Assembly (NCBI GenBank): GCA_003131625.1
Contig: PKVY01000111.1
Coordinates: forward strand, 8,433 to 52,114
DNA: 43,682 bases
Source: Acidobacterium sp.
GTDB lineage: Bacteria; Acidobacteriota; Terriglobia; Terriglobales; Acidobacteriaceae
Direction: 5' to 3'
Positions 1 through 43,682 of this stretch are shown here, piece by piece. The translations under genes and the position numbers were made by a program. The notes under the pieces are model-generated. The model ran no database searches. It was not told the origin of the DNA and was given only the letters and a program-made list of their open reading frames with translations. Numbering within the stretch: position 1 is the first letter of the stretch; the number at the start of each line of letters is the position of its first letter.

Positions 1-1116
1 GGAGGAGAGAACGCCGTCTGGGATCGATACGGCATCGATCAACTTGCCATTAAGCCAAATTTTCCAAAAGCCCTCGCCACGGTATGTGAGCAGGTAAAGA
101 TCACCGGAATTGATGGGCTCCAGGCCCTGAACGCGAATTGGATGGAGAATCTTGATCCGACCAGGCGTGGTAACTACCACGCCCGCTAACGTGGTGACTC
201 TCTGCCCTTTGGGAAGGACAAATGCCGTTTGAGTGCTCGTACGAGAGGGATGAACCGGGGTGGCGGCGTCCATCGTCAAAACACCTCCATACCGGCATCC
301 CTCGCCGGGACAAGCGCCGATGTCCGTGTAAGTTGACGATAGTGGCGGAAAGTCACGAATGACCGGATTAACCGAAAGGTCGAGCGGTTGCGGTCCTTTA
401 GATTCTAATGTTGCCGGTAGTTGAGATAACCACGGCACAGGATCTGACCATTTCTCCTTGAAGAGCTTTCCGGAGGTCTGGTCCCCCTTCCCGTAAATAT
501 TTAACGGTGAGTTCCACAATGGGTCTGTCATATACCGACCGGAAAAATGTCTGACCTCGAAATGCGTATGACAGCCCCATGCGGCTCCGGTGCGGCCGAC
601 CATCCCCAATGTGGAATGCGCTAAGACGACAGTTCCGACCTGAACAGCAGGCGGACTCTGCATGTGAAGATAGAGGGTTTCGGTCTCAACCATTTGTACA
701 GCAGGGAGAGGCAATCCGGTTGAGGTAGCTGCATGCTTTAGCCTCACCATATAGCCGAGGAACGCGAAGTCAGGGTCATTGCTGTCCGAGACAGTATCGA
801 CGACCACACCGTCCGCCAGTGCGTAAATCGGTGAACCGCAGGGAGCGACGAGATCGACTCCAGGATGGGTGAGCAGTCCCCCCGATGCCACAGCCGCCAA
901 TTCAAGGACTTCATTCGAACCAGAACCGGTCTTTGTCACAAGTGTTCCATGCCGGAATTGTCCCAGACATGCTCCGGGAACTACAGAATTCGCAAGACTG
1001 CGACAGTTTGCCGACTGAGCTGCGGCGGGCTGGCCTTGCCATGTCACCGTCACAAGCGTCAGGAGGATGAGCAGTGGAAAGATAGACGACGATTGCACCT
1101 CAGATTTCCGCTTCAA
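1..1116 (-). CDS. Secreted M23-family metallopeptidase (partial, runs off left edge)
   Basis: An open frame runs on the minus strand from a TTG at 1116 to the window edge, giving 372 residues without a stop; the C-terminus is missing. The N-terminus has a hydrophobic stretch (about residues 12-27) and an Ala-rich end (QPAAAQS), a good Sec signal peptide. The M23/LytM peptidase core follows: H84 and D88 in HPGVD, H151 in YLHM, and the HxH pair H183/H185 in CHTHFEV, which are the zinc ligands and catalytic histidines of the family. Such enzymes cut peptidoglycan cross-links in the periplasm. About 180 further residues after the core are not recognised. The TTG start is chosen because an AG-rich stretch (aaggggac) precedes it and the signal peptide begins there. 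The family is clear; the cellular role (cell-wall remodelling or lysis) is inferred. Confidence 0.8.
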   Translation of the reverse strand, partial: MKRKSEVQSSSIFPLLILLTLVTVTWQGQPAAAQSANCRSLANSVVPGACLGQFRHGTLVTKTGSGSNEVLELAAVASGGLLTHPGVDLVAPCGSPIYALADGVVVDTVSDSNDPDFAFLGYMVRLKHAATSTGLPLPAVQMVETETLYLHMQSPPAVQVGTVVLAHSTLGMVGRTGAAWGCHTHFEVRHFSGRYMTDPLWNSPLNIYGKGDQTSGKLFKEKWSDPVPWLSQLPATLESKGPQPLDLSVNPVIRDFPPLSSTYTDIGACPGEGCRYGGVLTMDAATPVHPSRTSTQTAFVLPKGQRVTTLAGVVVTTPGRIKILHPIRVQGLEPINSGDLYLLTYRGEGFWKIWLNGKLIDAVSIPDGVLSS

Positions 1117-1131
1117 CGTATGTCCCCTTCC

Positions 1132-1662
1132 CTATTTCGCCTTGTATTTGCAGAGCGGGCACTCATATCTGGGGACGGGATTACGACCCACAATGTAGCC
1201 GATGATGAGGAAGATCAACCCAAAGCCGAATGCCCAAATGGTCAAAAAGCCCAATATGAACCAGCCCTTCGATGCTCCTGATCTCCGGAGAATTACGACC
1301 ATAGCACCGCCGCAGCGGGGACATGTGCTCGACGCGAGACGGTTGATGCTCGCCTGTGTGGCGATGATCGAGCCAAAAGGCGACTGGGTGATTGGAATCC
1401 AAGTGGTGCCGCCCTGAGCCACAATGGAATCCGTCACCTTGAGCTCCTGGCGGGCGATCATGCCCCGGATTGCGTCATCTGTGAATGGCCCCCCGCGTTG
1501 GCCTGTCGCATATGTCACATGCCACAGATTGGGAGCGCGAACCTCAATCGTTTGGACGTTGGGCGCCGGAGCTAACAGGCTATTGGGCGCCGCCGTCCCG
1601 CAGGTCGTGCAGAATTGCGCGGTGTCGCTACGAACAGCACCGCAGTTCGTACAGAATCCCAT
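1132..1662 (-). CDS. Zinc-ribbon / GYF-like domain membrane protein
   Basis: 176 residues. The N-terminus is a zinc ribbon with two CxxC knuckles (CTNCG and CTTCG). A GYF_2-like segment follows at about 45-100 (W.V.Y..G..GGPFTDDAIRGMI), a module often found in bacterial membrane proteins next to zinc ribbons. A second zinc ribbon is split: CPRCGG near 114 and CPLCKYK at the extreme C-terminus, with a hydrophobic transmembrane segment (GWFILGFLTIWAFGFGLIF) between them. The protein is therefore likely anchored in the inner membrane with both metal knuckles on the surface. The function is unknown; a protein-protein interaction role is the usual guess for GYF_2 domains. It lies 15 bp upstream of the M23 gene on the same strand, so co-transcription is plausible. 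Confidence 0.72.
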   Translation of the reverse strand: MGFCTNCGAVRSDTAQFCTTCGTAAPNSLLAPAPNVQTIEVRAPNLWHVTYATGQRGGPFTDDAIRGMIARQELKVTDSIVAQGGTTWIPITQSPFGSIIATQASINRLASSTCPRCGGAMVVILRRSGASKGWFILGFLTIWAFGFGLIFLIIGYIVGRNPVPRYECPLCKYKAK

Positions 1663-1823
1663 TCTTCACCTCGAAAATCTGTTTCGCAGCGCGAGCAACA
1701 CCTCTAAGCATTCCGGCTGTCGTCGCTCCAATTCATAGCTTTCGGGCGCATCCATATCCATTTCGTTCGCTGAAGGATTAGCCTTTCAAGGCGGTGCTCA
1801 CAGCGACGAATCCGCTCCCGTGC

Positions 1824-2264
1824 CTATTTTGACGGGAAGCACGCTCCACCGAACCCCGGATCCGATATCTTCTTCGCGATACGCTCCGCCAAAGTCTTCG
1901 CGGAACCGACCTGTGTCATCGTGAAGGAGGCATTCGTTTCCTCCTGCCACAAGATCGCTCCCTTTGCGTCGTAGCATGTCGCAACGAGCTTTGGACGGCT
2001 GTGAAGGACAATCTCCTGGTTAAGGTATAGGAGGCTTAATGCCCCATTGTCCGCCATTTTGTCGTTTTCGGCGCGGCGTGGGGATTCTCCTACCACCTTG
2101 TACGGAACACCTCGTTTGTCGAGAGCCGCAGCGATAATATCAATTGACGTCTCTAATTGCGGGCCGGTCCCTGCGATAACAACTTTGCCTTTCAGACTAC
2201 CCTCCTGCGCAAAACACGACATCGCGAGCAGGGCACCGATGGCGACACATCGTAGCTTGAGCAT
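1824..2264 (-). CDS. Secreted hypothetical protein (146 aa)
   Basis: The N-terminus MLKLRCVAIGALLAMSCFAQ is a signal peptide; cleavage after CFA is likely, or lipidation at the Cys of the MSC motif is possible. The mature part has alternating strands and helices (KVVIAG..., LETSIDIIAAALDKRGVPYKVV) reminiscent of small periplasmic alpha/beta proteins, with two Cys in the mature region (CYD, ACF) that could form a disulfide. I do not recognise a named family. It lies 160 bp upstream of the zinc-ribbon gene on the same strand. An AT-poor GGGGGAAATTC stretch before the ATG can act as a ribosome binding site. Confidence 0.65.
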   Translation of the reverse strand: MLKLRCVAIGALLAMSCFAQEGSLKGKVVIAGTGPQLETSIDIIAAALDKRGVPYKVVGESPRRAENDKMADNGALSLLYLNQEIVLHSRPKLVATCYDAKGAILWQEETNASFTMTQVGSAKTLAERIAKKISDPGFGGACFPSK

Positions 2265-2419
2265 TGAATTTCCCCCTTATCGTTCAGCTAGAGGCTGGTG
2301 ACGGTTCCCATCCCTTAGATTGGAGCAGGACTCGCCAGTCCCCTTTTCCTCGTTTGTGTTTTTGGCAATGTGAATCCACCAGAAGCGGTTCCTCCTGCTA
2401 GGGTTGGTGCAGCAAGCGC

Positions 2420-5400
2420 TCACGGATTTGTCTCACATAGCTGACAAACCGTGGTGAAATTCCAAGCATTGGACGTCTGCCCGCCTGGGCTGGTGACGGT
2501 GACCGTCCAAGTACCGAGGCCTTGACCGCCGACAAATACACTGTCATTGAATTGATAACTCAACTGACTCCTGGAGTCGTAGGTCAGATTGCCAGGTGTG
2601 CTCGGGATCGCGCTACCAGCGGGAGGAGAGAAGGTCAACGTGTCATCACTCTGGAAGCCGCTCCCATCAATGGTTATAGTTTGGCCGAGTAATGGTGCGG
2701 TGAATGTCAGTGGACTAACTCCGGTTATCGAGGGGGCTGCCGTGTCTGAGGGTTGGTAACGCCATAGATCGTTCAACAAATTAAACGTCTTCGTCGAGCC
2801 ATAGCCTTCACCTCCGAAAAGCCAGAGATTGCTACTGTTATCGATCCAACCGACGGGGTAATCGCGGCTTCCCGGCACATTTGTAGCGGTCGGCACATTT
2901 TGCGCTCCATAGGCCCCTATCGCATTCGCGGTATTGCTCCCGCTCGCCCAAGTCCACTCATTGGTGCTGGGGTTGAATTCCCAGAGATCGTTAAGTTCGC
3001 CCACTGTCGTTGTGGAATCGAAACCGTTGCCGCCGAATAGCCAGAGGTTATTGCTGCTATCGATCCAACTGACGGGGTTTGTCCGGCCACCTGGAGTATT
3101 GCCAACAGCTGCTACGCCCTCTGCGCCGTAAACTCCGATTGCACTGTATGTGTTATTTGGCGTATAGAGTGTGCTGCTTCCGCTGATCCAAGTCCACGTC
3201 TTCGCGGTGGGATTGAATTCCCAAAGATCATTGAGCGGCGCTCCTCCGGAGCTCCCCGAAGCGTTCCAGCCGCTGCCTCCAAATAGCCAAAGATTATCAC
3301 TGCCATCGATCCAGCTTGCCGCTTGCCTGCGGCTTCCCGGAACATTGGTCGTAGCTGGGATCCCCTCTGTTCCGTACACCCCGTCCTCGTTTGCCGTGTT
3401 GCCTCCACTCACCCAAGTCCAGGTATTCGCCGAGGGGCTGTACTCCCACAAATCGTTGAGTTGTCCGTAAAACCCTGTTGAATCCTCACCATCGCCTCCG
3501 AAGAGCCAAAGATTGCCCTTGCTGTCGATCCAGCTGACAGACCTGTATCGGCTTCCAGGCACATTGCTAATAGAAGGTTGACCAAGGGTGCCGTAGACTC
3601 CAGGTGTATCCGACGCGCTATTTCCGCTCACCCAGGTCCAAGTTTTGGCGATGGGATCGAACTCCCAGAGATCATCAAGAAACCCTGAAACGTTGTTTGA
3701 CCCGACGCCCTCGCCTCCGAAGAGCCAGAGTTTATTGTTCTTGTCAATCCAACTGACCGCGTACATCCGAGCCCCTGGAACATTCGTAGTGGCGGGGACT
3801 CCCTCTGAGCCATAGACCGCTGGCGCGCTGACGGTGCTACTTCCGCTCACCCAGGTCCAGTTACCTGTGATGGGACTAAACGTCCAAAGATCATTAAGTG
3901 AGTCAAGCGACCCCGTGGAAGCATAACCGTAGCCTCCAAACAGCCAAAGAGTCCCACTACTATCAACCCAACTGGAGGCCGCGTAACGGCTGCCAGGCAC
4001 GTTGTCCCCGGAGGAAACGCCCAGCGTTCCGTAGACACCTAATGCCCCAACGGTGCTGCTCCCGTTTATCCAGGTCCATTCATTTGCGATTTGGGGATTG
4101 GTGACTGTGAAGTTCGCCGCAGCCGACGTGCCGCCACCCGGCGCGGGATTGGTCACCACGACCGGATATGTTCCGGCGGTGGCAAGGTCCGCCGAGGTGA
4201 GGGAGATCGTGAGTTGGCTGGCGCCCACGTAAGTCGGGGTGTGCGCGACGCTATTGAAGCTCACCGTGGAGGAAATCAGAAATCCAGTTCCATTGATGGT
4301 GAGCGCTTGCGGCGGTGCACCAACCGCCAGTGAAGCAGGAGCGAGACTGGTGATGGCCGGAACGGGATTCGTTAGCGAAACTGCAAAGTCAACCGCGACC
4401 GATGAGCCACCACCCGGAGCAGGATTCGTTACGACCACAGGATAGCTACCGGCTGTGGCCAGGTCACTCGATGTCAATGAAATTGTGAGCTGATCGGCGT
4501 TCACATAGACCGGAGTATGAGCGGTACCGTTGTACGTGACCGTGGAAGAAGCGAGAAATCCAGTGCCGTTGATGGTGAGCGTTTGCGGTGCTGCGCCCAC
4601 GGCCAATGAAGAGGGCGAGAGCGAAGAGATGGTCGGAACAGGGCTAACCACGCTAATCGCAGTGGAACTCGTAAGCGGTGTCGTGGAGCCTTCCGGGACG
4701 ATAATTGCGGGAAGTGTTGCCGAAATTGGAAATGGCCCCCCGGGAGTATCCGGAGCAAGATAATCAACCGAGATTCCGACCAGCGAACTCAAGGTACCGG
4801 AAGTTGTCCCTCCGTTGAACTTCCACTGAACCTGCGGATTCAAGATGTTCGTGGCGTTCGCTGTGATGGAGAGGGATTGGTCAACAAGGACCGTAGGGGT
4901 TTGAGGAGAAATCCCCAATGTCACCTGAGCCGTTTCTCCGGCGCCGCTCACTGCTTTGAAGACGTCACTCATCACATTTTGATTGTTAACCAGGTCAATA
5001 TGGTCAAACGGATACGGGTAATCCCCAGTCGTTGGATCGTTTCCCACTAATCGCACGAGATTTGGGAGCGAGGAATCGGTTGGGAGAGCACTTGCAACCG
5101 GCACTACCCCGTCGTTTGGTGCACCACCAAAGACGGAATTCGTCTCGATCCACGATCCCCACCACGACAGAAATCCCTCGTCCCCTCCGACCGCAAGGAT
5201 CTCAGTTTGTGGCAGGAGAGTTGCCGCAGCCGCTTGCGCGGCTGGAGCCGCACTTCCAGGCACGTTTACAGGAGCCAGCTCCGGCGCGATGATCTTAAGT
5301 TGCATTTTTTGATTTTGTGTAATCTCTGGATCGATTAACGTCGCTATATAGTTGAGTGGTTGGTTCAAATGAAGTGTGAGCAGCCCGTCTGCATTCAGCG

Positions 5401-7579
5401 CGAGTGGGGTTCCGTCGATTGGGCCTGCAACAAGTACGATGTGTGCAAGCTTTCCTTTAACGCTAGGGGAGAGGTCATTAGCGGACGTCAGGGCGACCAG
5501 CGTCCCTTCACTGTGCGCCTCGATATCGATCGTCCCGCTGAAGGAGCAGGAGGATGAGAAGAGCGAATCGAGACTATTCGCCATATCAAGGCTCGAGATG
5601 CCGATGGGCTGAGACCAGTCGTAGTTGATTCCGAAAACTGTGTCATAGGGCCCATGAGTTGTGCAGCTCGCGGTTCCAGCTTTCAAGGCGCAGGAAGCGA
5701 CTCCGTTTGTTTCGCCGAATGAATCCTGCGCGTCGCTTAGAATTCCGTGCACGAGAACAAGAACCCTGGTGCTGCCCGTTGGACAATTGGGCGAGTTAGT
5801 AAACAAATGTTTCGAATCGTCCCACTGCGTGAGTGACGCGGTGGTTAGTCCGTTCCCTACTGCGACGGCAATGCCAACCTCGAGCGTGCTGGAGGGCTCT
5901 ATCATGCTTGGGTCAACAGTCAAAGTCGTCGCATTCGCAGTTGCATCGTAGCTCGAAGGGAGAGAGAAGAAATTGTTAGTTCCATCGTTGACATTTAGCA
6001 GTCCGAATGCATTTTGAAGCTGCGTCGTACTGAGACCTTGACCGCCCTGAAGGACAAAAGTGATGCCGGCCGTACCAGCCGCTGCAGTTGCGTTTGACGC
6101 AGCATTCGGCCTGAATCGTGACTCGCTCACGGCAGCGCCCACTCCGCCTACTGCCGGGGAAAAGGACATGAGCAACGACGGGCCAATGCCGCCAAAGAGT
6201 GTATTCGTAGGTTGTGCAGCCACGGAGGTCAATTGGAGGGTAACGCTAGAATCCCCATTGAGATCGCCGGCCGGGATAGTGACACTGTCTCCACCTGGCA
6301 GCGAGATCGTGCCGCCAGCGGAGGCCGTAATCGGCTGGGTCACACTGGCAATTGTTCCTGCGATGAGGACCGAGAACGAACCGGACTTCGTCGAATCCAT
6401 CGAACTCGTCGCAGAAACGGTCACGATGTATGCTCCTGGAGCTATCGTTGGAGCCTGATAGAGCCCCCCAGCGGTGATCGGACCGTAAGTTGCATTTCCC
6501 CCAGACGCTCCATTGACAGCCCAGGTGACGCCGGAGCTGTAGTTTCCCGTCCCGGTCACAGTGGCGGAGCACTGGCTGGTCTGTCCGGTCGGCACGACTG
6601 AAGCGGCGCAGGAGACGCTGACAGAAGTGATCGAGGATCCGGCACTCACCGTCACTGATGCGCCGCCGGACTTTGTGGAGTCCTGAACAGAAGTCGCCGT
6701 GATGGCTGACTTGCCCGAAGCGGGTACGGTGCCGGGGGCGGTATATAGACCCGTCGCCGAAATTGTCCCCGAATCGACCGTCCACGTCACCGCAGAACTG
6801 TAATTGCCTGTTCCGCTGACTGTTGCTGTGCACTGGCTGGTTTGGTTCACCTGGACGCTCGTTGGCGTGCAGCTGACCGACACTCCGGTGATAGTTGACA
6901 CAGTGGTCACGGTCACAGAAGCCGTACCGGTGGCGCCGTTATAGGTTGCGGAGCTGGAGCTGTCCGGGGCGTAGGTGACGGTCAATGTGTCAGTGCCCAC
7001 AGCCAACGCCCCGGCTGAAATGACGAATGTTATATAGCCGTTCGTCAGCGTTGCGGTGGCCGAGGTGTAACCACCACCGGTCAGGGTCACCGTGCCGGTT
7101 GGGGTAGGATTGCCCATACCTCCGCTGACTGTCACGTTCACGCTGAGACCTTGGGCCGTGGTGATGCTGGAGGGGGTCGGTATCGCCGTCACGGTGGGCG
7201 TGGCCTTGGTCGGAGCGGTCACGGTGACGGTTGCATTGCCCGACTTTGTCGAGTCCTGTGCCGAGGTTGCCGTGATTGTCGCGGTACCTGCCGCAGAGGG
7301 CGTGAAAACTCCGCCAGAACTGACTGTTCCACCTGTCGCCGACCAAGTGACCGCCGAACTATAGTTGCCCGTTCCCGAGACCGAAGCAGAGCACTGGCTG
7401 GTTTGGCCCGTCTGGACACTCGTTGGGGTGCAGGTGACGCTCACCGATGTAACCGTGGCAGCCCCTCCGCCACCGGTGCCGCTGCCGTTCCCCCCGCTTC
7501 CGCCTCCGCATGCCGCTAACAGACAGGACAAACCAGCAGCGGCTGTGAACCAAATGGGCCGATCGAACCTGCCCCCCAT
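2420..7579 (-). CDS. Giant lipoprotein: Ig-like repeats, alpha/beta-hydrolase-like core, IPT domains, kelch-like propeller
   Basis: 1719 residues. The N-terminus has a signal peptide with a lipobox (LLAACGG), then a Gly/Ser-rich linker. Three or four bacterial Ig-like repeats follow (about 43-400), sharing the core CTPTSVQ.GQTSQC...SGTGNYSS.VTW. A segment at about 590-800 looks like an alpha/beta hydrolase: VLVLVHGI for the oxyanion region and AHSEGT as the nucleophile elbow (G replaced by A in GxSxG). Two IPT/TIG domains follow (PSSLAVGA.PQTLTINGTGF), then six kelch-like repeats with the core W.WVSGS...GVYG..G...NVPGSR...SWID...LWLFGG...LNDLWEF.P, enough for a six-bladed propeller, and a final IPT-like domain. 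It is probably an outer-surface protein; such architectures are typical of Acidobacteriota. Whether the hydrolase core is active is uncertain. Transcribed away from the TolB-type regulator. Confidence 0.85.
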   Translation of the reverse strand: MGGRFDRPIWFTAAAGLSCLLAACGGGSGGNGSGTGGGGAATVTSVSVTCTPTSVQTGQTSQCSASVSGTGNYSSAVTWSATGGTVSSGGVFTPSAAGTATITATSAQDSTKSGNATVTVTAPTKATPTVTAIPTPSSITTAQGLSVNVTVSGGMGNPTPTGTVTLTGGGYTSATATLTNGYITFVISAGALAVGTDTLTVTYAPDSSSSATYNGATGTASVTVTTVSTITGVSVSCTPTSVQVNQTSQCTATVSGTGNYSSAVTWTVDSGTISATGLYTAPGTVPASGKSAITATSVQDSTKSGGASVTVSAGSSITSVSVSCAASVVPTGQTSQCSATVTGTGNYSSGVTWAVNGASGGNATYGPITAGGLYQAPTIAPGAYIVTVSATSSMDSTKSGSFSVLIAGTIASVTQPITASAGGTISLPGGDSVTIPAGDLNGDSSVTLQLTSVAAQPTNTLFGGIGPSLLMSFSPAVGGVGAAVSESRFRPNAASNATAAAGTAGITFVLQGGQGLSTTQLQNAFGLLNVNDGTNNFFSLPSSYDATANATTLTVDPSMIEPSSTLEVGIAVAVGNGLTTASLTQWDDSKHLFTNSPNCPTGSTRVLVLVHGILSDAQDSFGETNGVASCALKAGTASCTTHGPYDTVFGINYDWSQPIGISSLDMANSLDSLFSSSCSFSGTIDIEAHSEGTLVALTSANDLSPSVKGKLAHIVLVAGPIDGTPLALNADGLLTLHLNQPLNYIATLIDPEITQNQKMQLKIIAPELAPVNVPGSAAPAAQAAAATLLPQTEILAVGGDEGFLSWWGSWIETNSVFGGAPNDGVVPVASALPTDSSLPNLVRLVGNDPTTGDYPYPFDHIDLVNNQNVMSDVFKAVSGAGETAQVTLGISPQTPTVLVDQSLSITANATNILNPQVQWKFNGGTTSGTLSSLVGISVDYLAPDTPGGPFPISATLPAIIVPEGSTTPLTSSTAISVVSPVPTISSLSPSSLAVGAAPQTLTINGTGFLASSTVTYNGTAHTPVYVNADQLTISLTSSDLATAGSYPVVVTNPAPGGGSSVAVDFAVSLTNPVPAITSLAPASLAVGAPPQALTINGTGFLISSTVSFNSVAHTPTYVGASQLTISLTSADLATAGTYPVVVTNPAPGGGTSAAANFTVTNPQIANEWTWINGSSTVGALGVYGTLGVSSGDNVPGSRYAASSWVDSSGTLWLFGGYGYASTGSLDSLNDLWTFSPITGNWTWVSGSSTVSAPAVYGSEGVPATTNVPGARMYAVSWIDKNNKLWLFGGEGVGSNNVSGFLDDLWEFDPIAKTWTWVSGNSASDTPGVYGTLGQPSISNVPGSRYRSVSWIDSKGNLWLFGGDGEDSTGFYGQLNDLWEYSPSANTWTWVSGGNTANEDGVYGTEGIPATTNVPGSRRQAASWIDGSDNLWLFGGSGWNASGSSGGAPLNDLWEFNPTAKTWTWISGSSTLYTPNNTYSAIGVYGAEGVAAVGNTPGGRTNPVSWIDSSNNLWLFGGNGFDSTTTVGELNDLWEFNPSTNEWTWASGSNTANAIGAYGAQNVPTATNVPGSRDYPVGWIDNSSNLWLFGGEGYGSTKTFNLLNDLWRYQPSDTAAPSITGVSPLTFTAPLLGQTITIDGSGFQSDDTLTFSPPAGSAIPSTPGNLTYDSRSQLSYQFNDSVFVGGQGLGTWTVTVTSPGGQTSNAWNFTTVCQLCETNP

Positions 7580-7870
7580 GCCTTGACCCCCGACAATGCC
7601 ACTTAAGTCGTGTAGATTCTTAGCGTCGGCGCACCGAGTCTTCCCTCGTCCGCTGCTCTACTGGGGGAAGTGCAGATCATCAATCAAAGGGACTTGTCCG
7701 TGCGCAAAAATCCCTTGTGCAATGAAGGACCGAGGGCTACTCTTTTGCAAGAGTCCAGATCTGACTGGAATTGACTTTTGTTGACATTACCCCTGTAACT
7801 CTTGCCCCTTGGATCTGCTCGGTCCCCCTCAGGTTCACCGTTAACGCTGAAATTTCGGCGGCGATCCCAT
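7580..7870. promoter_or_regulatory. Divergent intergenic region
   Basis: About 290 bp between the start codons of the giant lipoprotein (minus) and the HTH/TolB protein (plus). It must hold both promoters. No convincing palindrome or sigma-70 boxes were identified by eye; the stretch ttgacttttgttgacattac near 7770-7790 contains two TTGAC-like hexamers that could serve as -35 elements for the rightward gene. Confidence 0.35.
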
Positions 7871-9865
7871 ATGGCAAGTCGGGGCATACCAGATGATCGA
7901 CTGGACGGCTGGGAGGCTATCTCCAGCTACCTTGGGTGGCATCCTCGGACCGTGATTCGCTGGGAGAAGCAGAAGGGGCTCCCTGTCCATCGGGTTGCCG
8001 GCGGGAAGCGGCAGCCTGTCTTCGCCTACCGGAGTGAAATCGACCGGTGGTTCCGAATCGCGGGTGGCTCCTCACCGACAGTTGCTGTGGGAGCGCTTGA
8101 ACTGGAATCGTCCGAATCGTCCCCTCCAGCTCCACATTGGCAAATCTCCCGCTTCGCTATCCAAGCCGCCGTGGCCGCGGTCATCGTCCTGATCGTTGCC
8201 GCAGGCATCGCTTGGCGCCTTCCGGCGCGACCTGCGATCCAGGTCACTGGCGTCGCTCAACTGACCTCCGACGGTACCGCCAAGAGAAATCTCGTTACCG
8301 ATGGCGACCAACTCTATTTCAGCGAGAAAGTCGGGGGCGAAGAGGTGTTGTCCACTGTGGCTGCGGATGGCGGGCCAATCCGGCGGATAGCTCTCCCGAT
8401 CCCAAATCCGGAACCCCAGGACATCAGTCCGGACAGTAAGTTTCTCCTGGTCCTGTCCCGTCAGGGACACGAAGAGGAGCACCAGATGTGGATCGTTCCG
8501 ATAGCCGGAGGTGAGCCCCGTCAGATGTCGGGGATAAGCAGCCAGGCTGCGTCATGGTCGCGAAACGGAAAGTGGATCGCGTATGCGTCCGGCAGAACAA
8601 TCTACGTTGTCTCTCCGAACGGCCGACAATCCTATAAACTGAGCCGCCTAAATGGGATTCCACGAGGACTCCGCTGGTCGGCAGATGGCAAGCACCTGCT
8701 GGTCCTTGTTCGGAAGATCCCGGCTTGGACCATCTCAATGTGGCAACTGAATTTCGATGACACCGACGATGCGGTTCGCACAGCCTCACCGCGTTTACTG
8801 GCAGAGAGTTGCTGCCAACCGGACTATCTGGTTCGGGGTGCAGACGGCTATTTCTCCGTGACGAACCAAGCCACCGGAGATCAGCGCTTGGCGTACCTGC
8901 GTTCGCAAAAATGGTGGGAGGGGCGGTCGCCGCAGATAACGGAGTTGAGCACGCGCCTCGGAGAGGTCGACGGGCTTGCTGCCGATCCGACTTCCCGAAA
9001 GATTTACCTCCTTAGCGGGGACCATGCGCATGGAGAATTGGTGCGGTACGATCGTGCATCACAAAGCTTTACGATGGTGCTTCCCGGAGTTGGCGCGACC
9101 TTCGTCGACTATGCGAAGAACTCGGGATTGATCGCCTATACCAAGCCATCCGACAACAGTCTGTGGCTAAGCCGAACGGATGGAAGCGAAGCAAGACAAT
9201 TGAGTCCCACCGGTATGAATGTGGAGCTGCCTCGATGGTCGCCAGATAGCAAATGGATTGCGTTCATGGGAAAACAAGGAGACCGAGCATGGCGCATCTT
9301 TATTGTGCCGGCGATTGGAGGAACCCCAGAAGAGGCTTCAGAAAGCGACGACGACCAAGGGGCTCCCACTTGGTCTCCCGATGGTAAGTCACTGGTTTAT
9401 GGAAACGTCCATTGCCAGGAGGAACAGACGTGCGCGATTCACAAGATCGATTTGAAAACCGGCGTGGTCAATGTAATTCCGGATTCGCGGGGATTGGCAA
9501 CTGCCCGGTGGTCGCCCGATGGTCGCTACATTGCCGCACTCAATCCGGTACGGCGCGAAGTCTACGTATTTAATCTCGCCCATCAGAAGTGGCGCAGACT
9601 CGCAGGAGGCGTCAACGGCGACGACCTGAACTGGTCGTCCGATTCGCGCTATCTTTACGCCGCAAGTTCGATGAGCGGTCAGGCCGAAATTCTGCGTGTG
9701 CCGATAGACATTGGAAAGGTTGAGCTTGTTCTGAATCTCGATTCTCTCAGCAAGTCGGTCGGTTATCTGGGCCCATGGTTCTCCCTGACGCCCGGTGATT
9801 CGATCATCCTGAACCGATGGCTGGACGGTTCGGAAATCTATGCGTTGAGCTATCGAGAACGATAG
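7871..9865 (+). CDS. Membrane-anchored HTH regulator with TolB-like (PD40) beta-propeller
   Basis: 664 residues from the ATG at 7871; an in-frame upstream TTG at 7802 would add 23 residues without conserved features. Residues 10-62 form a MerR/excisionase-like helix-turn-helix (LDGWEAISSYLGWHPRTVIRW...VFAYRSEIDRWF). Residues 95-115 are one transmembrane helix. The rest (about 125-664) is a periplasmic beta-propeller with repeated PD40/WD40-like units (SPDSKFLLV, SWSRNGKWIAYAS, RWSPDSKWIAFMG, TWSPDGKSLVYG, RWSPDGRYIAAL). This cytoplasmic HTH, TM, periplasmic sensor layout is frequent in Acidobacteriota and suggests a one-component membrane-bound regulator that senses an envelope signal. The divergent giant lipoprotein is a natural target, which is an inference from position only. 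Confidence 0.82.
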   Translation: MASRGIPDDRLDGWEAISSYLGWHPRTVIRWEKQKGLPVHRVAGGKRQPVFAYRSEIDRWFRIAGGSSPTVAVGALELESSESSPPAPHWQISRFAIQAAVAAVIVLIVAAGIAWRLPARPAIQVTGVAQLTSDGTAKRNLVTDGDQLYFSEKVGGEEVLSTVAADGGPIRRIALPIPNPEPQDISPDSKFLLVLSRQGHEEEHQMWIVPIAGGEPRQMSGISSQAASWSRNGKWIAYASGRTIYVVSPNGRQSYKLSRLNGIPRGLRWSADGKHLLVLVRKIPAWTISMWQLNFDDTDDAVRTASPRLLAESCCQPDYLVRGADGYFSVTNQATGDQRLAYLRSQKWWEGRSPQITELSTRLGEVDGLAADPTSRKIYLLSGDHAHGELVRYDRASQSFTMVLPGVGATFVDYAKNSGLIAYTKPSDNSLWLSRTDGSEARQLSPTGMNVELPRWSPDSKWIAFMGKQGDRAWRIFIVPAIGGTPEEASESDDDQGAPTWSPDGKSLVYGNVHCQEEQTCAIHKIDLKTGVVNVIPDSRGLATARWSPDGRYIAALNPVRREVYVFNLAHQKWRRLAGGVNGDDLNWSSDSRYLYAASSMSGQAEILRVPIDIGKVELVLNLDSLSKSVGYLGPWFSLTPGDSIILNRWLDGSEIYALSYRER

Positions 9866-10095
9866 ATAGCACCATAAGTCGGAGCCCTAATCACAATGGG
9901 GAGCTGCGGCCAGAATGTGACCCTATTTATACGCTGATTGGGACTTTCCACCGCAGGAGTTTAGCCCGATCCTGGAAATTGTCCGCCTTCGCGCACCCAC
10001 CGGGTTACCTTATCTCTTGAAGCGGGTGATCCGAGCAGCGTGTAAAGCATCCTGTCAGCTGTCCACGCTGTTAAGCCCCCACAGGGAGATGAATA

Positions 10096-10647
10096 GTGGC
10101 GAGAATTCTGCTTATCGGTGCGATCCACGAGTATCAGCGAGAGAGTGCTCATTGCTCCATGGTGCTTCGACCATGGCCCGAAAAGCTGAAACTCTATCTC
10201 GATCAGAGGGCGGAGTACCAGAAGTGGATCCGGGAACGGGTGAAGGAGTTCGGGCCCAGTCTCATCTTCGATGAGATGAATCTGGCCGAAGAGGACCATT
10301 CGGACCGCTTGGAGGATACAGGGATTCCGTGGGTTTATATGGATATTCCCGAGCACGTCAGAAGGCGTTTTGGCCTTTCAGTACCCCGATCTCCTGAGAA
10401 CCCCATCATCAAGGAAGTCGATGAGCGTCGTGAATCGCATTGGCGGGTGGTGGTCGGAACGCTGTCACAGATATTAGAGGTGGATCGAGTGATGGTGATT
10501 TGCGGCGCAGCCCATCTGGAGCTGTTAAACCAGAAGGAACCGTTCGGTGAAAAGTTGCGGGACGATGGCCACGACGTGGATACCATAGACATCCGGAATG
10601 AGCCCTGGTGCAATCTTGGATGGAAGACGGACCTGCGCCCTGAGTGA
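10096..10647 (+). CDS. TIKI/TraB-like small protein A
   Basis: 183 residues from a GTG at 10096, preceded by GGGAG at good spacing. The visible motifs fit the TIKI/TraB/PrgY/EreA-like superfamily: an N-terminal GxxH (LIGAIHEYQ, G8-H11), an acidic residue after the next strand (LIFDEMN), and a C-terminal GxxH (VICGAAHLE). In that superfamily two GxxH motifs and a Glu form a metallo-active site or ligand pocket. The protein lacks a signal peptide, so it should be cytoplasmic. It shares layout and motif order, though little other identity, with the protein at 26412-27023. The family assignment rests on short motifs only; the function is unknown. Confidence 0.6.
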   Translation: MARILLIGAIHEYQRESAHCSMVLRPWPEKLKLYLDQRAEYQKWIRERVKEFGPSLIFDEMNLAEEDHSDRLEDTGIPWVYMDIPEHVRRRFGLSVPRSPENPIIKEVDERRESHWRVVVGTLSQILEVDRVMVICGAAHLELLNQKEPFGEKLRDDGHDVDTIDIRNEPWCNLGWKTDLRPE

Positions 10648-10686
10648 TCCCACTCATTGTGTTCGACTCGGCGCGGAGCGCGGGAT

Positions 10687-11142
10687 TCACACGTTGTGGA
10701 ACTTCAGATATGGCGTCATCCCCTTCTCGATGTCATCGATCGATCTCAAGAGCCAGTTCACGTGCTCGATCCTCTTGTTCGCCAGTTCCATCGTTTCCTG
10801 AGGCATCCCGCGCAACTTTTCCCGGGTTTCAGTGAACTTCACAACGAAGAAGGCACGTTGATGGAACTCCTTTAGCAGTTCATAGACCTGCGACTTCGGC
10901 GGGAACATGAACCGCGATTCACGAAACGCGGTGAAGAACGGCTGCTGTGATGCTATCTGGTCTTCGCGGTCTTCCCACACGACTATCTGCTGGTAGAAGG
11001 CGAGGACGCGCAGATAGATTTGAAATCGCTTTTCGTAAAGGTCAAGCCGCAGCTTCTGTGCGTTTGTTTTCCATTGAAGGAAGCTGATCCACGCGACGCA
11101 AATCGCTACGACCGTGGTTACGACGCCGATCCATATGCTCAT
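10687..11142 (-). CDS. Small membrane-anchored hypothetical protein
   Basis: 151 residues from the ATG at 11142. Starting further upstream at 11355 would add 71 low-complexity residues without support. The N-terminus is a single transmembrane helix (SIWIGVVTTVVAICVAWISF), followed by a charged, mostly helical cytoplasmic domain (NAQKLRLDLYEKRFQIYLRVLAFYQ...). This layout (one TM, then KLxLDLYEKRF) is common among small bacterial proteins of unknown function, some of them in mobile islands. It is divergent from the secreted protein at 11405. Confidence 0.62.
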   Translation of the reverse strand: MSIWIGVVTTVVAICVAWISFLQWKTNAQKLRLDLYEKRFQIYLRVLAFYQQIVVWEDREDQIASQQPFFTAFRESRFMFPPKSQVYELLKEFHQRAFFVVKFTETREKLRGMPQETMELANKRIEHVNWLLRSIDDIEKGMTPYLKFHNV

Positions 11143-11404
11143 GGCGGCAAGAATAGCCCGCCAGAAACGTGGTGGCAAGGATCGAGCCACCCTCGCTGAG
11201 TTAAAACTATTTACCTCTTCCGGAGTGCTTGCCCATGCGGTCAGAGGGCTCTTGAACCAGTTACTGGCGATGTCGAGGCAGGCCCGTCGCGTGGCCCTGA
11301 CCTGGGCCCCTGGATACACGAACACCCCACGGCATGGACCTTTCGTGTTATCCAACGCTGGTAAGGTTCAAGGATATACTGCAGGCGCTTCCGCAGGAGG
11401 ACAT
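11143..11404. other. Divergent intergenic region
   Basis: The region between two divergent small genes; it must hold both promoters. A ribosome binding site AGGAGG at about 11395-11400 sets the GTG start of the rightward gene. No palindrome was identified. Confidence 0.3.
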
Positions 11405-11971
11405 GTGACCCAAGTTCTGGTGACGAGACGCATTCTTTCAGCGCTTCTGCTCTGGTCCCTCATGATGGCGAGCGCTTCGGCTCAGCAGAAGTCCGCTCGT
11501 GCCTATTACCAGGAGGCTGAAAGCGCCCATGCTCTGCCATCGCTGCCATACGTTTGCTTCCGCTCGTCCGCAGAGATGTCGTTCGCTCCTAGGAACGAAG
11601 TGCCCTATAACGATCCGACGTTCGCAATGTTAGGCACGACCGCACAGGTCGCAGAGGTCATCAAAGCTAAGAGTCCGGCAAAGATGAGCGCCTCAGATAG
11701 GGAGGAACTGGACCAGTTACGTCACCGGGATTCGCTCGTGATGGAGGGGTTCGATCACGGCATCAACGGCGGAATGCAATTCTTTGACCGCAACGATGCA
11801 AGCGACCCTGCAAGAGCGGAGTGGGTGTTCAAGGGAACGCTTGGCAGTCAGGGAAAACCTGTCACGTGGGACTTGAATATCAACTGGGGCACTCTGCGTT
11901 TCCGCGAGAGAATCACTATCGAATCAGACTTCATGACCTATTACGGCCAATGCGAGCCCGCAGGGAATTGA
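11405..11971 (+). CDS. Secreted hypothetical protein (188 aa)
   Basis: The GTG at 11405 is chosen because AGGAGG lies 4 nt upstream and the frame from here opens with a clean Sec signal peptide (RRILSALLLWSLMMASASAQQ). An in-frame open stretch back to 11114 overlaps the divergent gene and looks non-coding. The mature protein has no recognised domain; it contains two Cys (CFRSS and GQCEP) and ends in beta-rich sequence (WDLNINWGTLRFRERITIES). Likely periplasmic. Not recognised. Confidence 0.62.
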   Translation: MTQVLVTRRILSALLLWSLMMASASAQQKSARAYYQEAESAHALPSLPYVCFRSSAEMSFAPRNEVPYNDPTFAMLGTTAQVAEVIKAKSPAKMSASDREELDQLRHRDSLVMEGFDHGINGGMQFFDRNDASDPARAEWVFKGTLGSQGKPVTWDLNINWGTLRFRERITIESDFMTYYGQCEPAGN

Positions 11972-12168
11972 TCTTGGAGTCCTTTAGCTCGGGAAGGCTA
12001 GTCTCAAGGATGCTGTGATGAACATGAGATAGGCGCAGCATTACGTTACGGAGCACCATCAGCGCCTCGGGGCCGGGCCTTATCCTTGCCCGTCGGGTGG
12101 GCGAAAAATGCCGCTCCTGCCGGCGGGCAGGAGCATCGCAACAGGGCGGGAAGACGGGCAGACTCACA
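11972..12168. repeat. GC-rich stem-loop block downstream of parB (copy 1)
   Basis: Non-coding. It holds a perfect 9-bp stem with a 4-nt loop at 12113-12134 (GCTCCTGCC-GGCG-GGCAGGAGC) inside a segment that begins cccgtcgggtgggcg and ends agacgggcag. The same order of elements recurs at 24081-24146, next to the parB remnant, so this block was duplicated together with the parB 3' end. Confidence 0.6.
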
Positions 12169-12202
12169 CAAAAAATGCGGAGCCTGGGGTTGCAGGCTCC
12201 GC
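12169..12202 (-). terminator. Rho-independent terminator of the ParB-like gene
   Basis: The stem-loop at 12177-12202 has a perfect 10-bp stem (GCGGAGCCTG / CAGGCTCCGC) and a 6-nt loop. Read on the minus strand it is followed directly by ATTTTTT. It lies 30 bp past the ParB-like stop codon, the expected position and orientation. Confidence 0.85.
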
Positions 12203-12232
12203 AAGTCCCTCAGACCTCAGACCAATTCGTGA

Positions 12233-13846
12233 TTAAGCCGCAGTCTTCTTCGTCGGCTTCGCCGCCGGTTTGGACACGGGCTTCTTTGCGCTCATCGCCT
12301 TCTCCTTCGCCGCGAACTCCTGTTTGACATTCGCGGTGATGGCTTCGATGTCCACCTTGTAGGCCTGAGCGGCATCGCGGAGCACTTTCGGAGAATCGGC
12401 CTCGGGACGCATGGACAGGAGAATGACCGTCTCGACCAAGATGCGCCCGAGTTGGCTTTCCTCTGCTTTGGGAAGGAATGCGGCCAGCAGTTTCGCCAGC
12501 GCCTCGCCGTCCTTCGGCTTGCCCATGCCGTGTTGCCGGATGAGAATCGCAACCCGCCGCTCGTCCAAAAGTGCTGTTAGCCGGGTAACCGCAAACAGCA
12601 GGTCGCGTTTCATCAGCCGGACGGGAACGGCCTCGCCGATGGCTTTCAGGACGCGCAGCCCGGTCGTCTGGGCCAGAGCCTCCTCGCGGCGGCGCTTCTC
12701 CTGTTCAGCCTTAATGGAGGCGTCGGCCTGTGTCCGTTGTTGCTGCCTCTTCGGGTGATGGACCGGGCATTCGGGATTGGCGCACACCCGGCGCAGTTCG
12801 CCTTTCTCGCTGCCCTCGGTGACGATGGCCTCGGCGGTGAACTTGCACGTTTTGTATTCCGGCCAGTCGCGCTGCTCCTTTTTCTGCGGCTTGTCCTGCC
12901 GGACTTCGACGTATTTGTTGCGGGGAATAGCGGCGCTGCCATCCTTCGGCTGGCCGTAAGCGGTGCTGATCTGTACCAGCTTCGGCTTCGCGGCCACGGT
13001 TTGCCTGACGTGCACCTCCAGCTTGACTGCGTAGCATTTCGGATCGGAGCAACTGTCGTGCTTCGTCCCGATGCCCTCAAACAGGAGCGTGTTGTGCCCG
13101 GTGCGCTTGGGGCAGTCAACGCAGGAACCCGCCTCGGGCACGAGTTGCGGATCGTCTTTCGAGAACGGCGCGGCGGCAAGCTCCAGCAGAATGTTGTGCT
13201 CGATCCATTCCCGGAGATGGCGAACGGGCAGCAGAATCCGTTTTGATTTGCTGCCGTTCCCGTAGCTCTCCTGCCAGCAGGCGGCAAGGGCTTCCTCCTG
13301 CTGCTCGGTCTGAAGTTTCGCCAGCAGGAGCGCATGGCCCACGCCGATCTCGTCTTTTGCGAATGCTTCCACGACTGCCGGAGCCAGCTCGGTGAGGCGA
13401 ATCCTCGAAGCGACGTACCCCGGCTGCTTGCCGCACTTGGCCGCGATCTGCTCAATGGAATAGACCGGCTCCTCCAAGCGCAGAAGAGCGGAGAAGCCCT
13501 GCGCCTCCTCCAGCGGATGTACGTCCCGCCGCTGCAGGTTCTCGACGATTGACATTTCGAGCGCCTGAGCGTCGCTGAGGTCGGCGATGCGAACCGGCAC
13601 ATAGCCGATTGCCGCCAGTTGCGCCGCCCGGTAGCGCCGCGCTCCGGCGACAATCTCATAGGTCTGTGGTCCTTTGGGCCGTACCAGCAGAGGCGAAAGG
13701 ACCCCCTGCGTGCGAATGCTTTCGGCCAGTTCCTGCAATGCCGCATCGTCGAAGGTGCGGCGCGGGTTGAGAGGCGATTCGGTGAGGCTTTCGAGTGGCA
13801 GGTTGCGGTATTCGGATGGGACTGGAGTTTGTACGGCGGTAGTCAT
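12233..13846 (-). CDS. ParB/RepB/Spo0J-like partition protein with Cys-rich C-terminal half
   Basis: 537 residues from the ATG at 13846, which has AAGGAG at ideal spacing; a GTG at 13894 would add 16 residues. The ParB/Srx nuclease-like N-terminal domain is clear: LTESPLNPRRTFDDAALQEL, LLVRP..., the box GARRYRAAQLA, and SIVENLQRRDVHPLEEA. The KorB/Spo0J-type HTH follows (SIEQIAAKCGKQPGYVASRIRL). The C-terminal half has CxxC or CxH clusters (CVDC, CSDPKCY, CANPECPVHH) that probably bind zinc, and a Lys/Ala/Pro-rich tail. Proteins of this layout are common on conjugative elements, where they act in partition or as regulators. No ParA was seen in the window. It lies 77 bp downstream of ardC, probably in one operon. 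A decayed copy of the last 144 codons lies at 24249-24690. Confidence 0.85.
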   Translation of the reverse strand: MTTAVQTPVPSEYRNLPLESLTESPLNPRRTFDDAALQELAESIRTQGVLSPLLVRPKGPQTYEIVAGARRYRAAQLAAIGYVPVRIADLSDAQALEMSIVENLQRRDVHPLEEAQGFSALLRLEEPVYSIEQIAAKCGKQPGYVASRIRLTELAPAVVEAFAKDEIGVGHALLLAKLQTEQQEEALAACWQESYGNGSKSKRILLPVRHLREWIEHNILLELAAAPFSKDDPQLVPEAGSCVDCPKRTGHNTLLFEGIGTKHDSCSDPKCYAVKLEVHVRQTVAAKPKLVQISTAYGQPKDGSAAIPRNKYVEVRQDKPQKKEQRDWPEYKTCKFTAEAIVTEGSEKGELRRVCANPECPVHHPKRQQQRTQADASIKAEQEKRRREEALAQTTGLRVLKAIGEAVPVRLMKRDLLFAVTRLTALLDERRVAILIRQHGMGKPKDGEALAKLLAAFLPKAEESQLGRILVETVILLSMRPEADSPKVLRDAAQAYKVDIEAITANVKQEFAAKEKAMSAKKPVSKPAAKPTKKTAA

Positions 13847-13923
13847 GGAAATTCTCCTTGTGAGGTTGTCGAGCGTGAATGCGCAAGCGGGCACACCCTG
13901 AGCGCGCCCGCTCAGGATGTGTG

Positions 13924-14892
13924 CTAGTTGGCTGCTGTAAACCGCTCGTCATCCATCTGGAGAGCGCCGAGGATGACGGCGGACGTGCGCTGGATGACCT
14001 GAAGGCTTTCCGCCAGCAACGCGGCGTTGCCCTTGTAAAGCTGGATGTAGTCGCTCGATGCCGTGCCCATCTCCAGACCCACGGCCTGGCCCACGATGAA
14101 GGCCACGGCCTCGGCTTCGGTTTCGCGCACGGTGGCGGTGGTGATGGTGCGGCGCTCGGCCTTATGCAGCAGTTCGTGCGCCGTCTCGTGGACCAGCGTG
14201 GTGAACTCCTCGGCCTTCGACTGACCGGGCAGCAGGACAATCCTGCCGCCGTAAGAAACGCCCAGCGCCGGGGCGATGTTTTCGGTTAACTCAAGAGCGA
14301 TGTTCTGTTGTGCGAGAAAGGCAATCAGCCGGTCGCGGTTGCCACCTACTTCACCGCTGATGGTGTGCTCCAGCTCCGGCAGGTCCACACCTTCGGTCTG
14401 CGCGTAATCGAAGACATACACGGCGCGGAAGCCCATCAACACGGGCTGCGGCTTGCTGTCGGTTTCCCCTTCGGCATCCTCCTTCCTACGCCGGTAGCCG
14501 GTGACCGGAGCGAGAATCTGGATGCCCTTCTCGCCCTTCTTCACAAAACGGCCCAGTTCTTTCCATGCGCCGAATCCCGCAACGCGGGTAGCGGTGGGCC
14601 GCTGACGGGCGATTTGCAGGATGTTGCCGAAAGAGTAGTTGTGGAACCGCGCCATCGTGCCGAGATACGCGGCGAGGGTTTCGCTGTGGCCCGCCTCAAG
14701 CTGTTGCATGAGGTAGTCCACGGCCTGCTTGATCAGGACCTGGGTGGGGTTGTCCCTCTGCGTGGTGCGCTGCTGATAAGGGGACTCGCTGCGGTTCCGC
14801 TGCGCCGCATTCTTTCTGTGCGGCGCGACGTTGCTGCTGGTTGGGCCATTGCTGGCGGCGAAGGCTGCGGTGCTGGTGGTTGTCGATGCCAT
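13924..14892 (-). CDS. ArdC-type antirestriction protein with zincin-like metallopeptidase domain
   Basis: 322 residues from the ATG at 14892 (GAGGAG upstream); the frame stays open to 15171 but that part overlaps a repeat and is unlikely to be translated. After an Ala/Thr/Ser-rich start, the ArdC N-terminal ssDNA-binding domain is recognisable at about 45-160 (NYSFGNILQIARQRPTATRV, GFGAWKELGRFVKKGEKGI, then LMGFRAVYVFDYAQTEG). The C-terminal metallopeptidase domain has HETAH (LVHETAHELLHKAE), with a downstream Glu in RETEAEAVAFIVG as third ligand. ArdC proteins coat the entering single strand and protect it from host restriction during conjugation. Its position beside parB-like and transfer genes supports the role. 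Confidence 0.88.
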   Translation of the reverse strand: MASTTTSTAAFAASNGPTSSNVAPHRKNAAQRNRSESPYQQRTTQRDNPTQVLIKQAVDYLMQQLEAGHSETLAAYLGTMARFHNYSFGNILQIARQRPTATRVAGFGAWKELGRFVKKGEKGIQILAPVTGYRRRKEDAEGETDSKPQPVLMGFRAVYVFDYAQTEGVDLPELEHTISGEVGGNRDRLIAFLAQQNIALELTENIAPALGVSYGGRIVLLPGQSKAEEFTTLVHETAHELLHKAERRTITTATVRETEAEAVAFIVGQAVGLEMGTASSDYIQLYKGNAALLAESLQVIQRTSAVILGALQMDDERFTAAN

Positions 14893-15417
14893 GTTGGTGC
14901 TCCTCAGGTGCCCGCTCAGGAACGATTTGCGTGCATGAGGGAAGCACTCGCCTGAAACCCAAATTTCTTTTGTTGAGTGCTCCCGCTTCATGGCTCTTGC
15001 GGCGGGCAGGGGCGAGGCGGGTTCGGTCAAGGTCGCCGCAGGCGCCGCGTCAGCGGTCGGAGCGCAGCGGAGAACCTTGACGGGTTCCGACCGCCTCTGC
15101 CACAAAGCCGCCTGAAGCGGGGGCACGTCACGAAAGAAGAAATTTAGGACCCATTCCGAATCGCATTGCACCCATCAGGGTCGGGCGTTGCGGGGCAGGA
15201 ACAGGCCCCGCAGGGATGGGTCGGGGAAGGCGTGGGGTACGATCACCGCGAGCTGGACTCAAAAAGCGACACCAATAAAGCTAGAAGATCCTCTCCCAAC
15301 AGAGAGATTGCTCGCTGATGGGAGGTTTTTTGAAGTGTCTGTCGGCATCGACCGGATGGTCGACGACCAGCTCCGCGTCGAGGTGCTACGCTTCATAGTG
15401 GCAATTCATTTAAATAC
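14893..15417. other. 525-bp intergenic region with a long imperfect inverted repeat
   Basis: No convincing gene. Residues 15003-15104 hold a long imperfect inverted repeat: the left arm contains ggcaggggcgaggcggg followed by ttcggtcaaggt, the right arm accttgacgggttccgacc followed by gcctctgcc. Several short GC-rich hairpins lie in the loop (gccgcaggcgccgcg, agcggtcggagcgcagcgg). A weak plus-strand frame at about 15240-15433 (81 residues if started at the TTG at 15188) overlaps the next gene's start by 16 bp and has no recognisable domain; I do not call it. The region must hold the promoter of the plus-strand operon beginning at 15418 and that of ardC. Confidence 0.5.
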
Positions 15418-16803
15418 ATGGGCGAAGCAGTGAGAACAAAAACTGGCCGCTGGTCGAATCCCTCCGTACGGCTGCTCGCGGGGCAAGAGGACCCGCTCGA
15501 TGCGATGCTGAGGAGAGCTCGCGAAACCGTATTAAGAGCGATGGATAAGGGCTGGTCCGGGCCTCCGTTCGACCCTATCGCGTTGAGCGGAATCCTTGGC
15601 ATACCCGTCTTTCCGCGAGCAGACATTCGTGACGCTCGAACTGTGCCACAAGGCGACACCGGCGTTTGTATTGAATACAATCCAACTCGCCCCCGCGGGC
15701 GCCTTCGGTATTCGGTCGCGCACGAGATTGCACACACGTTATTTCCGGACTGTACCGAGCAGATCCGGAATAGGTCGGCACATCACGAGATGAAAGGCGA
15801 TGAATGGCAGCTCGAAATGCTGTGCAACATCGGAGCCGCCGAGTTTCTGATGCCTATCGGCAGTCTTCAGAGACACTTGATCGGTGAGCCGACGATCAAT
15901 CGCGTATTGGCGATGCGAAGCCAGTTCGACGTATCAACTGAAGCCGTTTTGATTCGCTTAGCGCAGATGTCCGAACGACCTTGTGGGGCATTTGTCGCCT
16001 CGAGAGTAGAGCGAGGCACTCGCGCGGGCCGATACCGGTTCGATTATGTGATTTCATCGCGAACGTGGGCTGCCGAAGCACTCGGCGGGGAATTGCTACC
16101 TGATCAATCGGTTGTTCAGGAATGTACTGCAATTGGTTACACCGCCAAAGGTGAAGCTCTATTTTCGGGGTTCAAGGAGCGGGTGCATATTGAATGTGTC
16201 GGAATCCCCCCATATCCTGGTAGCCTCTATCCCAGAGTTGCGGGCCTGATGTCTAGCGCGACGGCTTCCGATGATAGCCTTTCAATAACCTACTTAAAGG
16301 GCAGTGCTCTTGAGCCTCGTGGCGACGCAGCAAAGATCATTGCCCATATCGTGAGCGATGCGACTCCAAACTGGGGCGGTAGAAGCTTTGCGGTCGCCGT
16401 TAAGCAGAAATGGCCCGATGCGCAGCGGGAGTTTCGGACATGGGCGGAGTCGAACAGACGCCATCTGGCTTTGGGCCAAGTTCATCTTGTTCGAGTCTCC
16501 GACGAGGTTACTGTGGCTAACATGGTTTGCCAAAAAGGCTATGGCCCTTCGGCGCAACCGCGCATTCGATATGCCGCGCTGGAAGAGTGCCTCAAGAAGT
16601 TAGCTGAAGCCGCAAAGCAGGTCAAGGCGTCTGTTCATATGCCAAGAATTGGGACAGGGCAAGCCGGCGGTGCTTGGTTCATTGTTGAGGAATTGGTCAG
16701 GTCAGCATTGCCGAATGCCGGCGTCTCAGCCTTCGTCTACGACCTGCCGGAAGGTTCGCCGAATCAACAAAAGCAAATGGAGTTGATTCCTTCTTTGGCG
16801 TGA
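15418..16803 (+). CDS. ImmA/IrrE metallopeptidase fused to a macro domain
   Basis: 461 residues. The N-terminal half is an ImmA/IrrE-type zinc peptidase: HEIAH at 102-106 in YSVAHEIAHTLFPDC, and the downstream third-ligand helix (DEWQLEMLCNIGAAEFLMP). Such peptidases usually cleave a repressor or partner protein after DNA damage or another signal. The last 170 residues (about 288-455) read as a macro domain: ITYLKGSALEPRGDAAKIIAHIVSD, a GG-containing loop (NWGGRSFA), and the phosphate-binding loop MPRIGTGQAGGAWF followed by IVEELV. Macro domains bind or hydrolyse ADP-ribose attached to proteins or nucleic acids. First gene of a three-gene plus-strand operon, 19 bp from the next. No strong Shine-Dalgarno is visible before the ATG. 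The domain calls are motif-based and fairly secure; the joint function is an inference (see findings). Confidence 0.82.
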   Translation: MGEAVRTKTGRWSNPSVRLLAGQEDPLDAMLRRARETVLRAMDKGWSGPPFDPIALSGILGIPVFPRADIRDARTVPQGDTGVCIEYNPTRPRGRLRYSVAHEIAHTLFPDCTEQIRNRSAHHEMKGDEWQLEMLCNIGAAEFLMPIGSLQRHLIGEPTINRVLAMRSQFDVSTEAVLIRLAQMSERPCGAFVASRVERGTRAGRYRFDYVISSRTWAAEALGGELLPDQSVVQECTAIGYTAKGEALFSGFKERVHIECVGIPPYPGSLYPRVAGLMSSATASDDSLSITYLKGSALEPRGDAAKIIAHIVSDATPNWGGRSFAVAVKQKWPDAQREFRTWAESNRRHLALGQVHLVRVSDEVTVANMVCQKGYGPSAQPRIRYAALEECLKKLAEAAKQVKASVHMPRIGTGQAGGAWFIVEELVRSALPNAGVSAFVYDLPEGSPNQQKQMELIPSLA

Positions 16804-16822
16804 ACGGAGGCAGAGGCGCAAG

Positions 16823-18427
16823 ATGCCGAGCCAGGTAGTTTTGCTGTCAGGACCGGTTGCATCTGGAAAAACCACATTGGCTGAAGCGTTAGAAGTCAAA
16901 TATGGTTTCCATCGGTTTAAGACAAGACAGTTGATCCAGTCCATTCGAGAGGTGAAGAGTGAGCGGCGTGCGCTTCAGCGCGCCGGAGAAGCCCTGGATA
17001 GGCGGACGAGCGGGCAATGGGTTGCGGATGCGCTTGCCAAGGAAGTTCAGAATCTCCCGGATGAAAGTCGTGTCGTGGTCGATTCTGTTCGGATCAAACC
17101 TCAGATTGATGCAGTCCGCCGCGCATTTGGCGCCCGCGTAACTCACATTCACCTTACCGCCCCTGAAGAAGAACTTCGCCGGCGATACGAAGGTCGAGAG
17201 CGATCTATCGAAGAACTGAGCAGCTATGCGGAGGTACGCGCGGACAAAACGGAACGCCTCGTAGGTCGCTTGGCTGCGGCAGCGGATATCGTCGTCGATA
17301 CCGATCGAAGCACTAATGACGGTGTACTAGTCCGCGTCGCCAGCCACCTTGGATTCTACGGACGATCCGTGGATCGGTTAGTTGATGTGCTCGTCGGTGG
17401 ACAATATGGAAGCGAAGGTAAGGGACACATTGCATCCTACCTCGCGCCTGAATATGACTATCTGGTCCGCGCAGGAGGACCGAACGCTGGTCACACGGTT
17501 TATGAAGAGCCTGAGCCGTACCCGCATCACCAGCTTCCCTCCGGGACTCGCTTTTCAGAAGCCAAACTCATCATTGCACCCGGCGCTGTCTTGGCAGTCG
17601 ATAAACTCCTGAAGGAGATCGCCGAATGTGAGGTGGGCACAGACCGCCTCGTCATCGACCCGAGAGCGATGATTATTGATCCTGAAGATCTCGAGTTCGA
17701 GAAAAGAGAGCTTGAGAGCAGGATCGGAAGCACCGCACAGGGAGTCGGATCGGCAACGAGTCGGAAGATTCTTCGCTCAGCGGCGACTCCGGCCGTGAGG
17801 TTGGCAAAGGATGTTGCAGAACTGAAGCCGTTTGTGGGAGAAACGCTTGACGTCCTCGAGAGAGCGTTTGGAGAGAGCAAGCGAATCTTTGTTGAAGGAA
17901 CGCAGGGTACTGGCTTGAGTTTGCACCACGGTTACTATCCGTATGTCACTTCGCGCGAGACTTCTGTGAGCGGATGCTTGGCGGAGGCAGGTGTCGCACC
18001 GACTCGGGTCCGCCGAACCATAATCGCAGTACGCAGCTATCCAATTCGTGTTGAAAGTCCAAAGGGCAGTACCTCCGGGCCTCTGGAACGCGAGGTGACT
18101 TGGGCGACAATTTCAGATCGTTCGAAAATCCCATTGCAGGAACTTGAGCGAACCGAGAAAACGACAACGACCAAGAAAAAACGCCGTGTGGGCGAGTTCG
18201 ACTGGCTTCTCCTTCGAAAATCTGTCTCTCTGAATGGTCCTACGGATATTGCGCTCACTTTTGTGGACTACCTTGACATCGAAAACCGGAAGGCACGGCG
18301 GTTCGATCAGCTCACAGGGGACACTCTCCAATTTATTGAGGAGATCGAGCGGGTAGCCAGTGCTCCGGTCTCCCTTATCACAACGAGATTCGATTACCGA
18401 AGCATTATTGATCGGCGGGCATGGTAA
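16823..18427 (+). CDS. P-loop kinase-like domain fused to a PurZ/PurA-like adenylosuccinate synthetase
   Basis: 534 residues. Residues 1-180 are a nucleotide kinase-like P-loop domain (Walker A GPVASGKTT, 10-18; a D-S-V-R strand near 87-90). Residues 185-534 are an adenylosuccinate synthetase: GGQYGSEGKGH (192-202), GGPNAGHTV (218-226), IGSTAQGVGSA (301-311), FVEGTQGTGLSLHHGYYPYVTS (split over 356-377), the loop TTTTKKKRRVGEFD (447-460) that corresponds to the aspartate-binding TTGRRRR region, and LTFVDYLD where PurA has LTKLDVLD. The catalytic Asp of PurA (GDEGKG) is Ser197 here, while the catalytic His (His224) is kept; the K of the guanine-recognition LTKLD is F. It is shorter than bacterial PurA and resembles the archaeal/phage PurZ-type branch (SRETSVSGCLAEAG). 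Phage PurZ joins Asp to dGMP on the way to 2-aminoadenine. The substrate here is unknown. Middle gene of the trio. Confidence 0.82.
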   Translation: MPSQVVLLSGPVASGKTTLAEALEVKYGFHRFKTRQLIQSIREVKSERRALQRAGEALDRRTSGQWVADALAKEVQNLPDESRVVVDSVRIKPQIDAVRRAFGARVTHIHLTAPEEELRRRYEGRERSIEELSSYAEVRADKTERLVGRLAAAADIVVDTDRSTNDGVLVRVASHLGFYGRSVDRLVDVLVGGQYGSEGKGHIASYLAPEYDYLVRAGGPNAGHTVYEEPEPYPHHQLPSGTRFSEAKLIIAPGAVLAVDKLLKEIAECEVGTDRLVIDPRAMIIDPEDLEFEKRELESRIGSTAQGVGSATSRKILRSAATPAVRLAKDVAELKPFVGETLDVLERAFGESKRIFVEGTQGTGLSLHHGYYPYVTSRETSVSGCLAEAGVAPTRVRRTIIAVRSYPIRVESPKGSTSGPLEREVTWATISDRSKIPLQELERTEKTTTTKKKRRVGEFDWLLLRKSVSLNGPTDIALTFVDYLDIENRKARRFDQLTGDTLQFIEEIERVASAPVSLITTRFDYRSIIDRRAW

Positions 18428-18436
18428 GGACGGCTG

Positions 18437-19102
18437 ATGGCTATTTCGCGAGAACAATTCCTGGCTCTCTATCCTCGGCTTTACCACATGGCACAGGCGG
18501 GAAGCTGGCCCTCGATAAAAAGACGAGGCCTTCTTAGTACTTCCGCGCTATTGGACTTGTTCGAAGTGAACGGAACCGCCCGGAAGGCAATTGAGAGTCA
18601 ACATCGCCCTAATTGTGTGGAGATCACTCACGCTACACACGGGCGGGTTACTATCAGGGACCAGAAGCCTATGAGCGAAAAGGCTCTGCTTAAATGTCTA
18701 GTCGGGACCACGCCGCGCCAGTGGTACGAACTATTGAATAGACGAGTATTCTTCTGGGTGACAGAGAATCGTGTGCTGACGCTTTTGAGTGCGAGAGCCT
18801 ATAAGAACCATGAACACGACGTTTTGACAATTGATGCGCGCGCAATGCTGGAACGCTATGCAGCACGCCTGACTCTTTCCCCAATCAATTCGGGAAGCAC
18901 TGTATACAATCCCCAGCCGCGTGGGCTGGACCTTTTCAAGCCGCTTACCGCATTCCCTTTTGAAGAGCGCCAGAAATACGGAGAGCGTGCGGTTGCTGAG
19001 CTTTCGGTGGAGCACTCTGTTCCCGACCTCAAAAGCTTTGTGATCCAGGTGGAACGCCGCAGGGGGGCGGAGATTCGGCGAGTCTTGTATCGAGCGCGAT
19101 AA
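18437..19102 (+). CDS. DUF7002-like protein, possible ADP-ribosyltransferase fold
   Basis: 221 residues, 9 bp after the PurZ-like gene, with AAGGAC before the ATG. The N-terminus LYHMAQAGSWPSIKRRGLLSTSALLD, the motif IRDQKPMSEKAL, RVFFWVTENRVLTLLSARAY, and the PRGLDLFKPL..FPFEE region fit proteins I know as DUF7002. The opening (Y-H-M, then I..hGLLS) and the R-V-F-F-W strand resemble the DarT/Tpt1-type ADP-ribosyltransferase pattern, so an ART-like fold is plausible, but I cannot confirm a catalytic Glu. If it is an ART, its partner macro domain is two genes upstream. It is the last gene of the operon and ends 33 bp before the convergent E1 gene. Family call moderate, function inferred. Confidence 0.68.
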   Translation: MAISREQFLALYPRLYHMAQAGSWPSIKRRGLLSTSALLDLFEVNGTARKAIESQHRPNCVEITHATHGRVTIRDQKPMSEKALLKCLVGTTPRQWYELLNRRVFFWVTENRVLTLLSARAYKNHEHDVLTIDARAMLERYAARLTLSPINSGSTVYNPQPRGLDLFKPLTAFPFEERQKYGERAVAELSVEHSVPDLKSFVIQVERRRGAEIRRVLYRAR

Positions 19103-19134
19103 TGCGATTCTTCGGCCTCTCGGTCGCTCGCAGT

Positions 19135-20568
19135 TTAAGCAGTCGCCAACGTGCTCGGGACCGTGACTCTTTCGGAACGTCCCCCGAGGGTTGCTCTGAC
19201 GCTTGTCAGTTCGCGAAGGTCACCGGTAATTCCAACGTGATGAGCGTACCCCGAGGCAATACGGATCGCCTGGGTGATAGCAAGAGCGCCCGCGACCGCA
19301 CTGACGAATGGTACAGCTACACTGCTCTCTGCAAGCATGGCGGCGCCGCACCCTCCATCGCCGCGGCTGCGAGCAAGTTCCTGATAGGCGGGCATCTGTT
19401 TCAGCCGCTCCGCAACGTACACGGTTTGGTCCTCAACCCCGTCAAAGTGGGTTGCTGGGCTCCTCTCCGAGTCGAAGACGTTAAGACGCAACTTGCAGTA
19501 ATCGTCTACCGTAGCTCCCAGTCCCGCATCAATGATGTATTCAAAACCTCGCCTACCGAGCAGTCGACGAACGGGCATACGGTCAAGCCCGGCCAGCGCA
19601 ACGCCAGGTTCGATATCTGATCTCTGGAGATTTTCGTCCAACCGCCGGTCGATTCGCCGGACCTTAAAACCGCGTCCGGTGGCCCATTCTTCAGCCACGC
19701 GCGTCTTCAAGATGTTGTACCTCCCGCGCTGTACCAGCACTGAGGTTCCCCAGTTCTCCTTTCCTATCTCTTGATCATCTTGAAGAAAGAGAAGAACGTC
19801 TTCAGGCGCGGGATAAGGCAACATAGCAAGGGACCAGAGGTAGGACTGACCTAGATTGCCCAGCCCGATGAGCCACAGCTTCGTTGGCAAGTAAACCTGA
19901 CGGAACGCTGGGCCGGTCTGGTGGGCATAATGCACACTCGTCTCTGGATTCCACAGCGATAAAGTTTGAACTTTCCGTCCAGCGCGGCGGTCACCCTGTT
20001 CCGCGAGAAACGCTTGTCCGACTGCCAGCGCCCCCGCAGCGACGCCGGCTAAAGCGCAATCACTTCGTCCGATCGCGGTCTGATTGCTAACAGGTGCAAT
20101 AGTCGCGGTCCAGCCATTCCAGGATGCTTGTACTGACCATTCGTCAAAAGATTTCAGTCCAGAGCCAATACATATTGTTCGACAGGAAAAGCGTTCTCTT
20201 GCCAATTGAGCGCCAAAGAGGACCGCCGCCTCAGAAAGTGTTGTAGCAGGAATGGGCAGCGGCAGCAACAGAGCTTCATCGCAGTGGCCGTGGAAGGCCA
20301 CCTCGCCAAAGCATCGGGCGCCGGTGAGCGTTGCTGTGAGAAATGCCGCCTGACCTGCAGGAGTGCGAGCCGCCTCCACCCCAATAAACACGCACAGCCT
20401 GGAATTGTTGAGCTTTTCTTCCGCCTCTTCGAAAGTATGTTGTCCGGAATTCACAAGAGCAGCCCGGATTCGCGATGTCTCTGAATCTGTCTCAATTTGA
20501 GCATTATTCACTTTGGCCACCACCCAATATGAAATATTCGACTCCCTCGCGGACTGAGGTTCTTCCAT
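19135..20568 (-). CDS. E1-like (ThiF-fold) ubiquitin-activating protein of a Bil-like operon
   Basis: 477 residues. Residues 1-225 form an extra N-terminal domain not recognised beyond ThiF-related E1 proteins. Residues 228-460 are the ThiF/E1 adenylation domain: a Rossmann GxGxxG (LWLIGLGNLGQ, 235-240), a D-D-Q loop (FLQDDQEIGKENWG), the strand IIDAGLGA, and GGCGAAMLAESS with Cys407 as the likely thioester cysteine. E1 proteins adenylate the C-terminus of a Ubl. It is the last gene of the Ubl-E2-JAB-E1 minus-strand operon. The ATG at 20568 overlaps the JAB gene by 61 nt; a GTG at 20511 would overlap the JAB stop by 4 nt (GTGA) and removes 19 residues, a plausible alternative. Confidence 0.82.
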   Translation of the reverse strand: MEEPQSARESNISYWVVAKVNNAQIETDSETSRIRAALVNSGQHTFEEAEEKLNNSRLCVFIGVEAARTPAGQAAFLTATLTGARCFGEVAFHGHCDEALLLPLPIPATTLSEAAVLFGAQLARERFSCRTICIGSGLKSFDEWSVQASWNGWTATIAPVSNQTAIGRSDCALAGVAAGALAVGQAFLAEQGDRRAGRKVQTLSLWNPETSVHYAHQTGPAFRQVYLPTKLWLIGLGNLGQSYLWSLAMLPYPAPEDVLLFLQDDQEIGKENWGTSVLVQRGRYNILKTRVAEEWATGRGFKVRRIDRRLDENLQRSDIEPGVALAGLDRMPVRRLLGRRGFEYIIDAGLGATVDDYCKLRLNVFDSERSPATHFDGVEDQTVYVAERLKQMPAYQELARSRGDGGCGAAMLAESSVAVPFVSAVAGALAITQAIRIASGYAHHVGITGDLRELTSVRATLGGRSERVTVPSTLATA

Positions 20569-21029
20569 TTTCGAGCACCCAGGTATTCATAGATCCCAAT
20601 TCTGCCGGGCATGCGCGCGCGAGCCGCAAAATCCGGAAGAATGAGAGCAATATGGCCGGGTTCTGCAATCATCGGGCTGTGGCGATCACTACTGCTCTGA
20701 TCGAATCTTCCCGGATGAACATGCACATCAGCAACGACTTCCATTTGCAGCTCGCGGCACTTTTCCCAAACCAATCCGAACTTTCTGCCATCAAACTCAA
20801 CTATGCCGTGTACGAAGCAGTTTGGGTCAACATCGTCGTAATAGAGAAACTGTTGTATTTTGCGCACCCCGCCCTTAGTGAAGCCGAGAAGAAAGGCGCC
20901 ACTCTCGTGCACTCCGTGGGTCCGTAGGCGAAGTTCGTCGACGCCGTCATTCCAAAGTTGTGGGCTGCAGACCAGCTCAGGCGCTTGGCCGATCAAAGCG
21001 TGAAGCAGTGTTCGAAGTAAGGAGACCAT
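20508..21029 (-). CDS. JAB/MPN (JAMM) metallopeptidase, deubiquitinase-like
   Basis: 173 residues from the ATG at 21029, which has GGAGG at good spacing; the frame extends to 21113 but that part lies inside the E2 gene. The JAMM signature is complete: Glu42 in HESGAF, His103 and His105 in DVHVHPG, and Ser112 and Asp115 in QSSSDRH. JAMM proteins hydrolyse isopeptide or peptide bonds at a Ubl C-terminus; in bacterial Ubl operons they either mature the Ubl precursor or remove it from targets. It overlaps the E2-like gene by 53 nt and the E1 gene by 4-61 nt, so translation is probably coupled. Confidence 0.85.
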   Translation of the reverse strand: MVSLLRTLLHALIGQAPELVCSPQLWNDGVDELRLRTHGVHESGAFLLGFTKGGVRKIQQFLYYDDVDPNCFVHGIVEFDGRKFGLVWEKCRELQMEVVADVHVHPGRFDQSSSDRHSPMIAEPGHIALILPDFAARARMPGRIGIYEYLGARKWKNLSPRGSRIFHIGWWPK

Positions 21030-21456
21030 GCAAGTCCTCCAAGGCAAAAGTGAGATCGCGTTTGGGGTTCCACGCAAGAGTAGGATAAGCAGTCGTCCAA
21101 TTGCCATGAGCACCAGCCAATCGGTCCCATGGACGATATACGGTGCCTTTGTCCCATGCCTTAAACGCTCCAGTTACGCGAGCAGAGCCCTTTGGTCGCT
21201 TGTTATTTTCGAGCATTGCATTCGCTGCTGGATTCCATATCCGGGCCTCAGGTGGAACACCTGGGAATCCGGTCAGCTCAAAGCGGAAGCAGTATTCGTT
21301 TGAACTGGCGTCAGGTTCCGTCGCAGTCACGGCAACGATGAGAACCGGAAACGTATATGACACCTGGCGCCATTGGCCCCGCCTTACCCCTGCCTGGAAC
21401 CGGGCGGAATCCAGGTCCGCCCTGATCGCTTGTTCGGCGGGGCTGACGCCGGTCAC
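20977..21456 (-). CDS. E2-like (UBC-fold) protein lacking a cysteine in the expected position
   Basis: 159 residues. The pattern Y.F.VLIVAVTA....EYCFRFELTGFPGVPPEARIWNP...RP.G...V...W..GTVYRPWDRLAGAHGNW...LAWNP..DLTFALEDLHGLL fits E2-like proteins of bacterial Ubl operons: the strand pair before FP.VPP, the W-rich loop and a terminal helix pair. The only cysteine in the protein is Cys56, in the strand before FPGVPP; nothing downstream can act as the usual E2 catalytic Cys. Its ATG overlaps the Ubl stop by 4 nt. It may be a scaffold or use another nucleophile. Family call is from context and fold pattern. Confidence 0.68.
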   Translation of the reverse strand: MTGVSPAEQAIRADLDSARFQAGVRRGQWRQVSYTFPVLIVAVTATEPDASSNEYCFRFELTGFPGVPPEARIWNPAANAMLENNKRPKGSARVTGAFKAWDKGTVYRPWDRLAGAHGNWTTAYPTLAWNPKRDLTFALEDLHGLLTSNTASRFDRPSA

Positions 21457-21974
21457 CGCGATGCTCCATTAGGCACAATGCCGCGGATGAGGTCGAAAGC
21501 CAGTTCGTGATGCGGATGACGCACATAGCGGCCAATGTGGGCATTCTTGGGAAGCGCAGTCGTCTGGCCGTGGAGTGCCAGTTCCATTTCGGGCGCGATC
21601 GTCGGGTCGATTTTGAATCCTTTGGAGCCAATCGCCCAATCGAGCACACGCTGGACGCGGGCGGACGGGGCAAAGCGCTCCTGTATCCGACGGCCCTGAT
21701 AGAAAACCCCCACCTCAATCTTGCGCACACGGTGCACGTGATGCACCCTGTCCATCAGGTTTCCTTCGATAATCAGCGCGAGATCGACCGGATCTTCGCA
21801 GTCTTCGACAAAGAGGATTGCTTCCTCCGCCGGAAAACCACTTCTCGTTGCGACAGCTACGACAATCTCCTTAGCGAGGCTTCCCTCTGGGAGCCGGACG
21901 ATCTCAACTTCGGAGAGACCCTCCCCCTCGACCATTACTTCAACGCCAACTTGCACGTTCTCAGTGGGTTGCAT
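21453..21974 (-). CDS. Tandem ubiquitin-like protein (BilA-like)
   Basis: 173 residues from the ATG at 21974 with AGGAG six bases upstream; a longer open frame to 22172 crosses the shared promoter region and is rejected. Two beta-grasp-like units can be seen: residues 5-85 (VQVGVEVMVEGEGLSEVEIVRLP..SLAKEIVVAVAT) and 88-165 (RKIEVGVFYQGRRIQERFAPSARVQRVLDWAIG...LALHGQTTALPKNAHIG). The C-terminus ends VPNGASR, without a diglycine; removal of ASR would expose one Gly, which the JAB peptidase could do. First gene of the Ubl-E2-JAB-E1 operon. The Ubl-fold call rests on the strand/helix pattern and on the operon. Confidence 0.75.
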   Translation of the reverse strand: MQPTENVQVGVEVMVEGEGLSEVEIVRLPEGSLAKEIVVAVATRSGFPAEEAILFVEDCEDPVDLALIIEGNLMDRVHHVHRVRKIEVGVFYQGRRIQERFAPSARVQRVLDWAIGSKGFKIDPTIAPEMELALHGQTTALPKNAHIGRYVRHPHHELAFDLIRGIVPNGASR

Positions 21975-22129
21975 GTTTTCTCCTGTTCCGACCTCGGGCC
22001 GGAAACCTTCTTCATAGAGGTATGCTGAAAGGAAGTACCGCGTCGGACAACGAACTGGGGATTTATTTTGTCCGATCCCAGGAGCCCCGCAGCATACATG
22101 ACTGAACGGGTGATATATGGAGAGACCCG
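21975..22129. promoter_or_regulatory. Divergent promoter region with a perfect 8-bp inverted repeat
   Basis: 155 bp between the Ubl operon (minus) and the sigma/ImmA operon (plus). TCGGACAA at 22043-22050 and TTGTCCGA at 22068-22075 are exact reverse complements with a 17-bp spacer. The half-site spacing and central position suggest an operator or paired promoter elements controlling both operons. Confidence 0.6.
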
Positions 22130-22753
22130 GTGGCACCAGACAAACCGCAGTCCAAAACAGAGGTAGTCGCAACGGCTGAAGAGATTGAACAGGCCATTGC
22201 GAAGCTCACGAGGGCTGATTTCGCGAAGCTCAATGAGTTTGCGCGGAATCGCGCCCAGGTGTTGAGCCTTTTCGGAGTTTCTTATGCCGGTGAAGACCTA
22301 TTGCAGGAGGCTGTAATCTCTTTGCTTGAACAGCGGCGCCATTGGAACCCGAAAAAGGTGGATTTCATGGGAGTACTCATGGGGGCAATTCGGAGCATTG
22401 CCTCCAATTTGAAAGAACGAGCCAAGACTACGGGTTTCGAGATTCCGGCAAGCCAGTTCGTAGAACAGGACGTGGACGGTGCAGAATTGCCCACTCCGGT
22501 GGACCTGGTTCAGGAGGCACGCTTAAATCCCGAACAGAGTGCCCTTGTTTTCGGCTTGCTGGACGAATTACAAGAGGTTTTCGCCGAAGATCCTGAGGCA
22601 TTAGTCATCATGGATGGTTGGTCGGATCGCATGTCTGGGACGGAAATCATTGACGCGTTAGGTATCGACAGGAATGCATACGAGACTATCGTCCGGCGGA
22701 TTCGTCGACAGGTTGACGCGCGTTGGCCGAGGGGGAGTCACAATGTCCGGTAA
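22130..22753 (+). CDS. ECF-like sigma factor / sigma-70-fold regulator
   Basis: 207 residues from a GTG at 22130 with GGAGAG upstream. A region-2-like segment is visible at about 40-100 (FGVSYAGEDLLQEAVISLLEQRRHWNP, then FMGVLMGAIRSIASNLKERAK), and a C-terminal HTH at about 160-200 (MSGTEIIDALGIDRNAYETIVRRIRRQVDARWP). This matches ECF-type sigma factors. No N-terminal extension of known class is evident. It opens a three-gene operon (11-nt overlap with the next gene), divergent from the Ubl operon, and is the best candidate to control that operon or its own promoter. Confidence 0.75.
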   Translation: MAPDKPQSKTEVVATAEEIEQAIAKLTRADFAKLNEFARNRAQVLSLFGVSYAGEDLLQEAVISLLEQRRHWNPKKVDFMGVLMGAIRSIASNLKERAKTTGFEIPASQFVEQDVDGAELPTPVDLVQEARLNPEQSALVFGLLDELQEVFAEDPEALVIMDGWSDRMSGTEIIDALGIDRNAYETIVRRIRRQVDARWPRGSHNVR

Positions 22754-23198
22754 GAAACAGTGGACAGTCGAACAGGCGGAACACACACTCGACCAGATTG
22801 CAGAGTCGGTTGAAGCTGCACCTTCCAAGGAGATCGAGGAAGATGTCTTGTCCTCTGGAGGGGATGCAGATGTACTCGCTGCTCAGACAAAAGCTGCACT
22901 TTTGGCTGGCGTCAAGAGATTCCAGCAACGGAGGCTGAGCCGCGCGAGGCAGCGATACAGGGAAAGCTCGCAAAGGATTGAGAGCCGCGCGCGGAGAGTA
23001 GCGTCAAGCGCCGAAGCAAGGAAAACTCAGTTCTTCGCGCTGCTCAAGGCCAACCCAAATATTCAGTCCGCCCTGACAATCCAGTACCGGGAATTGAGCT
23101 CTTTGACCGACGACGACATCGCAAGTGCTCTAGAAGAGGCCGACGCGCTCGGTGCCCTAGAAGAAATCGGAGAGCGCCCCGATGAATCCAAGTCCTGA
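22743..23198 (+). CDS. Small charged helical protein between sigma factor and ImmA peptidase
   Basis: 151 residues from the ATG at 22743, overlapping the sigma gene by 11 nt. An in-frame extension to 22674 lies wholly inside the sigma gene. The middle (about 45-105) is a strongly helical Arg/Gln/Ser-rich stretch (RRLSRARQRYRES, RARRVASSAEARKTQ). It has no Cys and no membrane segment. Its place, overlapped by a sigma gene and an ImmA peptidase gene, suggests an anti-sigma or substrate role for the peptidase; that is inference. Not a family I can name. Confidence 0.7.
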   Translation: MSGKKQWTVEQAEHTLDQIAESVEAAPSKEIEEDVLSSGGDADVLAAQTKAALLAGVKRFQQRRLSRARQRYRESSQRIESRARRVASSAEARKTQFFALLKANPNIQSALTIQYRELSSLTDDDIASALEEADALGALEEIGERPDESKS

Positions 23199-24012
23199 GT
23201 GGTATCGACCACCTGCTCAGATCCTGGCTGATCTAGGGATTCAAGAGCCGGCCGACATAGACATTGAGGCGATAGCGGAAGATTGTGCCGCGACAATCCG
23301 TTATCAACCGCTATCAGGTTGCGCTGCTCGTATCATGGGCTACAAGGACCGAGCGATTATTACGATTGATAAGGATTGCTATCGGCCGCGGCAGCGATTC
23401 TCGGGTGGGCATGAGTTGGGCCATTGGATGAGGGATCGCGGACAGGTCGCATTCCAATGTGCAGATAAGAGTTTCGATCAGGAGTGGTCAGCGGATAATC
23501 CGGAGACGAGGGCCAATCGATTTGCGAGCGACTTGTTGTTGCCCGGCAAGATGTTTCGGAGATACGCCCACCAGAAACCCCCGACATTTGACTCTGTTCA
23601 AGAACTTGCGGAGATATTTTGCACGAGCTTGACAGCGACTGCCATACGCCTCGTTGAGTATGGGGAGTTACCCGCGATGCTCATTTGCAATGGCCCCGAG
23701 AAGCGAGAGTGGTACGTGCCGAATGGCGATCTGCGAAATAAGCTGTGGCCGGAATTACGCCCTGGAACTGGTAGCATCGCATACTCTCTCTTGAATGGGC
23801 ATGGGAAGTCCTTTTCGCCGAGGGATGTCGGCGCTGGCGAATGGGTCAATGATCGTAATGCTCATAACTATTGGGTGCGTGAAGACTCACGGCTGCTCTC
23901 AAATGGGATCGTTTTGACACTCCTCTGGTGGAAGGACGAAACACAACTCATTGATATCGACAACGCGATTGAAGAGCAAGGTTCGTGGCGCAGCGATTTC
24001 CGACGGGAATGA
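23182..24012 (+). CDS. ImmA/IrrE-family metallopeptidase
   Basis: 276 residues, overlapping the previous gene by 17 nt. The zinc site HELGH lies in FSGGHELGHWMRD, and the third-ligand helix is ETRANRFASDLLLP. The N-terminal part has the usual ImmA strand pattern (CAARIMGYKDRAIITIDKD); the C-terminal 120 residues are an extra domain, beta-rich (WYVPNGDL, NYWVREDSRLLSNGIVLTLLWW). The family cleaves transcription regulators to release genes. Here the obvious substrates are the two upstream gene products. Last gene of the sigma operon. Confidence 0.85.
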   Translation: MNPSPEWYRPPAQILADLGIQEPADIDIEAIAEDCAATIRYQPLSGCAARIMGYKDRAIITIDKDCYRPRQRFSGGHELGHWMRDRGQVAFQCADKSFDQEWSADNPETRANRFASDLLLPGKMFRRYAHQKPPTFDSVQELAEIFCTSLTATAIRLVEYGELPAMLICNGPEKREWYVPNGDLRNKLWPELRPGTGSIAYSLLNGHGKSFSPRDVGAGEWVNDRNAHNYWVREDSRLLSNGIVLTLLWWKDETQLIDIDNAIEEQGSWRSDFRRE

Positions 24013-24074
24013 ACGGAGCAAGGATTCGGTCAACTTTGCCCTCTAACCCGAACGATTCCGAACCGCCTGAAGGG

Positions 24075-24184
24075 CGGAGTTGCCCGTCGGGTGGGCGCTC
24101 CTGCCGGATGGCAGGAGTCACGCACGAGGGCTGGCAGACGGGCAGGGGCGCAAAAAATGCGGAGCCTGTGGCTGCAGACTCCGC
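24075..24184 (-). repeat. Copy 2 of the parB downstream block, with a decayed terminator
   Basis: Same order of elements as 12090-12202: cccgtcgggtgggcg, a stem CTCCTGCC-GGAT-GGCAGGAG at 24098-24117, agacgggcag, then a stem-loop at 24159-24184 (GCGGAGCCTG / CAGACTCCGC, one mismatch) preceded on the plus strand by six A. It is a diverged duplicate of the parB terminator region in the same orientation. Confidence 0.7.
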
Positions 24185-24248
24185 GCAAGTGTTTCGGTTG
24201 GATTGAAGGTTAGGTGGCTGCGGACTGCTTCGCTGTTTTTGTCGGTTG

Positions 24249-24690
24249 CTAGGCTGACGGCTTGGGCGCGGCCTTCTTCGCGGTTTTCGCCTTATCCTTC
24301 GCTGTGAATTCCTGCTTGACCTTCACGACGATGGCGTTGGTGTCCACCTTCTTGTACACGGCGGCTGCATCGTTCAACACCTGCGTCGTCTGCTGGCGGG
24401 TGGCGGCGAGCAGGATAGTCAGTTCGACCAACACGCCGCCCAACACGCTCTCCTCAGCGCGGCACAGGTAAGCGGCAAAACAGCTTGCCGATGGAATCGC
24501 TGTCCTTTTCCCGCTTGATACCGCGCTGCCTAACCACGATTTCAAGAGGCCGTTCGTCCACCAACCCGGCCAGCCGTTCCACCGCAAACAGCAGGTCGCG
24601 CTTCATCAGCCGCATAGGTACGGCGGCTGCGATGGCAGCGAGTACGCGGATGCCGGTGGTGTTGGCGATCAGACGCACCATTCCACTTCA
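24249..24690 (-). pseudogene. Truncated, frameshifted copy of the ParB-like 3' end
   Basis: The minus strand encodes a relative of ParB-like residues about 394-537 (TTGIRVLAAIAAAVPMRLMKRDLLFAVERL..., then AEESVLGGVLVELTILLAATR..., VKQEFTAKDKAKTAKKA). The frame breaks near 24478, where an extra T in a T-run separates IGKLF from the continuing AAYLCRAEES frame. The 5' 70% of the gene is absent. Two in-frame halves can be read, but neither has a plausible start. It is flanked by a copy of the parB terminator block, so it is a duplicated remnant. Confidence 0.8.
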
Positions 24691-24821
24691 AGCTGGCGTC
24701 GCGACCTCGATCGTGTTGGCTAGCGAGTTTACAATTTGCAGAGCGATTCGATGGAGCGGTACTCTCGCACCAAGTTGGCTGACAAATTGGTTGCCATAGT
24801 GGCGAACGTCGAGGAGTTGTC

Positions 24822-25577
24822 GTGGATGTCGTGAAATTCCGTGCTCGTGTCGGACTGAGGCTTGTTGCTTACGAGACAGAGACTACCTGGCTTGAACGAA
24901 TTCTCAGGGCAATCGAGAAAGAGATTGCCGTGGGAATGCGACGATTCGAAAAGATACGGTCTTCGAAAAACGACTTGGCGGCTGAAGCATGGGCAGATGA
25001 TGAGTGTGAGCAGATTGAGGAAATGCTCGGGGTAGCCTTCATAGCCTGCCATTCCTTTATCAATCGTGTCTGGAGGCGTGTCGAGGAACTGAATCGCTTC
25101 TGCGAGGAGGAGTTTCATCGGAAGCTTCCATCCTTTAGCTGTTTCCAGGATGTCTTCGCAATCGGTCGTGAGACGCTTCGTCCTTCTGGGCTTGGTGGGA
25201 TCGAAGCGATCTTTGCGGTGGGCAATTATCGGAAGCATTCAGAGGAGTGGCCCGTGACTGAGAAGACAGCACAAAATCGCCGAAAATTAGTGTGGGACTT
25301 GGGAGGGATGAATAACCTCCAACGACGCACAGCTGAGACCGTGGTAAGGCTTGGGCTGGAATACGGCTCTACAGGCAATCTGCGAGACGCGGCCAAGGCT
25401 GTCGGTGTCTTGGAGTTTGAAGATTTGAGTCCAATCTGGCGCGCTATTGCTGAGTGGGCAGGGGAGATTCTCAGTGCCGCGCGACGAGAAATCGAACAGT
25501 TTACAAAGGCGCAAGGCGGATTGGCGGCCGGATCTGCGTCACAGCCAAAGGGCCCACCGGGAGATGACTTGTCATGA
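24822..25577 (+). CDS. Hypothetical protein, helix-rich (251 aa)
   Basis: 251 residues, predominantly helical and charged (LERILRAIEKEIAVGMRRFEKIRSSKNDLAAEAWADDECEQIEEMLG), with conserved-looking aromatics (FIACHSFINRVWRRVEELN). No catalytic motif or membrane segment. The segment HSFINRVWRRVEEL followed by ...AVGNYRKHSEEW suggests a HEPN-like or nucleotidyltransferase-associated helical bundle (N-Y-R-K-H could be a degenerate RxxxxH), but I do not trust this. The start at 24822 is a GTG (reading GTGGATGTC) preceded by GAGGAG. The only plus-strand gene in this interval; it sits just after the parB remnant. Not recognised. Confidence 0.6.
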   Translation: MDVVKFRARVGLRLVAYETETTWLERILRAIEKEIAVGMRRFEKIRSSKNDLAAEAWADDECEQIEEMLGVAFIACHSFINRVWRRVEELNRFCEEEFHRKLPSFSCFQDVFAIGRETLRPSGLGGIEAIFAVGNYRKHSEEWPVTEKTAQNRRKLVWDLGGMNNLQRRTAETVVRLGLEYGSTGNLRDAAKAVGVLEFEDLSPIWRAIAEWAGEILSAARREIEQFTKAQGGLAAGSASQPKGPPGDDLS

Positions 25578-25675
25578 AGAGGTGGCAGATACGATTGGAG
25601 ACCGTGGTCCCGCAGCCAGGCCGGGATAGCTGAACTCCATACGAGGGAAGCCATTCTCCGGGCGTTCGCGGAAAT

Positions 25676-26311
25676 TCACCACACCAGAAAGTACACCGGC
25701 TTATAGGCCGTCCCGTAAAGGTACTGGTGTCGAATCCATTCCATTTTGTTCTTTCGGGAATGGGCTGTGGAAAGCCCTTCGAGGACGGCCCGCCAGGTTC
25801 TTGGAGAAATCGCTTCGAGGCTCGTATGGATCAAGGAGTCTGGATAGAGTTGGAGACCAGAAACTGGCGATTCTCCGTCTTCTGGACACAACACTTCCAA
25901 ATCTCCACCGTGCGGATAACTCCCTGGCCTGAACCAGAGGATCTCAAAATCATTTGCCAGATCCACCATGGAGCGTACCAGAGGAATCCCGAGGAACACC
26001 GGGACGTCATTTTCTTCCAGAATCCTTGACATCTCCAGTACTTCTTCGTTCACCTTCATTACGATTTCACGACCGACTATTTTGGGGCGTCGTGGAAACA
26101 GAGCACAAGCGCGGAGTGCTTCAGGGAAATCGGTGCCGCGTGACAACGCTCCCCCTTCTCTCGATTTCCAGAAGTAGAACGGCAGAGCATGGGCATATCT
26201 CTGATGCAGCAATTCCAGGAAGCGCGGTACCAAATAGTATTCGACAGTATGCTCTGTGATGAAGCTACGCCGCAGCGTATTGGGCGATATAGTGTTGTCC
26301 GCGCGTGTCAT
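25676..26311 (-). CDS. Hypothetical protein (211 aa)
   Basis: 211 residues from the ATG at 26311, with AAGGAG about 11 nt upstream; a GTG at 26335 would add 8 residues. Alpha/beta composition with no clear motif; a recognisable segment reads NDVPVFLGIPLVRSMVDLANDFEILWFRP. One Cys pair is in ...CALF... and CPEDGE. I do not recognise a family. It follows the TIKI-like protein gene by 100 bp with a terminator-like hairpin in between, so it may be a separate unit or a weakly attached sixth gene of the kinase/HEPN operon. Confidence 0.6.
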   Translation of the reverse strand: MTRADNTISPNTLRRSFITEHTVEYYLVPRFLELLHQRYAHALPFYFWKSREGGALSRGTDFPEALRACALFPRRPKIVGREIVMKVNEEVLEMSRILEENDVPVFLGIPLVRSMVDLANDFEILWFRPGSYPHGGDLEVLCPEDGESPVSGLQLYPDSLIHTSLEAISPRTWRAVLEGLSTAHSRKNKMEWIRHQYLYGTAYKPVYFLVW

Positions 26312-26382
26312 TAATAGTAAGTCTCTCCTTTTCACTTCTGGACCGAACCAGAGTGAAGCTAGGCGGGGTTGACTACGTCACA

Positions 26383-26411
26383 AAAGGACTCCCAAGATGG
26401 AACCGGGAGTC
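26383..26411 (-). terminator. Terminator-like hairpin after the TIKI/TraB-like gene
   Basis: GACTCCC at 26387-26393 and GGGAGTC at 26405-26411 form a 7-bp perfect stem with an 11-nt loop, starting directly at the stop codon of the upstream gene. On the minus strand it is followed by CTTTTG, a short T-run, so termination may be partial. Confidence 0.6.
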
Positions 26412-27023
26412 TTACAGGTTGCCGACCCCAGGTTCGTCCTTAATCGGGTCGGGATGTACCTCTAAATAATCTCGTGCCAAAGCCATCAGACGATCATCCT
26501 CGGCATTGACCCCGATCCTCTCTGCTAGGATCGTTACCTCGACGCCTTCCGATCTGAGAAGTTGAGAGAAACTCTCGATGTGGGCCTGTCCACAGATAAA
26601 GAGATCGTCTTGGGCGAGCACATCGGCCAAGCATTCGAGCCAGTACCGTTCTCGCACCGGAAAGTACATCACTCTCTCAATCGCACCGGCTCTTCCGCAG
26701 ATGATTTCGGAAGCGGGCACGTCCCAGCTATGCGTGAAAATCTCCATCTCCAACTGGTCACGGCCTTTGTAGCACGCGCGCTTTCGCCAGTCACTGTCGG
26801 GATCGCAAAATCGATGTTCTAGCTTGTATTCGTCCGCTACCCGCTTTGCAATGGAGTGGGACTCTCCAAGGGCTTCGAGACTGTGCTCTTCAGCAATCAC
26901 GCGAGGCCGGAAGCGCTCGATGCAATTCCGGATTGCTTCCACGAGCTCAACCTGGCCTTCGTTCAGAGTATTCCAGTCGCCGAATTTCTGGATTCGATGA
27001 GCGACGCCGATCAGATAGACCAT
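26412..27023 (-). CDS. TIKI/TraB-like small protein B
   Basis: 203 residues. It has an N-terminal GxxH (LIGVAHRI, G6-H9), an acidic motif after the next strand (VIAEEHSLE), and a C-terminal GxxH (FICGQAHIESF). This is the motif order of the TIKI/TraB/PrgY/EreA-like superfamily and of the protein at 10096-10647. Between the motifs it has a Cys- and Asp-containing loop (HRFCDPDSDWRKRACYKGRDQLEMEIF). No signal peptide; cytoplasmic. Fifth gene of the minus-strand run that begins with the PD-(D/E)XK nuclease, 98 bp after the HEPN gene. Function unknown; family call from motifs only. Confidence 0.62.
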   Translation of the reverse strand: MVYLIGVAHRIQKFGDWNTLNEGQVELVEAIRNCIERFRPRVIAEEHSLEALGESHSIAKRVADEYKLEHRFCDPDSDWRKRACYKGRDQLEMEIFTHSWDVPASEIICGRAGAIERVMYFPVRERYWLECLADVLAQDDLFICGQAHIESFSQLLRSEGVEVTILAERIGVNAEDDRLMALARDYLEVHPDPIKDEPGVGNL

Positions 27024-27121
27024 GGGAGTGGAATAATTCTACCGTGTCAGGACGAACGCACTAAGCGAGCACTTCAGAGCCGAGTGGAACCATTGATGCG
27101 AATTGTGCCGAGGACTCGGTG

Positions 27122-28576
27122 CTAGGTGCCAGAATTCCATTGAACCGAATCGGGTACGGGTTCTTTCAAACGCCTAACCGGATTGCCGATGGTGAAATAA
27201 TCGTAATACTCGTTATTCGCTCCGGTCATCGTCACAAATATCCGGTGAAAACGGATTCGAAGCAATTTGAGGTCGCGAATCCACTCGACATCGACTTCGC
27301 TGTCCTTCCCATGCGCCGATTCATGTCTCGCGTCGTGCGCTTCTTTTTCCCGTTTACTAAGGACGAGTTCCAGTTCGTCGACGAGGTCCTTGCCCGTGGA
27401 ATGCTGTGATCTGCTATTTAGGTTCCTTATCTTGTTCCTGAAAGGTTCGCGAATGTCGCTAGCGAGATCGGAGTTGTCCAAAGCGGACTCGAGAGAGGTC
27501 AGAACCTTTCTCCAGGTCTCATCGTCCAGGATCTTCGATGACCGTGGAACTTCCGTGCTGCTGAAATAGGCTCGCTGTAAGGATTCAAGTGCTGCCCCAA
27601 AATGCACCGCGGCGATATGAGGGGCGGCGGTAACGGCGTGCCAATAAGCCCAACTCACAACTCCAAAATTGAGGTCATCATACCTTGTATATATTGCATT
27701 GACCATGCGGGACAATTTCAATGTGTCGATATCCCAAAAGGATCGAGTACCGAGAGGACTGGGCGGCATGGGCGGGAGCTCTATTGCGCGCCCATGCATC
27801 GTATACGGAGAAACGACTTCAAAATCGGTCAGACTCCATTCCTGATCGAAACGTGACGCTCCCAAATAGATCAAGTAGCTGCCCAACGCAAAGGAAAGGC
27901 AACGACGCACCCGATCGCGGAACTCGTCGGCAGGAACTCCGTCATAGACGATGTAGCCGGGCTTCTTGACGTTTATAGCGTCGACTCGCTGGGCCTCGCA
28001 CAGGTATAGATGGATGCCGTTGACCTCCAATTGTGCGGCCGCCCATGAGCTTCCCGTCGGCGAGGATCGGCCGCTCATTACCAATTTCGGACGCGTAGGC
28101 GGCACTCCGCCGAGAGTGACGATGGTGATCTCTTCGATATTCCTTTCGATGTTGTCGGGCCAAAGAAAGACCGTGGGGACATTTTCCAGCCAGTCAATGG
28201 TGTAGCGTGGCGTTCGCGACAAAGCAAACTTGCCGACAAGCCTATGAATGTCCACCTTTTGCGTTGTGACGCCTGGTGCGCTGCCTTCGATGTGCGTGTT
28301 TGTATGAGCAGCGCTGACTCCAATAGCCTCAAGTTCGAGCCCCATGTCGGATCGGAACGTGACACGGTCTTCGTTTATCCGTACCGTGCCCGGTGGGTGC
28401 CGCATATCACGTTGATCGACAGATTCGGGCCCCTCCGTATCCATACAGAGTTGTAGGTCCGGATCGCGGCGTATGCTGAATCGTCGAATGGGGCCGGCGA
28501 GCGGCCCGTGGTTGTCTACAGCGGGTGCATAGCTCGTAATGATTTCCTGGAAGTCTTCCCATTGCCAACTGAACAT
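27122..28576 (-). CDS. HEPN-domain protein, ApeA-like
   Basis: 484 residues from the ATG at 28576; a GTG at 28627 would overlap the upstream stop and add 17 residues. The N-terminal 330 residues are beta-rich (RFSIRRDPDLQLCMDTEG, GLELEAIGVSA, VDIHRLVGKFALSRTPRYTIDWLENVPTVFLW) and resemble the N-terminal domain of ApeA-like defence proteins. The C-terminal 140 residues are helical and contain the HEPN signature R-x4-H (ARHESAHGKDS, R417 to H422), preceded by the helices FGAALESLQRAYF and LVDELELVLSKREKEAH. HEPN domains of this class are metal-independent RNases that act in abortive infection. Fourth gene of the operon. No Cys-rich or membrane segment. Confidence 0.7.
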   Translation of the reverse strand: MFSWQWEDFQEIITSYAPAVDNHGPLAGPIRRFSIRRDPDLQLCMDTEGPESVDQRDMRHPPGTVRINEDRVTFRSDMGLELEAIGVSAAHTNTHIEGSAPGVTTQKVDIHRLVGKFALSRTPRYTIDWLENVPTVFLWPDNIERNIEEITIVTLGGVPPTRPKLVMSGRSSPTGSSWAAAQLEVNGIHLYLCEAQRVDAINVKKPGYIVYDGVPADEFRDRVRRCLSFALGSYLIYLGASRFDQEWSLTDFEVVSPYTMHGRAIELPPMPPSPLGTRSFWDIDTLKLSRMVNAIYTRYDDLNFGVVSWAYWHAVTAAPHIAAVHFGAALESLQRAYFSSTEVPRSSKILDDETWRKVLTSLESALDNSDLASDIREPFRNKIRNLNSRSQHSTGKDLVDELELVLSKREKEAHDARHESAHGKDSEVDVEWIRDLKLLRIRFHRIFVTMTGANNEYYDYFTIGNPVRRLKEPVPDSVQWNSGT

Positions 28577-28611
28577 GGTGTTTTTCTCACTGCCGGGGCC
28601 TGTCGTGCGGG

Positions 28612-29817
28612 TTAGAGTGTGTTCCACTGGCGGCGCATTACGGCACCGCGCAGTGCCGAGAACAGACCTAAACCAGCTCGATTCACGTCTACGATCTCTG
28701 TAAAATCGCGCAGTTGGCCGTGGATGTTCGCTGTTCGCAATCGTGTAAGAAGGGTCTCAGCCGCAGTTAGGGTTCCTTCGCAGTCTGCAACGGCTGAGTC
28801 GAAGCTGTCTCTGTTCTTTCGCCTTACCTGTTCATGCAACGCATGGAGATAGTGGCGGAATGCGCCTTGCTCGCCAAAACCAACAGTTGACGGTTGCGCT
28901 CCACTGAAGAGAGCGGTTGCATAACCTCCATCCAATTCCGGCGGCGGGGCCATCAGATGAAGGAGGCCCAACCGATGCGCGATATCCAGGAACGGGATCT
29001 TATACTCGGACAAGGCCTGAGGGCAGTAGTACCATGTCGCTCGCTGTCGGATTTCTTCTTCATACGTGGCATTGAATTTTTCCGGTGGGAATGAGCGGAC
29101 GTTCATCCAGGTTCCCGACGCAATCGCGTTGACTCCAGCTGCACTGGCTGCAAGCATCTGATGTGTGCAATATCCAAGGATTACTTGAGAACCTGCTAGC
29201 CTTAGGCCCGCAGAGAGGTCCAGCACATTGGCAATCCAATTAGGATCGTCCACCAGATACTGCCCATTGGGGTGTTCGCAGACGACATAGTATGTCGGAA
29301 CGTTCCATGTCTCGGCGCGCTCGATCAAATCGGCAATCTGATTCGCATCTCTTACCGCGTCCGCACTGATCGCGATCGTGGAAATGAGAGATGCATTGTC
29401 GCTTCGGGCGCGTGCCTCTTCCAGGACCGCGCGTTGAGTCTCGCCCCAATCATCATCTATTGTGGTCGCGAACAGACCGGGAAGTACGAAGCGCGAGCAA
29501 CCAATACGGCCATTGAGGTCTCGCAAGCTGTCGAGGAGGCGCGACAGTGCCTGTCCCTGCCAAAACAGGGTAGTCGCATAGTCGGTTGGCCAGTAGGCGT
29601 GATTGCACAGCTTTTCATGATCGGAATGCGGAAGATAAAACTGTGGATCAAGCATTATGTCGCCGCCGGGAATTTCTCTTATGGCTGAACCAAAGCGTAC
29701 GAGCTGATCGTCCGTGAGATCGCGGGGGCTGAGGATGACACTGCCGCCCCCCCACGAGTCAAGGAGTACGCGGCAATGTTCCATCATGCCGTATCCGAAC
29801 TGAAGATATAACTCCAT
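28612..29817 (-). CDS. TIM-barrel protein resembling tRNA-guanine transglycosylase-like enzymes
   Basis: 401 residues. The order of segments suggests a beta/alpha barrel: LLDSWGGGSVILSPRDLTDDQL (DSGG-like opening), GGDIMLDPQFYLP, RFVLPGLFATTIDDDW, STIAISADAVRD, TYYVVCEHPNGQYL, LAGSQVILGYCTHQML followed by AASAAGVNAIASGTW, and a helical C-terminal region with IAHRLGLLHLM. The DSGG-like start and the strand ending in D-P-x-F-Y are what TGT/DpdA-like enzymes show, but zinc ligands of TGT are not evident. It could be a base-exchange enzyme or a barrel of another kind. Placed between a Ser/Thr kinase (18 bp) and the HEPN gene (35 bp). Family call tentative. Confidence 0.55.
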   Translation of the reverse strand: MELYLQFGYGMMEHCRVLLDSWGGGSVILSPRDLTDDQLVRFGSAIREIPGGDIMLDPQFYLPHSDHEKLCNHAYWPTDYATTLFWQGQALSRLLDSLRDLNGRIGCSRFVLPGLFATTIDDDWGETQRAVLEEARARSDNASLISTIAISADAVRDANQIADLIERAETWNVPTYYVVCEHPNGQYLVDDPNWIANVLDLSAGLRLAGSQVILGYCTHQMLAASAAGVNAIASGTWMNVRSFPPEKFNATYEEEIRQRATWYYCPQALSEYKIPFLDIAHRLGLLHLMAPPPELDGGYATALFSGAQPSTVGFGEQGAFRHYLHALHEQVRRKNRDSFDSAVADCEGTLTAAETLLTRLRTANIHGQLRDFTEIVDVNRAGLGLFSALRGAVMRRQWNTL

Positions 29818-29835
29818 CTGACAGGTTCCTTTCTG

Positions 29836-30696
29836 CTAGACAAGCCCCTCGCCTTCACAAATTTCCTGCAGCCACAGCCTGGCTTCACCAATTGTTCGAG
29901 GCCGATGAACTCGATTCTTTTGCGTCATCGTCGCAATCAGATCCCGGAGGCTATCTGTTGCGCCAATGGGGAGAGCCACATGTGGCAGAACAAGTTGCTC
30001 GACTCGCCTTAGCAATTCAAGATGGTCGCGTGGAGGTGGATCAAGAAAGGCATTTCTGCCTGTTGCACATTCGTGCATCGTCACTCCAAGAGCAAAGAGG
30101 TCGGCACGTGAATCGATCTCGCGCTTGAAATTCCGGCACTGCTCCGGCGGTGCATATCCCAGAGTCATTTTGCCGTAAGGGAGTGAGGTGGCGGTGAGAG
30201 AGGAAAGATCAAGGTGGCGAGCAATGCCGAAGTCCAGAAGCCAAAAATCTCCGACAGCATCACGCATGATGTTGTCGGGCTTCACGTCCCGGTGCACGAT
30301 CTGAGCGCGCTCGGCTCCTTCCAGGGCCTCCATCATCTGTAATCCAAGCCTGAGCACGCTTTCTGCTGGGAGCGGGCCGGAGGCGAGAATGTTGCGCAGC
30401 GTATCGCCAGATACTTTTTCTTCTCGAAGCCATACGCAAGCCCCGAGATTTGTATCCGCCAGGCCGTGTTCCAGAATGCGCGGCACTCGGGGCGACTGGA
30501 TCTGCTGCACAGCCAAAATCTCGCGCCGCACAGATTCAGGATCGGTTTTCGGATAAACAATCTTAAGAACAATATCTCCATCACGCTCATGCCTCGCGGC
30601 CAAAACAAGCTTCTGCCCGCCTTGCCCAAGCGGGTGAAAATCAGACAAGTCGGGAAAACTTCTCTGCAGCCATGTGATGTCGATCGGTGTTGTCAT
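29836..30696 (-). CDS. Serine/threonine protein kinase (Hanks type)
   Basis: 286 residues, a kinase domain without extra modules. The Gly-rich loop is LGQGGQKLV (24-30), the catalytic Lys is K45 (IVLKIV), the catalytic loop is HRDVKPDN (135-142), DFG is at 155-157, and the activation loop ends in GYAPPEQ. A typical subdomain IX is visible (DSRADLFALGVTMHECATGRNAF). No transmembrane segment or PASTA repeats, so cytosolic. Kinases in compact defence-like operons act as signal transducers that phosphorylate a toxin or sensor; here the TIM-barrel and HEPN genes follow. It lies 13 bp after the nuclease gene. Confidence 0.9.
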   Translation of the reverse strand: MTTPIDITWLQRSFPDLSDFHPLGQGGQKLVLAARHERDGDIVLKIVYPKTDPESVRREILAVQQIQSPRVPRILEHGLADTNLGACVWLREEKVSGDTLRNILASGPLPAESVLRLGLQMMEALEGAERAQIVHRDVKPDNIMRDAVGDFWLLDFGIARHLDLSSLTATSLPYGKMTLGYAPPEQCRNFKREIDSRADLFALGVTMHECATGRNAFLDPPPRDHLELLRRVEQLVLPHVALPIGATDSLRDLIATMTQKNRVHRPRTIGEARLWLQEICEGEGLV

Positions 30697-30709
30697 TGAA
30701 ATGATCTGA

Positions 30710-31402
30710 TTACAAGGTGGCTAGCCTCCAGGTCCATTCGTTGAAGAGCCAAGAGGCATATGAACGCGGATGCGTTACTCGCCGTTCGACAAGTCGTGCC
30801 TTTTCCTTCGACAAAACACCAATCCCGTGTTGTAGAGCAGTTTCGAGTAGACTGGCTCCCTTTGGTATCGCCGGAACGAGAACATAGGATTCTGGAGTAA
30901 ACCATGTATTGATGAACGCTTGATCAAGAGCTGCCCGCCATTCAGCAACCTTCGCTTCTATGGCTACAATCCGCCGAATCGCGAATGTTCGGGACAAAGC
31001 TCGCGCCCGCCACTGGCCCTTTTGCAAAACGACCATATTGGCGCGTTCTAGGCGCCCTAGAGATCGCTCAGTTTCCGGGCCGAATAGCGACTTGAGGTCC
31101 AAGATACGAGCCGGTCCCGCTGTTGCCAGATGCTGCATCAGCCGCAGATCGGCAGGAACGATGCTCCGCCGCTCAGTCGCCCACCTAGCAGCCACCGACT
31201 CGTTCCATACAACGACCACAAGGTCGGGAAAACCGGAGGGTAGGCGAGGTTCTCTGAAGACTGTCAGGCGCTCGCCCTTTTTGGGCTTCACGGCATGCAA
31301 CTCTAAAAACCAATCCACCAGATCCTGCTCAGGGCCAGAACGCCCCTTGCGGAACAGAATGCCGCTCTCGCTCGGATTGGTGGTCGAATCAACAATGGTC
31401 AT
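30710..31402 (-). CDS. PD-(D/E)XK nuclease-like protein with an inserted winged helix
   Basis: 230 residues. A PD motif is in PSGFPDLVVVVW (P59-D60), and E-A-K in IVAIEAKVAEWRAALDQA (E149 to K151), the ExK half with its helix; a Glu near residue 25 (PEQDLVDWF) may complete the site. Between PD and ExK, residues 78-136 form a winged-helix-like unit (VPADLRLMQHLATAGPARILDLKSLFG....LGRLERANMVVLQKGQWRARAL). The terminal strand is ESYVLVPA. The inserted wHTH is unusual for this fold and suggests DNA or partner binding between the two active-site halves. First gene of the kinase/TIM-barrel/HEPN/TIKI run, 54 bp after the AbiEii stop. Confidence 0.72.
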   Translation of the reverse strand: MTIVDSTTNPSESGILFRKGRSGPEQDLVDWFLELHAVKPKKGERLTVFREPRLPSGFPDLVVVVWNESVAARWATERRSIVPADLRLMQHLATAGPARILDLKSLFGPETERSLGRLERANMVVLQKGQWRARALSRTFAIRRIVAIEAKVAEWRAALDQAFINTWFTPESYVLVPAIPKGASLLETALQHGIGVLSKEKARLVERRVTHPRSYASWLFNEWTWRLATL

Positions 31403-31456
31403 AGTGCATCCATGTACGGAAAAACCAGATCAATCATACGGGTAATCGCGAGCCCA

Positions 31457-32317
31457 CTATCTCACCAACCTCAGTGTTGCGTAGAACCGCCTCAGTTCAA
31501 CAAATGCTTTTGTCACCGAATGATCGAGCTTACACTCGTCAGCCATTCTTTCGAACGGCGCACTCCAGTCGGGCGGCGGAGGTTCCAGCGCGATGGGAAT
31601 AGCGTGGGTTCCTCTGCGATCGAACGTACGCAGAACAGCCTCGGCCGAGGCAGAGACGGCAAGCGTCCCAGACTGGATCAGCAGAATCATATCAACCAGA
31701 TCGCGCACGCGGCTGTTCACGGTTCCTGCCCGAGGCAGAGTGTACGCGTGCAACTTCTCAGCGAACTGCTGCTCCCGCTGGATCATGGGAACCGATGCCG
31801 GTGGGATTTCAGCAAAGCCTAGCCAATCTCGTGTCTGTACATGCTCCGGAGGATCGAGCACCACGTCGCCAATCCCCACGTCCATGTGGAATTTCGCAAA
31901 TGTTCGTTCGGCCATCGTGGCCTCGACTGGATACCGGGAACCGCCATAGGGAGCGCCGTCGAGGTCCATTATGGGAGCGCCCACGCGGAATGAAAAGAAA
32001 TCGCGTAGATTGCGCTGACCCGCCTCTTGCAGGTATTCGAGCACAGTGTCGCTGGCTGGAGAGGAGATCGCGCGTACAGTGAAGTCAAGGTCCTTGGTAG
32101 CGCGCGCAACTTGGAAGCGGAGTTCCATCGCGTAACCACCCTTTAGAACCCACTGCGTGTTCGTGCCGTTGAACAGGCGCGCCAGAAGGCGGTCGAAGCC
32201 AACTTGGCGCCGGAGTCTTTGCAGTTCCGTACCTTCTGTCTTGGCGATTTGTTTCAACCGCGCTTCGAGGGCCGCACGTAGTGGTGTCCCTGTGGCATAT
32301 TTGCCCTTGTCGGTCAC
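31457..32317 (-). CDS. abiEii: AbiEii-family nucleotidyltransferase toxin
   Basis: 286 residues. The nucleotidyltransferase core reads WVLKGGYAMELRF (KGG-A) and ATKDLDF (D-L-D), the motif I/II signature of the AbiEii/MenT family. A later helical region carries R-E-Q-Q-F-A-E-K-L-H-A-Y and SRVRDLVDMILL, also typical. These toxins modify tRNA 3' ends or nucleotides and cause growth arrest in a type IV toxin-antitoxin pair. It overlaps the AbiEi stop by 4 nt (ATGA), so the two are translationally coupled. Confidence 0.88.
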   Translation of the reverse strand: MTDKGKYATGTPLRAALEARLKQIAKTEGTELQRLRRQVGFDRLLARLFNGTNTQWVLKGGYAMELRFQVARATKDLDFTVRAISSPASDTVLEYLQEAGQRNLRDFFSFRVGAPIMDLDGAPYGGSRYPVEATMAERTFAKFHMDVGIGDVVLDPPEHVQTRDWLGFAEIPPASVPMIQREQQFAEKLHAYTLPRAGTVNSRVRDLVDMILLIQSGTLAVSASAEAVLRTFDRRGTHAIPIALEPPPPDWSAPFERMADECKLDHSVTKAFVELRRFYATLRLVR

Positions 32318-32913
32318 GCCGCCTCCAGTTCTCGTACAACTGATGCGAAACGAGAATCATGCAGCTTGGCGGCTTGTTTTCTTGTGATCGTGCCGCTTGA
32401 CCTAGCCTGCTGAAATGCCTGGCGAAGCGTATCCTTCGGAAGCGAGCCTTCCTCCCACAGATCAAGGATCGTCCGTAGAGCATTGGTCACCGGGACACCG
32501 AATAGAACCTCCTGTTCGGGTTCCGATATACGACCGTAGTGAAGACGCAGAATTCTTGGAGATGGGACTCCGCGGCGAAATGATGCTGGCACTGTCATAT
32601 CGAGACGAGATGGGTTCACATCGGTGAGTTCATACAGACTGAGTGCCGTCTGGTGGCTGTAGACGCCAGTCGGCCGGTCGCTTCGATCACGTGACCAGAG
32701 CCACCACAGAATCAGGTCTGGGTGTTGCGGCTCGGGGAAAAGAGCGAGTCGGTAAATTCCGCGATGTTCTCGGAGCCAGTTGCCAACCTGAACGTGGTAA
32801 GCGCGCTTGTTGCTGGCATACCCGAGGGAAGCGGCCTGTTTGGTGGTAAAGTACCCTCCCTGAGCTTCGGTGATCCGATACAGTTCCTTTTGTGGATCGT
32901 TTGAGGTCTGCAT
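32314..32913 (-). CDS. abiEi: AbiEi-family antitoxin / transcriptional repressor
   Basis: 199 residues. The N-terminal winged helix reads ITEAQGGYFTTKQAASLGYASNKRAYHVQVGNWLREHRGIYRL, the hallmark of AbiEi antitoxins, followed by the C-terminal domain with LPRLDM-like strands (NPSRLDMTVPASFRRG, TNALRTILDLWEEG). AbiEi neutralises AbiEii and represses its own promoter through the winged helix. The start ATG at 32913 sits directly beside a small inverted repeat. Confidence 0.88.
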   Translation of the reverse strand: MQTSNDPQKELYRITEAQGGYFTTKQAASLGYASNKRAYHVQVGNWLREHRGIYRLALFPEPQHPDLILWWLWSRDRSDRPTGVYSHQTALSLYELTDVNPSRLDMTVPASFRRGVPSPRILRLHYGRISEPEQEVLFGVPVTNALRTILDLWEEGSLPKDTLRQAFQQARSSGTITRKQAAKLHDSRFASVVRELEAA

Positions 32914-32918
32914 AAAAG

Positions 32919-32933
32919 GTCAACTTTATTGAC
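32919..32933. promoter_or_regulatory. Candidate AbiEi operator (short inverted repeat)
   Basis: GTCAA-CTTTA-TTGAC, 5-bp perfect arms, 6 bp upstream of the abiEi start codon. It overlaps a TTGAC hexamer on the minus strand. AbiEi repressors bind inverted repeats in this position; the match is short. Confidence 0.35.
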
Positions 32934-33073
32934 TCATTATGCGCCCCCAACCCGCTCCGAGACAAGTCGTCTAAGGCTCCCGAACCAAAACCGCTACCAT
33001 ATTGAAATTACGTTCGTTACGTCCACTTCGGTGGTTTAGATCGACTCTATGCGATCACCCGACACCACGAAAA

Positions 33074-35791
33074 CTATTGCGCCAGACCGAAACCTTGGCC
33101 AATAGGCTGATTCTGAGCCAGTTCCAGAGCAGAGCTCTTGTTGATTTCTGTTCCGATTTGTTGGTTGAGTCGTGCCATGTCGTCAGTAAAGATCGTCGCC
33201 TCGTGGCTGGCGCGCGATACCGAAACGTAGCCGAAACGCGAATTGAGCAGATCAGGATGAACGCCTGTGTCAGCGTTTATCAGGACGCGCTCCGAGGTGA
33301 GGCCTTGGGCGCTGTGGCTGGTCATAGCGTAGCCATGATCGAAGTGGCGGTGCGCTGCAGCGTCGAATTCGATCTGGCGGGAATCGTCTAGCCGCGCTGA
33401 AATACGGTCGTCCGGCCCAATGGATTCGATGACAGCGAGATCGCGATTGGCCACGCCGAGTTGTTTGTCTGGAGCATTGAACTGAATTCGATCTCCAATC
33501 GAAAATTCATGGACAATTTCCCGATAGACGCTGACGCCGCTCAGCCGGCGGGGATCATAGGTGACAGGTTCGCTCGATGCCTTTTCGACGGAAAGCAGGT
33601 TGGCGATCGGGTTGATTGCGATCACTGTTCCATAGGAACCGGCCTCGATCCCCAAGCTCTTGCTGCCGCGTGCGTAGCGAACCACATCGCCGATTTCATA
33701 GTGATTCGCCCATGCGCGGTCGGCGCCGGTCATGTCCTGGCGCTGAACGAGAACGCGAAAGCTGTGGTCCTTGGCGGCAACGTTGCCGCTGGATTTCAAT
33801 TCTTGACGCACAGCCTGATTCAAGTCCCGCCGCGAGGCGTTATCGGGCGAGACGATTAACGTGCTCATCGGCGATTCCGCATAGTTTCGCGCGATGGTGC
33901 GGATGCGCTCCTCGGGGTCGGCAATTTCTCGAATCCGGCCTTGTTGGTGGAGCAAATCGAGCGCTGCGGCGGTTTGCCCCATAGCGAACATTTCAATAGC
34001 CGATTTGAGAGCCGGATCTTTCTGACGGACAATCTGATCGAGCTTGGCCGTGTGCATCCCGGCCTGTTGCAACTGCTCGAAGGGGCGTCCGGCTTCAACG
34101 CTTTGGTGCTGGCGCGTATCGCCGATCAATAGCACGCGGTCGGCGGGGCTCAGCCGGGCCATAAACTCGCGCATCTGATTCGTGCTTGCCAAGCTCGATT
34201 CATCGACAAAATAAAAATGTCTGCGCTCCGGCGCGGCATCCGACGAGGCAGCACGGGCAAGAAACCCTTGCAATGTCCCGGCTTCGATGCCTATCTCGCG
34301 CAGGTGGCGGGCAGCGCGCGACGTGGGCGCGAAACCCTGCACTTCGTAACCCTGGGATTCAGCGGCGGAGCGCAGGGAGGACAGCACGCTCGACTTGCCA
34401 CTACCGGCCCTCCCTTGGATGCCCTGAATGCGGTCCAGGGAGCTGAGAACATCTTCGACGACGCTCTTCTGAGCGCGGTTGAAATGAGGATGCCGATCGG
34501 CAACCTGGATGGCCTCGGCGCGCGTCGCCACAGGCCGCACCTGATTGTGTCCCTCGCGCACACGGCGGACAATCTCCTGCTCGGCCTCGATCATGCGGGC
34601 CGTGGTGAACTGGTGTCCCGGCACGTGCTGCCGCTCGACGGTCTGAAACTCACCGGAAGCGAGACGGGCAGCGAGATTGCCACGCACCTGAGCAAGGGTA
34701 ATCTCGCCCATTCCGCGGCGGAGCGCGTCGCGGACGATTGCCCGCTCATCAACGACCGCCTCACGCTCGAAGTTCTTGTCGCGGGAGAAGGTCACGGATT
34801 CCCGGACGCGCTGCTGTAGGTTCAATTCCTCTCTGGGCTGCTGGGCACGCTCCCGCGCCGCGCGGACGACGGCATCGGCCTGATGCCCGTATTCGGCGGC
34901 GAGCTTGCGGTGAACCGCCATGACATCGCTCAGCGAGTGAATCGCCTTGCGGTCGCGGGTCGAATGGGCGGCAATTTCGGCGGCCTCTTTCCCGTTGCGG
35001 CCGGTACGCTCCAGGTATTCACGGATCTGCTGGCTGCGGGGGCTCGATGCGTCAAGGTACTCCTGGGTGTAGCCCTTGATCTCCGGCGCACCGCTTCTGC
35101 CCGCTGTAATCTCGTAGCCGAGCTGGCGCAACCGGTAGGTCAGCTCCGATTGATAAATGGCGGTGGCGAACTGTTGCGAAGCGAAGAGGCTCTGCGGCTG
35201 CAGAGCGCGGTACTCCCCCGTCTCGCGCTCCGTGATATTGAAGATGACGGCGTGGGTATGAAGTTGCGGAGCGGCGTAGCCGTCCACAGGCCGGGCGGTG
35301 TCATGCTCGAATTTGGCGGCAACGAACCTGGCCGTGGCCTCCGCGGGATGGTTCCCGCCAATGCGTGCCATCGTGTAGTGCTCCAGGTGTTCAAGGGCGA
35401 TCCGGACGCTATCCCTGTGCGCTTCGCGGACCCGGTCGTCGCCGCCGACCAATGCGGTCAAGGACACGGACTTCGGCGCGGAAAAGGTTGCATCCCACCC
35501 GGCGCGATGCTCCATGGTTTTGACCGTCTTCCCATCCGCGTCAGTGTATTGATAGGAAGCGCGCTGTCTCACAAGCTGTTCGGCAGTCTGCGGGTGCTGG
35601 CCCTGGCTGAGCCGCGCGAATTCCTCGGCCGAAACCGTTCCTGCAAGGCTAAATTGCCCGGCCAACCGGCCCTGCCATTCGCCGGCGATTTCGCCAGGCT
35701 GAGACCAGTAGTTCTGTTCCTTCGCGGTAAATTCTTTGCGGTGGTATGTCTGGGCCTGGGTTGCGGAGAGCGGTTTGGAGATGGTGAGCAT
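33074..35791 (-). CDS. MobF-family conjugative relaxase-helicase (TraI/TrwC-like)
   Basis: 905 residues from the ATG at 35791. The frame stays open to 36241, but that part lies inside virD4. N-terminal relaxase domain: Tyr16 and Tyr28 (AQTYHRKEF, EQNYWSQPG), Asp100 in GWDATFSAPKSVS, and the three-histidine metal site H163, H178 and H180 (FEHDTAR, LHTHAVIFN). The RecD-like helicase follows with Walker A GRAGSGKSS (460-468), Walker B YFVDESSL (D530-E531), and the C-terminal motif GYAMTSHSAQGLTSERVLI. MobF relaxases nick oriT, stay bound to the 5' end and unwind the strand during transfer. It overlaps no gene; the start is 8 nt after the virD4 stop. The family is clear. Confidence 0.95.
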   Translation of the reverse strand: MLTISKPLSATQAQTYHRKEFTAKEQNYWSQPGEIAGEWQGRLAGQFSLAGTVSAEEFARLSQGQHPQTAEQLVRQRASYQYTDADGKTVKTMEHRAGWDATFSAPKSVSLTALVGGDDRVREAHRDSVRIALEHLEHYTMARIGGNHPAEATARFVAAKFEHDTARPVDGYAAPQLHTHAVIFNITERETGEYRALQPQSLFASQQFATAIYQSELTYRLRQLGYEITAGRSGAPEIKGYTQEYLDASSPRSQQIREYLERTGRNGKEAAEIAAHSTRDRKAIHSLSDVMAVHRKLAAEYGHQADAVVRAARERAQQPREELNLQQRVRESVTFSRDKNFEREAVVDERAIVRDALRRGMGEITLAQVRGNLAARLASGEFQTVERQHVPGHQFTTARMIEAEQEIVRRVREGHNQVRPVATRAEAIQVADRHPHFNRAQKSVVEDVLSSLDRIQGIQGRAGSGKSSVLSSLRSAAESQGYEVQGFAPTSRAARHLREIGIEAGTLQGFLARAASSDAAPERRHFYFVDESSLASTNQMREFMARLSPADRVLLIGDTRQHQSVEAGRPFEQLQQAGMHTAKLDQIVRQKDPALKSAIEMFAMGQTAAALDLLHQQGRIREIADPEERIRTIARNYAESPMSTLIVSPDNASRRDLNQAVRQELKSSGNVAAKDHSFRVLVQRQDMTGADRAWANHYEIGDVVRYARGSKSLGIEAGSYGTVIAINPIANLLSVEKASSEPVTYDPRRLSGVSVYREIVHEFSIGDRIQFNAPDKQLGVANRDLAVIESIGPDDRISARLDDSRQIEFDAAAHRHFDHGYAMTSHSAQGLTSERVLINADTGVHPDLLNSRFGYVSVSRASHEATIFTDDMARLNQQIGTEINKSSALELAQNQPIGQGFGLAQ

Positions 35792-35798
35792 GGGACCT

Positions 35799-37721
35799 TC
35801 AAACCTGCCCGTCGAACTCGAGCAACGCCTGTTGCCCGGTATGCTCGCCGGGCACGAGTTTGTGCTCCGCAGGCGGCGCGCTGTCGGCTGCAGGCGGGGG
35901 CGAGGGAAGGAAGTCATCCATCTTCCGCTCGATGAACCCCGGATGCGCCTTCGGCAGGTCGATGTACGGGAAGGAAAACCGGGTGACGTGGTTGCCATAC
36001 TTAAGGAAGGCGTGTAGCTGGTCGAGGCCGGAGATTTCGGACGGCAGTACGAGCGGCTCCGTCTGCCGGTCGAGTGCGAAGTTGCGGCCGGCGCGCTGGC
36101 CGTCGTAGTGCGTCTCACGCAGCTTTTCGATCTCGACTTCGCCAATGGCTTCGCTGACCCACCGAGCAGCGCGAGGCTCGCTGGTTTTGAGGAATATCTT
36201 GGTGGCCGGTTGCGAAAGCATCGCCTCGGAATCCTCGCCATAGCGGGCCTCCAGCTGGCTGCGGCCCTGGAAGCCGAGGATCACGGGATTGTTCGATTTC
36301 CGGTTCTCCGTGATGGCTGTGTGGAGCTGCGGCAGGCGCTGCAGACTTGCCAGTTCGTCGATCACAAACCACGCGGGCCGCTGGTTCGGGTGCGGTTCCG
36401 TCAACAGGCGCAGAACCAGGATGTCGAGCCACAAACTGATGAGAGGACGCAGCGCCTCGCGGAGCGCGGGGCGCGACGTGATGAAGACCCATCCCTGGCG
36501 CTTCTCGGCCCACTCGGTCGCGGTCCAGATACCGTTGCTTTCGGCCTCGGTGGGCAAGAGACGAAAGCTGTCGGCAACCATATTGAGGGAGCCAAGCACG
36601 CCGGTTCTTTGCTGCGGAGCCTTCGGGTCGATCAACGCGGCAAGTTCGGTGTCTTTGACGCGGCGATCGATCTCTTCCGGGTGCGACATCCAGTAAACCA
36701 GCTCGGTCGGCGTTGGCAGATAAGAAAGCAGATGGGCGAAGATCTTCTGGGGGCTTTCGACAAAGAACTTGAGCGTATTGCCGCCGGGCTGAAAGAGCGA
36801 AACGGCCAGTGCCTTGGCCTCCACCTTTCGTTGCAACTCGGCGGATGGACTCCAGTAGGGGCACCGTTCGTCCAGAGGATTGAGCACGATGTCGCCGCGG
36901 TCCGGTGAATAAAACTGCCGCACAAATTCGCAAGCCGGATCGTAAACGATGGCGCTGTGCCCGCGCTCCGCGACCTGGCAGAGGATGCTTCGGATGATCG
37001 TCGACTTGCCGGATCCTGTGTCCCCGACGATCAGAAAATGAGTGCTTTCGGCCTCCCGCGGGATGCGAAGCAAATTCTTCTGGCCCTCAACCCGAAGGCC
37101 GATTCCGTTGCCTGCGAGTTGTTTGGTGAACTCGTTCGGATCGACGAGAATCGGCCCCTTCAGCCGTCTTCCATAACGGAGCTGCTTGCGCCGGGCAATG
37201 TCTTTGCGGAGTGAGAACGGAAGCTGGATGAGCAAGGCCAGCAGGCCGAAGAGCACGGGTGCGCGGAAATAACTGAAGAGTTCGGCATCGTCATAGATCC
37301 AGTGCCGCAGAAAAAGGCTCAGGCTCCGGTTTTGATATGCGCGTGGAGCCTCTCGGAAGACAGTTGTGTATCCCGCGCTGCTCGCCGCATCGGAGAGCTT
37401 CACGGGCAACGGCCGCTGGCCGGGTTGCCGCGTTTCGCCGGACTGCACGTCGGAGTCGAGGGCCACGCGGGGCTCGCGTCCGGGGCCCGCAACGTAGAGC
37501 AACTGGTACTGGCCGATGGACTGTCTCCAAGCTGCGGTCCAGGTGCGGATCGAGTAGGCGAGATAGTAGCGCTGGAGCGCCGACATGCCGAAGTCAAAGC
37601 GCAGGTACAGGAAGAATCCGCACAGCACGATAGCCAGGAAGATGGCGCCGTAGGTGTAATAAAAGCCGCGCGGCGGCCAGATCCACGACTCCCTACGGCC
37701 CCACGTTTGAGTGGCGGGCAT
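35799..37721 (-). CDS. virD4: Type IV coupling protein VirD4/TraD/TrwB
   Basis: 640 residues. Two N-terminal transmembrane helices (about 22-41 and 152-171) flank a periplasmic loop. Walker A GDTGSGKST at 233-241, Walker B WFVIDEL at 451-457, and the coupling-protein motif GFQGRSQLEARYG downstream. It is an inner-membrane hexameric ATPase that passes the relaxase-DNA complex to the secretion channel. AAGGAGG lies within the end of the preceding gene, 3 bp away, so expression is coupled to the accessory protein. Immediately upstream of the relaxase gene. Confidence 0.93.
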   Translation of the reverse strand: MPATQTWGRRESWIWPPRGFYYTYGAIFLAIVLCGFFLYLRFDFGMSALQRYYLAYSIRTWTAAWRQSIGQYQLLYVAGPGREPRVALDSDVQSGETRQPGQRPLPVKLSDAASSAGYTTVFREAPRAYQNRSLSLFLRHWIYDDAELFSYFRAPVLFGLLALLIQLPFSLRKDIARRKQLRYGRRLKGPILVDPNEFTKQLAGNGIGLRVEGQKNLLRIPREAESTHFLIVGDTGSGKSTIIRSILCQVAERGHSAIVYDPACEFVRQFYSPDRGDIVLNPLDERCPYWSPSAELQRKVEAKALAVSLFQPGGNTLKFFVESPQKIFAHLLSYLPTPTELVYWMSHPEEIDRRVKDTELAALIDPKAPQQRTGVLGSLNMVADSFRLLPTEAESNGIWTATEWAEKRQGWVFITSRPALREALRPLISLWLDILVLRLLTEPHPNQRPAWFVIDELASLQRLPQLHTAITENRKSNNPVILGFQGRSQLEARYGEDSEAMLSQPATKIFLKTSEPRAARWVSEAIGEVEIEKLRETHYDGQRAGRNFALDRQTEPLVLPSEISGLDQLHAFLKYGNHVTRFSFPYIDLPKAHPGFIERKMDDFLPSPPPAADSAPPAEHKLVPGEHTGQQALLEFDGQV

Positions 37722-37724
37722 GGC

Positions 37725-38102
37725 TCATGCCTCCTTTGCTTGGTGTCGGCGCGAAAGCATCTCTCCTGCCGCCTTCACCTTCCCGGTCTGTACCGACTTG
37801 ACGATGCCCTGGAACTGTTCTGCAGTAATGCGCTCGCCGCGGGCCATCGGCGCGAGCACGTTCATCAGAAGCAGTTGCAGGCCGACGACTTCACAAATCA
37901 GATCGAAATCCGCATGTTCTCTTCTGCATTCGCGTAGCAGAACTTCCCGCGCCCACTCGCCCAACGCGCGCTCATCTTTCTCGGAGGCCGTTACCATCAA
38001 CTCCATCTCTTGCGGCGTGAGCTTCGTGCTGAGCGTTGCGACGCGCCGAACCCGGCCCCGCAGTTTCCGCGCGGCCTGCTGGAAATCGCCTAAAGTTGGC
38101 AT
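37725..38102 (-). CDS. MobC/TraJ-like relaxosome accessory protein
   Basis: 125 residues, basic N-terminus and helical (RVRRVATLSTKLTPQEMELMVTASEKDERALGEWAREVLLREC). The segment LTPQEMELM..A...ERALGEWAREVLL is the ribbon-helix-helix style found in MobC/TraJ-type auxiliary proteins, which bind oriT and bring the relaxase. Its stop is 3 bp before virD4 and its start is next to the candidate oriT hairpin, the standard arrangement. Confidence 0.75.
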   Translation of the reverse strand: MPTLGDFQQAARKLRGRVRRVATLSTKLTPQEMELMVTASEKDERALGEWAREVLLRECRREHADFDLICEVVGLQLLLMNVLAPMARGERITAEQFQGIVKSVQTGKVKAAGEMLSRRHQAKEA

Positions 38103-38132
38103 CGTTTCACCTCAAATTGCTAGATCTGCTCG

Positions 38133-38194
38133 GTAGCTCGTTAGCTACCGCATTTGCGTAAGCCATTTGTTCTGAGTGGTAGCCAACGAGCTAC
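38133..38194. other. Candidate origin of transfer (oriT): long inverted repeat upstream of the relaxosome gene
   Basis: Two 17-bp arms, GTAGCTCGTTAGCTACC at 38133-38149 and GGTAGCCAACGAGCTAC at 38178-38194, are reverse complements with 16 of 17 matching, 28 bp apart. A third GTAGCTCGG lies at 38199-38207. The first arm starts 31 bp upstream of the accessory gene start. Inverted repeats next to a mobC-like gene mark oriT in many elements; no nic consensus is identified. Confidence 0.55.
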
Positions 38195-38282
38195 AAAAGT
38201 AGCTCGGCAGCACCCTTTCAGGGGTGGAGTGTCGAAATACACCCGGTGCGCAGCACCGAACGGGATGCTGGCGCCGATACGG

Positions 38283-38603
38283 CTAGCTGCGCGGGCGCGA
38301 ACCATTGCCGGTTTCCATGGGATTGCTCGGTTTCGAAGCGCCGTTGGCGGGCTCTCCGGAGCCGCCGTTCTGCGGTGCGCGGCGGATACGAAGGCTCTCC
38401 GGGGCATGGGCGGCTGCAGGGGTCCGCAGGAAGTCCTGGAAGTCGCGGTCTTTCGCGAAAACGTAGCACAGCGCTTTGTCCACAACTTCGTCTGCTGTAG
38501 CGTGCAGAAATGCCGCGTACTGATCGATGAGCGCAGCAGTCGGTTCATCGAGCCGGATGCTGGCGGTGACCTGGCGGGTTTGGATGATTTCGAGCAATGG
38601 CAT
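38283..38603 (-). CDS. Ribbon-helix-helix-like small protein of the transfer operon
   Basis: 106 residues from the ATG at 38603 with AAAGGAC upstream. The N-terminal half reads as a ribbon-helix-helix unit (RQVTASIRLDEPTAALIDQYAAFLHATADEVVDKAL), the C-terminal 45 residues are Pro/Gly/Ser-rich and probably unstructured. Such proteins regulate transfer genes or assist the relaxosome. It overlaps the virB11 stop by 59 nt. No family I can name with confidence. Confidence 0.65.
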   Translation of the reverse strand: MPLLEIIQTRQVTASIRLDEPTAALIDQYAAFLHATADEVVDKALCYVFAKDRDFQDFLRTPAAAHAPESLRIRRAPQNGGSGEPANGASKPSNPMETGNGSRPRS

Positions 38604-39600
38604 GGGGTGTGTCCTTTCCGGTGGGGTTGGGTTGGGAATTGAGAGCGGGATTGGCGCTGTATACGGTCTCGAATCTGAACTCCTGGGTGCGGCGGTCGTA
38701 GTCCTCCAGGCGAAGGACTTCGCGGATTACGCGGCGGCCCGGTTCGCGCTCCACATGGAGCACATAATCGACGGCCTCGCCGATCTCCGCTTCGACGTCC
38801 TCGAAGGTGGCCTGGGAGTGGCTGCGAAGAACGAGGTTGGCAAAGCGGCGGAGCGCCTTTGCCGCGGAATTGGCGTGAATGGTGGCGAGCGACCCGGTGT
38901 GGCCGGTGTTGAGCGAATCGAGCAGTGTGCGCGCCTCGATTCCACGGACTTCGCCCAGGATGATCCGGTCGGGGCGCCAGCGGAGTGCGGACTTCAATAG
39001 ATCATCGAAGGTAATGCTGGCCTTGAAGGTATCGGTCTGGCACTCGACAGAGAGCAGGTTCGGCTTCTGCAAATGGAGCTCCGACGTGTCTTCGATGACC
39101 ACGATGCGCTGGTCGTCGGGGATTGCGGTTGCCAGGGCACGAAGCACGGTCGTCTTTCCCGTAGAAGTGCCGCCGCTGATGAGGAGCGTCTTTCCGCTTC
39201 GAATCTGCGCGGCAAGAAGGTCCGCAAGCGGCTGGGTGAGTGTGCCGCGAGCGATCAGGTCATCGACGGTGTAGTGGCGGCTGGGAAACTTCCGAATGGT
39301 GAGCGCGGGCGCGGGGCGCACGACCGGCGGAATGACCGCCGCCAGGCGGCTTCCGTCCGGGAGCTGTGCATGGAGCAGCGGGTTGTCCTCGTCGAGCTTT
39401 TTGCCGAGCTGGTTGGCGATCACTTCGAGGCCGGTACGCAATCTGCCGGCGTCGAAAGAGACACCAGACTCCCGGCGAACGATGCCGTCGCGTTCATACC
39501 ACCACGAGGCGTCGGGATTGCCCATGATCTCGCTGATGCTTTCGTCGAGCAACAGCGGCTCGATGGGGCGGAGGAACGGAAGGATCAACTCGAAGCTCAT
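38545..39600 (-). CDS. virB11: VirB11/TrbB-type conjugation ATPase
   Basis: 351 residues. Walker A GGTSTGKTT at 143-151, the Asp box VIEDTSELH, the downstream Arg/His motifs WRPDRIILGEVRG and NTGHTGSLATIHANS, all standard for the VirB11/TrbB/CpaF family of hexameric traffic ATPases. The last 45 residues are Pro/Asn-rich and overlap the next gene. It powers assembly or substrate switching of the type IV secretion channel on the cytoplasmic face. Followed by ssb upstream at 66 bp. Confidence 0.93.
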   Translation of the reverse strand: MSFELILPFLRPIEPLLLDESISEIMGNPDASWWYERDGIVRRESGVSFDAGRLRTGLEVIANQLGKKLDEDNPLLHAQLPDGSRLAAVIPPVVRPAPALTIRKFPSRHYTVDDLIARGTLTQPLADLLAAQIRSGKTLLISGGTSTGKTTVLRALATAIPDDQRIVVIEDTSELHLQKPNLLSVECQTDTFKASITFDDLLKSALRWRPDRIILGEVRGIEARTLLDSLNTGHTGSLATIHANSAAKALRRFANLVLRSHSQATFEDVEAEIGEAVDYVLHVEREPGRRVIREVLRLEDYDRRTQEFRFETVYSANPALNSQPNPTGKDTPHAIARNHPNPPGHRQHPAR

Positions 39601-39666
39601 GGCGGGAATCTCACAGCAATGGAAGCCCAGCGAATCGCCGGGCTTCCGTGAGTGAAGAGGAAGGGC

Positions 39667-40056
39667 CTATGCGGCCTCTTCCTCGGGGTTCAGGTTGTCG
39701 TCCGCCTGCTCTTCCGGGCTGACCTTCTCCGCCCGGTCGAGCTTCAGGATCGAAGCCACGCGTACTTCCCATACGCGCTCGTTCTGGCCGGTCTTCTTGT
39801 CCGTTCTCTCGCGGCTCCTCAGCTCGCCTTCGACGGCCAGATGCGCGCCCTTCTTCAGGGTCTTCGCGTACTCGGCCAGCTTGCCCCAGACGATGCAGCG
39901 GTGCCATTCGGTGTGGTCGATGTACTTGCCGGTCGTCTTGTCCTTGTACGAGCTTTTGGTGGCGAGCGAGAGGGCGGTGAAACTCGCGTTGGTGGTGGTG
40001 ACGGCGGTGGCGTCTTTGCCGAGGAATCCGATGAGCGTGATGCGGTTCTGATACAT
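39667..40056 (-). CDS. ssb: Single-stranded DNA-binding protein
   Basis: 129 residues from the ATG at 40056, with GGAG upstream. A full OB-fold SSB: NRITLIGFLGKDATAV, FTALSLATKSSYKD, HTEWHRCIVWGKLAEYAKTLKKGAHLAVEGELRSRE, EVRVASILKLD. The C-terminus is acidic (NLNPEEEAA) but lacks the usual D-D-D-I-P-F tip, so it may not recruit the host SSB partners. Element-encoded SSBs protect the incoming strand. It lies within the transfer operon, between virB8 and virB11. Confidence 0.93.
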   Translation of the reverse strand: MYQNRITLIGFLGKDATAVTTTNASFTALSLATKSSYKDKTTGKYIDHTEWHRCIVWGKLAEYAKTLKKGAHLAVEGELRSRERTDKKTGQNERVWEVRVASILKLDRAEKVSPEEQADDNLNPEEEAA

Positions 40057-40510
40057 GGTGAAGTCTCCGTTGTTGAATTCCCGGATTGGCCGGGTCACCC
40101 ATTGGCGAAGCCTGAGCGAGAGGCCCGGCTCCCCAGTGCCGAGACGCGCTTTCTGGAGCAGGGGCCCAAACTCGTTTTGGGAGAGGAGTCCGGAAAGCAG
40201 AGCGGCGACGTGCCGCCGGGCGCCGGAAAAGGCCCGAAGCGTGTGACCGGACAAGCAAGGAAGAGACGCGGAAGACCACCGCTTCATGGATCGCATAGCA
40301 AGAGGCTTCCCGGCCGGGCCAACGCCACACTGCACAATGCGGCCCCCCCTCTGCCACCCGTACGAGAGATGGCCGGAGAAATCGTCCACGTGCCGTCCAC
40401 CGCTCCGTCTGAAGATGGCGTATGCGGCGGAGAGTCGAAGGGCGTGCTGGCCGTGCATGAAAGTCGCTTATGGACATGAAGTACTGCCTCGCAACGGGAA
40501 GTGGCTTCGT
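40057..40510. other. 454-bp gap between virB8 and ssb
   Basis: No supported gene. The ssb frame is open back to 40458, but the extension has no domain and no start better than 40056. GC-rich, with no long repeat. It probably carries a promoter for the ssb-virB11 segment. Confidence 0.4.
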
Positions 40511-41194
40511 CTACTCGAAGGCCTGGTCGGCCCGGAAGCGGACGATGGTCAATCCGAGGGGGTTTACGGCGAGCTCGTTGTTCTTTACCGTCTCGCGGAA
40601 GACGTAGGTGACGCTGGCGGTCCATTGCTCCCGCCTGAGCTCGGTATGATCCGAGGGATTGGTGAAGATCTTCTCGAACTCGATCCGCGCCGAATAGGGC
40701 GACTGGCGCAGGTCGTCGAGGATCACGTTTTTGACCTCCACATCGACGAACGGGAGCGAGCTGTCTTTGGCGTAATTGGCGATGATGTTGTCTTTGCGCT
40801 CCTGGTCGATCACCGCGCGCTGCACGTCGCCGTTGAGGAAGTAGAGGGAGTTCGTCTGGTCGCGTTCGATGGTGAAGCGATTCCGGCTGAAATAGAGTTC
40901 TGCCCAGCGTGTCAGGTAATACTTGTTCTCGGCTTCCTGGGGGCGGTACTGGAAGTTGCGATAATCGATCGCTTCGGCCCGGCCCACGTCGTTGATGCGC
41001 ACGATCAGCGGGTGCACGCTGGCAAGCGCCATCTGACCGCGGAAGAGAAGGACAGCGAGCGCGGTGCAGACAACGGCCAGCACCAGAATCGTGACCTTAA
41101 GGTAGGTGTTCATCACCAGCGGATCGCCGTACTGCTCGAGGTAGCGTTCCGCTGCGCGGGTAATGTCGGATGATGGCTTTGTGCTGGTGCTCAT
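40511..41194 (-). CDS. virB8: VirB8/TrbF-like type IV secretion protein
   Basis: 227 residues. One N-terminal transmembrane helix (about 33-52, LKVTILVLAVVCTALAVLLF) and a periplasmic domain with the VirB8/TrbF pattern (VHPLIVRINDVGRAEAIDYRNFQYRPQEAENKYYLTRWAELYFSRNR...), ending WTASVTYVF...NPLGLTIVRF. It is an inner-membrane scaffold of the channel. AGGAGG precedes the ATG; it lies 18 bp after virB6. Confidence 0.9.
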   Translation of the reverse strand: MSTSTKPSSDITRAAERYLEQYGDPLVMNTYLKVTILVLAVVCTALAVLLFRGQMALASVHPLIVRINDVGRAEAIDYRNFQYRPQEAENKYYLTRWAELYFSRNRFTIERDQTNSLYFLNGDVQRAVIDQERKDNIIANYAKDSSLPFVDVEVKNVILDDLRQSPYSARIEFEKIFTNPSDHTELRREQWTASVTYVFRETVKNNELAVNPLGLTIVRFRADQAFE

Positions 41195-41212
41195 GGTGTG
41201 GATACCTCCTGC

Positions 41213-42064
41213 CTAGATCGCCCGGAGAATCGCTGCTGTGACGAGGCCCAATCCGCCGCCGTGACCGCCGGCGGAACCTGAAAAGATACTCATGGTCATG
41301 GCCGGAATCTTGAAGAGGATGTAGATGTTGACAAGGACGAGAAGAATGAGGAGTGGCAGCTCCTGCACCATGCTTCCCGGATCTGAGAAGTTGAGCAGCT
41401 CCGTGTAATACTGCGCCAGCAGATGCGCCAGGATGCTCAGCACGGCCGCGGCGAGCACCTTGTAGAAGCAGAAGCCGATGAAGGCTTTGAGCCAGCCCCA
41501 GAACAGAAACTCCAGCTTGTCGAAGACGAGGAACGGAATGAATACGGGTCCGAGAAGCCCGATGACCGCACTGGCGATGGCGCCGTACGCAACGATGGCG
41601 CTCACCACGGCGGAAAACACGGCAATCAGGACCTGAATGATGACATAGACGAGCGCGTAATAGGGATTCATCAGGGCCTTCGTGATGCCGGGGCCTTCCG
41701 TCGATTGCGCCTGACTCAGAGTGTTCTGAATCGCTGTGATGCTGTCGCTGCCGATGACGGAGACAAGATACTGCGCGCCGCCGTTGATAAAGCCACGGAA
41801 TGACTGGCCGATGCCGGGGATGCTGGTGTCGTAAAACCTGACCAGCGTATAGGCAAAAGTGATGAGCATGAAGAAGCTCAGAAACTTCCCCATATGGAAC
41901 CCCTGACCGCCGTGCGCGGAGGCAAGCGACTCCTGGACGCCGAACCATACGAGCATGATGGTGGCAAGCGCGATGCAGATGCGAAGGCCCAATGCGTCGA
42001 TTGTCGGGGATGCGGTGTTGGTCAGAGCATCGCATCCCTGGGTGATCCAATTCAGCACTCCCAT
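41213..42064 (-). CDS. virB6: VirB6/TrbL-like polytopic membrane protein
   Basis: 283 residues with five or six hydrophobic segments (GLRICIALATIMLVWFG, FLSFFMLITFAYTLV, YALVYVIIQVLIAVFSAVVSAIVAYGAIASAVIGLLGPVFIPFLVF, GWLKAFIGFCFYKVLAAAVLSILAHLL, LLILLVLVNIYILF). This is the VirB6/TrbL type: a polytopic inner-membrane component of the channel. It lies 29 bp from trbJ. A Gly/Ser-rich tail ends the protein. Confidence 0.88.
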   Translation of the reverse strand: MGVLNWITQGCDALTNTASPTIDALGLRICIALATIMLVWFGVQESLASAHGGQGFHMGKFLSFFMLITFAYTLVRFYDTSIPGIGQSFRGFINGGAQYLVSVIGSDSITAIQNTLSQAQSTEGPGITKALMNPYYALVYVIIQVLIAVFSAVVSAIVAYGAIASAVIGLLGPVFIPFLVFDKLEFLFWGWLKAFIGFCFYKVLAAAVLSILAHLLAQYYTELLNFSDPGSMVQELPLLILLVLVNIYILFKIPAMTMSIFSGSAGGHGGGLGLVTAAILRAI

Positions 42065-42093
42065 ACGTCACCTCGATGCTCGCGATTCGACAA

Positions 42094-42966
42094 TCAATAA
42101 GTCAGGGCTTGCGCGCCGCCGTTGTAGGCCGGCGCGACGTGCATTTGGTAGGTGTTCGTATAGACCGTGGCGTCCTGAAATCCAGCCTTAAGGCTGTCCT
42201 GCTGCTGTTTCTGAGCCACGATCTGTTGCAGGGCGAGATCGGCGTTGATCTGGTTTGCGTCCTGCATGGTGCGCAGTTGCAGAAGTAAAGCCTGGTTGAT
42301 GCGCTGCAGTTCGGCCATGACGGTCTGTTGGGTGGAATCCTGGCTCTGTGTCTCGGCTTCGAGGTTGGCGATGTCTGTCTGCCTCGATGTCTGATTCGCC
42401 CGGATCGTGCCCAGCACCGCGAGGTTGTTACTCATTACGGAGTCGCCGAGATCCACCGTCGCTCCCTGTGCCGCAATCTGTTGCTGACCGGAGACGCTGG
42501 TGCTGCCGTAACCGGGAATCATGTTGCTTGTATGTGGGACGCTGACCTGTTGGTAAGCGGCGGCGGCGCCATTCCCGGTATTTGCGGAATTTAGCCATCC
42601 CATCGAATTGCCGTAGGTGTTCGAGATTTGTTGCAGCATCCTCAGGTCGGTCGTCGGCGATAGAAACCGCGAATAGAGCATCCGCGGCGCAAGGATCATC
42701 TCGTGATAGAGGTTGTATTGCTGCTGGACGGTGTTGTACGTCTGGATGGCCGTGGACGCGATTTTCAGGGTGTTCGTGAAGATCTGCTGGCCGTTCTCAA
42801 TCTGCTGAGCCTGATTCTCGAGTGATTTGCCTTCATTCTCGATCTGCGTGAAGGCGTGGGCGGACTGGGTCGGATCGTAGACGATACCCGACCCGAACTG
42901 GGCGTGTGCGACGGTGGCGGTTACAAGGGAAAACATCGCGGCGAGGGTGAGAACGATACGTTTCAT
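42094..42966 (-). CDS. trbJ: TrbJ/VirB5-like pilus or channel protein
   Basis: 290 residues with a clean signal peptide (MKRIVLTLAAMFSLVTATVAHA|QFG). The mature protein is Gln-rich and helical (QIENEGKSLENQAQQIENGQQIF, NLEAETQSQDSTQQTVMAELQRINQALLLQLR), as expected for TrbJ and VirB5. It is exported to the periplasm and helps assemble the pilus tip. GGGAGA before the start codon. Confidence 0.88.
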   Translation of the reverse strand: MKRIVLTLAAMFSLVTATVAHAQFGSGIVYDPTQSAHAFTQIENEGKSLENQAQQIENGQQIFTNTLKIASTAIQTYNTVQQQYNLYHEMILAPRMLYSRFLSPTTDLRMLQQISNTYGNSMGWLNSANTGNGAAAAYQQVSVPHTSNMIPGYGSTSVSGQQQIAAQGATVDLGDSVMSNNLAVLGTIRANQTSRQTDIANLEAETQSQDSTQQTVMAELQRINQALLLQLRTMQDANQINADLALQQIVAQKQQQDSLKAGFQDATVYTNTYQMHVAPAYNGGAQALTY

Positions 42967-42984
42967 GGGGAATCTCCCTGGTGT

Positions 42985-43188
42985 TCAGTGTTTGTTGCCC
43001 TTTTCGATCTTGTTGGCGTCCTGCTCTCCCATCCGGCAGACCTCGGCGGATGTATCGGAACGAAGACATTGCTGGAACCCTTTGCAGACGGCCTCTGAAT
43101 CCGCCGGATCGCACGCGACCTGCTTCTTGCAGGCAGCCAGAACAAGCAGCGTTGAGAGCAATGCAGCGGTGACGGTGGCTCGGCGCAT
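42985..43188 (-). CDS. Small lipoprotein, TrbK-like entry-exclusion position
   Basis: 67 residues with a lipobox (LVLAACKK) and five further Cys/charged residues in the mature part (VACDPADSEAVCKGFQQCLRSD...EVCRMG). AGGAG before the start codon. It sits between trbI/virB10 and trbJ, where IncP-like systems carry the TrbK entry-exclusion lipoprotein. The role is inferred from location, size and lipobox. Confidence 0.68.
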   Translation of the reverse strand: MRRATVTAALLSTLLVLAACKKQVACDPADSEAVCKGFQQCLRSDTSAEVCRMGEQDANKIEKGNKH

Positions 43189-43197
43189 ATCGGCTCC

Positions 43198-43682
43198 TCA
43201 ATAGGTCTGGGGAATGGTGTGGTTCTCATACGCGGGCAGCAACATATCCTGCGTGAAATAGACTTTGACGCGGTGGCCTTCGCGGATGGTGATGGTCGGT
43301 GGAATCTGCATGAAGCGGTCGAGGACGGTCGTCGCCGACTGCGACACGCTGGAGGCAGTGCCAGTGGTGAACGCCTGGGAGCCGCTGGTGGTGATGGTCC
43401 CGCCGCCCTCCTCAATCTCACCGGCTCCCGCGATGATGCCGAGCGCGATGGAGGTTCCGAAGATTTGGAGGTAGTGATTGTTGACCTTGTCCTTCAGACC
43501 CTCCTCGCCGATCTGGTCGAGGCCGTGGAACTGGTCGAGGTCCACGGAATAGCCGTCCGGCATAATCAGCCGGTGGAAAACTACGGCCATACGCCGCTGC
43601 TGGCCAAAGCCGGCGGAGCCGAGCTTCCGCGCCTCGCCCAGCACGATCGTTCCATCGGGAATGATGACGTGCTGGTGGTCAT
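43198..43682 (-). CDS. virB10: VirB10/TrbI C-terminal domain (partial, 5' end beyond the window)
   Basis: 161 in-frame residues, cut by the right edge. The VirB10/TrbI core is visible: HVIIPDGTIVLGEARK, GQQRRMAVVFHRLIMPDGYSVDLDQFHGLDQIGEEGLKDKVNNHY, a Gly-rich antenna-like loop (GEIEEGGGTITT), and a terminal segment with the hydrophobic motif ITIREGHRVKVYFTQDMLLP. It spans inner and outer membranes in the channel. It opens the visible part of the operon; virB4, virB9 and other genes should lie beyond 43682. Confidence 0.9.
   Translation of the reverse strand, partial: DHQHVIIPDGTIVLGEARKLGSAGFGQQRRMAVVFHRLIMPDGYSVDLDQFHGLDQIGEEGLKDKVNNHYLQIFGTSIALGIIAGAGEIEEGGGTITTSGSQAFTTGTASSVSQSATTVLDRFMQIPPTITIREGHRVKVYFTQDMLLPAYENHTIPQTY

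Follow-up and report, generated by a model that had tools for sequence, protein, structure and literature searches.

A recurrent three-gene locus pairing a kinase-fused PurZ-type synthetase with a likely DarT-like ADP-ribosyltransferase

Results

The window (the whole 43,682-nucleotide stretch of Acidobacterium sp. DNA analyzed here) contains three genes on the forward strand, separated by gaps of 19 bp (ORF1-ORF2) and 9 bp (ORF2-ORF3), whose features are collected in Table 1. A sequence-only reading of this DNA had described three tightly spaced, co-oriented genes in a mobile element, and both points were borne out: the window also encodes ParB, a TrwC relaxase, a T2SSE/VirB11-like ATPase and an ArdC-like protein. 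BilABCD and a CapP-like gene adjoin the trio, and the complete trio was also found in a second genus of the taxonomic order to which the window belongs (L002).

Table 1. Features of the three-gene locus (positions in the window)
Feature	Position	Strand	Description
ORF1	15418..16803	+	461 aa; IrrE/CapP-like zinc peptidase and ALC1/SCO6735-like macrodomain; 62-member alignment A6; proposed guard or eraser
HExxH zinc motif	15721..15735	+	ORF1 residues 102-106; third ligand E133
Macrodomain core	16378..16776	+	ORF1 residues 321-453; PADLOC DarG 1.4e-8; PHROG 335 3e-21; PDB 5e3b 8e-46 by profile
Gln372	16531..16533	+	ORF1; counterpart of SCO6735 catalytic Gln85 in the alignment; Gln in all 62 members of A6
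ORF2	16823..18427	+	534 aa; dNMP-kinase-like domain and PurZ-type synthetase
Kinase-like P-loop domain	16823..17362	+	ORF2 residues ~1-180; Walker A SGPVASGKT; PHROG 139 dNMP kinase 5e-8
Adenylosuccinate synthetase/PurZ-like domain	17381..18418	+	ORF2 residues 187-532; PF00709 2e-58; PHROG 1211 9e-74; tree
Ser197 in GGQYGSEGKG	17411..17413	+	ORF2; place of PurA catalytic Asp13; Ser in 51/51 of A7
ORF3	18437..19102	+	221 aa; DUF7002; predicted DarT-like ADP-ribosyltransferase fold; proposed effector
His17 of LYHMA motif	18485..18487	+	ORF3; 74/74; aligned with DarT His motif; NAD-site His by analogy
Glu188	18998..19000	+	ORF3; 74/74; proposed catalytic Glu; DarT1 E152/DarT2 E160 analogue by late ART strand position

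Judged from sequence profiles, ORF1 is a peptidase joined to a macrodomain, as the sequence-only reading had proposed. The IrrE/M78 family scored above its Pfam cutoff and the macro family below, and the macrodomain became clear with the profile of alignment A6 (61 of the 63 listed proteins plus that of the window), which matched the PDB entries 2fg1 (BT1257) at 3e-47 and 5e3b; the latter is labelled 'Macrodomain protein', and we take it to be SCO6735, which fits the residue numbers. The zinc site, consisting of the HExxH motif and the distal Glu of ImmA/IrrE/CapP peptidases, is kept across A6 (H102, H106 and E133 in 62/62, E103 in 61/62), and the N-terminus matches CapP (3e-19; 7t5t, 2.5e-11) and IrrE (3dte, 5e-13). 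Unlike CapP/CapH and IrrE/DdrO, however, ORF1 has a macrodomain, and a repressor was not recognized among the 13 neighbor clusters that recur in at least 4 of 84 loci (8 of the 13 were checked with Pfam or PHROGs and the rest by eye, and not all were identified). The profile match to the ALC1-like macrodomains SCO6735 and BT_1257 runs across the domain, with the places of Gln85 and Gly128 kept in 62/62; the place of Asn27 of SCO6735 holds Asn in 48/62 members and Ser in the ORF1 of the window. Gln85 is the catalytic residue of SCO6735, which erases thymidine-ADPr and inhibits DarT (excerpts of PMC9411070). In contrast to SCO6735 and BT_1257, the macrodomain of ORF1 is peptidase-fused and genetically coupled to a DUF7002 protein. 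The curated DarG model NF048014 gave 24.3 bits with ORF1, below its cutoff of 250.

ORF2 had been read as a PurZ-type synthetase with its own P-loop domain, and Pfam matches to AAA_18, AAA_33 and Adenylsucc_synt agreed with this. Walker A residues G10, G15 and K16 were found in 51/51 sequences of alignment A7 (50 of the 91 listed proteins plus that of the window). At the place of the PurA catalytic Asp13, Ser was found in 87 of the 88 trio-type rows, the remaining row being a fragment, a count that is partly circular since one search pattern of two contained GSEGKG; Ser also stands in the five plasmid rows that came from a tblastn search and were aligned, and Asp was found in 19/19 PurA rows (18 distinct). 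In a quick tree of 83 rows, made with SH-aLRT values and no bootstrap, ORF2 grouped with phage PurZ apart from PurA (Ser branch 99, PurA 100), and the kinase-PurZ branch was nested in the Ser branch (100). Within its PurZ group, PMC12884076 lists four sequences from archaea that carry Ser or Gly (excerpt). The Ser in place of Asp13 and the tree position rule out that ORF2 is an ordinary PurA duplicate. Because the score with the PurZ model NF038379 (217 bits) lies below its cutoff of 300, we name ORF2 PurZ-type and not PurZ, and since the archaeal-type synthetase model NF003295 (PRK04293) also stayed below its cutoff (296 bits against 368), the substrate could differ (GMP, IMP or another purine). 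Overall, ORF2 looks like an enzyme built for making Z (2-aminoadenine), a rare base of DNA. A second, weaker match to ORF2 in the genome of the window (G000:C41), known from the match row alone, would fit the genome's own PurA.

ORF3 matched DUF7002 in Pfam with 238 bits. The sequence-only reading had called it a possible ADP-ribosyltransferase (ART), and comparison of its predicted structure strengthened this suggestion: an ART fold spans the whole protein, with DarT1 and DarT2 nearest and DarT1 closest, in a VIA-align comparison in which folds low in the Foldseek ranking could not appear. In line with this, the ORF3 profile (A5; 73 of the 81 listed proteins plus that of the window) scored 63% (E 7e-5) against DarT, represented by 9 of 13 matches, and 0.15% and 0.08% against two unrelated families; a profile search of PDB sequences reached DarT1 at E 0.13 only, beside a TPR protein at 0.15. 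The conserved NAD-site His and catalytic Glu of ARTs have candidates in H17 and E188, whose equivalence to DarT rests on motif and position, respectively; the DarT profile alignment ends before Glu188, which would correspond to DarT1 E152 or DarT2 E160 by position. DUF7002, an uncharacterized Pfam family, thus gains a likely class from modelled structure, that of the ADP-ribosyltransferases. The family had no match in PHROGs and was absent from the open-licence PMC literature (bioRxiv not included).

The trio arrangement was found in loci of 15 phyla of bacteria and archaea, with identities to the window of 45-90% (ORF2), 24-57% (ORF3) and 31-80% (ORF1). This recurrence rules out a chance assembly or annotation artefact, and because many of the genomes are metagenome-assembled, individual host names may be wrong. 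The 79 genome loci were drawn from the best 80 of 314 relatives, so the frequencies given here hold for these 79 loci. ORF3 lies directly downstream of ORF2 in 75/79 loci and within the locus in 78/79, the last being cut by a contig end, and it accompanies full-length ORF2 in 8/8 plasmid records (three of them, NC_017324, NZ_CP021125 and NZ_CP072867, known from match rows alone). In 61/79 loci ORF1 stands upstream, with ORF2 between it and the ART, and the other 18 have no ORF1 upstream; a search of these 18 with the macro profile found a separate macrodomain in L074 only, and in L045 ORF1 accompanies a second kinase-PurZ. None of the 8 plasmid records had an ORF1 match. The constant pair is therefore kinase-PurZ plus ART, which weakens ORF1 as an essential antitoxin. 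Of the conditions under which the earlier reading would fall, rare adjacency of the homologues and a DUF7002 fold unrelated to ARTs were both checked and neither held, and its domain identities stood. Its frame of an ART and a macro-domain antitoxin with a purine enzyme as an extra does not fit these 18 loci and 8 plasmid records. The ART does not always come with the synthetase: among 396 genomes of the window's phylum, 6 carry DUF7002, 4 of them without ORF2, and 2/10 plasmid records likewise have DUF7002 without ORF2.

These frequencies bear on a DarTG-like toxin-antitoxin system, serving addiction or defense, in which ORF3 would be a constitutively toxic ART, ORF1 its antitoxin, and ORF2 would only repair or buffer nucleotide pools or detoxify ADP-ribosylated guanine nucleotides. 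The DarT1/DarT2-like fold of ORF3, the SCO6735-like macrodomain with its catalytic Gln and the small TA-like operon on a conjugative element speak for such a system; the loci and plasmids lacking ORF1 and the constancy of ORF2 as partner of the ART speak against it, and we regard it as unlikely. It is further opposed by partner genes, counted in flanks up to ~10 kb, which point to a pathway more than to a repair step: of the 10 actinobacterial loci, 8 carry a MazG-like gene, as does L096, and 5 of the resulting 9 loci also have a PurB-like lyase.

Three viral fragments also encode the kinase-PurZ fusion, which adjoins a DNA polymerase in two of them (L106, L108) and lies near a nucleoside deoxyribosyltransferase-MazG gene in the third (L104). 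The polymerases would suit an element that writes 2-aminoadenine into its own DNA like Z phages, evading nucleases, with ORF3 and ORF1 writing and erasing a further mark, as would the HD nucleotidase of the rhizobial type and the dUTPase/DCD-like proteins of bacterial PurZ cassettes, which PurZ0 phages likewise have (excerpts of PMC12884076). However, a DNA polymerase was not recognized among the 13 recurring clusters of the 84 loci (5 judged by eye), the HD protein is, in flanks up to ~10 kb, confined to 8 rhizobial-type loci, and an ART is ill suited to self-protection; we consider this self-modification improbable.

The sequence-only reading had suggested counting how often the genes lie in defense islands. 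At 1e-20, 100 neighbor proteins (from 155 picked ORFs, at most 2 per locus) matched 103 PADLOC families and 100 control proteins (from 138 ORFs in 15 contig stretches of the window's relatives) matched 46, a weak excess of defense genes around the trio that is small in proteins and unmatched, since a single protein may count towards many families and the controls come only from the window's relatives. Among the matches listed (25 families per set), neighbors included GajA, GajB, ZacA, ZacC, JetA, PifA and type I specificity subunits, and controls included type I restriction enzyme and specificity subunits, RtcR/CARF and mad5. An HsdM cluster was present in 8/84 loci and an HsdR-looking cluster in 7/84, the HsdM representative alone being identified.

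Discussion

The trio looks like an undescribed cellular conflict or defense system; a published system like it was not found among the matches listed from open-licence PMC (bioRxiv not included), judged by titles and abstract openings. The enzyme classes, the gene coupling and the pathway partners are supported by sequence and structure. We give about an even chance to the trio being a mobile conflict module, probably anti-phage, that joins a cellular Z-nucleotide pathway to a DarT-like effector; its substrates, the link from product to ART and the defense role are what we infer. In this model the PurZ step of ORF2 would convert (d)GMP and Asp to N6-succino-2-amino-(d)AMP, from which the PurB of the host or, in some loci, a dedicated lyase of PurB type would release 2-aminoadenine monophosphate for phosphorylation by the fused kinase domain; in actinobacteria, the dedicated MazG-like enzyme may supply dGMP from dGTP. 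ORF3 would be the effector, an active ADP-ribosyltransferase on nucleic acid or nucleotides, with the 2-aminopurine nucleotide as its trigger or acceptor. ORF1 would act as an accessory guard: its macrodomain would bind the ADP-ribose mark or reverse it, and its IrrE/CapP-like peptidase may make release or expression depend on DNA damage or infection.

DarT1 modifies the exocyclic N2 of guanine (excerpts of PMC11543638), and this 2-amino group is also present in 2-aminoadenine. The macrodomain of ORF1 resembles an eraser of thymidine-ADPr, yet guanine-N2 ADPr is, in the source excerpts, erased by NADAR, so the two clues indicate different bases. A broader proposal, possible but rather doubtful in our view, is that Z deoxynucleotides made by kinase-PurZ (with its own MazG and PurB in places) are an immune metabolite of bacteria and archaea; the Z nucleotide, or DNA incorporating Z during phage replication, would then be the trigger or acceptor of a DarT-like ART that recognizes the purine 2-amino group, and kinase, PurZ and DCD-TM cassettes (L207, L212, L213) would form a sister system, with a membrane protein as the sensor of the same metabolite. 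One DCD-TM protein, searched against viral contigs, had no relative there.

To our knowledge, DarTG has neither a purine synthetase nor a peptidase, and unlike in DarTG1 and DarTG2, the constant partner of the ART is here the kinase-PurZ protein and the macrodomain protein can be absent. The trio shares with the Z pathway of PurZ phages (PurZ, MazZ, DatZ/DutZ) a tree branch of Ser-type PurZ, MazG-like and PurB-like partners and the fusion seen in viral fragments, but its synthetase is kinase-fused, coupled to an ART and present in genomes of 15 phyla, with no DNA polymerase recognized among its recurring neighbors. CmdTAC, one of the ART-based defense systems, likewise consists of three genes in an operon, and its ART effector is held by the partner proteins (excerpts of PMC11618068); the trio lacks a SecB-like chaperone and has a purine synthetase and a peptidase-macrodomain protein instead.

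Synthesis of Z nucleotides is known from phages, and a conserved Z-type synthetase with a DarT-like enzyme across 15 phyla would, if true, place a modified nucleobase in cellular immunity and permit a direct test of why cells would make Z. Many operons are now available as candidates for tests in E. coli. The nucleotide-based immunity of bacteria known to us so far uses cyclic oligonucleotides, NAD derivatives, inosine or ddh-nucleotides; a 2-aminopurine nucleotide, if true, would be a new currency.

Finally, ORF2 could make a purine nucleotide antimetabolite that ORF3 ADP-ribosylates into a product, a small-molecule pathway to which we assign only a slight likelihood. A tailoring enzyme was not recognized among the 13 recurring clusters (84 loci; 5 by eye), although free guanine nucleotides are substrates of some ARTs (ScARP; excerpts of PMC11833690) and an ABC-ATPase cluster was present in 6/84 loci, at a median of 5.8 kb. 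A related synthetase does lie within a folE/purB/queE/queC (deazapurine) cluster in L024, but it keeps the Asp and falls, on a long branch, outside the PurZ branch.

Genomic context of the trio

The sequence-only reading had placed three tightly spaced, co-oriented genes in a mobile element, and both points held. The spacing and strand of ORF1, ORF2 and ORF3 are listed in the table below, and the trio sits on a conjugative element with a ParB, a TrwC relaxase, a T2SSE/VirB11-like ATPase and an ArdC-like protein. Among the best 80 of 314 relatives, the closest to ORF2 (90% identity) was found in L025, a genome labelled Acidobacteriaceae, which makes an acidobacterial host probable for the window. 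The neighbouring anti-phage operon for ubiquitin-like conjugation, BilABCD, was recognized by PADLOC (BilD, 1e-130; BilC, 7e-62; BilB, 2e-50; BilA, 5e-40). Beyond it, a strong match to CapP (1e-55) and a short gene weakly similar to CapH (E 0.04) are perhaps a CapH/CapP-like regulatory pair.

Coordinates of the trio, its surroundings and related gene clusters
Feature	Sequence	Coordinates	Strand	Position
ORF1	window	15418-16803	+	
ORF2	window	16823-18427	+	19 bp after ORF1
ORF3	window	18437-19102	+	9 bp after ORF2
BilABCD operon, complete	window	19135-22172	-	directly downstream of trio
Sigma-factor-like gene, short gene, CapP-like peptidase	window	22130-24012	+	just outside Bil
PurZ-DCD cassette	L207	4788-7446		
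PurZ-DCD cassette	L212	4085-6617		
PurZ-DCD cassette	L213	4059-6750		
PurZ-DCD cassette	L206	4188-6306		
~245 aa family gene	L206	3360-4184		
ARH-like protein	L079	4745-6175		near trio
HD phosphatase-like, Ser-PurZ, DCD-like, ThiF/E1-like cluster	L023	5317-9958		
Asp-type synthetase cluster	L024	5369-12932		

Domain architecture of ORF1 and ORF2

At the level of sequence, ORF1 is a peptidase fused to a macrodomain, in agreement with the macro domain joined to an ImmA/IrrE-type peptidase that had been read there. The peptidase part matched M78, CapP (3e-19), IrrE (3dte, 5e-13) and CapP 7t5t (2.5e-11), with the HExxH motif and the distal Glu intact, and the macro part matched BT1257 (2fg1, 3e-47) and 5e3b (8e-46). 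We take 5e3b to be SCO6735, the residue numbering being in agreement. Gln372 of ORF1 lies opposite SCO6735 Gln85 and is Gln in all 62 members of the ORF1 alignment, and the place of Asn27 is Asn in 48 of these 62 and Ser in the window. SCO6735 strips ADP-ribose off thymidine in DNA, Gln85 being required, and can still inhibit DarT when mutated to an inactive form (PMC9411070).

ORF2 is predicted to be a kinase domain fused to a PurZ-type synthetase, and the earlier description of a PurZ type with a P-loop domain in one ORF was thus upheld. The N-terminus matched AAA_18/AAA_33 and a PHROG dNMP kinase (5e-8), and the C-terminus matched PHROG 1211 ('2-aminooxy adenylosuccinate synthetase') at 9e-74. 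Its best solved relatives are the short adenylosuccinate synthetases 5k7x and 2d7u, with the deposited PurZ 7odx ranking behind both, and ORF2 scored below the cutoffs of the curated PurZ model and of NF003295. The place of Asp13, the catalytic Asp of PurA, is Ser in 51/51 rows of the ORF2 alignment and in 87 of 88 trio-type rows (the remaining row is a fragment), a count that is partly circular, since GSEGKG was in one of two genome search patterns and GSE in one of two viral patterns. Five aligned plasmid rows found by tblastn likewise have Ser, and the PurA comparison rows have Asp (19/19, 18 distinct). In a published survey, this residue is Ser in 147/147 phage PurZ sequences and Asp in 99% of the PurA group (PMC12884076). 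A quick synthetase tree of 83 rows places all 35 fused-type rows on a single branch (SH-aLRT 100), nested within a Ser-PurZ branch of 64 rows (SH-aLRT 99). PurA (SH-aLRT 100) and the L024 deazapurine synthetase, which has Asp, fall outside both.

Constancy of the association

When 84,980 species genomes were scanned with the ORF2 alignment, 314 relatives came up, of which the best 80 were kept. These make up 79 loci, to which the following counts refer; they span 15 phyla, and judged by their record titles 74 are bacterial and 5 archaeal. The expected adjacency of the homologues was borne out: ORF3 lies downstream of ORF2, co-oriented and within 1.5 kb, in 75/79 loci by the ORF3 profile (including L056, weak at 44 bits; L049, split in two; and L098, cut by a contig end), is placed elsewhere in the locus in three (L073, L087, L096), and is replaced by the contig end in one (L091). 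ORF1 is directly upstream of ORF2 in 61/79, with the macro part alone in two of these (L026, where the contig begins, and L027, which is broken), and is not upstream in 18. Of these 18, L045 carries a second kinase-PurZ together with an ORF1, and L074 encodes a macro protein separately. The median gaps between the trio genes are 14 bp (59 loci) and 3 bp (67 loci).

On plasmids, ORF2 was covered by at least 80% in 8 of 93 matching records, all 8 with ORF3 adjoining and none with an ORF1 match at 1e-5. Two sets of counts speak against a strict association. Of 10 plasmid records with DUF7002, the ORF3 family, 2 are without a full-length ORF2; and among 396 genomes from the window's phylum, 6 have DUF7002, of which two (the window and G341) have a neighbouring kinase-PurZ or the PurZ part of one, and the search used found no kinase-PurZ in the other four (G258, G406, G276, G422; L201, L202, L203, L204). 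Since roughly one locus in four has no ORF1, and since the ART can occur by itself, a conditional effector is a likelier reading than a plain toxin-antitoxin system. ORF1 also failed the curated DarG model, so the operon was not filed as DarTG.

Pathway partners and proposed mechanism

When the 1117 neighbour ORFs around 84 loci were clustered, 13 clusters recurred in at least 4 loci, and profiles were built from two of them. A MazG-like pyrophosphohydrolase (PF01503, 2e-19) was found in 9 loci (8 of 10 actinobacterial plus L096), in 7 of them co-oriented directly upstream of ORF1 with gaps of 27-136 bp, and 5 of the 9 also have a PurB-like lyase (PF00206, 6e-39), whose profile also matches a gene annotated purB in L024 (4e-114). 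In Z phages, PurZ forms the succino-adduct and PurB the product. MazZ yields dGMP in these phages (PMC12884076). In eight rhizobial-type loci (L016-L020, L084, L093, L099), kinase-PurZ and DUF7002 occur with an HD protein (PHROG 318 'dNMP phosphatase', 6e-63) in place of the MazG/PurB partners, and a ~455 aa protein there gave no Pfam or PHROG match.

The enzyme classes, the kept active-site residues and the gene coupling are supported at the sequence or structure level. We infer that ORF2, with PurB and MazG, would make a 2-aminoadenine nucleotide, that ORF3 may be the effector, and that ORF1 may guard and reset the system. The nearest structure to ORF3 is DarT1, which modifies guanine by attaching ADP-ribose to its exocyclic N2 (PMC11543638). 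ORF3 would then be an ART directed at 2-aminopurines and ORF2 a 2-aminopurine synthetase; since 2-aminoadenine has the same 2-amino group as guanine, the two in one operon would make sense. Counting against this link, the eraser that the ORF1 macrodomain resembles acts on thymidine-ADPr, and it is NADAR that removes guanine-ADPr (PMC11543638). Among the matches listed in open-licence PMC, no paper was found to describe an operon of this kind or a defence system in cells that uses Z nucleotides.

Viral and related PurZ cassettes

The fusion is whole in 6 of 80 viral loci, with DUF7002 in L105, L107 and L109 and without it in L104, L106 and L108; a seventh viral contig (L110/L149) is cut inside it. 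A DNA polymerase lies just upstream in L106 and L108, and a nucleoside deoxyribosyltransferase-MazG (NDT-MazG) gene is near the fusion in L104. By the DCD profile, Dut-like genes immediately follow PurZ in 13 viral contigs. A PurB-like lyase was also seen in PurZ contigs of the viral collection (L138, L152, L155, L156, L159, L161, L163, L174).

L207, L212 and L213, all from relatives of the window, have a bacterial sister cassette of a separate kinase, Ser-PurZ and a DCD-like protein (DCD-TM), without DUF7002, and a variant in L206 has Ser-PurZ and DCD-TM without kinase or DUF7002. In all four, DCD-TM is DCD/dUTPase-like, and its hydrophobic stretches would suit membrane helices. The gene just upstream of the cassette in the three relatives is 63-72% alike, the L212 copy matching RNase_H_2, and DCD-TM genes also lie beside the trio type in L016, L052, L071 and L097.

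A protein family of ~245 aa, which carries the motif 'YFGDINDYKKYGLLR' and for which Pfam and PHROG gave no match, adjoins the trio or the pair in 9 loci of Chloroflexota or archaea (L037, L042, L043, L044, L052, L057, L070, L077, L082) and likewise lies alongside the L206 cassette. An extra free-standing match to the ORF2 kinase part was seen beside the fusion in L085, L089, L090, L094, L096, L100, L101, L102, L103 and L107, and the protein near the trio of Mycobacterium gordonae (L079) was judged by eye to be ADP-ribosylglycohydrolase (ARH)-like. L023 is a Sinorhizobium plasmid. The cluster on a Rhizobium plasmid, L024 (folE, Asp-type synthetase, purB, queE, IMPDH, nitrile hydratase, queC, phosphoribosyltransferase), resembles a pathway for deazapurine nucleosides.
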